Part shown: positions 1-64,000 of the stretch, piece after piece | How positions within the stretch are numbered: the first letter of the stretch is position 1 | How the letters are laid out: each line of letters opens with the position of its first letter | Source: Malus domestica | Lineage: Eukaryota > Streptophyta > Magnoliopsida > Rosales > Rosaceae | Direction of reading: 5' to 3' | NCBI RefSeq assembly: GCF_042453785.1 | Contig: NC_091670.1 | Location: forward strand, 38,451,501 to 38,515,500 | Length of the DNA: 64,000 bases | The notes under the pieces: model-generated | The model's database searches: none | Seen by the model: only the letters and a program-made list of their open reading frames with translations | Told to the model about the DNA's origin: nothing | Translations under genes and position numbers: made by a program

Positions 1-258
1 GAGATAGTGGAGGGGACCAAGGTATTTAGTGAAGGATGGTGCAAATGGAACATGTTTTAATACTTGGTGAATATAAACCAAAGACTTTAGATATATTTTC
101 AATATTTGGTATAAATATTGGTGTGAGGTCGGTCCATGTGATATATTTCTTGGATTCTCATATAAATGAAATGAAATAAAAGAGGAAGGCAGGACCACAC
201 AATGTGGTGCCTGCAGGCACCCGATTATACATTGTGTGTATTATGACATAAATATATA

Positions 259-412
259 GGAAACTTTAACGGAAAGCTTCCGATACTATTCACTTTAACG
301 AAAAACCACAATTTAACACTAAAAAGTCAATCCTGGTACTATTCACTTTACCTTTTATTTTGTCCTTATCGTTAAAACTCAAAGTTTTCAAGTCATTTTC
401 ATTAGTTTTCTT
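259..412 (-). repeat. MITE family A, copy 1
   Basis: Non-coding unit of about 155 bp with imperfect terminal inverted repeats (GGAAACTTTAACGGAAAG at one end, the complement of GGAAAACTAATGAAAA at the other). Clearly related copies lie at 4258-4409 and 39986-40136 in the opposite orientation; all three share the internal stretch describing 'agtgaatagtaccag'. No coding capacity. Superfamily unassigned because no clear target duplication was seen. Confidence 0.7.
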
Positions 413-1077
413 AAATATTATATATATATAGGTATATTTGTTGATTTGTCCCCTAAACTTGTATTGAGCTGTCAATTTTGCCCCTGAATTTTAATTTTAG
501 CCGATTACCTCTTTTAATTTTTATAATTAGCCAACTTCCTCCTTGAACTTTAATTGTAGCCGATTACCCCCCTGAACTTTTATAAATAGCCAATTTCCAT
601 ATATATATATATATAGGTATATTTGTTGATTTGTCTCCTAAACTTGTATTGAGCTGTCAATTTTGCCCCTGAATTTTAATTTTAGCCGATTATCCCTTTT
701 AATTTTTATAATTAGCCAACTTCCTTCTTGAACTTTACTTGTAGCCGATTACCCCCCTGAACTTTTATAAATAGCCAATTTCCTCCCATGAATTAGATTT
801 TAAAATTTTACATCTAATTTTCCATCAATCTTGATCACAGAAACGACACATGACAACTATACGAGGGCAAAAAGGATGAAAAATTGGATGAAAGTTTATA
901 AAATCTAATGCCAAGGGTGAATTAGCTATTTATAAAGTTCAGAGGGTAATTGGCTAAAATTAAAGCTCAATGGGAAAATTGGCTAATTTGAAAAGTTCAG
1001 GGGGTAATTGGCAAAAATTAAAGTTCAGAGATGAAATTGGCAGCTGCATACAAGTTTAGGAGACAAATAAACAAATA

Positions 1078-1146
<69 letters not shown>
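413..1146. repeat. AT-flanked foldback element
   Basis: Two direct copies of a unit of about 180 bp (roughly 419-597 and 599-783) begin with TATATATAGGTATATTTGTTG and carry repeated 'tagccgattac' and 'tagccaa' motifs. The right part (about 890-1090) is the inverse complement of the same unit, ending in 'aacaaatacctatatata'. The whole can fold into a long imperfect hairpin. Both ends lie in (TA)n tracts, so target duplications cannot be read. Non-autonomous, no ORF. It resembles MITE or foldback elements that insert in TA-rich DNA. Confidence 0.6.
1081..1146. repeat. (AT)n microsatellite
   Basis: About 66 bp of uninterrupted AT dinucleotide at the right edge of the foldback element; expected to be highly polymorphic. 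Confidence 0.95.
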
Positions 1147-1148
<2 letters not shown>

Positions 1149-2827
1149 TGATGTAGATTACATGGATATATAGCAAAAATAAAGAAGAACCAGGAAACAA
1201 ACAGTGGTGGATCTAGGAAATATTATTAGGGGGTCAACAAGAATAGCATGTAACACGCAACAAGTTTTGGAAAGTTGAACATGCAAATTGGTATTTCATC
1301 GAACTTAGGTAGTCTTGAGGTTATTTGCCAAGTTATATTACACATATGTCGACAGATGCAAACAGCTTTCGAGCGAACATATCAATTGATGTTAATAGCT
1401 TTTGAGCAAGCATGGTGACAGATACCAACATATACTGAGTGTGCATATCGACAGATGCTCATAGCAACACATACAAATGCATGAGGGTAGCAGCTACCAT
1501 ACCCAGTGCCCATAGAGGCAATTCGTCGAACAATTGGAAAACAATTTTCAAGGGCCTCTAAAAAATTTAAAGGACTGCATCCAACTCTTCTATGGAATAT
1601 TTTTGAACTCGGGCGGGGGTCAGCTGACCCACCTTGCACCAAGTTGGATCGGCCTAAGCAAGTTTTGAAGGCAGAGAGAGGTGAGGTTTTAAGCAGTTGA
1701 AAGGCAACATGAAGTCCATGTTCATATGATCTTTTTGTTCGGTGACCTAATTCGTAGCATATATTGTATGTGGGGTGCACATTAATCTGGTTCTTGTTTC
1801 AACCACCAGCCCCTTGAAAAAATTTATGGAAATAGAAGGGGGAATTCTTAACTCCTAAATTTTGAGGTGCGACCAACAATACAAATACAAAGATGATATC
1901 TTCTTTTCGGATATGTTTTCATCCAATAATTCTACCATAACATTAACATACAAGAAGAAGATGACGAGGAAATCCATAGATTACAAACGGCGTGTCCCCA
2001 TGGCCTTTCGCCTATGAAAACGAGAAGAGATCATTTATAGATCTCTTCTACCAATGCCACCAAATCAAGTGATCCGGATCTTTGAAATTTTATTAAACAG
2101 CAAAAAATTATTATAGCTTTTAAGAGGTCAAAACAGGTGGACCATTGGATAAAATTTCAAATGTCCAGATTACTTGATCAGATGACCTTGATGGAAGAGA
2201 TTCGGAGAAGATATCTTTATTATGAAAACGTCATTTCTTTATTTCTCAACGAATCTTTGACTGCTGCTTTAAGAACTCAAATGCAAATCATTTTCAAACC
2301 TAAATAATTAGACCAACTTAAAATCAATCAGATGACACCAAAGTGAAAGTGCTTGATTACAATTTAAGTAATTAAATAATTAAATTACTTTGTTATCTTC
2401 CAAAGCAAATGATTAGGGGAGGCACATAATACACAAAAGTTAAAGAAAGCAGGAGCAAAATTGTCGTTACATGGTTAACATATATAGGGCCCAGTATATA
2501 ATCTTTGATTAAAGCAGTTTATTAAGTGTGCAGCTGACTTTGCTCAAAGCCTTCCTAGCTTTTTAATTTAGTTTTATTTATTTTTCTTTTAAAAAGGAGG
2601 ACAATTGAGCCTAGAGAAGACTAGTTGATAATTGCACCACGATTATCATCTCAGCCCAGAGAAGGTTGGTTTGAAATTACACAGCCTATCCGTTGTCACG
2701 ATCAAGCAGATTCACACTTAACAACGTATCGAATTCAAGACCTCCCGTTATTTTTTTTAGGAAGCTTTTGTTCGCACATTTCCAGATGACCAATTTTTGT
2801 GATTTACTTGTTTTCTATTTAATTTTT

Positions 2828-2990
2828 TTATTACATATGATAGTATCTACACGAATAGTGGGAGAGTGGGTTAAGCCTCACATTGAACTAATCATAATAA
2901 TTTGGTTCGAATTCACCTTTGACGAGAATCGAATCTAAAACTTCTCATTTATAAGTGAAAAAAAAAATCATTAAATCATAATACTAAGTG
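2828..2990 (-). repeat. SINE-like repeat, copy 1
   Basis: On the minus strand it reads: 'cacttataaatgagaagttttagattcgattctcgtc' type sequence (given here in part only), then a stretch matching 3620-3775. The segment AGATTCGATTCTCG is close to a polymerase III B box, suggesting a tRNA-derived SINE. Boundaries approximate. Confidence 0.4.
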
Positions 2991-3619
2991 AAAAAAACGG
3001 CTAATTTAACTTTTTATTTTTATTTATTTTGCATTGGGTGGGGGGGGGGGGAGAAAAGGGTGGAGAGCATCATTTTTATCTATTGGAAAAGCTCCTTTTA
3101 TGTCTAGTTCCGGAGGGACAACAACATCGTCATGTGTTCCAAGCATTCATATTTTTTTTGGTTTAGGGAGTGATGCAATCTCTAATCTATACACAAACTA
3201 GTTCCTCAAAATTTGTTGAAGTAATGATTACTCAATTGCATGCCAAAGTGAATCTTTGCGACGGCTAACTTGCACTCCCTTTTTTTTTTTTTAAGTTATT
3301 AGGGGTGGCTACAGATTAAATGTTACTGATTGGATGTTAAGTTTGATACTAAACATTTTGTTTTAGATAACAAGAATTGTTCTGGAAGTTATTTTCTCGT
3401 CCATTGTACGGTCTTGTGATTTACACGACGTCGTATATGTGCAAGTACCCACACGTTTGGTATGATTCTTAATAGGAGTTTTCTTGATATTAAGTTTACC
3501 TCATCAACATATGAATTATGGAGTGAAAAAAGTTTTTCTTTTGGACACCCAAACACCCTTGAATTTTCTTTGGACACCCAAAACCAAGATTTTTGTTTTT
3601 AAGTTTTAGTTCGGCTATG

Positions 3620-3775
3620 TCACTTAATACTACGGTTTAATGATATTTCTCTTCACTTATAAGTCAGAGGTTTTAGGTTCCATTCTCACCAAAGGCGAAT
3701 TTAAACCACATTATTACCTGTCTATTGTGAAGCTTAGCATACTCTCCCACCTCATTAATGTAAATAATATCATTT
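3620..3775 (+). repeat. SINE-like repeat, copy 2
   Basis: Plus-strand copy of the same family: 'cacttataagt', a B-box-like 'aggttccattctc', the motif 'aaaggcgaattt', and an end 'ctcccacctcatt'. A third, diverged copy lies at 54884-55020. SINE assignment rests only on the B-box likeness. Confidence 0.4.
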
Positions 3776-4257
3776 ATTAAAACGAATAAAGTTCTAGTTT
3801 TGTTTTGCCCTAATTACTAGTAAAAACAAAATGAAAAAAAAAACGAAATGTATGGGTTAACACACCAGGCCCAGCCCAATCTTTATTCCATCGGAAAGTC
3901 ACATTTATATTGGTGCATTATCCAATACCTTGCGTTGAAAAATTTCTCCCATGAATATTTTTTATGAGTGATCAATTGAGATTTAACTCAATAAAATTTA
4001 AGTTAAAGTAGCCATTCTTAAATTAAATTTAAGTTAAGTCGAGACTAATTCACCCCTTATACATGCAAATTTCTTTAATTTCCCGACATGGGTTTCACAC
4101 TCACAACAACTTGTGAATGTATGTATGTGTTGTGTTAAGTAGGTCAAATCTAAAAAACAATGTCTACAATCGCATGATTCTTCAACTGTAGCCACTGAGT
4201 TACGTAGGTCAATATAAAACACCTGGACAACAGCGCACAATATATGTATTTTCAAAA

Positions 4258-4409
4258 GGAAAACTAATGAAAAGGGTTTGAAAACTTTGAGTTTTAATGA
4301 TAAAGACAAAATAAAGGATAAAGTGAATAGTACCAGAATTGACTTTTTAGTGTAAAAATATAGTTTTTCGTTAAAATGAACAGTACCGGAGCTTTTCGTT
4401 AAAGTTTCC
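4258..4409 (+). repeat. MITE family A, copy 2
   Basis: About 152 bp, starts GGAAAACTAATGAAAAGGG and ends in the inverse of GGAAACTTTAACGAAAAG. Over 85% alike by eye to the copy at 39986-40136 in the acetolactate synthase gene. Confidence 0.75.
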
Positions 4410-4940
4410 ATTTTCAAACCAGATTAACAACGTCATTTGAATCTAATCAATCAACAGAGTAACGTCCAATTCTTACATTACTTGGTGGTTAATCAGGTCA
4501 GTCAGCACTTAGCAGGCGGTGAATCAAATGAATTCATCGCCAGCAGCTCGGCGAGGCCGCCGATGATCATGAACGGGCATGAGTGCATATTTTTTTTTCC
4601 CAATCATTGCTACCAAATCATGCTCAGGTTACACACCTCATCCCTACTCGTTTTCCATTTCCCATTTTTCCTAAACCCCTGTTTGTTTCCTGAGAAAACG
4701 CTGGAAAATTTGATGGAAAATTGAATTTCATTGTTCCCACCTAAATATTGCTCAATGTGGAGAACTTTACTCGGTAATGCAAACCCAGATTTTATTTTGA
4801 TCTGTTTAGTGTTAAAGAGAACAACTTTGTGATTTCCTTATGTTCGGGACCGGATCGATTTCGAAGTTAATTTCCATTAAATTTGTATGCATTAGCGATT
4901 ATTAGTTTGGTAAATTGATTAGTTGCTTAATTGTGATTAG

Positions 4941-5438
4941 GGATTTCGCTTAAGACTCAGGAGCTCTATGCTATGCTCTAGTGTTTCTGGCTCGGTACCT
5001 GGACCTGTTTACGGACTTTATTTCGGTGTATAACACTGTGATGAAGCTTGTGTTTATTGGAAGCTCGCTTGCCATTGTTTGGTGTATGCGGATGCACAAA
5101 ATGGTGAAGCGTTCTTACGATCAAGAGCTCGATACATTCCGCCATTATTTTCTTATAGCAGGCTGCTTTTTGCCTGCCCTGCTTGTCAATGAGAAGTTCA
5201 CGTTTCAAGAGGAGAGACAAATTTTTCGACATTCTCGTCTTGTTGGATGCATCTAGTCTCGTTTGAAATTGGTTTGCCTGGACCAGGGTATGATTGTAAT
5301 GGTGAATTGGAACTACTTTCAGGTCCTCTGGGCATTTTCTATATACTCGGAGGCGGTTTCTATTATTCCGCAGTTAGTTTTGCTACAACGAAGTGGAAAT
5401 GTGGACAATTTGACAGGGCAATACGTGTTCCTTCTTTG
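4941..5438 (+). pseudogene. KDEL receptor (ERD2) gene fragment, broken
   Basis: The translation matches ER lumen protein-retaining receptors, the seven-membrane-span Golgi receptors that return HDEL/KDEL proteins to the ER. An intron-like acceptor (ending 'gattag' at 4940) precedes codons for ISLKTQELYA, then RYLDLFTDF, GSSLAIVW, SYDQELDTFRHYF and LVNEKFTF. After a leftover intron (about 5212-5322, no GT donor now visible, acceptor 'ctttcag' intact) comes VLWAFSIYSEAV, LVLLQRSGN and LTGQYVFLL. The first exon and the last exon (GAYR... to the C terminus) are absent. A 5-bp tandem duplication (tatgc, 4967-4971 and 4972-4976) shifts the frame and creates a stop. Introns are kept, so this is a degraded genomic duplicate, not a retrocopy. 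Confidence 0.88.
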
Positions 5439-5917
5439 GTTTAGATAACCATCACTATCTGAAATCAACATATGGTGCCTTTATTTCTCTTGCGACCAAA
5501 ACAAACGTATTTTTATATCTCCAAACAATTAATCTCTTAAATTCCCTTTCATAATCAAAAACCCTATAACCCTCGACGCGGTTGCATCGACTGTTAAAGA
5601 GTATCAAAGAGTACCGCTTCCCATCGCCGTGGTTGGGAAAGTCCGTACAAGAAAAGTCATGTGTCGGGACTCCGGGCGCCTGTGTAAGGAGATTTTCTTC
5701 AGTCTGGACACCCATATAAGGTTGCCAAACTGGAACAGAAGCGGGTGAGACCAAAATATATAGAGATAAGAAATTTTTGTGTGCGGTGGGACATTTATGT
5801 GGACTGTCCGGATTGGGCACCAAGAGTGTCCGACCCAAGAGTTTCTCCATGATTGGGCCAATTAGAGATTAAACAAGGCCCAGTTAGAAAGAAAAATCAG
5901 CAAAAGAGAAAAAGAGT
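5439..5917. other. Unassigned spacer
   Basis: Follows the ERD2 fragment. The minus strand is open for about 130 codons over 5455-5850 but shows no familiar domain or signal peptide; I see no supportable gene here. Confidence 0.4.
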
Positions 5918-6063
5918 GTACTATCCACGCATTCTATTTTACTTCTCACATACATTTTGATAATTTCTGTTCGTTGATCTTCTTCAATTCATCCAATCCA
6001 ACAGCCAAAAAATTAAAAAAAAATGTGTGAGAAATAATATAGGATGTTTGGATATCACATCCT
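5918..6063 (+). repeat. MITE family B, copy 1
   Basis: About 146 bp bounded by imperfect inverted ends (GTGTACTATCCACGCATTCT at left; 'gtttggatatcacatcc' at right). Shares 'ttttacttctcacaca', 'gttgatcttcttcaattcatc' (in part) and 'tgtgtgagaa' with copies at 20511-20644 and 34755-34896. It sits directly upstream of the SEC61 alpha promoter. Confidence 0.65.
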
Positions 6064-6339
6064 AAAAAAAATATCAAATGTCAGAAGAGTTGAAACGAAG
6101 CGGATCAAACAAGCACGTCACGCAGCTCACATGCGGAACAAGAAAAATCAACAAACACGTCACACATGGCGTCGCACGATTGACTCATTCTTCGTCGTCA
6201 CTGGTCATTGAAGTTTGTGCCGGGACGCTGACTGTGCGTGCGCCACGTCAAATACGATAACGCGGCGGCTAAGTCACAATTGTGTGTTAGATTTTTCAGG
6301 GCGTCGCCTTCCCCTTCCCTCCTTCTACTTGTCCATTTG

Positions 6340-6375
<36 letters not shown>

Positions 6376-6399
6376 GCTCTGCGTTTGGAGCTCTCTCAG
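6340..6399 (+). promoter_or_regulatory. CT-rich 5' leader of SEC61 alpha
   Basis: A (CT)n tract at about 6342-6374 is followed by GCTCTGCGTTTGGAGCTCTC and a splice donor CAG|GTAAAC at 6399/6400. This fits a non-coding first exon. CT tracts are frequent in plant 5' leaders of strongly expressed genes. Confidence 0.6.
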
Positions 6400-6946
6400 G
6401 TAAACGCCTTTCTCCTTTTTTACATGATTAATTTGGATTATCGTTCTGGAATTTTGATGATCTCTTGAGGTTTTTCCAAGCGATTTTTAGTAGAAAACAA
6501 TTGGATAGTTGAGATTTCTGAACTGATTTGCTTAAGTTGATGCGATTAGATTGTAGATTATGTGATTTATACAGCATGCAACAAGAAATCAACGCTTGAA
6601 ACTGTGAAATCTGAACCTATATGTGTTAATTACCGATTATTACTTTGCTTAACGACGATTGATTATTACTTTGCTTTAACGAAATGGTTACCAAACGGCC
6701 CCGTAGTTTTCGTTTCTAAAATCCGAAGCTAAATTATATTATGTGTACGTTGCATTTCAGTTAATTCTTAGCTGATCTGCCTTTATTATGCTATAACTTG
6801 TGGAGTTAGCAATTGATTGCTGGTAGCAGTTTATTTTGTATAAATGGCGGGGAATTCCTTTTTCGGACTGCTAATTTGTTCTTGATTTTAGTTATCCAGT
6901 GCTTAATCAATGTTATGGTTCTAAACATTTTCGGTTTAATTTGTAG
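6400..6946 (+). other. 5' UTR intron of SEC61 alpha
   Basis: Donor GTAAAC at 6400, T-rich body, acceptor 'tttgtag' ending 6946, eight bases before the start codon. Leader introns of this type often raise expression in plants; that role here is inferred. Confidence 0.75.
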
Positions 6947-6954
6947 TGCTTAAA

Positions 6955-9329
6955 ATGGGAGGAGGTTTTCGAGTTTTGCATTTGGTGAGGCCGTTTCTTT
7001 CTTTTCTACCGGAAGTTCAAAGCGCTGACAGAAGGATCCCCTTCAGAGAGAAGATTATATACACCGTGATTTCCCTGTTCATCTTTCTGGTGTGCAGCCA
7101 GCTTCCCCTTTATGGCATTCACTCTACCACTGGCGCTGATCCATTTTATTGGATGCGCGTTATTCTTGCATCAAGCCGTGGGACTGTGATGGAGCTCGGA
7201 ATAACCCCCATTGTGACATCTGGGATGGTCGTGCAGCTCTTGGCCGGTTCAAAGATCATTGAAGTCGACAACAATGTCCGTGAGGATCGTGCTCTATTGT
7301 GAGGATTTTTACTCTAATTGTTTGCTTTAAACAGTTTTCCTTGCTTCGATTATTGAATGATATGAAGAACTTTGCTTTTGGAGTTGCATATTTTGATACT
7401 TTTCAACTTCTGCTTGTTCCTTCCTTGCCCTGCTACGCTAGTTGCATGTTATTAAGAAATTTACTTCAGAAGTTGCTCTTTTTGTTAGTTTTCAAACTAT
7501 GCTCAGTTCTCCTTTGGTCCTTCCTACTTCCTGGTATAATCTTGGTTTAATTTGTTTCAACTGTAAATTAGTGGTTTATGTAAAATTGTTCAGCTTGTTC
7601 CTTCCTTACGTTGCTAGTCATTGAGACAATGATCCTTCAGTTATGAGTCTTATGACTTAATTGGGTGGCTTTGCTAGTATTCTAATCTCTTGAATTTTAT
7701 CGGCTTCTAATTTGCAGAAATGGGGCACAAAAGTTGTTGGCCATCCTCATTGCTGTTGGTCAGGCTGTTGCTTATGTGGTTTCAGGAATGTATGGTAGTG
7801 TCGCTCAACTTGGTGTCGGGAATGCGATTCTTATCATTGTTCAGCTCTGCTTTGCTGCAATTATTGTCATTTGCCTAGATGAACTTCTTCAGAAGGGATA
7901 TGGTTTGGGATCCGGGATTTCCCTTTTTATAGCTACCAACATCTGGTACGCTAGAAACCTGTATTTCTTTTACCTTTTAGCATTATATATATAATCTATG
8001 GTCTTGCCATACTTGACTTTTGGTTTGATTATGCAGTGAAAGCATCATCTGGAAGTCCTTTAGCCCTACAACTATCAATAGCGGACGGGGAGCTGAATTT
8101 GAAGGTGCCATCATTGCACTGTTCCATCTCTTGATCACCAGGAACGACAAAGTTCGTGCTCTTCGCGAAGCTTTCTACAGGCAAAACCTGCCAAATGTTA
8201 CTAATCTGCTTGCTACAGTCTTGATCTTTCTCATTGTCGTCTACTTCCAAGGTTTTCGTGTTGTTTTACCGGTGAGATCAAAGAATGCCCGTGGACAGCA
8301 GGGATCATATCCTATTAAGCTTTTCTACACCTCTAACATGCCCATCATTCTCCAGTCTGCTCTTGTCTCCAATCTTTATTTCATCTCTCAAGTAAGTTAC
8401 TAGGCAGTAAAAACTAAGGGCTCTTTACTGCAGTTGTTAATTAATTCACATGAAACTTGTTTTCTTCGTACAGTTGCTTTACAGGAAGTTCAGTGGGAAT
8501 TTCTTCGTGAATATTCTTGGAAAGTGGCAGGATTCTGAATATTCTGGCCAATCTATTCCAGTTGGTGGTCTTGCCTACTATATCACGGCTCCAGGAAGGT
8601 GATCCAGCACATTTTATTGTTTAACCTTTGAAGTCTCCTGCCATTTTTATCATGTTTCGTGTGCGAAAGCATGTATTAATAGCGTTGGTTCTTTTTCTTT
8701 GTCAATGTGGTTTTAATTGCAGCTTGGCGGATATGGCTGCCAATCCATTCCATGCTCTGTTCTATCTAGTGTTCATGCTTTCAGCCTGTGCACTCTTCTC
8801 AAAAACTTGGATTGAAGTTTCTGGTTCTTCTGCCCGAGATGTAGCGAAGCAGCTCAAGGTATTATTTGCCTTCCTCATTCTAGTTCTATGATTTTTCTTT
8901 TGATATAAACCTTTGGATTCCTCAAATTGATGTCACAAAAACAAAGACATTTTGGAGATCTCGTAGCATGATTGTTAATGTGAAGACATGAGATTTCTAG
9001 GATTAGATTTATGATTCTCAAACAACTTAACGTCACGAACTAATACATTTATGGTTGATGATTGACATTTATGTTGCTTAATTCTGCAGGAACAACAAAT
9101 GGTGATGCCTGGACATAGAGATTCAAACTTACAGAAGGAACTAAACCGCTACATACCTACTGCGGCTGCATTTGGAGGTTTGTGCATTGGTGCCTTGACT
9201 GTTCTGGCAGATTTCATGGGAGCAATTGGCTCAGGGACTGGGATTTTGCTTGCTGTCACAATCATCTATCAGTACTTTGAGACATTTGAGAAAGAGAGGG
9301 AAAGCCAACTTGGCTTTTTCGGCCTTTAA
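6955..9329 (+). CDS. SEC61A: Protein transport protein SEC61 subunit alpha
   Basis: Pore-forming subunit of the ER translocon, with ten membrane spans, which works with SEC61 beta and gamma to move nascent proteins into or across the ER membrane. Six coding exons: 6955-7298, 7718-7945, 8037-8391, 8474-8598, 8723-8858 and 9090-9329, all GT-AG, joining to 475 aa, the usual family length. Protein starts [20 protein letters not shown]. The conserved cytosolic N-terminal helix, the plug-region segment PLYGI at about residues 47-51, [10 protein letters not shown] and the lateral-gate helices are present, and the C terminus ends [14 protein letters not shown]. The exon junctions preserve reading phase (for example TT|A for Leu, TG|T for Cys, AG|C for Ser), so the gene looks intact. 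Start chosen at the ATG after the leader intron; an in-frame GTG just upstream lies across the splice site and is not a start. The ERD2 fragment 1.5 kb upstream is unrelated in sequence. Confidence 0.97.
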
Positions 9330-9484
9330 GCCCTAATGAAAGGTAAGATAGTTGAGAGCTGTAAGTACGTCCGACCTTGGATAACACTAGGGATACAATT
9401 GAGGTCGAATTTGTAGTTTGGTTACGGTTTTTTCCTTGTTACATTGTCTTTTATGCAATAGTTTGTTTTTGACACGATAATATT

Positions 9485-9590
9485 CGAAATTACTCTTAAT
9501 CCACGGGAAGAGGGATTCTCGAACCCGGATGGAATGGAGCGGTACACTGCCATGACCAACGGACTATGAACTAGTGTGACATATTTGGTG
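9485..9590 (-). repeat. Possible tRNA-derived SINE fragment
   Basis: On the minus strand the segment contains a B-box-like GGGTTCGAGAATCCC and an upstream 'tccgttggtcatggcagtg' that resembles an A box. Lies just past the SEC61 alpha 3' UTR. No target duplication or tail identified. Confidence 0.35.
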
Positions 9591-9599
9591 AGTTGTACG

Positions 9600-11508
9600 G
9601 AAAAGTATTGGTTCACACCCAACCCAGTCTCTAATATTGGGCCTACCCTGCCCATGACCTTGGGTCAGTCCAATAAAGGGCAAAAAACCGGATGGGGTTG
9701 GGTTGGAAGTCCAATATACCAGTATTTTCTTTTTTATACACAAAACAATATTGAAAGCATTTTGAAGCAATTGAACTGCAAGCCACTCGCATCGTATATG
9801 CCCATTATCACACTATTTTACGTTTTTTGTGTTTTCACTGTATTTCCTCTTCTCCTTTAAGCTACTCAAGTCAAGAGTATACGTACGATTTACTTTGTAA
9901 TTATTTGGTGATTAGTGAGTGTGTCTGGTTTGTGTTAGTGTTTTTATGAAGTGAGCAGTCATGGTGCTTCCTGGTAATTGGACAGACTTCAAACTTTGGA
10001 AGGATGGATTCTATTCGTTGCAACTTTTGGCCTTATTTTTTGTACATTTGGCTGCAAAAATTGAGCCCCAATTTGCACTAGATTAGGTATGAGTCGTATG
10101 ATTGGATTTTTTGGTAGCAAAGCAAAGCAAAGACGCTTGCTCAACACTCATGTCCCTCTCAAAGTTATGCTAAGCTTAATAGGGGTGTTTTCTTTGTTAA
10201 GCTTAAAAAAAAAAAAAACCTAGGTAATCATGCTTTTTAGGATGGAATTCAAGGTTTTAATAAGTTCAAGTTGCCATGCAAGGCATAAAGAAGCCATGAA
10301 AGATTGATTGGGTACACTTCTTCTTTTTGTGAAATTAGATTAAATATATAAAAGGAGATAAAGGGGGTTTGCAGAAGGTGAAAATTTGGTGTGCAAAAAT
10401 GGCTCGGGGAGATTATTGTGAAGATTCGACAATATATTCTCATGTTTAGGTCATGCGATGAGTGTTATACATAGTCATGTGATCAGCGTTATATTTTACG
10501 GTAACATATTTCTTTCATACATAACGTGATGAGTATTATAGAAAAACCCATTGATATAAGAATTTACCATTAAGTGAACAAGTAAGAAATCCGGCCAAAT
10601 ATTAAAGCGGATTAGAAATCAACACCACTAACTCTATCATCCCTTCTTCTTTCCTGTGCACCAGTTTGTGTGCTCATGGTTTGTGCATGACTCGGTTCAC
10701 TCTGATGTCTTAATGACACTATAACAATACTCCAACAATCTAATGATAATCCAACGACACTGTAAGCACACAGCCGATTTTATTGTTGTTACAATGTCAT
10801 TATGACATCAGATTGTTGTTGTTGTTATAGCTATGGCGTCAATAGACAGCCGGATTATGCGCAATCCATGCACAAACTTTGCGTGCAAAAGAGAAGTAGT
10901 TCTAAACTAGGGCTTGGCTTCAATGATACAAGTGTTTTAAGTGTTGAATTTAATTTTCGTATCATTGAATGATACAAGCAAAATCAAACTAAAGACACTA
11001 GAGAATATAGCAATTGTACTTGGAATTTATCTTTAGGCCTAAAACTTTCTCCTACTACTTTGCGACATTCTCTTACCATTAGCCTATAGAGGGACACAAA
11101 GCCGCCCAGTGGACATTTAGCCTATAACCTACCTCTGCACTAGTTCACTGTACAAACGTTGTATTCCGAATCTTATAGATTGAGACCAAGAAAAGGAATA
11201 TCGTACAGATGATGGATTAGACAGGTTGGCTTTTGCCAAAATGTATAGCCTGGAAAGCTGATTCTGCTGCACCGAGTCACTGAACCACCGCACCAAGGAC
11301 AAAGGTCCAGATTCCACTGCACCACAAGTCCCCTCCGATCTCAATTACGAGTACGAAGTTGAAGGTCTCAACCCCTTTGATATGCCATTGAAAATTTACA
11401 GCAACTGGTATGCAATGTGAATGTTGAATGCCCTACAGTAACTCCCACTTTGCACTTGGCCATGAAATATCATCTGTATATATGGTGAGTTAAAAAGTAT
11501 TTCTCAAT
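9600..11508. other. Gene-free stretch
   Basis: No supportable gene. AT-rich with a poly-A run near 10205 and small GTTGTT runs near 10815. The segment 11050-11400 is less AT-rich but gives no recognisable protein in any frame. Confidence 0.4.
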
Positions 11509-11678
11509 GAGAAATGCTAAGGAGATTCTTTCAAAAGTGGGACTTTTCATGGACTTTTTGTCATCTCGTATTTTTTACATAATTCTTGTGTCAATATTAT
11601 AAAACATTATGTTGAAAACACGAGAAGTGAAGAGTTCATGAAGAATCTCACTTTGAGAGGGTCTCCTTAGCATTTCTC
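11509..11678. repeat. Hairpin MITE family E
   Basis: 170 bp with near-perfect terminal inverted repeats: GAGAAATGCTAAGGAGA at the left, its complement TCTCCTTAGCATTTCTC at the right, plus inner matches (AAAAGTGGGA / inverse). Diverged relatives are visible at about 26650-26800 and 29451-29610. No ORF. Fits a small non-autonomous DNA transposon. Confidence 0.75.
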
Positions 11679-13809
11679 TTCTCCAAATCACAATATATAG
11701 CCAAAGTTACTTGAACAAAACTAAATTTCTTTTCATGTATGTGAAACTATGATAATGTCGACAATTGGAAAAAACTTTGCATGTAAGAAGTCAAATATTT
11801 TTCGAACAAAGATTAATTGCGACAAACGTGAAATAGTACTGCACTAGCTGGTTCTCAGTAGCACTATGAAATTTCGGTGGCCATTGTGAATATGTAATGT
11901 GATTAGACAGCACAAGATGCAGGGAGGGAGGGAGGGAGGGGGATTGGGAGACTTTTAACTACAAAGCACAAACTAAAGCAACAAGCCAAAACAAAGCAAA
12001 AGATGCAGATCTGGGAAAGTTAAGCTTGTTAGCATATATGGGTTTGGGAAGATCGGAAATCAACCAAATGTAAATCGATATGGAAATTAATTAGGGGAAA
12101 ACAAGAGGTAGTATATATCCGTTTGGAAAAACCAATTATTAGGCAACAAGGGATGGGGTTACGGATTCTCAACTTTGTTTGCCATTAGCAAACCCTAATC
12201 ACCAAACTCTGCGTATCTAATCACATCATGTAGTTCTATATTAATCTATATATATGCAATGTACTTATGGCTTGCTGCTTATATGCTCGCGTGCCTTGTT
12301 TGAGAAACACACTTCTCTAACAAATTTTCTTCATTTTCTTTACCTAAAAGCTAATTGAATGCAAATAATTCAATTGATTTACAATCTCATTTCATATTTC
12401 TCTCATATTTTTAGTCTTAATTTGTAATTCGAAATGGCCACGCTAAAAAAGAAGAATTAGAAGTCATGATACGTATATAAACTATTATGTTTTTCATAAT
12501 ATAATATTGAAGAGAAGGCTATGTGAAAATTTTTGCTCACCACCCTCAACTAGTGATGACGCTCACCACTATACTTATAACTGTTAGATAGATTTAAATT
12601 TCGAGATATGTGTTATGGATATATATAAATCTCAAAATTTAAACTCATACAACGATGGTAAATAGGGTGATGACAGTAACCACCACTTGAGAGTGGTAAG
12701 GAAAAATACACCCGAAAGCTAAAGATGATTACAAATTCAACTAAAAAATTTGTTATAATTCTGTTCAATCCACCGTAATGATATACTAACGTCGCATGCC
12801 AAAAAAGAAAGAAAAGATTATGTTCATGTTATAGATTTATTACCAACTGCTAGATTAGATATATAACAAAATAATGTTGTATTTCAAGAAACATGCAATT
12901 TGGTCTGCCATGCAAAATTCAAGAAATTATATATTATTGCGTGGAAAATAGTTTTGCTTGCCACTTGTGTTGGCAACTTGGGGAGTTGTTGAGGTCGTGG
13001 TCCCATGATTGACCACATTACAACTTTAGTGTAGTACAAGGTTTATTCTTAATGAAGGTTCATTATGTATAATCCTATTAATTAATTAGAAAAATTGCCA
13101 TGATAATGAGAAATGCACGATCTAATATTCACAACCATGATTTGGTTAGTCAGATATAATGATACAAGAAGAGAGAAATAAGACGTCTACTTAACGTCTA
13201 TGTAGTTAAAAAAAAGGCCAAGTACTTTTACTTATTTTTGTTTTAGGCGTTGAATTGAGTTGTCCCGACCATTCACAACCCATCATTCTTATTTATTTTA
13301 ATACAAAACTCGGGTCTACGACAATTAAAAACCCGGAAAAGTGTATGTAATTATGAAAGATTGGATATGATTTTCATCGTATATCTGGATCGATTTGTTT
13401 GCTTTTGTGCATGTAGATTTGTATTTGAAGTTTTTGTAAGTGTGTTTCTGAATATTACTTTATCGTTTCATTCGAGTTTAGGAGTTTCTCCAACTCTAAT
13501 TATAAGTTTGTAAATGCCATTATAATACTATTTATAGAGTTCATTTTTCTATCATAAAATATGCAAATCCACCACACTAGCTATCATCCTCCTTTAAGTC
13601 AAATGGATGTGTTGGGTTATGGGTCATATTTCAGAGTGGGTAGTTTTTTCTATGGACCAAGCAACTTTTGTGTAGGGATGCGCCTTATTTTACATAATTA
13701 ACCTTTGGTTATGTAGACAACTTTTGTCCTACTACTATTGTCTGTCAATAATGTCCAAGAAGGCCACTAATTTGAATTTTGAAACATATCTATTATCCAC
13801 TTTCTATCT

Positions 13810-14170
13810 TTTATGAGTACCTTAGTTACTTCGAAGAATTTTTAGTTAAAGTGGTTTATGAGATTGATATAACTTCTTATTTTAGTTTTTGACATTGAAA
13901 ATTGATAGAATTGGTTCATGAGTTTGTACACTGTAAGTTATTTCGTCACTCTATGAAGGATCCGTCAAAGTTCTTGTTAAATGGAGGGTTGGTTTGACAA
14001 AAGTACCTTAGTGGTCGCGTGGTCGTTCATGTGACAATGTAATGAACATATTGATAGATTTTTCAAGAATGACCAAAATAATTGATTATGGACAAACTTA
14101 AGAACCACTTTTATCGATTTTCATTATCAGGGACCAAAATAAAGAATTATACTAATCTTAAAGAGTAGTA
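13810..14170. repeat. Diverged foldback element
   Basis: The left part reads 'agtggtttatgagattga...' and 'gatagaattggttcatgag'; the right part carries inverse matches such as 'agaaccacttttatcgattttc' in segments and 'agggaccaaaataaag'. This wording is the same as in the Mutator-type foldback at 57401-58429, so it is probably an old relative. Ends not resolved. Confidence 0.4.
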
Positions 14171-14781
14171 TTTGGATCAATAATCCAGTGCACATGTTAG
14201 CTCTAGTGGGACATGTTCAAGTGTTAAAGCAAGAACGAAACCCATACTGAAAATGGACTAGTTGATTGATCACATGTTGTATTGAAACATGTTGGTCCAT
14301 TCATTGTCACATGCAGTGTGAGTACTATCTTCGAGTTTTCCTTATTGTTTTGACCATACAGAAAGAGGGAGATCCAACACATTTTTTACGAGGGAATGAT
14401 ACCGATCTTCTCATTTCAACTTCTTTGGTCTATTTTTTCATCTAAAAAAGTTGTACATTGATTGAAACTATTTACTCTAGTTCACTATTTAAAGATTAGT
14501 TATGTAGAAAATCAATTAAATTAAAAATCGTTCAACAATTTCATTGAAATTGGCAAATTTGTGTGTTAGGGTTGATCGTTAAATAACGCCTTAGAAAAAA
14601 AAAACATTTCAAATCATCATGTAATATTGCATAATAAGAAGAATAATCGATAAAATGTAATGATAAAATTAAAAAATTAAAAAAATTGCTAGCATTCCTT
14701 TCGACGTTAGTAAAAAGAAAAATTGAATACAAAACTTTGAGTTCGAGATAATACTCTTAATTATGTTTTTTTATTTGAACC

Positions 14782-14966
14782 AGGATCCTCTCCTGAGCAA
14801 TTCCCTAGGGATCCCGCAATCTTGTCCGTTCATTTTATATCGTGCGGTCAATTTTTGTTAGGTACTATTCATATTTGAATTTTAAAATTTAAATTTTAAA
14901 TAATTTATGACCGCACGATATACGATGAACGGATATGATTACGGGATTCCTAGGATCCCTAGGGTG
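14782..14966. repeat. MITE family D, copy 1
   Basis: About 185 bp with inverted ends rich in AGGATCC and CCCTAGGGATCCC, and inner inverse matches (ATATCGTGCGGTCA / TGACCGCACGATAT). A second copy with the same layout is at 29687-29899. Confidence 0.65.
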
Positions 14967-15921
14967 TTCTTTTTATTTGTTACGATTCTTGTACCAGAAG
15001 AAAATCAATTGATTGAAGCAGGGTGTAGCAATTAGTGTGGAGTCCACAACTGGGTGGTCAATCTGCATGCAGTGGACTGTGATGTCGTCACAATCTTCTT
15101 TCGGCTCTGTCTCTTTTGAAATATTATCTCCCACATGGTCCCACAATCTTATCAATATTCACTTCTAGAAAAAAAATTCAGTGTATCCGGAATATGGAAT
15201 AATCTCTCGCTCAAAGGAGTAAGGATGATATTGTTCATCCATTTTTAACACTTTTTGTTATTTATGTTCTTTGATTTTCTGAAATTCACTCATTTCAATG
15301 GTAAAAAATTGAGAGGATGTGTGATAAGTAAAAACAGATGTGTAGATAACACACTTTAAGAGGAAAACGCTAGAGTAAATTTTCAAAAAACAAAAATTAA
15401 TCCAAAACAATTTAACCAAAAGAGAGGAAAAGAAGAGCATATAACAATGCAATGTAAATTGTTAATTTGTGTAACAAATTAATTTATAAAACCCAAATTT
15501 TGTATTTGTCTTGCAATTTGCACATTCTAATTTTCAAGAAACACATAACTAAATGAGGGAAATTCTTATGCTTGTTCAGAATAAGTGGAACATTTTTGTT
15601 TTTTTTTTTGGGACGAAGTATGATATTCCTTACGAAGTAAAGAAAACCGTACAAGAGGATAGAAAAATATTAAATGCGCCACGGTAAAAAAATTTGTCAA
15701 GATTTTCAACCTAATTCAAGAAAAAAGGATGGAATTTTCTTGTTGTCTTGCGATCTGTTTTTGCAAAAGTTGGTCCTAGTTGAATTTGGTTTGTAGGGTG
15801 AATTGGATTCCGGTTTATTTTATTTCCTTTTCCTAGTTTTGCCTATTTTTAATAGGTTATAATCACCAAAGGAATAACCTAACCTGTATATGAACTCTGG
15901 AGAGGAGAGAGACGCTAACAT

Positions 15922-16006
15922 AAAGAGAGTTTAACAACTAGGGTTTTGCAGAAGAACCAAAGAAAAGAGAGTTTAACAACTAGGGTTTTGCAGAAGAACC
16001 AAAGAA
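15922..16006 (+). repeat. 42-bp tandem duplication
   Basis: Two adjacent copies of a unit containing AGAGAGTTTAACAACTAGG and TTTTGCAGAAGAACCAAAGA. Looks like duplicated 5' leader sequence because an exon-like stretch follows at 16099. Confidence 0.85.
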
Positions 16007-16098
16007 GTGAAAGAGTTGTTGGAACCAAAATTGCGCAACGGTTTTAAGTGCTTCGTTTGGTTAAATCGTTCTAAGTTGCAGCCATTATCCTTGCCGTT

Positions 16099-16149
16099 CA
16101 TGGATCTTGAGTTCATGCAGGATGCTTTACTTGAGTCGAAGAATGAGGT
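16099..16149 (+). other. Orphan exon-like stretch
   Basis: ATG at 16099 opens MDLEFMQDALLESKNE, ending at a good splice donor (GAG|GTTAGT at about 16147). It follows a leader-like region with the 'taactagggttttgcag' wording typical of plant 5' UTRs. No downstream exons of a gene could be found before 18 kb, so this may be the first exon of a gene fragment. Product unknown. Confidence 0.25.
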
Positions 16150-18125
16150 TAGTTGTTGTTTTTATCCAAATTTTCGTTCTTAGATTAATAGTAGTTAGTC
16201 CGACTATAGTTTAACGTCCGTTCTTTTTCAAAAATATGTTATTCGTATTGATCTGATATTATCAAGAACAAATAGTACTGACATATTATCGAACACATAT
16301 GTAACAATATCAATGCATGCTTCCGTTCTTTACTTCATGCACAAAAAATTCATGTATACATGTGTGTTGCTTTCGCTAACTTCTGAAATTGCAGAGTTGT
16401 TTTACTGTAGAAATTCTTAATGATAGAGTAAGAGTGTGATTAGCTCCATCTAATTGCAATCCAAACCCCAATTATGAAATTCATTGGTCTAATTTCCTAT
16501 CATCAAACAATTCTATTGACTATTGCATAAGGATTACAATAACGTGTATTTATTCTAAGCTTGTCCCAACCCTAACCCATCAACCCTAAAACCCTGTTCT
16601 GCTAATCATCATCCATTAACTACATTATTAAAATAAATTATTGATGGAGACTAATTATACATTATCCCGATCCGTTGGATAATTAAGAGAAGTATTATTA
16701 TCAATGTACATACATGTATTTTTTGGCATCTGTCAAATTCATACATATGAATATTGATAAGGTCGTTAATCGGTGACAGAACCAGTATGGGATCATTGCT
16801 TGTTCTTAGGTCTAATAACTTAAAAAACGACATATATATTTGTTTGTGTATTGTATTTAACCCTTATAAACAACTAAGATAAACTAAATTACAACCTCCT
16901 TCTACTTTTCTATTTTCCTCTATCATATTTATCTTCATTTTTTCTCTTCTTGTGTGCGAGCCTATTGTGCGCATCATGTGTTCGATGAAATACCTTAGTT
17001 GACAAGTATTGATAGTCTTTAATACTCCACAATATCATGCATGCACCATCAACAAATCTCTACGAATAATAATAGTTATCGACATATATTGGCAAAAATT
17101 GACGGATATATGCTTGACGAAATGATTCAATAAATTTTTTTTTTATTCATAATACTACTCTATTATTTGAAAATCTTAACACCGCCTTGACACTGTGGTA
17201 AATTATCCTCCTCCTCGTCTCCTGCCATCGATTATGGATGCAACTAGGTAGGGTCAATGAGTAGAGGGTAGCAATCAATCACTCACTCACATCATACCTC
17301 TGTATACCACCATTATAAATTCCCACCCAAAATATTCAATTAAAAGGATTAAAAGAAAATATTTTCCACTCTCATTTTTAAAATTTTGTATTTATTTAAC
17401 ATTAAATTAAGAGATTTAAAACACAAAAATAAGAGAAGGAGCGTTAAAGAAACTAACGAAATTGTGGAAATCATTATTCTATATGAATTATCTAATGTAC
17501 GAATTTGCATTGATATTATAATAGTATCATTAAAAGAAAAGTGATTTTAACGCTCTATATTTTACCTTCTGCGCTTGCTTCTTAATTCTATTTTCTTATT
17601 ATTTTTTATACGTTTCATTCGACCGGAAGAATAAAAAAATGAAATGCACAAGGTAAAAAAGAAAGTGCAAAAATCATTTCTTTAAAAAAAATATTGTCAA
17701 TTCATTTCATAAGCTACAATAATATCAACAGGTTATCGATAACATATATATCAACAATATTTTACTTTTAACAAAATAACAGACGCGCGTTTCATAGCCG
17801 GACTCGACGAGTTTTATAACTGAATGTACATTACTTGTTGTGTACTCACTTATGAGTAACTATACACAGTATTTACACTGTCGACTTTTTCCCTTTTCCC
17901 GCGCTTTAAAACGCCCCCACTTTTTCCTGACCTCCTCCATCTCCTCCGCCCTCCCCAAAATCCTATAGTCAAAGTTTACGCCTCTGCTTTCCGCACTAAA
18001 TCCCTGCCCTTTCAGACACCTTTTATTCCCCTCATCCCCACAAATCAAACCCAAAGTTTTACGCCTCCAACCAGCAATTTGAACTCTCCTTGCTCACCGG
18101 TCCTCTGATTTTCCACCATTTGCAG

Positions 18126-19472
18126 ATGGACATCGCCATGAGACCAAAACAGAGCAGATTATCCAGAACTTTCAGCAAGGTCATCAACCTCCGCACCGCC
18201 ACGAGCAGAATCGCTTCCAGCAATGGCATTTGCCTCCTTGCGTTGAACGGAAAGTTCAAGGACAATCTCGACCGGCGGAAGGATGACAAGAAGGAAGAAG
18301 AATTCAGAGTCAGGAATAGAGCGGTTATGGAAGCGCTTCTGGCCAAGCTCTTCGCCGGAATCACTTCCATAAAAGCAGCTTACGCGGAGCTCCAAATGGC
18401 GCAGGATCCGTACAACAACGAAGCGATTCAGACGGCCGACCAGTCCGTGGTGAACGAGCTGAAATCGATATCGGAGTTGAAACGCAGCTTTTTGAAAAAG
18501 GAGCTCGATCTCTCGCCGCAGGTCACTCTGATGCTCGCGGAGATTCAGGAGCAGCAGGCGATGATGAAAACGTACGAGATTACAATCAAGAAACTGGAGT
18601 CCGAATCCGAAAAGAAGGATTCCGATATTTCGTCCCTCCAGAAAAAGCTTCAAGATTTGGTCTTGTCCAACAAGTGCTCGGAGAAAAGGCTAAACGACAG
18701 CGGCTCTTCGTCTCTCTCCATTTTCGACAACATTCGGCATTCGGAGCTGAATCCGACGCATTTCGTTCAATTCCAGCAGCAGGCTTTGAAATCCATCAAA
18801 AGCTTTGTGAGATTGATGATCCGGGAAATGGAATCCGCCAACTGGGATCTCTCCATAGCCGTCGGATTCATTGAACCCGGTTCTGTTTTCGAAAAACAGA
18901 GCCATCGATGCTTCGCATTCGAATCCTTCGTTTCCAAAACATTGCTCGAAGGATTCAACAATCCAAACTTCGGCCTACCCAGTGATTCTTTATCCCCAAG
19001 TAACAAAACCCACCTTCTGTTTTTCCAGAAATTCAAGAAACTCGTATCCGAAAACCCAAAAAATTTCCTCACCCAGAACCCGAGTTCTTCGTTTTGCAAG
19101 TTCACCAAGGCAAAGTACCTCCAGCTCGTTCATGCGAAGATGGAGTGCTCGCTTTTTGGAAATTTGAACATGAGGAAGGTCGTGAGCTCCGGCGGAGTTC
19201 CGGACTCTGCTTTTTTCGCCGCGTTTGCAGATGCTGCTATGCGGGTTTGGCTTCTGCATTGCTTGGCGTTCTCGTTTGGGCAGCAAGTTTCGATTTTTCA
19301 GGTGAAGAAAGGGTCGAGATTTTCGGAGGTGTTCATGGAGTCAGTGACTGCGGACGACGTCGACATGGAGCCGTTGGTGAGTTTCACGGTTGTTCCCGGG
19401 TTTAAGATTGGGAAGACGGTGGTGCAGAGCCTGGTTTACTTGTCTCCGGTCCCTTCTCCGGCGGGAACTTAA
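18126..19472 (+). CDS. DUF641 protein, GIL1-like
   Basis: Single-exon gene, 448 aa. The N-terminal DUF641 domain spans about residues 66-195 with the family core EALLAKLFAGITSIKAAYAE and LQMAQDPYNNEAIQTADQSV. A coiled coil follows (about 135-182, from LMLAEIQEQQAMMKTYEITI onward). The C-terminal part ends with the family signature VVPGFKIGKTVVQSLVYLSP. Arabidopsis GRAVITROPIC IN THE LIGHT 1 of this family is needed for light-dependent loss of hypocotyl gravitropism; whether this paralogue shares that role is not known from sequence. Start at the ATG giving MDIAMRPKQSR; the ATG four codons on is an alternative. The upstream leader is C/T-rich. No signal peptide or membrane span. It could equally belong to the IRK-interacting-protein branch of the same family. 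Confidence 0.92.
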   Translation: MDIAMRPKQSRLSRTFSKVINLRTATSRIASSNGICLLALNGKFKDNLDRRKDDKKEEEFRVRNRAVMEALLAKLFAGITSIKAAYAELQMAQDPYNNEAIQTADQSVVNELKSISELKRSFLKKELDLSPQVTLMLAEIQEQQAMMKTYEITIKKLESESEKKDSDISSLQKKLQDLVLSNKCSEKRLNDSGSSSLSIFDNIRHSELNPTHFVQFQQQALKSIKSFVRLMIREMESANWDLSIAVGFIEPGSVFEKQSHRCFAFESFVSKTLLEGFNNPNFGLPSDSLSPSNKTHLLFFQKFKKLVSENPKNFLTQNPSSSFCKFTKAKYLQLVHAKMECSLFGNLNMRKVVSSGGVPDSAFFAAFADAAMRVWLLHCLAFSFGQQVSIFQVKKGSRFSEVFMESVTADDVDMEPLVSFTVVPGFKIGKTVVQSLVYLSPVPSPAGT

Positions 19473-20088
19473 GATCGGATGGTGATAGGAAATGTAAATA
19501 ATGCATCAGAGCCGTTGGTTGTGGTGTGGGGCCAAAGTGGTAGGTGTAGTGTAGGTGGTAGTATAAAGGTGTATACTATGAATACAATTGTGTTCCTTGC
19601 TGTATAACATGGACTCAATTTTCACTTAGAAATGTGCAGAATGAATAATTTACTTTTAGTATCTTAATCAATTACATATTGTTATATGCGAACGTCAAAA
19701 TACATCGGTATTTTAAGCCAATAAGAATGTTAAAATGCAATGACTGATTTGATTTAGAGAGAATACTAACATAACGTTGTAGCTGCATGGACTAATGAGG
19801 TTGTTTGGTGGGTGTCATGTTTTTTTGGGGCGTACAGTAGATAAATCCTCGCATATCTCATGTTGTATGCTTCTTTCTCGTTGTCTTCCTGATCACGTGA
19901 CGAAAGAGACGAGAAAAAGAGGAATACAGCCCTGGAATGCCGGATATGTGAGTTTCTGCTGTGTGATAGATGTTAAAACTTAGAAGTGGGAGTGGGGGAG
20001 CAGGAGCAAGCAGCAATGGCATCCTGAACTACATGTGAAAGTGGCCCAGAGAAGATATGATCTAGATTGGGATCATATTATTGGATGT

Positions 20089-20112
20089 GAGAGAGAGAGA
20101 GAGAGAGAGAGA
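20089..20112. repeat. (GA)n microsatellite
   Basis: Twelve GA dinucleotides. Confidence 0.95.
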
Positions 20113-20510
20113 AGCTAGGCTGTGTACGACCAGCCGACCAGGGGGGCTATAAACATTAGTAGCCGTTGGTGCAAATCATTTAGGCAACACATCAACGGCT
20201 CACAGTCTCACTGTGAAGGACTGTAAGTCATTGATTCTTTATGTAAATCATCAGTCACTCATCCGTGCATTAATTATTAGCTGCTCAAAGTCTCATTTCG
20301 AAAGACTTAAAAGCCGTTGATGCATTGTATAAATTGTTAGTCGCTCACATGTGTATGAGCGATTAACTCCAAACAAAAGTCGTACTAATATATACATTGG
20401 CGTATGGCACTTTCAAAACAAGCTTTAATTTGTACACAATTGTATGCATCTGGATAAGGTAAATATTAAGGACTATGATATTTGGTTGTTATTCTGATTA
20501 ATGGTTGGAA

Positions 20511-20644
20511 GTGTTATTCACACGCCCATTTATATCTTTCACACATCATTATTAATTTTAGATCACTGATCATCTTCAATCATTCAATCTGACGATAGAA
20601 AATTAAAAGAGATGTGTAAGAAGTAAAAACAAGTGAGAATAACA
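20511..20644 (+). repeat. MITE family B, copy 2
   Basis: Diverged copy: 'gtgttattcacacgcccat', 'gatcatcttcaatcattcaa', 'agatgtgtaagaagtaaaaa', with the inverse end 'gtgagaataaca'. Confidence 0.55.
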
Positions 20645-21431
20645 TATTGTATGTAGGCCTCTGTAGATTCTAAAGTTTGTTGGTCATATTTTTGTTTTGG
20701 TCTCCCATCGTACCATATTATTAGGGTCATGGGGAGGGACAACCCTACAATTCCGAGCATTTGGTTCACGGGCCTTTTTTCTATTGGATTTTTAGATCGT
20801 CGGGTCTGCTCAATTCTAATGATACCGATACTATCCTCAACTTTACTACATATTCAATCCGTCAAGTCTAGAGTTTTACCACAAAAAGCTTCGGTATTAA
20901 TTAGAGTAGGATAATCATATTTAAACCCTTTTGATTTTTTTGCACACACTGATGTGGGACTTTAACATCCCCTGCACTTCAGCATTTGTTTTGTTTGTTT
21001 GTCTTGATCTAGCAACTCCAAAACTTTTGGTTCCATTCGAAGCATGTATCGACAAAGATCGATTGCTGTTTCCCATACTAACTTTGCAGCGTGCCTCTTC
21101 GATATCCGGCATTTTTGTACAAGAAGTGATTTCCGCGCATACATTTTCTCTTTATGTATACCTTTGTTTATTTTTATGTGCATCTTCGACATTAAGTAAG
21201 TCACACTTGGTGAGATAACAGTTGGTACTCGAGCTCTGGAGTTGTAAAAACCATGAAGCTGCTTGGAAACCTGCAATATGGGTCTCAATGCGAACCGCAA
21301 GAGAGCCTGTCTGTTTGGTTGTAAGCTGTCCAGACTTCCCTCCAAACGCATTAATTTAACGGCTAATTAACAGCTGGAAGTGCGTTGATGAATCAAAGAA
21401 AATTTAACGGGTGAATGTGGCTTGCGGAACA

Positions 21432-21792
21432 TGTCACACCCCAGGTGGGAAGTGTGCTGACGAGGACGTCGGACATCTAAGGAGGGTGGATTGTTAGATC
21501 CCACATCGTCCAGTGGAGTGGTTCTATCCTCTATACCTTATATGTATATGCTCACCTCCAATTAGCATGAGATCTTTTGGGAGTTCACTGGCTTCGGGTT
21601 TCGTAAAAATGCCAAAGTTCAGTGAGAAAGAGGCCAGAGCATTTCCAGGATGGGTGACCCACTGGGAAGTTATGCTCGCATTAGTTCCCAAAAACAAAAC
21701 CGTGAGGGCGTGTTCGAAGCCCAAAACGGGCAATATCATGCTACGGCAAAGTTGAGCTCGGGATGTGATAGAGCCTGGGTCGGGATGTGACA
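21432..21792 (-). mobile_element. Cassandra-like TRIM LTR with 5S rRNA-derived core
   Basis: The segment begins TGTCACACCCC and ends GGGATGTGACA, matching LTR termini read on the minus strand. Its core (about 21622-21690) contains CCAGGATGGGTGACCCACTGG followed by GAAGTT, almost identical to the internal promoter end of plant 5S rRNA, which is the hallmark of Cassandra terminal-repeat retrotransposons in miniature. 'aacaaaaccgtgaggg' and 'cccacatcgtcc' are also typical of these LTRs. No partner LTR or primer-binding site was found in the window, so it is a solo LTR or fragment. It lies in the 3' flank of the TPS7-like gene. Confidence 0.82.
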
Positions 21793-22513
21793 AAACACGG
21801 TATGTATACCATACATTGATAGAAGGACTCAGCATTTTAACCCATCAAAGTGACTCTCCTCAGGTATCAGTAATCTGAAAGATGGCATCTTCGAAGATGT
21901 GATCATTTCTTGCAAATGTTGCTATATAATTTACAGATTCAATAAGACAAGGACTTGATCCAACAAACGAATGCCAAAGAAAATTCACTCAGAACAAAGA
22001 AGAAGAAAGACCTGTATACTGTTTCAAATGGGGATTTGAATAGCATTTCCCCCACCATATATTACCATAACCTAATGTCCCTAGAATGCATGTCGCCTGC
22101 ACGCCTTAGTCAGACTTGTTAACCTTCGCGTATACGATGCAATTTTCAACAATCCATTTCCCGTTTCCTTTTTCAGTCCAAGTCGTTCTCCACGAATAAA
22201 CATTGTCAGTTCCACCAGATCTTCGGTTTGAGCTGATGTCTAGTTGTGTTTTTCTACCATGTAAACCCACTATAATCCAAACTCTGCATTGATTGATTGA
22301 TTATATCACAGAAGAAATCCAAGCTACCGATTTTCCAGAACTCCCTGAAAATTATCAGTCAGAAGGTCAAGAACATGAAAATTTTCCTCCAACAATTCAG
22401 ATCCAGAAAAGCTGAAAAATGATTACTTTCTTCAATCAAAGCCCATCATGTGCTTCATCATCATCGACTCCAAGAAAAGACGCTGGTATCTAACAAAGTC
22501 ATCGAGGAAGATT

Positions 22514-25500
22514 TCAAGCAGAGCCTGGTTCACCATCCGAGGAAGGCGGAGAGTCTGAAGCATCTGCAAGAGCGTAAAGCATTGCAATAACATCACCAGG
22601 GTCATCCAAATAGTACTTGGCTTTACTGGGCTTCTGTCCAACAGTGCAAGCGAAAACACTGGTATTGGAAGAGAGGACACCATTTGTCCTAGCACTACCA
22701 ATGATCTCAAACATATCCTCATCAGATCTATCGTCGCCAACACACAGTACAAAATCGGCCTGCTTCCCTGTCTGATGCATTGATGTGAAGATCTTTTCTG
22801 CAACCACGCCTTTACTGACACCCTGTAAGGCACAACAAAAATTAGGATTCATATCATCATATTCGCTTTGAAAAATCAATTGGCATGTAACAATCCCCAA
22901 GCAATTTAATGTAGATATATACTTTTATCATCAGCAAGCAAACTACTCGTCTCAAACTTTACTATAGTCTCCAACTTTGCTAGTCAGACTTTTATGAACT
23001 AATGTCTAAGCATTGCCATACTTCACAGTTTAATCTTTAGATACAATTCTCGTGACGATATAAAACAAACCCTCATCGCACTTCAGGCATTCTATTTTCT
23101 TAAGATGTACGCAAGCATAGTCTTACACGCATATTCTGAAAGTTGATTTACGATATGCAAAAGACCAGTAAAGAGACTAAAAGGAAAGATGAGGGAAATA
23201 ACTGGTGTGTCTTCTATGAATTCTAACAATGGTAAGGCAGGAACTTGGAGCTCCTTCTGTGATAAATAGGACTAGGTAGCCGATCCTAGAGAATTAAAAA
23301 CTGAGACAGAGTTAAGACATTCACCTGTGGCTTCACTTCTACAATGTATTGACCACTCTTTACAGCAACTGGTTCATTTGCTAGCACACTTTCTAAATGA
23401 TCCAGTAACTCTTTAGCCTGGCTGGATCCAAAACCAGGATCTGCATCTCTATGGTGCCAAACCAAGGCGCTCTCCTTGGTTTCAATGCTGGAACCATCGG
23501 TGGCTTCTGTGTAGAGCTTCATAACTGGTTCAGCTATCTGTATCCAACCAAAGTCATTGCTCTGCCCGCAAACTTCCCAGTCCTTGTCAGCAGACCACCT
23601 AACAAAAAAGATTTATATTAAAACCAAAAGAAAACAAGGATATCTGTAAAGGAAAAATATATATTGAATATACCTCACAAAATAACCATGTTCGGCAGCA
23701 ATTCCGAGTTTCTTGCAAGGAGAAAACCACTTACTTAAACTATCCCTTCCTCTTCCACTGACCACAAAAACAGTGTTTTTAACATCACCACAAAGCGTAT
23801 TAATGAGGGAGATGACCTCTTGACTCGGGCTCTTATTTATAGATGTTTGAGGCATCACAGTGCCATCATAATCCAACAGAATTGCCCTATTTTTAGATCT
23901 CAAGTAAGCAGAAACGATGCGATCAATAGTCAGCTTTCTGAAGTTGGGATCAAGTGCTATAACCCTGAAGCCGAAGCCCAAACCAATACCCCAGCAACGC
24001 CTTCTGAAATGTTCTTTGCAAGTTCTCTCCATATCTTGGAAAACACTTCGCGACCAGTATGCCACATCATGTGTACTAACATACCTATAATGTTTCTCAT
24101 GCCGCAACTGCTTCTCGGGTTCAACCATTGAAATTGCCTCGTTCATTGCCTCCGCCGTTGATTCAATATTCCATGGGTTAACCCGAATTGCACCACTTAG
24201 TGAAGGGGAACATCCAATAAACTCTGATACTACGAGCATGCTCTTCTTCGGCCCACTGTGTTCTGAATTAGAATCTGATAGAGAGTTTCCTTGCCTGCAC
24301 ACAATGTACTCGTATGGAATAAGATTCATCCCATCTCTCACAGCTGTGACTACTACACACTCTGCAATTGTGTAATATGCAACTCTTTCACTAAGAGAAA
24401 CTGGTCTATCAATGAACACGATAGGTTCATATCCAGTCCGACCAAAATTTTCATTAATTCTTTTGATGCTTGCCTGTATTTCAGCCTGTGTTTCCTCAAG
24501 ATCTTTCCCTCTTCCCCTAGCAGGGTTCGCTATCTGAACCAGAACCGCTTTCCCCTGCCACTTCGGATGCTGCTTCAGCATCTGTTCCATTGCCAAGAGC
24601 TTCAAGTTGACACCTTTAAAGATGTCCATATCATCAACACCAAGTAGCACTGTCTTTCCTTCAAACTGTTGCTTAAGTTCTCCTACCCTCCATTCCTTAT
24701 CCGCAAGCTTCAACACTGACTCAATCTGCCCCATGTGAATCCCAACAGGCATGATCTTTATCCCAACTGTCCTTCCGAAATAGTCCAACCCAATATAACC
24801 CCGCTTCGACTGATACTCCAAACCCAACATCCGACTACAACAAGACAAGAAATGCCGAGCGTAATCAAATGTGTGGAAACCAATAAGGTCCGCATTTAGA
24901 AGTGCCTTTAAAATCTCTTCCCTGACCGGTAGAGTCCTATATATTTCGGACGAAGGGAATGGGCTATGGAGAAAAAACCCCATTCTCAATCTATTGAACA
25001 TCCTCCTCAAGAAGGTAGGCAGCACCATTAGATGGTAATCATGAATCCACACATAGTCATCCTCCGGATTTATCACCTCGATCACCCTTTGCGAGAAAAT
25101 CTTATTTGCGGCCACATACGCCTCCCACAAAGACCGATCGAACCGCCCCCCATGAGTTGCTGAGAAAGGAAGCATGTAATGAAACAGAGGCCACAAATGC
25201 TGCTTGCAAAACCCATGATAGAACTTGGACAAAATGTCGGGCGGCAAAAAGGCCGGAACGCACTTGAATCTATCCAACAGGAGCGCTGATACATCGTCTT
25301 GTTCATTGGAATCCACTTCGACGCTCAAAGAACCTACATACAAAACCTCCATATCTTCCGGTAGACCGTCCTTCAACTGCAATACCAATGAGTCCTCATC
25401 CCAACTAAAGCTCCATCCTTTGTTATCCGGTCTCCGCTTAGCTTTCACAGGGAGCTGGTTGGCAACAATAATTATCCGGTCCTGAATGATCGACGACGGA

Positions 25501-25655
25501 ACATCCGACGACACACTACCCGCCTGATCATCATCGAGCTCCGATATAACACCGGCGACGGTCATTACACGCGGAAGCCGCCGTCTTTCGCGACCCATTA
25601 CCGGAAAGTTTCCAGAAGCAAGATCTAAAAGATTGGTATACGATTTGGACATCAT
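22514..25655 (-). CDS. TPS7: Class II trehalose-phosphate synthase, TPS7-like
   Basis: Three coding exons on the minus strand: 25655-23674, 23598-23325 and 22822-22514, giving 854 aa, the normal class II length. The N terminus MMSKSYTNLLDLASGNFPVM continuing GRERRRLPRVMTV is nearly that of Arabidopsis TPS7, closer than to TPS5, 6 or 8-11. The GT20 glycosyltransferase domain runs from about residue 59 (DRIIIVANQLPVK) to 545, with WIHDYHLMVLP, HSPFPSSEIYR and AVRDGMNLIPYEY. The C-terminal HAD/trehalose-phosphatase-like domain begins near 590 with LDYDGT (594-599), then VFVVSGRGRD, GIAAEHGYF and GDDRSDEDMF. Class II proteins mostly lack measurable synthase activity and act in sugar (trehalose-6-phosphate/SnRK1) signalling in the cytosol; this role is known for the family, not shown here. 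Intron positions (after HGYFVR and after EVKPQ) keep phase. A leader intron is likely (25777-25984). Confidence 0.97.
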
Positions 25656-25776
25656 CTTGAACAGAATTTATCTGGGTTTCTCCCAATCCAACTCAAAAAT
25701 CACAGACAAGATCTCACAAATATAAACCTGACCCAAGATTCTTTGCCCTCTTGAAATAACCAAAATTAAGCAGGAT

Positions 25777-25984
25777 CTGCAATAACACCAAATAAACAGG
25801 CATCAATTTCAATTCGTAGCAAACTAAGCATTGATTAATAACATTCCCATGTACCAAAAATTGCAACAAAAAACAAAACATCATAAAATCTCAAGCTTTC
25901 AATTAATATCCAAAAAACAAAGCAGACCCTAGAGGGTGAATTGAATGCAATGACTATATTTCCAAAAAATGAAAAAATTGATAC
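25777..25984 (-). other. Probable 5' UTR intron of TPS7-like gene
   Basis: On the minus strand a donor CTGAAAG|GTATC and an acceptor TTATTGCAG|ATCC bracket 208 bp upstream of the start codon. Further upstream (26100-26150) is a CT-rich leader. Inferred from splice signals only. Confidence 0.55.
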
Positions 25985-27619
25985 CTTTCAGAGGTTTGAA
26001 AGAACAAATTTTGAATCTTTCGCAGGAAAAATTTCGATCAGAAAATTCAAATACAAAAATGAATTGGGGGTGATATCAGCAGGAAAAGAAATCTAGGGTT
26101 TGGTTTGGTCTTCGAAAATCTCTCTCTCTCCCCAGACAAACATAAAAACAAATATTTTGTGCTTCCCTCTTTCTGGTGGAACAAAATGAATAAATTTGTT
26201 TATTTATATATTTTCGGAGTAAATTTCTAAATTCGAAAAAATAAATAAAAAAATAAGAGGATAAGGTTGGCCAGTAGACTACTCAGTCATGCCAACTGGC
26301 CTAAATGTTTGAAATCCTCCCCCACGCGCACCTACTCCCGCGTGCGAATAATTTGGTGACGTGGCCAAGTCCTGCACTTGCGTTGGCATCAGACGCACCG
26401 TTTGAAAAGGGGAGGGGACACGTCGACTTTGTACGTTCGTAGCCCACTGCCCGGGCCCTAGCGTCGGTGGATATATATCCACTCGATTAAATGATCCCGT
26501 GTTTTCGCGTTCCTGTTTAAATAAGTGCGCTCGACAATTGCTTTCATGACACGTAGCGACTTGGAGTTTTTCGGCACGTTTTCATTTGACCAATCTAATA
26601 GCCTTAATTTTCTCAATCGGTTTTTTTTTTTTTTTTTTTTTTCTGAAATTAGAAATGATCAGGAGACACGGTAACTTTTTATGAATTATTCGTCATTTTA
26701 TGTTTTTAACATAATTATCGTGCAAATGTTATAAAATATTACTTCAAAAACATGAGATGACATAGAGAGTTTCAATTTTGAGATAGTTTCAAAATTCCTA
26801 ATAATAAACCAAAAAACTCCTGACACGATTAGTTACAAACCCTTTTTGATAGGAATCCGTGGTACATTTAGAAGCACATATTTCTCCATTAGTGATTGGC
26901 TTTAATGATTGTCTTTATGTTTTCCCTTTCACTAGTAGTATGGGGAAGGAGTTGACTTATTAGCATTTCTCTTTTTGAAATTGTTACCAATCATTCCATC
27001 ACCTTCTCTAGGAGCCCATTTTCTCACCACCAAAAACTATAGTGTATGCACCTAAACATCTGTCACGTGTCTTTCACTTATCTTGGTTTATTTTTTTTCA
27101 AAATTTAAAAAGTAATGTTTAATGTGAAAGTTAACTAGAATTAGGTAAAAAGATGCAGATAATTAGGTGTATGGTGCACCCTATTTATGATGGTGAATAA
27201 AAATGCTCCCACCTACTCCTCCTACGTTCTTTGTATACCTTTAATCATCCAAAAATGCTACACTTACCTTATTTTCTATACCATATTTATATCATCTCGC
27301 TAATAGAAATGAAACTCACATGTTTTGGTGGAACCTATCTCTATTGGAGAGGTGATGTGGTATGAAAAAATATAATACGTGTAGCAGTACTCCTAATCAT
27401 CACTTAATTCTAATCACTTCACCAACCAAAACATAAAAAGACTTAATCGCTAGTTTTCGTAGTTACTTAACTTGTACATATACAAGTAGTTTTCTTAAGA
27501 CACAAACATGTATTAAGCGTGAATATATATTGAACACTAACACTAATAAATGCCCATGACAAAACCAAACATATGGCATAATAAATTATTGAAATGGTAC
27601 CACACTTAGTACATCAAAT

Positions 27620-27843
27620 GTATCACTCAATAAGCTAAATGTGCTATATTAATACATGTATTTTAATTTTTGAAGTACGTACATTAAATTTAAGACTTTC
27701 AGCCCTTGTGTTGGTCTATATGATTGTTATGTATCACTCAATAAGCTAAATGTGCTCTAATTAATATTTGTACCTTATTCCCAATTTTTAATATACGTAT
27801 ATTAAATTCAGGATGTTCAACCCTTGTTTGGTCTATATGATTG
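27620..27843 (+). repeat. 111-bp tandem duplication
   Basis: Two adjacent diverged copies, each starting GTATCACTCAATAAGCTAAA and ending near 'ggtctatatgattg'. Confidence 0.8.
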
Positions 27844-28044
27844 AACTAGAACGAATAACTCAGTCATATTTCAATTTTGATGAAGGCAAATGATGAAATT
27901 AACTCCCTTTCAGGAATACTAAACACCAAACCAAAATGGAGAACTAATACTTGTGTCTTTTTATAAGGTAGTTGTGGGCAACTTGATCAAACGGTGGATA
28001 CAAAGGAGCATTTGGTTGGTGGCAAGGGTCGTCCCCGGAGAATT

Positions 28045-28096
28045 GGGAATAACGTTTGGTGATTGGTTGGGGGAATAACGTTTGGTGATTGGTTGA
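28045..28096 (+). repeat. 26-bp tandem duplication
   Basis: Two perfect adjacent copies of a unit starting GGGAATAACGTTTGGTGATT. Confidence 0.9.
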
Positions 28097-28330
28097 GCGA
28101 TAAGTGCGGAGCTCGCCGACTACAATTTGGCACGTGGTGCCAATACAAAAATACGGATAAGTAGATGCCAATTCCAATTTGGTGATGACGCCGTCAGTAA
28201 CGTCAGGCACGTGGTTTTGGTCATGGATTGGGCAATTTAATACTAGTCGGTGGTTGGGTGGTGGTCATTTCAAATTTTGTTTATTTGAACAAGTCTTTAG
28301 ATAATTTGGTTGGATTAAAAATAAGAAAGA

Positions 28331-28495
28331 AATCATCTCCGGATCTCTTCCACCAAATCCATCAAATCCATCAATTCGGACCTTTGAAATTTCATCAAAC
28401 GGCTAAAAATAGGGGATCATTTTAAAATTTGTGATAATTTTAACCGTTGAATCAAATTTCAAGAACTCGAATTGATAGATTTTATAAAATAGATC
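28331..28495. repeat. MITE family C, copy 1
   Basis: Unit with 'caattcggacc', 'catcaaacggctaaaaatag', 'ttttaaccgttgaatcaaat' and the inverse 'gaactcgaattgat'. Relatives at 55385-55561, 56484-56653 and, weaker, 2030-2205. Confidence 0.65.
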
Positions 28496-29686
28496 TGGCC
28501 TTAAAAATATGTTAACTTATGGCCAGTTTTTATTATAATATGACAAACAATATAGAGTTCGTGAAGTAATAAAATATCTTGTGAAAGTAATTATTTTTTA
28601 GAAGTTTAGTACTGAATTATCGTGCTATTATGCATTAAAATTAGTCTTTGAAATTCTTATAATTATTTGAATTTTTTTTGTTACTGATGATTTGGTTTGT
28701 TTGAGTTTGTCATGTAGTTTGGGTTTAGTTTTTTTTTATGCAAGTTCATTTTCTTGTCATCGATTATTTAGTGATGTCTCATACCCTCTTGATATTCTTA
28801 TATAATCTTTATTTTCTTTCGAGTTTCTGCCCGGCTGTCAACAAAAAATAAGTAAATAAATAAATATCGTGCTTAAATGGTGGAGATATTAAAGTCCGCA
28901 AAACGCAAATATATATTTTGCATGGTTGGGGTTGAAAGGATGGAAAGTGGGGGAAGCAAATGCAATGTCGTTATCATCCCTGCAGGATTTGGTTTATTCG
29001 CTGGAATAATAATTGGGTTGCTATTGTAAATAAACAAGGATTGAGGGGCATTCTATTTGTACTCTTTTTCTCCTTTGACTAGCTTACAATATTAGAATAT
29101 GCTTTGACTTGCTTACCTAATTTTTCCTGCATGGAGAAGGTGAGGAGAGAGAGGGTGAGTGTGGACTCCTTTGGAACAAGATAATATTGCTATACAATCA
29201 AGCCTCAAATGTTATTTGTTGATACACTTTTTCATTTAGATTTTTAATCATAATAGGATCTTTCTGTTCAATTTATTAATTTCGAGTTCAAATCATACTC
29301 GTATTCAATTTACTGGTTTTGAGTTCAAATCCTTCCCTTATTTTAGTATCGTAAAATTTATTCACTTAAAAATTCTTGTGTGCTCCTTTTTTATCAATCG
29401 TGTTTTTTTTTTTTACAAATTTTATGTCAACTGATTCAACTGTTTATTCTTTGAGAATACTAAGGAGACTATCTCAAAAGCTTGACTCTCCAACTCTCTG
29501 CTAACTCATGTTTTTGATAAAATATTTTATAATTTTAGCACGGAAATTAACATCAAACTATAGAATAGTAGAAAATCTATAGAGAAGCCCACTTTTGAGT
29601 CCCTATCTTATTATTTTTCAATTGATCAACTTATATCGTCCTTCCATGTGACCTGACCTCGAAAATTCCTCCAACAACTTAGAATT

Positions 29687-29899
29687 AGGATCCTCTCCGG
29701 ATCCTTTTTGTGAGGATCCCGAAGATCCTCCAATCTCTTCCGTTTATCGTATATTGTGCCGTTAGAAATCATTGTAAAATTTTTCATTTAAGATTAAATA
29801 TAAATAGTATTTGATAAAAATTGGCCGTATGATCTATTATGAACCGATGTGATTGGAAGATCTTCAGGATCCTCACAAAGAGGATCTGGAGAGAATCCT
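29687..29899. repeat. MITE family D, copy 2
   Basis: 213 bp with inverted ends: AGGATCCTCTCCGGATCC at left and, inverted, the complement within 'gaggatctggagagaatcct' at right; inner arms repeat GAGGATCC and AAGATC. Confidence 0.75.
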
Positions 29900-30483
29900 C
29901 AATCAACATATTATTGGCTCAAGTTCAAAATGTCCTATTTTAATATATTTTGACTTGGTTTTGCTTGAACAATAAGACATGCTTTTGCTTAATTGATTAT
30001 TAATTATAAAAATGAAAATGAGTTGCTATCTGCACTTTGAAAAGACTAAAAAGTCCATTCTTTGTGGAAAATATAAAGAAAAAAGGGACATAGGATAACT
30101 TTTTTGAAGATCACAATAACAATACGAAAAGAATTGGACAAGTTTTTTCCTACCAATTTCAACCCACATAACAGAATAATAGGTAGCCAAAATGAAAGTG
30201 TCAAAGATGCTGTGGATAAAACTAAAATATTGGAGAGCAAAAAATAAACAAAAATGTGCCTATCCGTTTCCCAGTGAATTACAAGGGGAACGACACACAC
30301 GTCCAAGTCATAGAATTCCAACCGAAACAAGAAACACTACACAACATAAGAAAAAACAGCACAACCTATGCACTCTGGCGATTAATCCAATGTCACTAAC
30401 AGTATCGATCACTAGCCTATATGACATTACCATCCCTCTCCATGGCATAATACGTAAGAATCGAAACTCGGACAGACGAAAAA

Positions 30484-33400
30484 ATGTCATCGGGGAACGA
30501 TAGTGGTCCGGTGGATATAGCCATCAATGTTGTGAGGCAGTGGAAGGAGACCTATAGATGGATACCAATATTTGGAGCTGTTGCTGCAATTGCTGCGGCT
30601 TTTTTGACTGGTGGAAACAATCTTCCGGCTCCGGTTTGTGTTTTTTGATTAGGGTTCATGTTCATAGTTAATGGCTAGTCACATTTGTTATGCACATGTT
30701 CATGTTCATAGATATTTGATGGCCCATTTTATAGCATCTGAAATTTGTTTTTGGTTTGTTTGATGTTTATCAGTTTTCGACACCAATTGAGTCAGGGAGT
30801 CTGACACTTCTAAAGGCATTTGTTGTGGCTTGTGTGATCTACGTTCCTGGAGCAGCCTTTGCAAGTTGCGGCTGTTCTGTGAATGACTTGTTTTCTGATG
30901 TATGGATTAAAACACTCTATGTTGCTCCAATTCAATTCTATTTTACCTCCAAAGAAATTGGTCGCTATAACATGGATTTTTCTACAACGTGGTTAACTGC
31001 ACTTTTGAAATTGTGTATTTCATTCATATTATTGATAGTGTTGAAGCTTCTGACCTTATAGTTGTCGATGTGTGACGATATGATTATCAATATGTTGTCG
31101 ATAAACTTAACTGAAAAAATGTAGTTAACTGCACTCGTAGAAGGGCTGTAACGTATAAATAGCTAATAGAGTTTTCTATATTCCCAGTTTCTCAAGGAAA
31201 ATCAACCAAGTGAAGGTTTCTTGATGTGGAGTATGGTAGTTGTTCTCATCACTGCAGGTATACTACAACATTAGCATGTTGCTGTATGCAATTTTTTGTA
31301 TGTTAATTTTCTCATGCCTGTAATTTTTTGGACAGCAACTTGGCTTGCTTTGGCTACATACTTGCAGCTGCCAGTCTCACCGCAGCAATCGATGCAAGGT
31401 GCTCTACTGGGAACTATACTTGTTACTGAAGGTTTTAGCTACTTACCCTTGTGGAATAAGGTAATTAAGGTGATATACAGATTCAATTGCTTGATTAGGA
31501 CGTTGCAGCGAAAACCTTACAAGAGAATGAAAAATGAAAATAATTTCACTTCTCTTCGGTAACTCAACATTCTCTTTGTGCTATTCATTCCGAAAACATG
31601 TAAACCTTTGATGTCAAATGCTTACGCTTGTCTTGTCTTTCGCTATTATTCTTTTGTTTCTTACTCTCGAGCAATTGTGAAATACAGAACGCAAATCACA
31701 ATTTCAATGGCGGAGGAATTCTTTGGATATTTCTTGAATGGACTGTGGCTCCACTCATTGCCTTCGCTTGTGCACTCATACTCTTCAGCGTAATGAAGGC
31801 TTCTCTGCTTCGTCGTGAACATGCTGAAAAATGGGTTCTTGTTTTTCTCCCATTTGCCTATGGAATATCTGCTGGACTGCTTTGCCTCTTTTTCATGTTT
31901 CAGGTAAATTTCCTTGAGTGCAATTAGTAGTAGAACTTTATTATATATTACATTTTACTTTTGTCGATTTTCCGATGTGAGATTTTTTTCTCCAACACCG
32001 TTATCTGCATCAATATCTTCCTTCTTTGTTGTCCATATGGCAGGTCATTCCGTCTATAACAGCGGTTCACAGTTGGGTTACCATTGCTGCAGTTGCCACG
32101 GCCACCATGACTGGAGCACTATTATCTTTGGTAACATTTGTAACAAAATAAGATTTTTTTTTTTTAAACCTTCCTTGCCCATATTTATGTTCAACCTTAA
32201 TTGGGATCTCTACAAAATAGGGTTTGGTGATTCCTTTGGCCATGAAGAAAGTCAATGTAGACAGAAATTACAAGACCAAGAAGAGAAACATGTCTAAATC
32301 CATAGACCAAAAGTGCATCGAAAGCCAAGAACAAACATGCATTAGTACAAAATCTTTGGATGACGAAGCGCAGTTTGAAGAAGCCTTGAAAGATTTCATG
32401 CAGATGAGAGTCCTTGATACCGTGTACGAAGAAGAGGATGAGAGGAGCTGGGCTTCACCGGACTCAATAAAGGAACCTGAACCCGAACCTACGCCTGCTC
32501 ATAGTCACTCAGTTTCCGAAGATCAGTCTAACACGGAGAAATCTAGGTCATTTAGGCAGTTGCTTGAATCTTCGCCAAACCAGGGTCAATCAAGGCACTT
32601 TCACAAGATTGACAAAATTACAACACCGGTTGAGAATGCCCTTCGGTTCATAAGAGGCTCATCCAAATCAGCTTTTTCTCATGTGAGTCCTATATATGTA
32701 TTTCGTACTTGCCTGAATGTTCGGTCACATTACCTTACATTACACTAACACCTTGTGCTTATGTAATTGAATAGGCGAACGAGTATGACAGACAGACCCT
32801 TGTTCGCCATGCTCTAGCTGAAAAATATGATGATGTTGAAGGCTTGTTCATTTTCCCACAGATTATAGCTTCGTGTATCTTCGCGTAAGTTCATTTCTGC
32901 CAGAAAAACAAAAATTCATTTGATATAACGTATAGTGAAGATATTGACACATGGCATTGCAGGCTTATTCAATCTGCTAATGAAGTAGCTGCCATTGTGA
33001 GTCCATATGGAGCTATTCTTGATGTATTTCAACACAGGGTGAAATACTCCGGAAATGGGGAATCTGTGGTGAGTTAACGACTGTATACAATCACGAGTCT
33101 ACCTCTATTTTCCATATCTTATCCTCTTGACCAATCAATATGAGATTCTTGTAGGAATCCATCCATGTGAACTGGTGGTTTAAGGCGATTGGCGGATTTG
33201 GTGCAGCAGTTGGTTTCTTGATCTGTGGCAGGAGGCTGACACAGTGCCTAGGTGGGAAGCTCACTTATATAAGCAACTCAAGAGGCTTAGCAGCGCAACT
33301 GTCCACTGTAGCAGCAATGATTCTGGTTCATAAGATTAAGCTTCCGGTTTCAAGTGTTCATGTTTTTGTTGGATCGTTAGTAGGAGTTGGGGTCGCAGAC

Positions 33401-33651
33401 GACGCTCGGGTGAGATTCCTTCAAAATACAAGTTCGTTTCTCGTCATCACACACCAAGAACATTTTAACGATAAGTTATAGGAAAACGTTCAGTCAGACC
33501 CTTAATGTTTTCGTTTTTTTTGCAGAATGTTAACTGGAAGCTCCTGTTCAAGTTCATATGTGGGTGGGTGCTCACCATTCTTTTTTGCACTGGGATTGCT
33601 TATGTCATCTTCTCAGTGTCTATACACTCCCCAGCCTATGTGGTGCCCTAA
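30484..33651 (+). CDS. PiT/PHO4-family phosphate transporter homologue
   Basis: Eleven exons, all GT-AG: 30484-30633, 30774-30899, 31188-31257, 31336-31460, 31688-31903, 32044-32130, 32221-32682, 32775-32884, 32963-33068, 33155-33409, 33526-33651; 610 aa. The layout is that of inorganic phosphate transporters of the PiT family (Pfam PHO4): two homologous membrane halves split by a long hydrophilic loop (residues about 262-440). The N-terminal signature place reads GGNNLPAPFSTPIESGSL (43-60) where the family has GANDVANAF-type sequence; the C-terminal one reads SANEVAAIVSPYGAILD (453-469). Later family landmarks are kept: GRRLTQCLGGKLTYISNSRG, LPVSSVHVFVGSLVGVG and VNWKLLFKFICGW. The signature Asp is Asn in the first half and Glu in the second, so ion coupling may differ from classical Na+/phosphate symport. 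No plastid transit peptide is evident, arguing against PHT2;1. A CT/TTTTC-rich tail follows. Confidence 0.88.
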
Positions 33652-33690
33652 TCTCTCTCCAATTGTTCCATCAACAATCCATTTTGTTCA

Positions 33691-33714
33691 TTTTCTTTTC
33701 TTTTCTTTTCTTTT
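33691..33714 (+). repeat. (TTTTC)n microsatellite
   Basis: Four to five TTTTC units in the 3' UTR of the PiT gene. Confidence 0.9.
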
Positions 33715-33779
33715 ATTCCATTCCTCTATATGTGTGTGTATATATATATTATTTTTATTTTTTAATTCATAAAGCCGAC

Positions 33780-34307
33780 CTCATTTACTGAGATAATACA
33801 TTATTGTTGTTGTTGATGTGTAACACTCAAATAGTCAAATTTCTGATTAGTCATTTTTGGAAAAACTTCTGTTTTTTTACGTGACATTATGACACATTTG
33901 TGTAATACATACACATACATATTTATTTAGTTTATCGGTGTATTTATTTACAGTAATAAATACAGCCTAAAGATGTTTATTTGACAATTTACCAATATTA
34001 ATGATTGATTTATTTAGTGTGAATGTACCACCTCCATCATTTTTTATGACTTTTTTTGTGAAAGAGCATCACAAGTCACATAATTAAGCCCTTCTTTAAA
34101 GGCATTTCTACGACTTCACAACATCAATATAACTTCGCGTAAGAATTGCTTTGACGATTCTCCAACTTTCTCCGTTTTTGTCTTAACATTTTCCTGTCCA
34201 AGTCATAAGATAATTGGTCAAAATAAGTACAAAGCCATTTTCTAAAATAGATACATGCATGTTGCTTCCTAAAGGCATTCGAGGAATTTCAATGACTTCT
34301 TTGGCGT
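33780..34307. other. Unassigned spacer
   Basis: AT-rich, no gene or repeat recognised between the PiT 3' UTR and the LINE remnant. Confidence 0.4.
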
Positions 34308-34700
34308 TTCATGAAGGCTTAGTTTGGGCGGTAGCTAGGGCTTTCAAAAAATTTATATCGAGAGTGATTCACTTCAAATTATTGGAGCTTTGAATTATCC
34401 TTTTACCAATTCATCTTCCATTGAACAAATTATGGAGTATATGAAATCATTGCTTCCTTTGATCACTGAGGTCAATTATACTTATGTTCGCTGCCAAGTT
34501 AACGGGGTAGCCCATCATCTTGCCTGTTACAGTTTCACAGTCGATTTTTTTTTGCATTTGAACGGACTCTCCTCCAAGATCTATTCTTGACCTACTCTCT
34601 GAAGATTGTAACCAAACTTAAGTCGGCTTTTGCCGCTCTTTTATACTCTTTTTCTGGTTGAGTACGAGTACTATCGTTTCCATGATATTTTTTTTTTTGG
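34308..34700 (+). pseudogene. LINE-type RNase H domain remnant
   Basis: Translation in shifting frames gives pieces of the RNase H-like domain at the end of plant L1 LINE polyproteins: EGLVWAVARAF, then IEQIMEYMKSLLPLITEVNY, then YVRCQVNGVAHHLACYSF (the usual 'VRREANGVAHHLA' region). Several frameshifts and stops; a T-rich tail follows at 34688. It is a 5'-truncated dead copy. Confidence 0.65.
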
Positions 34701-34754
34701 AGAGATCAAAGATACTAGAGCACGCTTTTGTGTTTGTGTAATTTAATTTGAGAT

Positions 34755-34896
34755 GTGCTATCCACATACCCCATTTTACTTCTCACACATCCTTGATAAT
34801 TTCTGTCCGTTGATCTTCTTCAATTCATCTGATCCGACGGCCGAAAATTAAAAATATGTGTAAGAAGTAAATTTGGGTGTGTGACTATCACACCCC
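34755..34896 (+). repeat. MITE family B, copy 3
   Basis: About 142 bp with inverted ends ('gtgctatccacataccccat' and 'ggtgtgtgactatcacac'). Lies 380 bp upstream of the acetolactate synthase regulatory gene. Confidence 0.7.
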
Positions 34897-35040
34897 TTTA
34901 ATTTTAGTGAAGTATATATTTTGCAACACTAAAAAAGAAGTTGACAGATTAATCCACAATGTTTTACTAAAAAAGTGATTAGTCCAATTGCTAATATGTT
35001 TAGGTTTTCACGAAACACGTTTGATCATTGTGTTGTGTGG

Positions 35041-35160
35041 CGAAGGGCCATCGTCGATTCGCATCAACAATCACCGTTCATCAAAGAGATTCAGAATCTC
35101 ACGTGGCGAAAGGCCATCGTCGATGACCGTTCATCAAAGAGATTCAGAATCTCTCACGTG
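35041..35160 (+). promoter_or_regulatory. Duplicated G-box module in ALS regulatory-subunit promoter
   Basis: Two imperfect tandem copies of about 60 bp, each with 'ggccatcgtcgat', 'accgttcatcaaagagattc' and ending in a CACGTG G-box (35100-35105 and 35155-35160). The boxes lie about 175 and 120 bp upstream of the start codon. G-boxes bind bZIP/bHLH factors; the regulation itself is inferred. Confidence 0.55.
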
Positions 35161-35276
35161 CCAAAATTTGCCAAATGGCTCCCGAGGTCTTCTTTCTTTA
35201 GTATCTCAGGTCGCGCCTTCTGATTCTCTCTCTTCATAAGACACTGTCAGGATCCCTCTCTCCAAATAACCCACCA

Positions 35277-38200
35277 ATGGCGGCTGTGTCATCACCATTC
35301 TCCACTTCACTAGTGGCCCAGAAACCGAGTTTCCCAGTGGATTTCCGGCATGGGTTTTCCACAAGCTTCGATCTTGGCCGCCAGAGGCCGCTCAAAGGGA
35401 AGAGTTCCGAGCTGAAGAAGCTGGTGATCTCTGCTAGCACTGGCAATGCTGTTTCTGTCAGTGATTCTGTGCCTTCATTGACTTCTAAGTGAGTACTTCT
35501 CGTGATTAAATTTGCTTTTTTCCCCCTCTAATTTACGTTTCGACTCTTTCTGGGTTTGCTTTGCATGCAATAAAGTTTCATTTTTTGGTATTTTTGTGCA
35601 CTTTTTGGTTGAAATTTACTTGCTTTGTTTCTTGGGTCTCGCTGAATATTTGTGGGGTTTTTGTTATTTTAGCTGCTGGATTTAGTGCTTTTGCATAGAA
35701 CTGTTTTAACATTGTTATTTTTGTCTTTATTTATTAATATTTAGCGAGTAACATAAATTTTATTTTCATCATTGGGTAATTGGCTTTGATAATTTAATTG
35801 TTCCAACCAATAATTTTATCATTGGGTAATTGGCTTTGATAATTTAATTGTTCCAACCAATAATTTTTTTTTTAAGTTCGGGTAAATCGACTTTGATGGT
35901 GACCACAGCCAAATTTATATTTACTGTTCAATTTTGGAACTTCAGTTAAAAAGAATGTAACTTTGAAGCATGGATAAGGATACAACACAATACGGTGATA
36001 CGTAAAATCTCTAAAAACTAGAATACTATACATCATGGATACGGTGATACGTAAAATCTCTAAAAACTAGAATACTATACATCATGGATACAACAATAAA
36101 AATATATAATTTGAAACATATTTTAACATGAAAACGTTCAAAAGTTCATTCAAGTGTGGGAGTTATATTCCTTGTTTCAATTAGAGGCAAGCTCTTTGTA
36201 TTCATCAACTTTCAGCTAAATCTTTGTTTCCTATTAAATTTCTCATCTTAATTTCTCATTTGAAAGTGTAACGGTATCCTAAAAGCTGAATACTTTTATC
36301 TGGCAAGTATCCGGAGTATATGATGAGTATCGTATCAGTTGAAGTATCGGATACGGGATACACGACCAAACTAAAGTATCCTTGCTCTCAATGGACCAAG
36401 GGAGTGAAAAACTGATGTGGGAGTTAATACTTTTATGGCAAGTGTAGCAAAAGTAAAAGATATAGGCGATGGCTGTGTCAATGAGGCATAATTAGTTCAT
36501 CATTTCTAAAGCTTTTGTAGCGATGATTCGGAATCCCAGGTCATGGGCCTGGAAGACTATTTCCTTTTTTGTCATGAATGTGCAAGAAATTTTTTATCTG
36601 GAAAGACTTCAAGGTGATTTCAAGTTTTCAATTCTGGTTCTATAATCATTTCAGGGTAAAACGCCATACTATTTCAGTGTTTGTTGGGGATGAGAGTGGA
36701 ATCATAAACCGAATAGCAGGGGTTTTCGCCAGGAGAGGTTACAATATCGAGTCTCTTGCTGTTGGTTTGAACAAGGACAAGGCTCTCTTTACCATAGTTG
36801 TGTCTGGGACTGAAAAGGTGTTGAGGCAGGTTGTTGAACAGCTGAACAAGTTGGTGAATGTGATAAAGGTTGGTGGACGTCTTTAGTATTTCGTGTAAAA
36901 CCTTTTGGTAGTTTCTGCATTATCTTCACTTATAATTCTGCTTTATCAGGTCGAAGACATCTCAAGGGAGCCACAAGTAGAACGTGAACTGATGCTTATC
37001 AAACTTAATGCAGATCCAAGTACCCGTGCAGAGGTAAATTTTTGGATCATCCAACCAATATTTGGATAATCGTTCTGATATGTTTAAATGATCCACCCCT
37101 AAGAATAATCATCAGTAATATGTGGTTTTAATTCATCTGTATAATTCTCTATAGATAATTTTAAAATGTAATTTTCGCCACAGAACATGTTGATTTGTTA
37201 TACGTCATGTTGCATTCTATTGTATTTCTGTGTTTTCGGCCCTCTTTTGCGTGTGTACTAGGATGTTGTTGTGTTCTGCATTGGTATTGCAGGCTGGTTA
37301 ACTTCTTGTTTGATGGTTATCAACACTGTTTAAGATGCTCTTTTATCATTTTAGTTATCATTTTACCTGATCTTGTTTGTGTGATCTGATTTTCAGATAA
37401 TGTGGTTAGTGGACATCTTCAGAGCAAAAATTGTTGATATCTCTGAACAGTCACTAACAGTTGAGGTGAATTTTAATGCTTATGCCTCCTTTAGTTGTTT
37501 AGTTTGCTCAACCCGCATTTGTAAATCTTGGAACTTTTATAAGTTGCTTTAGCCAATATCCTCTTGCCATACAAAGAGTGTGCCGACTTGCAATTTCCTT
37601 TATGGCCTCTTATAGTCATACTGGTACCAAATCCATCCATACTTACAAAATCAGTTCATCTCAGATTACTGGGGACCCTGGGAAGGTGGTTGCTGTTCAA
37701 AGAAACTTAAGCAAGTTTGGGATCAAAGAGCTTGCAAGAACTGGAAAGGCAAGTTCTATATTTTGCATTCTGATGTTGATGTCCATTTATGCATGTGTTA
37801 ATGGCTGCAACCGTCTTAAACAACGCATGCAACGAGTCATATGTGTAGGATATCCAATAATTAAACGGTTCATGAGTGGCCAAAGAACTTGAACTGTCAA
37901 GATGTTCACGACTAACAATTTGGAATAGTATTCCCAATCAGGAAGATACTTATTGTTGTCATGGAGATGCTAAGACAATTTTCTATGGGAGTTGAACATC
38001 GTTGTGCACTGGCATTGATGAGTAATGGATGATATTTGTCAACCGCTTCCTTTGTACTTCCCATAATTCTTGATTTCTCTGTTGCATATGTTCTCCCAAA
38101 ATGCATTTTGAACTTGCAATCAATGATGCAAATTAAGTTAGGGTGGTCATGCAACCCGTCTAGATGTTGACGCACTTTTTTTTCCCTTCAATCTTTTATA

Positions 38201-41200
38201 CGTTATGCAAGTATCATCTAAGTGAGGTGTTCAATTTGACTCGTCCGACAGATTGCTTTGAGACGAGAAAAGATGGGTGCAACAGCTCCTTTCTGGAGAT
38301 TTTCTGCAGATTCTTATCCAGATCTTGAGAAGTCCACGTCTGATGGTGCTCTTGCAGTGAAAGCAAATCGTACGCTCAATGGTGATGCTGTTACTGCCTC
38401 AAGGGTATGTTTTTTTGTTGTTCTTTTTCTATCGAGCAGATTTCATATGTGCGGTTAATTTCTCTACATGCACGCATAGTTATCTAATTCTTATTTATAT
38501 GGAATCCTTTTTAGTAACGCTGAAAGGGGTTCTCCTATCATATAATGGGTGCCTCATTCACAATACATTCCAGATATTTAGTTATTTATATGTCGCACAA
38601 CAAACTGTGTTGTCCTCTGATAAAATCATTAACTGTTATCATTTACGACGATAACATGTATGTGCACAGCTTTTACTCTTGCCTTTGCCATTTTGGATTG
38701 AACATAAGCGAACCTCATTTCATTATTGCAGGGCGACGTTTACCCCGTGGAGCCCTATGATGACTTCCGTTTGAATACAGTTCTTGATGCGCATTGGGGT
38801 GTTCTCTATGATGAAGATGTAAGTTTCTTTACAATAATCAATTCATTTTGTGTTTCACTTAAGTCCAAATATTGCCTTGTATGAGACGTACAAGGAGGCA
38901 AAAGAACGGAGATACAAGGAGGCAAAAGAACGGAGAATTAGATGGAGACCTCAACCATAGAATACAAGCTAGATGGATGAAGTGGAAGAGTGCATCTGGC
39001 GTGTTGTGTGACCATCGTATGCCACTGAAGCTCAAGGGCAAATTTTATAGGACGGCAATAAGGCTGGCGATGCTGTATGGCACAGAATGTTGGGTGGTGA
39101 AGCATCAACACGTACATAAAATGGGTGTAGTGGAGATGAGGATGCTTCATTGGATGTGTGGGCACACGAGAAAGGATAAGATTAGGAATGAGGATATCCG
39201 AGGTAAAGTAGGAGTAGTCGAAATTGAAGGAAAGATGAGAGAAAATCGGTTACGATGGTTTGGACATGTGCAAAGAAGGCCTACTTACGCTCCGGTTCGA
39301 AGATGTGACTACGGGACAGAGGTTCAGGGCCGATGGGGTAGAGGAAGACCTAGGAAAACTTTGGAAGAGACCCTAAGAAAAGACTTAGAGTACTTGGATC
39401 TAACGGATGACATGACACAGAACCGAGCGCAATGGTGTTCTAGGATTCATATAGCCGACCCCACTCAGTGAAAAAGGCTTTGTTGTTGTTGTTGTTGTTG
39501 ATGATGAGACGTACAAGGTGGAAAAATCGATGTATCTGCTTAGGAAGTAGGCTCTTTATTCATGTTTGCTTTACTCTACAAACCAATGCCATTGAAACCT
39601 TACCTGTGCCGTTCATTCTAATATGCAGTCAACTGGGGTTCGATCACACACCTTGTCTATGATTGTAAATGACTATCCTGGAGTTCTAAACACAGTTACA
39701 GGAGTCCTGTCCCGAAGAGGTTATAACATTCAGGTTTGTTGATTCTGATCCGCGCTCACTTTTTACATTTGGTTTTCTTGGGCCTTTGCTCATGTGGTCA
39801 TTGGATTTCATTTCACACTTCTAGAGCCTGGCTGTGGGGCCTGCTGAAGTGGAGGGGCTTTCTCGCATTACAACAGTTGTTCCCGGTACAGACGATTCAA
39901 TATCCAAGTTGGTTCAGCAACTCCACAAGTTGATAGATCTTCATGAGGTGAGGGTTACAATGTTCAAATATGCAAATTAAAAAAAGAAAACTAATGAAAA
40001 GGGCTTGAAAACTTTGAGTTTTAATGATAAGGACAAAATAAAGGGTAAAGTGAATAGTACCAGGATTGACTTTTTAGTGTAAAAATGTGGTTTTTCGTTA
40101 AAGTAAACAGTACCGGGTGCTTTTCGTTAAAGTTCCCAATTAAAAAATGTATTGAAAAAGCTCGTACACAACTTGAAACTCTGCATTTCCGATTCTAATC
40201 ACTTTTTGCAAGTCAAATGCCATTGTTTCAGTCGCAATCTGGTCGGTGTGGTAGGTTGGGGTTGATGACTAAATATAAAGTAGTTCTATGACCCATGATC
40301 TTTTTTTTCCCCTCTCCATATTTCGATTAATCAAAATCTGCTCCTCAGTTATCTGTCAGTCATCGATACTAGGCAGCCTTGATAATAAGATCCTACCGAA
40401 TTCAACATTGATGAGTTAATGAGTGTTAATTTTGAGATGATGAAGTTTTTCCAAGGTTAATCACAAAATAAGATTTGTTCATGCCTTCATGGATGATAAC
40501 GCTGGTTGTTCCTCCAGGTTCGGGATATTAGTCACTTACCGTTTGCTGAGCGAGAGTTGATGTTGATAAAGATTGCTGTGAACACTACTGCTAGAAGGGA
40601 TGTTCTTGATATTGCCAGCATTTTCCGTGCCAAAGCTGTTGATGTGTCCGATCATACAATTACCCTTGAGGTTGAGGCTTTTTCCCGCACTCCTATTGTT
40701 TGTTATACTTTCACAAAAATTCTAGAAGCAGGGTAGTTGTTCTTGCTTTCCTTTGGTCCTTGGAGTTTGGACCATGACTCATCTCCCTGAGTAAGACTAA
40801 TAGCAATAGATGGCGATACCATTCATGGATTCTCACATACAGAACAAGAATTTGTGAGTTACTAGTCTTATGGAATCTGTTGAGAAGTTCTGCCTCCGAA
40901 CAGGATCAATGTCAGCGTGGTTCTTGTATTTAGTTGTATTAATGAATGCGATTATCGCTAATCTTACTAATACGATCTACTCATGATTGTTTTCAGCTAA
41001 CTGGTGATTTAAATAAGATGGTTGCACTGCAGAAGTTACTAGAGCCCTATGGGATTTGCGAGGTCTGTTTTCTCATTCTTTTGTTGGTCTTGTACTGAAC
41101 AATTAACTTAGCATATAAATTTCAGGTTTCCACATGAGCTTTGGTCCTCATGTCTTAACATTGTTTTTCCTCCTTGAAGGTTGCGCGGACTGGGAGGGTG

Positions 41201-41263
41201 GCGTTACAGCGGGAGTCTGGTGTGGATTCCACATATCTCCGCGGATACCCCCTTCCGTTGTAA
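35277..41263 (+). CDS. Acetolactate synthase regulatory (small) subunit, plastid
   Basis: Regulatory subunit of acetohydroxyacid synthase, the first common enzyme of Val, Leu and Ile synthesis in plastids; it raises activity of the catalytic subunit and confers feedback inhibition. Twelve exons: 35277-35488, 36655-36868, 36950-37033, 37397-37465, 37665-37748, 38252-38404, 38732-38818, 39629-39733, 39825-39947, 40518-40670, 40997-41062, 41180-41263; 477 aa. Residues 1 to about 60 are Ser-rich and basic, a chloroplast transit peptide. Two homologous repeats follow, the plant-specific double IlvH layout: ACT1 from about 74 ([20 protein letters not shown]) and ACT2 from about 307 ([20 protein letters not shown]), each with a RRGYNI(E/Q)SLAVG motif and a downstream ERELMLIK domain. 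The intron after exon 5 uses a GC donor (37749). Intron 7 carries a LINE insertion, intron 9 a MITE, intron 1 two tandem duplications. A large insertion begins 60 bp past the stop. Confidence 0.97.
35768..35867 (+). repeat. 50-bp tandem duplication in ALS intron 1
   Basis: Two virtually identical adjacent copies starting ATCATTGGGTAATTGGCTTT. Confidence 0.92.
35990..36087 (+). repeat. 49-bp tandem duplication in ALS intron 1
   Basis: Two identical adjacent copies starting ATACGGTGATACGTAAAATC. Confidence 0.92.
38881..39518 (+). mobile_element. 5'-truncated RTE LINE in ALS intron 7, with TSD
   Basis: A 15-bp direct repeat ATGAGACGTACAAGG flanks the insert (38881-38895 and 39504-39518). Between them lies the 3' end of the same LINE as at 46423-49685: codons for [20 protein letters not shown] through to IHIADPTQ, stop, then AAAAAGGC and a (TTG)n tail at 39480-39500. 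The truncated 5' edge carries a 24-bp tandem duplication (38890-38937) spanning the target and LINE sequence. The insertion is sense to the host gene but inside an intron. The frame is open apart from the truncation, so it is fairly young. Confidence 0.92.
39986..40136 (+). repeat. MITE family A, copy 3, in ALS intron 9
   Basis: 151 bp, GAAAACTAATGAAAAGGG at the left and GGAACTTTAACGAAAAGC inverted at the right; matches 4258-4409 and, inverted, 259-412. Confidence 0.75.
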
Positions 41264-41337
41264 TGCCAGTTCCTCGCCCATTTCCTCTCTTGCCATCCAT
41301 TTTGACGAGCTCACTGTGTGCCTAGCTTTGTTCATAT

Positions 41338-41959
41338 ACAACAACAACAACAACAACAACAACAAAGCCTTTTCCCACTAAGTGGGGTCGGCTATATGAA
41401 TCCTAGAACGCCATTGCGCTCGGTTTTGTGTCATGTCCTCCGTTAGATCCCAGTACTCTAAGTCTTTTCTTAGAGTCTCTTCCAAAGTTTTCCTAGGTCT
41501 TCCTCTACCCCTTCGGCCCTGAACCTCTGTCCCGTAGTCACATCTTCGAACCGGAGCGTCATTCGGCCTTCTTTGCACATGTCCAAATCACCGGAGCCGA
41601 TTTTCTCTCATCTTTCCTACAATTTCGGCTACTCCTACTTTACCTCGGATATCCTCATTCCCAATCTTATCCTTTCTCGTGTGCCCACACATCCCACGAA
41701 GCATCCTCATCTCCGCTACACCCATTTTGTGTACGTGTTGATGCTTCACCGCCCAACATTCTGTGCCATACAACATCGCTGGCCTTATTGCCGTCCTATA
41801 AAATTTTCCCTTGAGCTTCAGTGGCCTACGACGGTCACACAACACGCCGGATGCATTCTTACACTTCATCCATCCAGCTCGTATTCTATGGTTGAGATCT
41901 CCATCTAATTCTCCGTTCTCTTGCAAGATAGATCCTAGGTAGCAAAAACGGTCGCTTTT
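41338..41959 (-). mobile_element. RTE LINE 3' end with (TTG)n tail (LINE A)
   Basis: Minus strand encodes SDRFCYLGSILQENGELDGD to IHIADPT, then AAAAGGCTTTG and an (AAC)n/(TTG)n tail (41338-41365). The match to the full-length copy starts abruptly at about 41959. One change near the end removes the Gln-stop context. Confidence 0.85.
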
Positions 41960-43362
41960 TGTGATCTTCGCTAGATTGCTCCGGTCATTAGCGTGGATAA
42001 GTATATAAATGGATAGAGATAGGAAAGCAAACACAAGATGTACGTGGTTCACCCAGATTGGCTACGTCCACGGAATAGAAGAGTTCTCATTAATTGTGAA
42101 GGGTTTACACAAGTACAAAGGTTCAAGCTCTCCTTTAGTGAGTACAAGTGAATGATTTAGTACAAATGACATTAGGAAATATTGTGGGAGAATGATCTCG
42201 TAATCACGAAACTTCTAAGTATCGGAGTGTGGTGTCGTCTTGACTTGCCTTATCTGTCTCATAGGTAGATGTGGCATCTTCTCTGGAAGTACTCTTCCTC
42301 CATCCAGGGGTGGTATCTTTAACTGGTGGAGATGCACAAGGTAATGTATCAATTTCACTTGAAGCTTACTTGTAGTTTCAGGCTTGGTCAAGCGCGATAC
42401 AAACCATGTAGTAGGAGTCCCCCAAGTCGCCGAGCTAGGGGGTCTGCTGAAAGAGGTGACAGACAAGGTAAGCAATCAGAGCTCCGACTGATTGTTCACC
42501 TTCTCCCCATCTTGCAGCAGCATGAAGGATAAAGAGAAGAAAAATGAGAAGAGATGATATGAGATACTTTTGCTTTTGAAGAAGTAACTTTCCACAGGCT
42601 TATTCTTGAACTGAGCTGGAGGGTTTTCTGGTTTCCTCCAGAGTATAAGGCCGACTGAAGAATTTGAGGGTCAAAACAAGTCCATCAAATCTAGAGTACG
42701 TTCCACCCTGCTGATATGGGATACTTTTGCTTTTGACAGAGTAATGGATGTATCGGCACGTGTGCTGTTACGCTTGTCTCCACATGCTTCCTTGTATCCT
42801 TCGCACTTGCCCTATCTGTTCCTCAAGCAGATGCGGAATCTTCCCTGGAAATATAAGATGTTGAAGATGAGTACTCGAGAGCAATGCCAGGTAAGTAATC
42901 AGGTAAGGGGTTCCAGGCAGTCAGTTCCTGGCTGGAAGCTTGATTCCAAGTGCTGACTGATTGCTCTCTTTCTCCTTGTCTTGCAGGTAAAAACAAGGCC
43001 AAAGGAAAAGACAGGGAAAAAGCATGATATGGGATACTCTTGCTTTTAACCCTGATGATATGAGATATTCTTGCTCTAGTATAGCTTGTTTGCAGAGGTA
43101 TTATCGGGGGGAAGGAAAGCTGAATATTTCGAAAGGCTTCGTTGGGAGTGCCCTCTCAGATATGATGAAGGGTTGAGCATTTTTGCAGGTCTGCCTGTCT
43201 GTTGGGGATGGAGGTCGACATATATAGGAGTCTCCCTAAGAAGTAGTAATGCTATTCCTTTACCCTGCTTGGTCATAGCACGGTAGTGGGAGCTGCCAGT
43301 TTCACATGTTTTAACTCTGTCAGAGCACTTTGAAAAAGTGGTCTGTGCTATCTGGCTCTCGA

Positions 43363-45190
43363 GATTCGGAGAACGATGCCTTTTCGATTTTTGAGAAAGC
43401 AATCATGCTGGGGGTCTGGCTCTCGAGATTCGGAGAGCAGTGTCTCTTCGATTTTTGAGAAAGTAATCATGTTGGGAGTTTGGCTCTCGAGATTCGGAGG
43501 GCGGTGCCTCTTCGATTTTGGAGCAAGCAATCTGTTGGGAGTGTTGTCTCGAATGTGAGTAAAGGTTGGGCATGTTTGCTAGTCTACCTTGCCACGAAGC
43601 ACAAAGGTTAACACACAGGGACTTTCCAATTATCCAGCAATGGTACTGTTCCTTTACCCTCTCTTCGATTTTGAGAAAGTAGTCATGTTGGGAGTCTGGC
43701 TCTCGAGATTCGGAGGACGGTGTCTCTTCGATTTTGGAGCAAGCAATCTTGTTGGGAGTGTTTTCTCGAATGTGAGTAAAGGTTGGGCATGTTTGCTAGT
43801 CTACCTTGCCACAAAGCACATAGGTTGACAAGCAGGGACTTTCCAATTATCCAGCAGTGGTACTGTTCCTTTACCCTTGTGGGTAATAATATGGTAGCTA
43901 GACCTTCAAAATTTATGTGTCTAAACTTTGTTAGTGCTGTTTCTTTGCTATTCTTTTACCTTTCTTGGTCAGAGCGATGTAGTGGGAGTTGCAAGCTTCA
44001 CGTGCTCAACTTTGGCAGAGAACTTTGGCAAAGTTATCTGTGGTACCCATGAGCTATTGTTGCGTGTGGGAAGTGGGTGATTGAACAGTAAGATTCATGT
44101 GCTTTCTACTTCACCAGAAGTCTTCGACAGAATGCCCATAATTTCTGCAAAGCTGAGTGTGCGTGTGACAGGTGCTGACAAGGCTAGAAAAGTAGGTGCC
44201 TCTTCGATTTCTGAGATCGGCCCTCGTGGTCTCTAAGCAGCCCAGCTTTTGAGAAAAGCGAGCACCTCTTCGATTGATTCGGAGAACGATGCCTCATCGA
44301 TTTTTGAGAAAGCAATCATGCTGGGGGTCTGGCTCTCGAAGATTCGGGGAGCAGTGTCTCTTCGATTTTTGAGAAAGTAATCATGTTGGGAGTCTGGCTC
44401 TCGAGATTCGGAGGGCGGTGCCTCTTCGATTTTGGAGCAAGCAATCTTGTTGGGAGTATTTTCTCGAATGTGAGTAAAGGTTGGGCATGTTTGCTAGTCT
44501 ACCTTGCCACGAAGCACAGAGGTTGACACACAGGGACTTTCCAATTATCCAGCAATGGTACTGTTCCTTTACCCTCTCTTCGATTTTTAAGAAAGAAGTC
44601 ATGTTGGGAGTCTGGCTCTTGAGATTCGGAGGACGGTGCCTCTTCGATTTTGGAGCAAGCAATCTTATTGGGAGTGTTTTCTCGAATGTGAGTAAAGGTT
44701 GGGCATGTTTGCTAGTCTACCTTGCCACGAAGCACATAGGTTGACACACAGGGACTTTCCAATTATCCAGCAGTGGTACTATTCCTTTACCCTTGTGGGT
44801 AATAATATGGTAGCTAGACCTTCAAAATTTATGGGTCTAAACTTTGTTAGTGCTGTTTCTTTGCTATTCTTTTACCCTTCTTGGTCAGAGCGATGTAGTG
44901 GAAGCTGCAAGCTTCACGTGCTCAACTTTGGCAGAGAACTTTGGCAAAGTTATCTGTGGTACCCATGAGCTATTGTTGCGTGTGGGAAGTGGGTGATTGA
45001 ACAGTAAGATTCATGTGTTTTCTACTTCCCCAGAAGTCTTCGACAGAATGCCCATAATTTCCGCAAAGCTGAGTGTGCGTGTGACAGGTGCTGACAAGGC
45101 TGGAAAAGTAGGTGCCTCTTCGATTTCTGAGATTGGCCCTCGTGGTCTCTGGGGAGCCCAGCTTTTGAGAAAGCGAGCGCCTCTTCGATT
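43363..45190 (+). repeat. ~913-bp tandem duplication in element X
   Basis: Copy 1 about 43363-44275, copy 2 about 44276-45190, both opening GATTCGGAGAACGATGCCT; offset is 913 at the start and 916 at GAGCTATTGTTGCG. By eye well over 90% identical. Each copy is itself made of smaller repeats: a 63-bp unit (CTGGCTCTCGAGATTCGGAG ... 'tcttcgatttttgagaaag') and a longer 'tgagtaaaggttgggcatg' unit present twice per copy. Confidence 0.92.
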
Positions 45191-45345
45191 TCTGAGATCA
45201 GCCTTCGAGGTCTTTGAGCAGCCCAACTTTTGAGAAAGCAAACGCCTCTTCGATTTCTGAGATCAACCCTCGTGATCTCTAAGCAGCCCAGCTTTTGAGA
45301 AAGCAAACGCCTCTTCGATTTCTGAGCAGGCGCCTCTTCGATTTC
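45104..45345 (+). repeat. ~60-bp minisatellite
   Basis: Four copies, the last partial, of a unit with GCCTCTTCGATTTCTGAGAT, 'cctcgtggtctct' and CAGCCCAGCTTTTGAGAAAG. It ends about 140 bp before the element X ORF. Confidence 0.9.
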
Positions 45346-45487
45346 TGAAGCTCCGTCAAGTGCAGATTTTTATAGGGGCTGGCATTAAGTTCCAAAGCAC
45401 ACTTGAATCTCCACCAGTAGAAGCTTCATTCTTGCACTTCTAAGATCTTGATTTGTCCGACCTCTTCTCTCTTCAACACCTTTGAAA

Positions 45488-46162
45488 ATGTCTGGCCCCT
45501 CCGACCGTCGTTTTGACTTGAACCTTGTTGAAGAGGCAGCCCCGCCTTCTCCAGACAACATATGGCGCCCATCCTTCGTCTCCCCTACTGGTCCTCTTAC
45601 CGTTGGGGATTCCGTGATGAAGAATGATATGACCGCTGCGGTGGTGGCCAGGAACCTTCTCACTCCCAAAGATAACAGACTACTTTCCAAACGGTCTGAT
45701 GAGTTAGCTGTTAAGGATTCGCTGGCTCTCAGTGTTCAATGTGCAGGTTCTGTGTCTAATATGGCCCAACGCCTATTTGCTCGAACCCGCCAAGTTGAAT
45801 CATTGGCGGCTGAAGTGATGAGTCTCAAACAGGAGATTAGAGGGCTCAAGCATGAGAATAAACAGTTGCACCGGCTCGCACATGACTATGCTACAAACAT
45901 GAAGAGGAAGCTTGACCAGATGAAGGAAACTGATGGTCAGGTTTTACTTGATCATCAGAGATTTGTGGGTTTGTTCCAAAGGCATTTATTGCCTTCGTCT
46001 TCTGGGGCTGTACCGCGTAATGAAGCTCCAAATGATCAACCTCTGATGCCTCCTCCTTTTAGGGTTCTGTCCAGTACTGAGGCTCCAAATGATCCCCCTC
46101 CGGTGCCTTCTCTTTCTGGGGCTCTACCGACTGCTGAGACTTCTCCTAAGCAACTTTTGTGA
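45488..46162 (+). CDS. Element X coiled-coil protein, function unknown
   Basis: Intact ORF of 224 aa starting MSGPSDRRFDLNLVEEAAPP. Residues 1-45 are Pro/Ser-rich and contain DLNL; residues about 92-150 are strongly predicted by eye as coiled coil (RQVESLAAEVMSLKQEIRGL then KHENKQLHRLAHDY, hydrophobic heptads with charged partners). The C-terminal 60 residues are Pro-rich with repeated 'EAPND' (179-183, 198-202). No signal peptide, membrane span, zinc knuckle or enzyme motif. I recall similar anonymous repeat-borne ORFs from apple and pear, but cannot verify. A C/T-rich leader with 'ttcttgcacttctaag' precedes the start; AATAAA-like 'caataaataagc' follows at about 46229. Could be a structural protein of a non-autonomous retroelement or a captured host gene piece. 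Confidence 0.6.
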   Translation: MSGPSDRRFDLNLVEEAAPPSPDNIWRPSFVSPTGPLTVGDSVMKNDMTAAVVARNLLTPKDNRLLSKRSDELAVKDSLALSVQCAGSVSNMAQRLFARTRQVESLAAEVMSLKQEIRGLKHENKQLHRLAHDYATNMKRKLDQMKETDGQVLLDHQRFVGLFQRHLLPSSSGAVPRNEAPNDQPLMPPPFRVLSSTEAPNDPPPVPSLSGALPTAETSPKQLL

Positions 46163-46422
46163 AGGCTCCCTCTTGTGTGTTTATTTTGACTCATGTATAT
46201 GTACATATTTGTAGCTTATCGGGGATATCAATAAATAAGCTTTCCTTCATTTCAACGTATTGTGTTAAATACACCAAAGCCTTCTTCGCTAAGTTCTTTG
46301 AATTTTCTTTTGTTGAAGCTTGTATGTTGAAGCTTTCTGAGTGGAGCATGTAGGTTGGGGTAGTGTTCCCTTAATTTTCCGAGTGAGGAAAACTTCTCGG
46401 TTGGAGACTTGGAAAATCCAAG

Positions 46423-49400
46423 TCACTGAGTGGGATCGGCTATATGAATCTTAGAACGCCATTGTGCTCGATCATGTGTCATGTCCTTCGTTAGATCCAA
46501 GTACTCTAAGTCTTTTCTTAGAGTCTCTTCCAAAGTTTTCCTAGGTCTTCCTCTACCCCTTCGGCCCTGAACCTCTGTCCCATAGTCGCATCTTCTAATC
46601 GGAGCGTCAGTAGGCCTTCTTTGCACATGTCCAAACCACCGTAACCGATTTTCTCTCATCTTTCCTTCAATTTCGGCTACTCCTACTTTACCCCGGATAT
46701 CCTCATTCCTAATCTTATCCTTTCTCGTGTGCCCACACATCCAACGAAGCATCCTCATCTCCGCTACACCCATTTTGTGTACGTGTTGATGTTTCACCGC
46801 CCAACATTCTGTGCCATACAGCATCGCCGGCCTTATTGCCGTCCTATAAAATTTTCCCTTGAGCTTCAGTGGCATACGGCGGTCACATAACACGCCGGAT
46901 GCACTCTTCCACTTCATCCATCCAGCTTGTATTCTATGGTTGAGATCTCCATCTAATTCTCCGTTCTTTTGCAAGATAGATCCTAGGTAACGAAAACGGT
47001 CGCTCTTTGGTATTTCTTGATCTCCGATCCTCACCCCTAACTCGTTTTGGCCTCCATTTGCACTGAACTTGCACTCCATATATTCTGTCTTTGATCGGCT
47101 TAGGCGAAGACCTTTAGATTCCAACACTTCTCTCCAAAGGTTAAGCTTTGCATTTACCCCTTCCTGAGTTTCATCTATCAACACTATATCGTCTGCGAAC
47201 AGCATACACCAAGGAATATCATCTTGAATATGTCCTGTTAACTCATCCATTACCAACGCAAAAAGGTAAGGACTTAAGGATGAGCCTTGATGTAATCCTA
47301 CAGTTATGGGAAAGCTTTCGGTTTGTCCTTCATGAGTTCTTACGGCAGTCTTTGCTCCTTCATACATATCCTTTATAGCTTGGATATATGCTACTCGTAC
47401 TCCTTTCTTCTCTAAAATCCTCCAAAGAATGTCTCTTGGGACCCTATCATACGCTTTTTCCAAATCTATAAAGACCATGTGTAAATCCTTTTTCTCATCT
47501 CTATATCTTTCCATCAATCTTCGTAAGAGATAGATTGCCTCCATGGTTGAGCGCCCTGGCATGAACCCGAATTGGTTGTCCGAAACCCGTGTCTCTTGCC
47601 TCAATCTATGCTCAATGACTCTCTCCCAGAGCTTCATTGTATGACTCATTAGCTTAATACCCCTATAGTTCATGCAATTTTGTACGTCGCCCTTATTCTT
47701 GTAGATAGGCACCAAAGTGCTCGTTCGCCACTCATTTGGCATCTTCTTCGTTTTCAAAATCCTATTGAAAAGGTCAGTGAGCCATGTTATACCTGTCTCT
47801 CCCAAAAGTTTCCACACTTCGATTGGTATATCGTCTGGGCCTATTGCTTTTTTATGCTTCATCTTCTTCAAAGCTACAACCACTTCTTCCTTCCGGATTC
47901 GACGATAAAAAGAGTAGTTTCTACACTCTTCTGAGTTACTCAACTCCCCTAAAGAAGCACTCATTTCATGTCCTTCATTGAAGAGATTATGAAAATAACC
48001 TCTCCATCTGTCTTTAACCGCGTTCTCTGTAGCAAGAACCTTTCCATCCTCATCCTTGATGCACCTCACTTGGTTTAGGTCCCTTGTCTTCTTTTCCCTT
48101 GCTCTAGATAGTTTATAGATATCCAACTCTCTTTCTTTGGTATCTAGTCGTTTATACATATCGTCGTAAGCCGCTAACTTAGCTTCTCTGACAGCTTTCT
48201 TCGCCTCTTGCTTCGCTTTTCTATACCTTTCACCATTTTCATCGGTCCTCTCCTTGTATAAGGCTTTACAACATTTCTTCTTAGCCTTCACCTTTGTTTG
48301 TACCTCCTCATTCCACCACCAAGATTCCTTTTGGTGTGGGGCAAAGCCCTTGGACTCTCCTAATACCTCTTTTGCTACTTTTCGGATACAACTAGCCATG
48401 GAATCCCACATTTGGCTAGCTTCCCCCTCTCTATCCCACACACATTGGGTGATTACCTTCTCTTTGAAAATGGCTTGTTTTTCTTCTTTTAGATTCCACC
48501 ATCTAGTCCTTGGGCACTTCCAAGTCTTGTTCTTTTGTCTTACTCTTTTGATATGTACATCCATCACCAACAAGCGATGTTGATTAGCCACGCTCTCTCC
48601 TGGTATAACTTTGCAATCCTTACAAGTTATACGATCCCCTTTCCTCATTAGAAGAAAATCTATTTGTGTTTTTGACGACCCACTCTTGTAGGTGATCACA
48701 TGTTCTTCTCTCTTCTTAAAGAAGGTGTTGGCTAAGAAGAGATCATATGCCATTGCAAAATCCAAGATAGCTTCCCCATCCTCGTTTCTCTCCCCAAAAC
48801 CATGGCCACCATGAAAACCTCCATAGTTGCCTGTCTTCCTGCCCACGTGTCCATTTAAATCTCCTCCTATAAATAACTTCTCCGTCTGAGCAATTCCTTG
48901 CACCAAGTCTCCAAGATCTTCCCAAAATTTCTCCTTCGAACTCGTATCCAACCCTACTTGAGGTGCGTACGCACTAATCACATTGATAAGTTCTTGTCCT
49001 ATTACAATCTTGATTGCCATGATTCTATCTCCTACCCTCTTGACATCTACAACATCTTGTACCAAGGTCTTGTCCACGATGATGCCAACACCGTTTCTCG
49101 TTCTATTTGTGCCCGAATACCAAAGTTTAAACCCTGAGTTTTCTAGATCCTTTGCCTTACTACCAACCCACTTAGTTTCTTGTAGGCACATAATATTTAT
49201 CCTTCTCCTCACCATAACTTCCACTACTTCCATAGATTTTCCCGTTAAGGTTCCTATATTCCACGTTCCTAAACGCATTTTGCTCTCTTGAACTCTACCC
49301 TTCTGTCCTAGCTTCTTCACCCTCCCCCGTCTAATAGGATCAAAGTACTTCTTTTGTGTGTCCCGGGTAAAGTTGATAGGAGCATATGCTCCCAAACAAC

Positions 49401-49581
49401 TTTGAGTGGAGTCGTTCGAAAAGAAGTTTCTATGGCCCCCTTGCTCATTTAACACTGCATCCGGGTGCCGATGGAGATACAGCGACCCTTGCTCACTTAT
49501 CACTGTGCTCGGGCCACACAGCGCGCCACTTACGGGTGACGCCCTAGCTTTAGCGCGATTTTCTTCTGGATTCATTTTCAT
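46423..49581 (-). CDS. RTE LINE endonuclease / reverse transcriptase, intact
   Basis: 1052 aa, uninterrupted. APE-type endonuclease at about 103-345: [10 protein letters not shown] (105-114), the catalytic Glu in QETKW (134-138), GGDLNGHVG (239-247), QIDFLL (306-311) and the terminal His in NQHRLL (333-338). A Lys/Glu-rich linker follows. Reverse transcriptase at about 575-860: [46 protein letters not shown] (704-717), [19 protein letters not shown] and the active-site FADD (795-798). C-terminal basic region ends [18 protein letters not shown]. All catalytic residues expected for both enzymes are present, so the protein may be functional; it nicks target DNA and primes cDNA synthesis there. 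The nearest relatives in the window are the truncated copies at 38896-39503 and 41338-41959. Confidence 0.95.
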
Positions 49582-49685
49582 AAGGATTCGACGTGATCAT
49601 GGAGTGCCGGCTGTCGACTACCTGACGCCCTCCCCCTCCTCCTTTATCCGGGCTTGGGACCGGCCATGTAAGACATAGGCGGAGT
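46423..49685 (-). mobile_element. Full-length RTE-clade LINE (LINE B)
   Basis: Minus-strand element with a 104-bp leader (49685-49582), one long ORF and no 3' UTR or tail: similarity to the other copies stops exactly after the TGA at 46423. Single ORF with N-terminal endonuclease and no RNase H domain, plus a (TTG)n rather than poly(A) tail in sister copies, are RTE traits. Confidence 0.85.
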
Positions 49686-49744
49686 TAGCTTTGTTCATAT
49701 GATAAGGAATAAAAATCCAGTTGGGCTGTTAGGTCTAAAGAAAG

Positions 49745-50094
49745 AGTGAATCAACCAACGTCTTCTTTTGGAGATCATTGATAAACACTGGATAGAAGAT
49801 CCGACTCCCACGAACCCTGTGATGGTAAGCCGGTGTTTTACCCGGGAAGCAATGTATGGAGGTTAAATTAAGAAAGTAGAGTGTGTCAGTCAGTGTTTAA
49901 GGCTTAGGTTACTAAATTTATGTTGTATCAGTGCAACAAGCACATGTATGTTTGTGATAGCACATTAGCTCTTGTTCTTCCTTGCAGAGAATTCAGCAGA
50001 TCAAATTCTTCAATGGGGGTAACGAACGAATCGAGGTTTTCAGCGACTATTCCCTGATCGTTCGTTACCCCGAAAACCCTTACCAACAACTCTA
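49745..50094 (+). other. Exon-like sequence past the insertion, product unknown
   Basis: A candidate donor (CCTGTGATG|GTAAGC at 49831) and an acceptor ('cttccttgcag' ending 49987) join open frames: IEDPTPTNPVM to RIQQIKFFNGGNERIEVFSD and on to a stop at 50092-50094. The second part is a well-formed 35-codon reading frame. It may be the tail of a gene whose start was lost or displaced by the neighbouring insertion, or spliced 3' UTR of the acetolactate synthase gene. I do not recognise the protein. Confidence 0.3.
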
Positions 50095-50219
50095 AAAGTC
50101 AAGGCAATTTCTTCGCATAACTAATAAAAACTTAGCTCGCTTCTAAAAGGCAGATCCAGGTGGAGAGGGAAAAAAAAAAAAAAAAAAAACGGAACGAACT
50201 TGATTGCGAAAACAAAATG

Positions 50220-50293
50220 TGGCCCATACAGGTCTCGAACCTGTGACCTTCGCGTTATTAGCACGACGCTCTAACCAGCTGAGCTAATAGGCC
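50220..50293 (-). tRNA. tRNA-Ile (AAU anticodon)
   Basis: 74 nt, read on the minus strand from GGCCTATTAGCTCAGCTGG. Acceptor stem GGCCTAT/ATGGGCC (one U-G pair), D arm GCTC...GAGC, anticodon stem TCGTG/CGCGA with loop CTAATAA (anticodon AAT), T arm ACAGG-TTCGAGA-CCTGT. No intron. A run of T on the minus strand (A-run at 50171-50190 on plus) lies 30 bp downstream and can stop polymerase III. Confidence 0.96.
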
Positions 50294-51170
50294 AGTTGAC
50301 ATTCCCTTCGGTTTTAATTAATTTATTCTACAAGGTTTTGGAAATAACGTTAGAAATTTCCAAATTTCCAAATTTGTCACTTAATTATTAAATCATACAA
50401 TTTCAACCCTTTTGATTAGAAAGTCTCCTAAAGCTTGTCCACTGGATACGATCTGATCGATGGTTTTGGGTGGTTGGTTGTTATTGCTGCTAGTGCTTCG
50501 ATTGGTTGCATTCTAATCTCCAAACGCATGTGATGCATGAAATATTCTTTGTTAAATCCGCACTCGTTCTTGAATTATTGGTTTCAAAAAAGCCTCTCAT
50601 CAACTCATCCCAAAAGCACTTCTATCTTCAAAAGTGCACTTCAATTACGAATCAAATCAATCTGTAATATTTGTCCCTACCATATATGAAACAACAAAAA
50701 GAAGGATGGGTACTCAAAAAAGTATGTAATAGGAGGATAACCACACTTTGCTACTTTTTTTTCAAAAGTGATATTCTAAGAGCTTGCGTTCACGAAACGT
50801 GGAGCTCAATCTATCAGCAAAATCATTGCATTTACCTTTCTCGTGAAAAATAGTCGGAGCTAATTTCAAAACCAAAATGATGGTAGTAGGATGCTGAAAT
50901 CTTATCAATGACAAAATCATGAGAAAGAAATGCACGTCGACTAGTATATTATTGTGAAAGATGAGCTTTTATATAGTCTAAATTCAGTGTCAAAAGTTAC
51001 AACAAGAACATGAACTATCATGGAGAGAAAACGTCGGCGACGAATTAGTTTATGTTTTTTAAATTTTCCAAAGTTGTCATCATTTATATTCTCTGCTAAC
51101 GTCTATCCAATAAGTCACATTATGTACAATATCATTTAGTTGCTGCCATTCCATGCATGTAAAAGCCACC

Positions 51171-51178
51171 ATATATAG
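51171..51178 (+). promoter_or_regulatory. TATA box of the small peptide gene
   Basis: ATATATAG 32 bp before the first ATG at 51210; the second in-frame ATG (51222) leaves a more usual leader. Confidence 0.5.
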
Positions 51179-51209
51179 CATGCTACTCGGGTCACTACCA
51201 AAACCCTAG

Positions 51210-51452
51210 ATGCTGGCTATCATGCACTCCGTCGGTCGGAAACCCTTTTCTTTCTTCTTAAACATCATATTAATAGTTCTCTTAGTTTTGGCACCCATAG
51301 CATCTGGAATTCGAACCTACCCGACACCAAATGTACCGGATTATAAAAGCCAAGGCGCTTCGGAGACGCCTGCAGCTGTGCCTCGGCTGGTGCTGTTAGA
51401 TTTGAAGGAGAGGCTAGCTAGTGGCTGTTTTTCATCATGTGGTTCTTTCTAA
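51210..51452 (+). CDS. Candidate small secreted peptide
   Basis: Single exon, 80 aa from the first ATG (76 from the second, MHSVGRK). A hydrophobic stretch FFLNIILIVLLVLAPIASG (about residues 15-33) looks like a signal peptide with cleavage after Ala or Gly. The mature part is about 47 aa, with 'YPTPNVPDYKSQ', an acidic/basic middle and a C-terminal tail LASGCFSSCGSF containing the only two cysteines, four residues apart at positions 73 and 77. A TATA box and CAT-rich promoter precede it. The layout (secretion signal, variable middle, short end motif) is that of plant signalling peptides, but the end motif matches no family I can name. Confidence 0.5.
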   Translation: MLAIMHSVGRKPFSFFLNIILIVLLVLAPIASGIRTYPTPNVPDYKSQGASETPAAVPRLVLLDLKERLASGCFSSCGSF

Positions 51453-52914
51453 GCGTCCTATCCCACTTCGGGTCCAAGCCATAGGAGCAACAAGGCACCT
51501 AATTCTTCAAGGCATTTGTTATTAAATAGTCCATGATTTGTTATTAACAAGTGCGACATGCCTACTTTTGTTTAATAGTTTCGCTTACACGACACGTTAG
51601 TTCCACTCAAAACTAAAAGTCAAGCCGCCAACATATCTAGAGGTAGCGCTACCCAATGTAGGTCGACACTGGTTAGTCAATGGCCGCCAGCTGGTGAATT
51701 GTTTCATGACAAATATGGGAGCCAGACTTGCTTGCACCCACACTCTTCTTTAGTTTTTGTTTTCTCTTATATATTTCAGTGATTGATTTAACTTGAGCTG
51801 CACTTCTGCATTATTGATATGGAAACATAATTAATCTGAATGCCAAAAATCACAAACCAAGTGGAGGCATTTTGGTCCTATGGCTATGATCAGGTCTAAA
51901 TTAATGAACGAGCGCACGGTTGTGTGGATCCCTTGAGTTGGTTCGATGTTCTTGAGCCTTGGTTTAGTCATTTTTTACGACGTTGTCTAGTCAAATTGAA
52001 ATTAAGCGAGGGTGTGCAACTCAAGTACTCGAGAAGATTTATTTATGCACCCAAGTTTTAAGTTTGATTTATGTTTCCTCAATATTGCTTGTGTAAAAAG
52101 AAAATTATATTGAAATTGAACAAGAGGAGTGTAGTTTAAGTGGTTAATTAAGATTATTTATCGATGCACCTGAAGGCTGAAGTCTTAAGTTTGAGTCTCC
52201 TCCTTCAATATCACTTATATAAAATGCAAAAACAAAACAAACAAAAATTGAAAGTTAAAATATTTCATCTTTCTTTTTTTCCTTTTTGAATTACTTCGTG
52301 TATAAGTGACTAGTCTTTCATATACATGACAACAAATTAGTCTGCCAAATTGTGAATTTTGATTCTTCAAAGTTCCCTTTTTTTCCTTTTCACTTCGGTC
52401 ACTTTCCAAGAAAGCCGGATATGTGAAAAGACTTATGAGTGAAACCTGCTTGATCTTAGAATTTAACAGGCCATGACTTTGAAAGTTGATAGATATTATA
52501 TTCTTGGAGAAAATAAGAAAGTTGTAGACTCTAATTAATACTGTGCATGCTTCTCTGATCCTAGCTACATGGTCAATCCTGGTGGTTAGAATAATATCCA
52601 CGCACCATATATGTATTTCTACTTATGTCTCATTCAACTGATGGATGTGTTTCTTTGCAAGTGGCACTCTTAAACAGTAATTATATCTTCCTTATGGGCG
52701 TGATTGATATGTTAATTTTAGGAACATGTCTCCGCTTTGGAATTTTTTGACGCACTAGAATAGAAAAGACACATGAACTCCTAGACAAAACTTCATAAAT
52801 ACTAGCATATTCCAAATTAAATTTGAGAAAGGAACTGCAAGCGATGAATTGTCTTGAGTTTATAGCTTTTCTTTTAAACACATTGTCTTTCGAGTTCACG
52901 CCCTTATTCTTTAC
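51453..52914. other. Intergenic stretch
   Basis: No gene recognised. Around 52130-52215 is a weak SINE-like piece ('gtttaagtggttaa', 'aagtttgagtctcctcc'). Confidence 0.4.
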
Positions 52915-53271
52915 TTAGGCCATCTCCAACTGAAGGCTAGCCAGATGGCTCGTTTTAGTCATCTGTCCCACCAAGAAATTAATATTTTAATGAACAATGC
53001 ATGGTCATATTTCTTACCATCTCCAACCGAGGGCCAAAGGGCCATAGGGCTCGTTTTAGCCCTGTCACAAAAAACCATCTCCAGCCGAGAGCCAAACATA
53101 ATTTATTATTTAAAAATTACAACTTAAATTCAAATCCAACGGCTAAGTGACGTCAGCTAGCCGTTGGATTTGAATTTTTTTTTGCTATAAATAGGGTGGA
53201 TATTGGGTTATAATTCACACACCTTTGAATTCAATCTATTTCAATTCAATCTCTTTCAATTCAAGTTTGCA

Positions 53272-53817
53272 ATGAATTCCAACTTTGGATCCTTTTCAGA
53301 TTCCAACTGGGGGTCCTCATCCAATTCCAAATTGGAAGAAAAATGGGCGCAGATGAGACAAGAAGATGATGAGTCTGATGAAGAAGATGAAGCATGGCGC
53401 AACACACAAAACAGAGTAGCAACCATGGCTATGGCCATGGTGTGTCAACCAACTCAGGAACAACCTCAATGGGGTGGCTCTGTTGCTGGTTGCTCTTACA
53501 AACCACGAAACAGATCGATGATGCATGTCAATCTGATGAGCAACTACTTCAACCCCAACTTGGTATACACAGATGAGGATTTTAGACGTCGCTTCCGGAT
53601 GAGACGTCATGTCTTCAAGCGTTTACTTTGTGATGTTCAGCAGGTCAATATATACTTTCCACAAAAGCGGGACATAGTAGGCTGCCCTAGTTTCTTAGCT
53701 CATCAGAAGGTTACTGTTGCACTCCGAAGGATGACCTATAGCTCCCCAGCTGATTCGATGGATGAAACCCATGGTATGTCTGAGTCTACATGCCTTGATA
53801 CTCTTGCTATAGAATGA
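53272..53817 (+). pseudogene. Truncated Harbinger transposase
   Basis: ATG at 53272 (MNSNFGSFSDSNWGSS...) gives 181 aa. It matches the N-terminal part of plant Harbinger transposases: acidic Ser-rich start, then NYFNPNLVYTDEDFRRRFRM, RRHVFKRLLCDV and HQKVTVALRRMTY. It stops after CLDTLAIE, where intact proteins continue into the DDE nuclease domain. A few bases on (53841-53894, another frame) the usual C terminus YLQQDLVAHLWAKNNME and stop remain, so an internal deletion of several hundred codons removed the nuclease. The remaining part could still be translated as a DNA-free stub; function unlikely. Confidence 0.85.
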
Positions 53818-53934
53818 TATGTTCCCATGCCACAAACAAGTACCTACAACAGGATCTTGTTGCACATCTTTGGGCCAAAAATAACATGGAGTAGGCGTTT
53901 AAGTTTTATGTTGTTAACTGTTTTTAAAAATGTT

Positions 53935-54060
53935 GTTTAAGTTTTATGTTGTTAAATGTTTTTTTATGTTGTTTAATGTTATTTAATGTTATTTAATATT
54001 GTTTAGTATTGTTTAATGTTGTTTCATGTTACTTAATGTTATGTAATGTTTAATGGTTTA
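53935..54060 (+). repeat. Degenerate TTTAATGTTGTT repeats
   Basis: About ten degenerate copies of 'gttatttaatgtt' inside the 3' part of the Harbinger element. Confidence 0.8.
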
Positions 54061-54328
54061 GGAAGGTATAGGGAAAAAAAAAGTTATAAAAAATTTTCAA
54101 CAAATTTTGTGTAAAAAATAAAAAATAAATAATAACGGCTAGCTGACCGTTGCATTTGAATTCCAGCCCCGCCTGGGGACGGTTGGCTGGCTCATCTGGG
54201 CCGGCCGGTTGGCCCTTTTTTGTCCAGTGAGGCCCACGAGCCATTTGGCCTGGCCCTCGGTTGGAGACGGTTTTAGGGCTACTTTCGGCCCTCTGGCCCT
54301 ATGAACCATTTGATTGGAGATAGCCTTA

Positions 54329-55384
54329 ATGTAAATGAGTGAATGATATCATCGTTTTAATTACAATTCAAACGATGATCAACGTCATTCGTGACATTTA
54401 CAGTGCAAGTAAAAAAACTTTTGATTGGCACCATACAGATGTCACCGCTCCAATCAATATGATTTCGTGTTTGTAAGATTATAAGAGTAATTTGTTCAAC
54501 TAATCATGCGACGCAGTAGTTCGACAAAGTACACAAGTGGTCGGCATATGAGGGTCTTGCTCGAAAAACAAGTCCCAAAAACATGCTTTTGCGTTTTCTG
54601 GCACTTATCTTTCACAACTTTTAGACTCAGAAAATTGTTATTGACATTCCAAAAATCTAATTTTTTACTCTAAATTTTATATAATTAGAAAGAAAAAAAC
54701 ATTTGTGTGAAGTGTAGAATGAAATTTGTGGAATGCTAATAACAGTTACCCAGACTCAAATGGCATTACCATTTTATACACTATACTCTTCAACATTGTT
54801 ATTCTATTTGTTTATGTTCTGTCCAACACTAAATGAAAATATTTTATTTTAATTCATTGATATTCTTACACTAAGGAGATGAAGAGTTCGGCAAAGCCAT
54901 ACAGTGGTCAACCTAATTTGATATCGAATTTGTCATTCACAAGATTCAAACCTAAAACCTCTAACTTATAAGTGAACGGAAATATCATCAGATCGTAGTC
55001 GTAGTACTGAGTGACATTCCCACCCAATTAATATAAAAGAAAATCTCTCTTTTAGGAACTTTGCTTTTTGGGTGATGATCTATTTGTAGAACTTTAACAA
55101 AGGCCAAAATGTTCCAAATGCTCAGCACTTTTTGCTACTTAAATGAACAATTGACGTTAGAAGCTCTATGAACCACTTAAGAAAAAAGAATTATAGCTTA
55201 TGGAATCATCAGGAATTTGGAGAGCTCTTAATTAGGAGATGCCAAATTTAACCAAATGCAAGCGAAGGTTCTGAAATGCTCAGTCCTCACCCAAGAATGG
55301 ACAATAATCCTTGTTCCTCTCTTACCTTTTACTTTTATATCATTCTTCTATTTTCTCTTTAAAATTCGCATAACTATTTTTTGG
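54329..55384. other. Intergenic stretch
   Basis: No gene seen. Contains the third SINE-like copy (54884-55020, minus). Confidence 0.4.
54884..55020 (-). repeat. SINE-like repeat, copy 3
   Basis: Diverged relative of 3620-3775, inverted: 'ttataagttagaggttttaggtttgaatcttgtgaa' in pieces and 'tcagtactacgac'. Confidence 0.35.
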
Positions 55385-55561
55385 ACAAGGATCATTTTCG
55401 GATTCCTTCCACTAAATCCACAAAATCTACTAATTCGGACCATTAAAATTTAATCTAACGGCTAAAAACAGGGGTCTCATTTAAACGTTATAATAACTTT
55501 AATCGTTTGATCAAATTTCAAGAGTCCGAATTAATGAAAAAGATTGGAAAGGATCCCTTTC
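55385..55561. repeat. MITE family C, copy 2
   Basis: About 177 bp with 'aattcggaccattaaaattt', 'ctaacggctaaaaacagggg', 'tttgatcaaatttcaagagt' and inverted ends around GGATTCCTTCC / GGAAAGGATCC. Confidence 0.7.
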
Positions 55562-55874
55562 CCTATTTTTCAACGTTGACAGGATATAATATTAAACAAA
55601 AAGAAAAAAGGGTAACCCAAATATAATAAAGAATTTGAACAATGGTACAATAAGGTCTTGTAAAAGCACCGTCTTTATAATATCTAAAGGGATGCAGATT
55701 ATGAAAATGAATCCCAACAAATTACTGTCTATACATTTCTCTTCAACTCTTTAAATAACTACTCCACTATAAAAATAAAAAATTAAAAAAAATCCAAAAC
55801 TGTAGTGACTATAGAGATCTAACAGCCAATGAAAAAAATACGAATAGTTATTGCGAATATATAACTGATACTAA

Positions 55875-56165
55875 TCAATGGCCGACGCCGGGGCTGGGAA
55901 CAGACTGCGCCAGAATCCGATTTGGTTCAACGCTAAGATGGCGTGCGATGAGCTTTTCGTTGATGACGACGGCGTGACCCTTCTTGCTTGGGGTAGAAGC
56001 AGGCACGTTGCCCTTCGGAAGGGCACTTAGAAACAGAGAAGCCTCTTTCTTCTTGTACTCGGCATCGTCCTTCTTTACATCCGAGAGCTTTCTGCTTTCT
56101 AGAATTGACACAAATGAGGCCATTACCACTAAGAAAATGAGTGCGAAAGCGCTCAGACGAGGCAT
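55875..56165 (-). CDS. PIP/PIPL-type secreted peptide precursor
   Basis: Single exon, 96 aa. Signal peptide: MPRLSAFALIFLVVMASFVS, cleavage near residue 23, followed by ESRKL. A Lys-rich variable region follows. The last residues SVPSPGVGH fit the PAMP-induced secreted peptide (PIP/PIP-like) end motif, Ser-x-Pro-Ser...Gly-x-Gly-His, which is processed to a short apoplastic signal sensed (in Arabidopsis PIP1) through receptor kinase RLK7. A second similar Ser-Pro stretch (ASTPSKKGHAV, about 56-66) may be a degenerate second motif. A (GA)n tract lies in the leader and a TATA box 126 bp upstream. Family call rests on the C-terminal motif and overall layout. Confidence 0.75.
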   Translation of the reverse strand: MPRLSAFALIFLVVMASFVSILESRKLSDVKKDDAEYKKKEASLFLSALPKGNVPASTPSKKGHAVVINEKLIARHLSVEPNRILAQSVPSPGVGH

Positions 56166-56175
56166 AGCAGTGAAG

Positions 56176-56180
<5 letters not shown>

Positions 56181-56211
<31 letters not shown>
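56181..56211. repeat. (GA)n microsatellite in peptide-gene leader
   Basis: Sixteen AG units; CT repeats in the transcript leader. A shorter GA tract is at 56344-56359. Confidence 0.95.
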
Positions 56212-56218
<7 letters not shown>

Positions 56219-56290
56219 GATTGTGGGTTTTGTGGGTTTTGTGTAGGTTAAGGAAATGCTGATGGGGGGGCTTGGTTTAGGTTAGGCCGT

Positions 56291-56300
56291 GTATATATAG
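56291..56300 (-). promoter_or_regulatory. TATA box of PIP-like gene
   Basis: GTATATATAG on plus, CTATATATAC on the coding strand, 126 bp before the ATG. Confidence 0.6.
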
Positions 56301-56483
56301 TAGTAGTAGGGTAAGCAAGAAAGTTCGTGTACCGCGTGGCGGCGAGAGAGAGAGAGAGAAGCTTGGGGATCACGGTCCACAAGGAGGTGGCCAAGTCAAG
56401 ATCAAGTTGGAAGAGAGAGTCAGGTTAGTCAGAGGAAATTCTGGCAATATGTCATTTCATACAATGTGGGAGATGGAAAGGAA

Positions 56484-56653
56484 CCCTTCTTCCTAATTTA
56501 CCAAATTAGAGGATTTGTATTGTTGAAATTTAATCCAACGGTTACAAACAGAAGCCCACTTTAAAAATTATAATAACTTCGACCGTTGAATAAATTTTCA
56601 ATAGCACTAATCTTCTGATTTAATGGATTAGAAGGAAGGGATGGATCCCTTTC
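56484..56653. repeat. MITE family C, copy 3
   Basis: Shares 'gaaatttaatccaacggtta', 'ataataacttcgaccgttga' and 'ggatccctttcc' with the copy at 55385-55561. Confidence 0.65.
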
Positions 56654-57391
56654 CGTGGGACATTACAGAGAGTGTGAGAGGAGGCCGCGTGGAGGAATTG
56701 GAGGCTTGGTTTGGTGGGTGTGAGCTAAGCCGCCGGCCATATTTTCTTCCTTTTCTTCGTAATTTGCACTTCATGAAAACACATGCACCGTCAAATACCA
56801 ACACCTTTCCTCCCATTTAATGCACCTCGGCTTGGCTCAATTATAATCAGCTGTCACTCCGGGCTCCCTTTAAATTTATCTTATATTTATAGTGTAATTT
56901 TTTCGAGATATCTGATTTTCGCATTTTCATCTTTTTTGTTTTGTACATTTTTTAATTTAATTTTTAAATTAAATAAACTAAAAATTAACGAACTAAGATA
57001 AAAGACAAAATTGCATAAAAATGCATGTGAAAGTCACTTGTTAATAAATAGAGGTAGAATATGTAAAGATTTGAAAAGTATATATAGAAATTAAACTATT
57101 AAAGTATCAAATAAATGCTCTTCGATAACAAGTTTCTTATTTAAAAAAAAAAGCAATATATATACACACACGTTTGTAAATAATAGTAGATTTAAGTTCA
57201 TAAGTACTTACATAATCTTTTGATTATGCTCGTGATGAATTCAATTAAAAGTGAATTAAGGCGTTCAAGTTGCAAGGATAATTAACTCATTCTTTTATGT
57301 TGGTCTTATAATAATCTGCTCTTGTGCTTAACACTTAAAGGCAACTTTCTTTCACACCTAAATTCATTTGCTCTTCATAACTCAACCCAAA
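56654..57391. other. Unassigned AT-rich spacer
   Basis: No gene or clear repeat recognised. Confidence 0.4.
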
Positions 57392-58438
57392 TTTAATTAA
57401 GGATAAATAGCCAAAATGGTCTCTGAGATTTGCATAACTCATTACTTTGGTCCCTGAGATTCCAAATCGATAAAAGTGGTCCCTGAGATTGTCCACCATC
57501 CATCATTTTGGTCATTCCGTTAAAAACTCCGTTAAGTGTCCTGGAGCTCTTGACCGGAAGTTTGGGCAATTTTCAAAGCTTCGTAACTCAATTATTTCTT
57601 AACCAAATTTGACCCATAATATATCAAAATGAAAATAGGAAAGTGTAGAATAAGATTATACCTATTTCAAAGCCTAATGGTTGCCGGAGATGGCCAGAAA
57701 ATAGCCTCAAAGTTGACTGGTCCGAGTGAAAACTTGAAAACTCGCCGGAAACTGGGTAAACTTTAAATGTTCGTAACTTCTTCAATACTCAACGAAATCA
57801 GTGATTCAAAAACGAAAATCATACTTCTCAACAAGACAAAGAGAATGGAACATTTTTCGACGGCTAAATCGTCTTGGTTAGGCCGGAAAACAGCTCGAAA
57901 GTGACTAACTCGAGACCAAGATAGCCACTTTCGAGCCGTTTTCCGGCCAAACCACCGCAAGTTAGCCATAAAAAAAGGTATCATTCTCTTTGTCTCATCG
58001 AGAAGTATGATTTTAGTTTTTGAATCACTTGATTTCATTTAGTATTGAAGAATTTATGAACGTTTAAAGTTTACCCAGTTTCCGGCGAGTTTTCAAATTT
58101 TCACTTTGACCAATCAACTTTGAAACTATTTTCCGGCAATCTCCGGCAACCATTGGGATTCGAAATAGGTATAATTTTATTCTACACTTTCCTATCTTCA
58201 TTTTGATATATTATGGGTCGAATTTGGTTAAGAAACGATTGAGTTACGAAGCTTTGAAAATTACCCAAATTTCCGGCCAAGAGCTTCGGGACACTTAACG
58301 AAGTTTTTAACGGAATGACCAAAATGATGGATGGTGGACAATCTCAAGGACATCTTTTATCGATTTGGAATCTCATGGACCAAAGTGATGAGTTATGCAA
58401 ATCTCAGGGACCATTTTGGAGATTTACCTTTTAATTAA
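57392..58438. mobile_element. Mutator-type foldback (MULE-MITE), ~1 kb
   Basis: A 9-bp direct repeat TTTAATTAA (57392-57400, 58430-58438) flanks 57401-58429. The two halves are inverted copies of each other over about 500 bp each, from GGATAAATAGCCAAAATGG at the left edge to the inverse of AGGTAAATCTCCAAAATGG at the right, meeting near 57915. Nine-bp duplications with long inverted ends are the mark of Mutator-like elements. No transposase; non-autonomous. Confidence 0.85.
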
Positions 58439-59033
58439 AGGCTAAACTTTTTCAATAGAGCCTAATATATATTCCCAAAACATCTTTTTTTCATTTCCTT
58501 GAAATTTAAAGCTTTTTCCTTTGAAAAAAAACAACAACCGTAACTGTCATAGTGAAGGCCAATCCTTGTTGTTGACACAACACCTCCTTCTTAGGTGCAC
58601 AATAACATGCCTCTAATTTAAAGGCATTGCAAGGAAGTTCCTACATGAGGAGAGTTACACTTTTAGCTGAGGTGTGAAAACAATCTACTTAACCAAAATC
58701 TATACGATTTGTTTATTTAGGTATTAACAGAAAGAAAAATATAAAAGTGAAGGTTGTGAAAAGCATGGGACATGGCATTCTCCCGGCTTGACCTGCAAAG
58801 CGCAGCCAAGCCATTTGTTTTCTGAGGGCTGAAGCTTTGGGACTTGGGGAGGTGGGAGATCGGGGATTGGTGGGCAAAGTCACAGCCGTGAAGCTCAAGA
58901 GCAAGATCCATGTGGTCCCTGATCATAACGCAACAAAAATATAAAAGTGACGAGTTTTTTCTTTTTTACGTGGAACTTTGATTGAACGATATCTTAGAGA
59001 AGAAAAACGGGAACCATCTTTTTAATTCAAAGG
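58439..59033. other. Unassigned spacer
   Basis: No gene recognised; 58713-58926 is open on the minus strand without a recognisable product. Confidence 0.4.
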
Positions 59034-59400
59034 TCTCACACTCGTAAATCACATTACGACGCAAGTAATTTTATTGAGCTTTTTACTCTTATTTTTAAAA
59101 AGCAACAAATTTCTTCGATTAATTAATTAAGGTCTAAACCTCTTTAATTAATAAGAATTCAAGATGATCATATTTTAAAGAAGAGACAACTTTCCGCATG
59201 TAGATAATTTCTGAAAATTCAAAAATCTCACACTCGTAAATCACATTACAACATAAGTTTATAATTTTATTGAGCTTGTTACTCTTATTTTTGAAAAGCA
59301 ACTAATTTCTTCTATTAATTAAGGTCTGAACCTCTCTAATAAGACAATCATATTTCGACGAAGGGACAACTTTCCGCACGTAGATGATAATTCCTGAAAG
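59034..59400 (+). repeat. ~192-bp tandem duplication
   Basis: Two adjacent diverged copies opening TCTCACACTCGTAAATCACA and sharing 'gacaactttccgca' and 'ttattgagctt'. Confidence 0.85.
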
Positions 59401-60099
59401 CATAGCTGCAGAGAATATGCATTATTATTCTTGAATATTTTGGCCATATGCATGCATGCTGAAAATGAAGGGTGCAAAATATTGACTGAGAGTTTTCGAT
59501 GCTCTGGGAAGATAGACCAAACTGACGTGTGCACACAGGAAAAAGAGACTCCAGGAATAAAATTACCAGATAGTAGATCATAAGATCATTGAAAATAGTA
59601 ATACCACGCGTTTAATTTAATTTAAAGGGTTGCATTTGGCAATAAACAATATACCGTTCAAAATATATGTTAGTTTTTTCTTCAATTGTCAAATATATAC
59701 AGCTCAAAGATCAGTTTTCATTTTTTAAGGTTATTTTTGTAATAACCCGTATTTAAAAATAAAAAAAAGGTTATATATACGTATAATATTATTTTGTTAG
59801 GCCTTAAACTTAATCTCTTGACTTGTTGATGGAAAATCACCATTGCTAGCTTCATTGATCTTTAATTTGAAGCACAATCAGGAACAAAGAGCTGAGAGCT
59901 TGAATTGGGGATTATCTAACTAGAATTGGTGTGATATTTTTAACAAATGGTGAGGTGGCAAGTTGAGTTAATGTAGTGTGATTATTCATCCCTGAACATT
60001 GGAGAGGTGTGAGTCTATATAGGGCCATAGATTTGTATTTCAATTATTTGTCTATATTTTCTCTTCAATGCTTCAATCTATCATTCCAAATTCTCCAAT

Positions 60100-60490
60100 G
60101 AGATAACCACATGTGGATTTGAAATGCAAAGTAGACGTAAGTGAAGATCTTTAACATCCAGTAGTACAGCTTCTTCGATCAGATTTACTCTCTATAAATG
60201 GAGAAGAACGAAGGAAAAAAAGGGAGGAATAGAAACACCACCACATGAGCAAGAAGAATGTCTTCTTTCTTAGACCAATCCCTCCTTCACTATCCATTTC
60301 TTTCATATTATGTCAAGGCTTGAAGCCATTTCCATTGTATTTTGTAAATCTTTCATACATAGTGAAATAAAAATCTATATCCACCTCTAGTGGACGTAGC
60401 CGAATTGGTGAACCACTTAAATCTTCGTGTTCCTTTGTGTAATTGCAATAGATTTGAGTTGAGCAAACCATTTAAACACTGAGTTATTAA
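60100..60490 (+). mobile_element. Possible LTR fragment
   Basis: Contains a TATA-like 'ctctataaatggagaaga' at about 60190, an AATAAA at 60365, and at 60388-60430 'agtggacgtagccgaattgg' followed by 'tgaaccac', wording usual near the U5 end of plant LTRs. No paired LTR, primer site or coding region found. Confidence 0.4.
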
Positions 60491-63034
60491 ATAGAAACAT
60501 AATGGAAAAGGAGGATCGACAAATTAAATGAGGAAATGGTAACATATTGCTTATCATTTATATTAAAGATTATTATTTTGTTATTAATATTATGATTATA
60601 CTACTCTTGTCACTAATCAATTTGATTTATGTTGAAGCTTGCAAGCTTATTAGATAAAATGTGAGTATTGATATCTATGTGCACATGACATATACATATG
60701 CATTGCAAAGTAAGAAAAAGAGTTGTGTTGTGTCCAGTGCTCACTTGTGTAAAGTGTTTGAGTTGTGAGGATATTCAAGGGTTGAAGTTTGCCTTTAATA
60801 TAAAATAATGAACCTTGTGTATGTTAGGTGTAGGGTGCAGGGCTTAAGTATACAAATTGGTTGATTATAAAAATAATGAAATCTTGTTTTATGTCAATCG
60901 TCGGGGGAATGGCTTGAATATACAATTGGGCGTCGGGGAAAGTGTCTGTTTAATAAAGTGGAAACTGAGACTTTAATTACAAAAATTGGGGTTAAGGGAT
61001 GAACGGGAGTTAACTCATATTCTAAGGTATTCGGAGCCAAGTGGTATAAACATGGTATGAGACTTGCAGGCTTGGGTGTCTTAGGTATGTGTTGACGGGA
61101 TTAGAAGGCAGTGAGTACATTCATGTATCTCATTGCATACATTTTATGTATTTGCAAGAGCTACTCATTTCAATTTAGTTGGTACTTTTGTTATGAATTA
61201 ATTTTGTATACTACTATTTTATTTCCACTGCGTAGTCAATAAATTATATGTAGTAAACTCAAGCTTTTATTCTGAAAGATTTGTTATATAGTGTAATCAT
61301 TGTAATTTAATTTTATTTTCCATCATATCTTGGTTGTATAATTTATTTTTATTGCTAAGATATGACTCACACCCTAACTTGTGAATAGTCTTTATTTGCA
61401 GGTTGGAGCATGAAAATTTTCTCACAGCCAGTACAACTTGGACTAACCACATGTACAAGTCCCCTTTTAACAGCTATGACTCGATGTGGCACGTTTAGTT
61501 GTACGTTTTGTACTCTGAAGTCCCTTAGTCATTTTGGATAGCAATTTGCTACTTAAAAGTAAAGAAAAAGTTAAGTTAACCAGTCTAACAACCATATATT
61601 GACGGATCTATAACGTGACAAACATGAGAAATAGTACAACAATTTGTCATATATCATTTGTCAAATGGTATTTGCAATTTTTGCTCTCTCTCAATTTCTT
61701 TTATGAAGGAAATTCAATTGATCTCAGCAAATGCAAATGGAATATTATTAAATGGCATTCATATCTTATGAGTCACACCATTCTACTAGCTAGACCAAAT
61801 CATAGAAGTGTTCCCATCAATTAATAAATGTCACGAAGAAAATGCTTATTTAAATATGTAAAAATAAGGATTTTGACAAAAAAAAAAAAAAACGTGAAAA
61901 TAAGGGTACACACACATATATTATTTTCTTTTCATGTGCTGAAACTTTATGATGTATGGTCAGACAATAAACTTTGTTGGCCGAAGCAGATAAATCTTGT
62001 CTAATGAAGATACCTGAGCAGCTGACATGGGTGAATGATTTAAGGATTGTTTTGTTGACATTGTGCCCTACATGCACTTAATTTCTTCTTCCTTGGGCGG
62101 CTGCGTCATTCAATGCCGACAATGCTGGAAATTTAGCACCATACTTCTGTGACTTCTCCATCTCTTGCATTTTTGGCTTATGTTTTTCTGCGTAGTGAGT
62201 GTATACGCGGTATTATGCGGATTTGTTTTATGCATAGTAATGGTAGCTAGCATTAAGTCAAAATATTGACATGGTTTTGTCTGTTATGGGCATGCATGCT
62301 CAAATTGGCCATGGGAGGCCTCCTTATGTTTCTGATTTTAATTTATTTTATGATATTCTTATGGGGTTTTTTTTCCATTCGATGTCGATACGTATTTTTG
62401 AGATTAGGGTTTAGGCAATTGATATTATTGTGTACCAGGAACTGTGAATGGATGTGGAATTGTACTACTACAAATAGTACTACATCTTTGATATCGATTG
62501 CTTGTTAAATCTTGTGAATGTGTAATGAGCGAAAGTATTCATGTATTAAACCTATTTGGAGAGGTAATTATTTATTATTAAATCCAAATTATGATAATAT
62601 TTACTTGCGAAACCCAAATTTGCTATAATTTTTGTTTATTGAGAATCATGCATGCCATAAAAAATAATTGCTCCATGTGTATGTGTCGAAATTAGGTGAT
62701 GATACTTGGCATATGTTTATATTTTCAATCTGTTTAAATAAAAATATATAAAACTAAAACCCATGAAAATTAACAAAGGAAAAGGGTCCTACAAAACCAA
62801 ATAAATGGTTCATGGGATATGATATACAAATTATTTGGGAGCAAAAAGAAGTAAGACCCACAAGGGTTTGTCACAAGAAAATGTATTAACATCTTGAATA
62901 TCCTTCTCTTGAGAGTTGAAGTTTGGATGAATATATTTTAATTAAACTGATGATCCATCTAATGGTGGATAATTTGAGAGTTGTTTTCTGACTTTCGATC
63001 TATACAAAAAAAAAAAAAAACACAACTTGAGGCT
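60491..63034. other. Unassigned stretch
   Basis: About 2.5 kb with no supportable gene. The GC-richer piece 60890-61110 reads like degraded retroelement DNA but shows no identifiable domain. Confidence 0.35.
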
Positions 63035-63284
63035 GAATTACGCAAGAGGTCAATTACCCATGCAAATGCAACGTGTTCAACGCTTAGCTTGTACTGTCTT
63101 CTTCAGCGATTCTCTTTGTTCAGGATTTGAGGAACCGCCAGACCTCATTACTGGTTTTCTTCTTAAAGAGTGTATTGAATAGTTTAGCTATTGTTTTAAT
63201 CTTTTGTTGCATTGCTTCCGTGTATTGACTTGTTCTTCAAAGCAATGAAATTCTCTACCGTTTCAATTAAAAAAAAAAAAAAAT
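63035..63284 (+). pseudogene. L1-type LINE 3' end with poly(A)
   Basis: A short frame VQRLACTVFFSDSLCSGFEE then PPDLITGFLLKECIE and stop matches the end of the RNase H-like domain of plant L1 elements ('VAHRLARFAL...WFEEPPD...'). It is followed by a 100-bp 3' UTR with 'tcaaagcaatgaaattct' and a poly(A) run at 63270-63283. Strongly 5'-truncated. Confidence 0.6.
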
Positions 63285-64000
63285 AGATGGAGAATATAAT
63301 AGACAAATGCTAAAAGGTCAAACAAAGAAAAATTATTAAGAAATAACATAGTTATTACTCTTCTATGATCTTAACACGTCTACTAAATATAATGCTAAAG
63401 AATTTTCACGATTCTGTTTAGTCATGTAGCCTCCTAGGTCTTAACTAATTAAGTCAAACTTTGTTAATAATGTTACACTAATAAGAGTCTAAATTGCAAA
63501 AGACTGTAGTCCACGTCTCGCACATATCATTGACCTTAGGCTGCTAACAAAAGATAGGACATTGCGATGGAATTATTAGATTCTTTACTCTTTGAATTAT
63601 TATTTGTGTATTATATTAAACATAAACAATTTGATTAGGTGGTTATGGTTGCATAATAACACAACAAACTTGATAGCTACCCCAATATGTTATAATAATA
63701 TTCCATGGCATCTGCATTCTGCAGCAGTCCCACACAACCGCGTACCAGCAACAACTGCTAACAAAATTATTTTCTAGCTATGAGATTTACGGCAAAATCT
63801 AAAGAGATAATTAACTAAATCCAAAAGATTTGATTCTAAACAAATAAGTTCAAATATTTGTACATTAATCTCACCTCCAACCGCGGTTACAACAGTGGCG
63901 ATGCCCACCTACGCGTAGTTGGTGGTTGGTGGAAGAAGTTGGACGCACTCTAAAGTCACTCCATGGATACTCTTCAATCCTTCCTGAGTCCTCCACCAAG
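63285..64000. other. Unassigned right edge
   Basis: No gene recognised. The last 150 bp are richer in GC and may belong to a feature outside the window. Confidence 0.35.

Follow-up and report, generated by a model that had tools for sequence, protein, structure and literature searches.

A composite RTE-type LINE with a 4.46-kb cargo and an antisense reading frame in the apple genome

The 64,000-nt stretch of the Malus domestica genome analysed here (the window; contig NC_091670.1, positions 38,451,501 to 38,515,500) contains an 8.35-kb block that is almost certainly a full-length copy of a young, high-copy LINE of RTE type with a composite unit genome. From its 5′ end the element carries a predicted twister, an endonuclease-reverse transcriptase ORF, a 4.46-kb sequence that we call X, a second 3′ end of its own and (TTG)n. 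All 8.35 kb move as one unit: copies elsewhere have a fixed 3′ edge, a fixed or truncated 5′ edge and mostly new target duplications.

The block and its genome-wide family

The 15-mer TAGCTTTGTTCATAT is present exactly at both edges of the block, as the left (41323-41337) and right (49686-49700) copies of a target-site duplication. A search allowing ≤2 mismatches found no further occurrence in the 64-kb window, and the two edges gave the only exact matches in 651,096,769 bases searched genome-wide; an earlier note's claim of a 15-bp repeat around the whole block is thereby borne out. The duplication measures 14 or 15 bp, depending on whether one base is counted as part of the element end. Enclosed between the two copies are, on the minus strand, a LINE 5′ end and ORF, X, and a second LINE 3′ piece with terminal (TTG)n, so that the outer edges are a LINE 5′ end and a LINE tail in the same orientation, as had been proposed. 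The tail (41338..41366, minus strand) appears as an (ACA)9.3 tandem repeat at 41338-41365, and homology of all 20 fetched copies begins at 41328-41350. In the host gene's closest paralogue, on contig C5, the site is empty.

Both internal junctions are amplified. The left LINE/X junction has 2,500 and the right X/LINE junction 2,393 matches in the genome (reversed-pattern control: 0 for each); these are junction matches and are not counted as verified whole copies. We fetched 20 copies, the first 20 outside the window among 40 scored of 673 candidates, a sample biased to young copies because it was chosen by junction identity. The LINE-X-LINE order and the (TTG)n edge were the same in 20 of 20. 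Target duplications of 14-19 bp were found at both edges in 15 of 21 copies, window included, against a longest match of 12 bp in 420 mismatched flank pairs; the remaining six have no clear duplication, and that of copy L052 is ambiguous, lying within an A-run. The earlier note had suggested a search for the same junctions elsewhere with other duplications, and this is what we observed in 14 of the 20 other copies, alongside ~2,400 junction matches genome-wide. Ten of the 20 fetched copies have their 5′ end at 49685-49686, three stop 24-181 bp short and five are cut deeper; L048 has an internal gap and L036 a 5′ inversion. Full-length 5′ ends gave 397 genome matches (control: 4); the lower number relative to the 2,393 right junctions is expected under 5′ truncation. 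X was present with all 18 exact full-length 5′ ends among the matches listed on contig C1. From the amplified junctions, the constant order and the copies' own duplications we therefore conclude that the block belongs to an 8.35-kb RTE-type LINE family and does not record a one-off event. Independent nested insertions were rejected: by eye, the left LINE piece has no duplication of its own against X, and the outer edges pair with each other.

The LINE parts and the 5′ edge

The LINE ORF (46423..49581, minus strand) encodes 1052 aa with an AP-like endonuclease and a reverse transcriptase; Pfam assigned Exo_endo_phos (PF03372) and RVT_1 (PF00078) and no other domains. It is without stop or deletion in nine of the 13 copies that have the whole ORF, window included (insertions unscored). 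Its shared variants are 9N:12S (nonsynonymous to synonymous) where 73% N is expected (p=0.003); the 586-bp end of the ORF taken alone gave 4N:4S (p=0.14). The second LINE 3′ end (41367..41961, minus strand) comprises a short 3′ UTR and 586 bp of untranslated ORF sequence, which overlaps the inner piece without a gap and with 94.0% identity (41376-41961 versus 46424-47009). It bears two in-frame stops against the ORF frame, and its shared variants of 11N:2S in 21 copies show no synonymous bias. A recent tandem duplication of a single LINE end is likewise rejected: the identity between the two ends is 93.0-94.2% in each of the 19 copies where both are comparable, and the ends have changed differently. 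As read from the sequence, the LINE 3′ UTR measures only ~15 bp before (TTG)n; the inner LINE does lack its 3′ UTR after the stop codon, as had been noted, but its loss amounts to only ~15 bp plus the tail.

The tail, the domain layout and the predicted twister point to the RTE clade. An AP-like endonuclease and a reverse transcriptase in one ORF together with a (TTG)n 3′ repeat are the marks of RTE LINEs, and variable 5′ truncation, a fixed 3′ end and target duplications of variable length are those of non-LTR retrotransposons in general, and the family shows all of these; the direct terminal repeats and the short fixed target duplication of LTR retrotransposons are both absent. According to the passages available of two sources, a (TTG)n tail is known for plant RTE LINEs (PMC3747384) and a twister has been announced at the 5′ end of RTE elements (PMC7761336), so that the RTE LINEs of flowering plants share with our element the endonuclease-reverse transcriptase ORF, the tail and, as predicted here, a 5′ twister. 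In contrast to them, the element described here adds a 4.46-kb cargo containing an antisense gene, and a second 3′ end of its own. Literature searches yielded no earlier description that we recognised as such a LINE.

At the LINE 5′ end, positions 49630..49691 (minus strand) match the type-P1 twister ribozyme (Rfam RF03160) with 61.6 bits, below the gathering score of 67.2. Predicted cleavage falls between 49687 and 49686 and coincides with the 5′ edge of the element. The model matches the same edge in seven of seven full-length copies scanned as well as in the window, the eight scores ranging from 54.4 to 65.2 bits versus a gathering score of 67.2. In the window twister, three of the four P1 pairs are non-standard, and the 5′ strand of P1 is host DNA. 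The predicted ribozyme would trim the 5′ end of the element RNA by self-cleavage at U|A. A single RNA would then run from its 5′ end at AACUCCGCC through the ORF and X to the outer (UUG)n, and the reverse transcriptase would recognise the outer 3′ end and copy the entire RNA by target-primed reverse transcription. Lacking a tail, the inner LINE 3′ end would remain unused.

Cargo X and its antisense reading frame

X occupies 41962..46423 and is present in 20 of 20 fetched copies. That 4.46 kb of unrelated DNA separates the LINE parts thus stands, with boundaries corrected to 41962-46423. X contains nested tandem repeats of ~64-65, 217 and 913 bp (43351..45326, plus strand), found by repeat searches and reflected in X length classes; some fetched copies vary inside these repeats. 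At the other end, 41958..42199 (minus strand) resembles the part downstream of the TATA-like box of an LTR from a gag-bearing LTR retrotransposon; the match is 92% over 242 bp to L052 and 86% over 228 bp to L044. There the LTR-like sequence has a TATA-like box on one side and TTTGGCGCCG... on the other, and in L044 a gag ORF comes next. Right ends of X without an adjoining LINE gave only four genome matches at ≤2 mismatches, one of which resembles an ordinary copy with an extra base, and we therefore found no native X close in sequence within the reach of this search, which does not extend to diverged natives. Junction and X patterns searched in viral contigs, and the X and LINE proteins searched in viral and bacterial collections, returned nothing useful.

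On the plus strand, antisense to the LINE, X carries an ORF of 224 aa (45488..46162) for a putative coiled-coil protein. Its predicted fold, computed from the single sequence, has a mean pLDDT of 69.5 and one long helix (60-167) as its sole confident part; Pfam and PDB gave no named match. The ORF is intact in 28 of 30 copies. Shared variants were 3N:6S (p=0.02) in the set of 21 copies and 5N:7S (p=0.03) in that of 30, and four older copies gave 20N:24S (p=0.0004). As shared and older changes both favour synonymous sites, the ORF appears to be kept by selection, a signal that depends on 12 shared changes and four older copies. Could it instead be a passenger, intact merely through youth? We regard this as possible, though well below an even chance. 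Copies differ from each other by ~1% and singleton changes look neutral (42N:17S), as a passenger would have it, but the synonymous excess among shared and older changes contrasts with the second LINE 3′ end, which is untranslated, and with X read in the wrong frames (shared variants 8N:1S each). One control was aberrant, with singletons of 28N:21S in X frame +1 (p=0.03).

In the proposed cycle, X would travel as a giant 3′ region that codes on the opposite strand for the coiled-coil protein, whose gene would have been retained during the spread of the element; particle assembly, RNA binding or protection from silencing are candidate roles. As a tentative reading, which we place only slightly short of even, an RTE LINE may have captured an antisense transcription unit that became a working accessory gene, so that one strand would code for the enzyme and the other for a selected coiled-coil protein. 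Such a two-strand LINE may have outcompeted its plain ancestor and become a dominant repeat of the genome.

Origin of the founder and related chimeras

Read-through, template switching and DNA recombination are all candidate origins of the founder. DNA recombination could have put X inside a LINE, for example if a circle made of X and a LINE 3′ fragment integrated into a resident LINE, with amplification by retrotransposition later; we hold this account possible but less likely than not. Over 586 bp the two LINE pieces keep exact register at a spacing of 5,048 bp, and a perfect 8+8 palindrome (46407..46425; sequence reading and fold) spans the right junction. With a third copy at 38922 as reference, the differences between the pieces change sides around 41551-41562, the pattern expected of a crossover (permutation p=0.008; p=0.034 with two further sites included that lie outside the third copy). 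This mosaic is only a hint about the founding event: there is one outgroup copy only, and the 3′ part of the inner piece does not look neutral (4N:6S), which speaks against a dead donor. Moreover, recombination accounts for the origin and not for the spread. As for recombination between two LINE copies at the present locus, the alternative raised in the earlier note, it is not borne out, the chimera being a propagating family.

Double template switching during reverse transcription, from a LINE 3′ end to X RNA and on to a full LINE RNA, is in our view also possible, though less likely than not, as the founding event. The process is known for LINEs of a fungus and mouse with 14-16-bp duplications, and in LINE sense X ends in LTR-like sequence followed by A's at the join, like a jump onto a poly(A) end. 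However, the LTR-like piece begins ~8 bases from the TATA-like box, which is not a plausible start site, and X with its whole antisense gene and upstream repeats resembles genomic DNA. The part of PMC2104539 that describes these chimeras gives one tripartite case in Magnaporthe and two in mouse with direct repeats; they likewise join three parts within a single 14-16-bp duplication, but the element described here keeps an intact LINE and forms a family with >2,000 junction matches. LINE-1 chimeras with other RNAs, in the account given in part of PMC13174262, also join and co-insert foreign sequence; here, in contrast, all 18 full-length copies listed on C1 have it downstream of the ORF and ahead of the outer 3′ end.

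A one-off 3′ transduction at this locus, in which transcription of a tail-less LINE ran on across X to the tail of a second LINE and the product was inserted a single time, is highly improbable. The single target duplication around the whole block and the empty site in the closest paralogue would suit it, but each junction has >2,000 genome matches rather than being unique to an inserted copy and its source, and the long target duplications of 14 of the 20 other copies are all different; the idea is refuted for this locus and fits at most the founding event. Of the mobilisation in one event proposed earlier, movement of the block as a unit by LINE machinery thus stands, and a one-time 3′ transduction at this place does not, the junctions being amplified. 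Finally, the block can hardly be a segmental duplication or an LTR retrotransposon such as HODOR, a large, high-copy 9.2-kb element of apple and pear, even with an LTR-like piece inside X: 14-19-bp duplications, the (TTG)n tail, 5′ truncation, a 5′ inversion and LINE edges without terminal LTRs all argue against it, and HODOR is set apart as an LTR element by its description, as far as the relevant part of PMC6901071 goes.

The composite LINE is a natural case in which to study the upper limit of foreign sequence downstream of a LINE ORF, the possible recruitment of an accessory protein out of captured DNA, and the information that a 3′ end specifies by itself; the last is possible because the element has two such ends and only the outer one terminates the 20 copies examined. 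LINE chimeras are mostly regarded as single, dead insertions. The present one has a gene on the opposite strand, an intact enzyme and >2,000 junction copies. Assuming at least 4 kb for each of the 2,393 junction matches, the element may make up ~1.5% of the 651 Mb.

Structure of the composite element and its insertion site

The earlier note had described an 8.35-kb block (41323–49700) flanked by an identical 15-bp repeat, and this repeat is real: both copies of TAGCTTTGTTCATAT (41323–41337 and 49686–49700) are exact and form a single pair in the window and, as exact matches, in the 651-Mb genome. The LINE reads on the minus strand from a 5′ end at 49685/49686; its ORF (49581–46423, 1052 aa) carries Exo_endo_phos and RVT_1 domains, and its top PDB relatives include LINE-1 ORF2 and R2 proteins. 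On the same strand follow X (46423–41962), DNA unrelated to the LINE, and an outer LINE 3′ piece (41961–41376) that leads, past a short 3′ UTR, into (TTG)n. The outer piece overlaps the inner one, the ORF end beside X, over 586 bp without gaps at 94.0% identity. Using a third, 5′-truncated LINE copy (38922–39506) as outgroup, we sorted the differences into nonsynonymous (N) and synonymous (S): the outer piece has 17 private differences (13N:4S, two of them stops) and the inner piece 14 (4N:10S). These ratios mark the inner piece as the working ORF and the outer one as a copy that is not translated. The 585-bp third copy ends in a (TTG)n tail of its own and is flanked by a target duplication, GAGACGTACAAGG, read by eye; it appears to sit between exons of the host gene next to the block, probably in an intron of this acetolactate synthase small-subunit gene.

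The host gene product was identified by PF22629 and PF10369. The element begins 74 bases past the host stop codon (41261–41263). It lies in the opposite orientation, and its X gene, antisense to the LINE, therefore runs in the direction of the host gene. The closest paralogue of the host gene, on contig C5 and probably a homeolog (87–91% identical), lacks the element and shows one diverged target site at the corresponding position, an empty site.

At the 5′ edge, Rfam places a candidate type-P1 twister ribozyme at 49691–49630 (61.6 bits versus a gathering score of 67.2). P1 in the window has three non-standard pairs out of four, and its 5′ strand there is host sequence. The cleavage site, which we take from the known structure to be U|A, would fall between 49687 and 49686, at the element edge. 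All 7 full-length copies scanned match the model at this edge too (54.4–65.2 bits). A review mentions, as work in preparation, twisters that are truncated yet active at RTE retrotransposon 5′ ends (PMC7761336). With the predicted ribozyme at the edge, and of a type reported in RTE elements, this 5′ end is of a known kind and marks the window copy as full-length.

An amplified family of LINE-X-LINE copies

The block had been read as a one-time mobilisation at this locus, which the genome-wide searches contradict. With the X/LINE junction (46340–46520) as query, the best 40 of 673 candidates, window included, matched the whole query at 99–100% identity. Taken as a 32-mer, and with up to 3 mismatches allowed, this junction matched 2,393 times in the genome, and the left X/LINE junction 2,500 times; reversed-pattern controls gave 0 in both cases. 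We compared the first 20 non-window copies among those best 40 (9.7 kb each), which are among the youngest owing to the choice of query. All 20 extend from the (TTG)n edge via X to the LINE, with small internal gaps or duplications in some. Ten end at 49685–49686 like the window copy, and three are nearly complete (L035, L034 and L043, 24, 38 and 181 bp short of the 5′ edge); truncation is deeper in L038, L039, L044, L045 and L047. L036 carries a 5′ inversion, and in L048 the match stops at 47660, after which LINE 5′ sequence resumes (read by eye). Exact target duplications of 14–19 bp were found in 15 of 21 copies including the window, every one different; a clear duplication was not found in the other 6. 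Among 420 mismatched flank pairs, the longest common word was 12. In L052 the duplication is ambiguous, being located in an A-run; this long run at the 5′ edge is of unequal length on the two sides. LINE-X-LINE is thus a mobile family and not a single event: the entire 8.35-kb unit bears the marks of target-primed reverse transcription in its shared 3′ edge, its 5′ truncations and inversion and its target duplications.

X is part of the element. A 27-mer taken from the 5′ edge matched 397 times with up to 3 mismatches (reversed control, 4), and each of the 18 exact matches listed on contig C1 is accompanied, at the spacing of the composite, by an X junction or the X ORF. X right ends without adjoining LINE are nearly absent: allowing up to 2 mismatches there were 4 matches, one of which seems to be an ordinary copy with one extra base, and this search found no native X. 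The exact junctions listed on C1 (43 left, 79 right) form 27 pairs, spaced 3.43–3.81 kb (14), 4.20–4.37 kb (4) or 4.46–4.47 kb (9). These three classes imply that X changed length while travelling, most simply because its tandem repeats (64, 217 and 913 bp) were altered.

Coding capacity of X

X contains an ORF of 224 aa on the strand opposite to the LINE. Its protein has no Pfam family above cut-off and no significant PDB match; a single-sequence model is confident for one long helix (residues 60–167) and of low confidence elsewhere, suggesting a coiled-coil. Of 30 copies including the window, 28 keep the frame intact, and the best 150 of 10,195 genome candidates are 99–100% identical and free of stops. 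The LINE ORF lacks stops and deletions in 9 of the 13 copies holding all of it (insertions fall outside this score).

In the X ORF, variants present in at least 2 of 21 copies were 3N:6S (p = 0.02 against an expected 71% N), and in the LINE ORF they were 9N:12S (p = 0.003); the untranslated outer piece gave 11N:2S and each of the two wrong frames of X 8N:1S. With 30 copies, such variants in the X ORF were 5N:7S (p = 0.03), and singletons were neutral (42N:17S). However, singletons in X frame +1 were not neutral either (28N:21S, p = 0.03), and the LINE ORF end of 586 bp alone gave 4N:4S (p = 0.14). Four copies of a shorter X class differ from the window by 1.2–3.4%, gaps counted. Their ORF is open, with the same stop in three and open to the slice end in L053; its unique changes are 20N:24S (p = 0.0004 versus 71%; Fisher p = 0.014 versus singletons). 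Because multi-copy and shorter-class changes favour synonymous sites, the data point, with moderate strength and short of proof, to selection for the X protein among the elements from which the copies descend.

Origin, age and proposed mobility

The LINE-side end of X (41958–42199, minus strand) matches stretches in two of the fetched copies, L052 (92% over 242 bp) and L044 (86% over 228 bp), located between a TATA-like box and TTTGGCGCCG...; in L044 the stretch precedes a gag ORF (PF03732). X and the LTR of this gag-bearing element therefore have ~240 bp in common, and X appears to include an LTR piece oriented as the LINE. The LTR retrotransposon lies at 3–1523 of L044 and near the end of L052, gag being seen in L044 only. 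The opposite X end has a perfect 8+8 palindrome spanning the LINE join. Inner and outer LINE ends are 93.0–94.2% identical in each of 19 comparable copies, so a single origin followed by inheritance is the simplest history of the chimera. For the founding event, the differences between inner and outer LINE end show a change-point (p = 0.008), which weakly favours recombination; double template switching, described for tripartite LINE chimeras (PMC2104539), and read-through from a tail-less LINE are the other candidates.

Mean pairwise differences among copies are 0.5–1.6%, depending on region, which at usual plant substitution rates suggests an age below roughly one million years for this sample biased to the youngest. 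A single RNA would span the ORF, X and outer tail, with the twister trimming its 5′ end; the LINE enzyme would recognise the outer 3′ end, skipping the inner one because it has no tail, and the X protein may assist. RTE LINEs with (TTG)n tails are known in flowering plants (PMC3747384); the present element shares this tail but adds a 4.46-kb cargo with an antisense gene. LINE chimeras have also been reported (PMC2104539, PMC13174262). Our literature search found no LINE that places such a cargo and antisense gene behind its ORF and ahead of a second 3′ end, at more than 2,000 junction matches; a repeat-database consensus may exist.

Elsewhere in the window, a tRNA-Ile (AAT) gene lies ~0.5 kb beyond the insertion (50219–50293, minus strand), and a 1.05-kb stretch (57392–58439) matches its own reverse complement at 88%, forming a large palindrome. 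Self-complementary repeats at 14804–14954 and 11509–11678, probably small inverted-repeat elements, weakly match several miRNA precursor families of plants, far below gathering score. At L050, another fetched copy, a 5S rRNA match (394–505; 46.2 bits, gathering 38) lies ~450 bp from the LINE tail.
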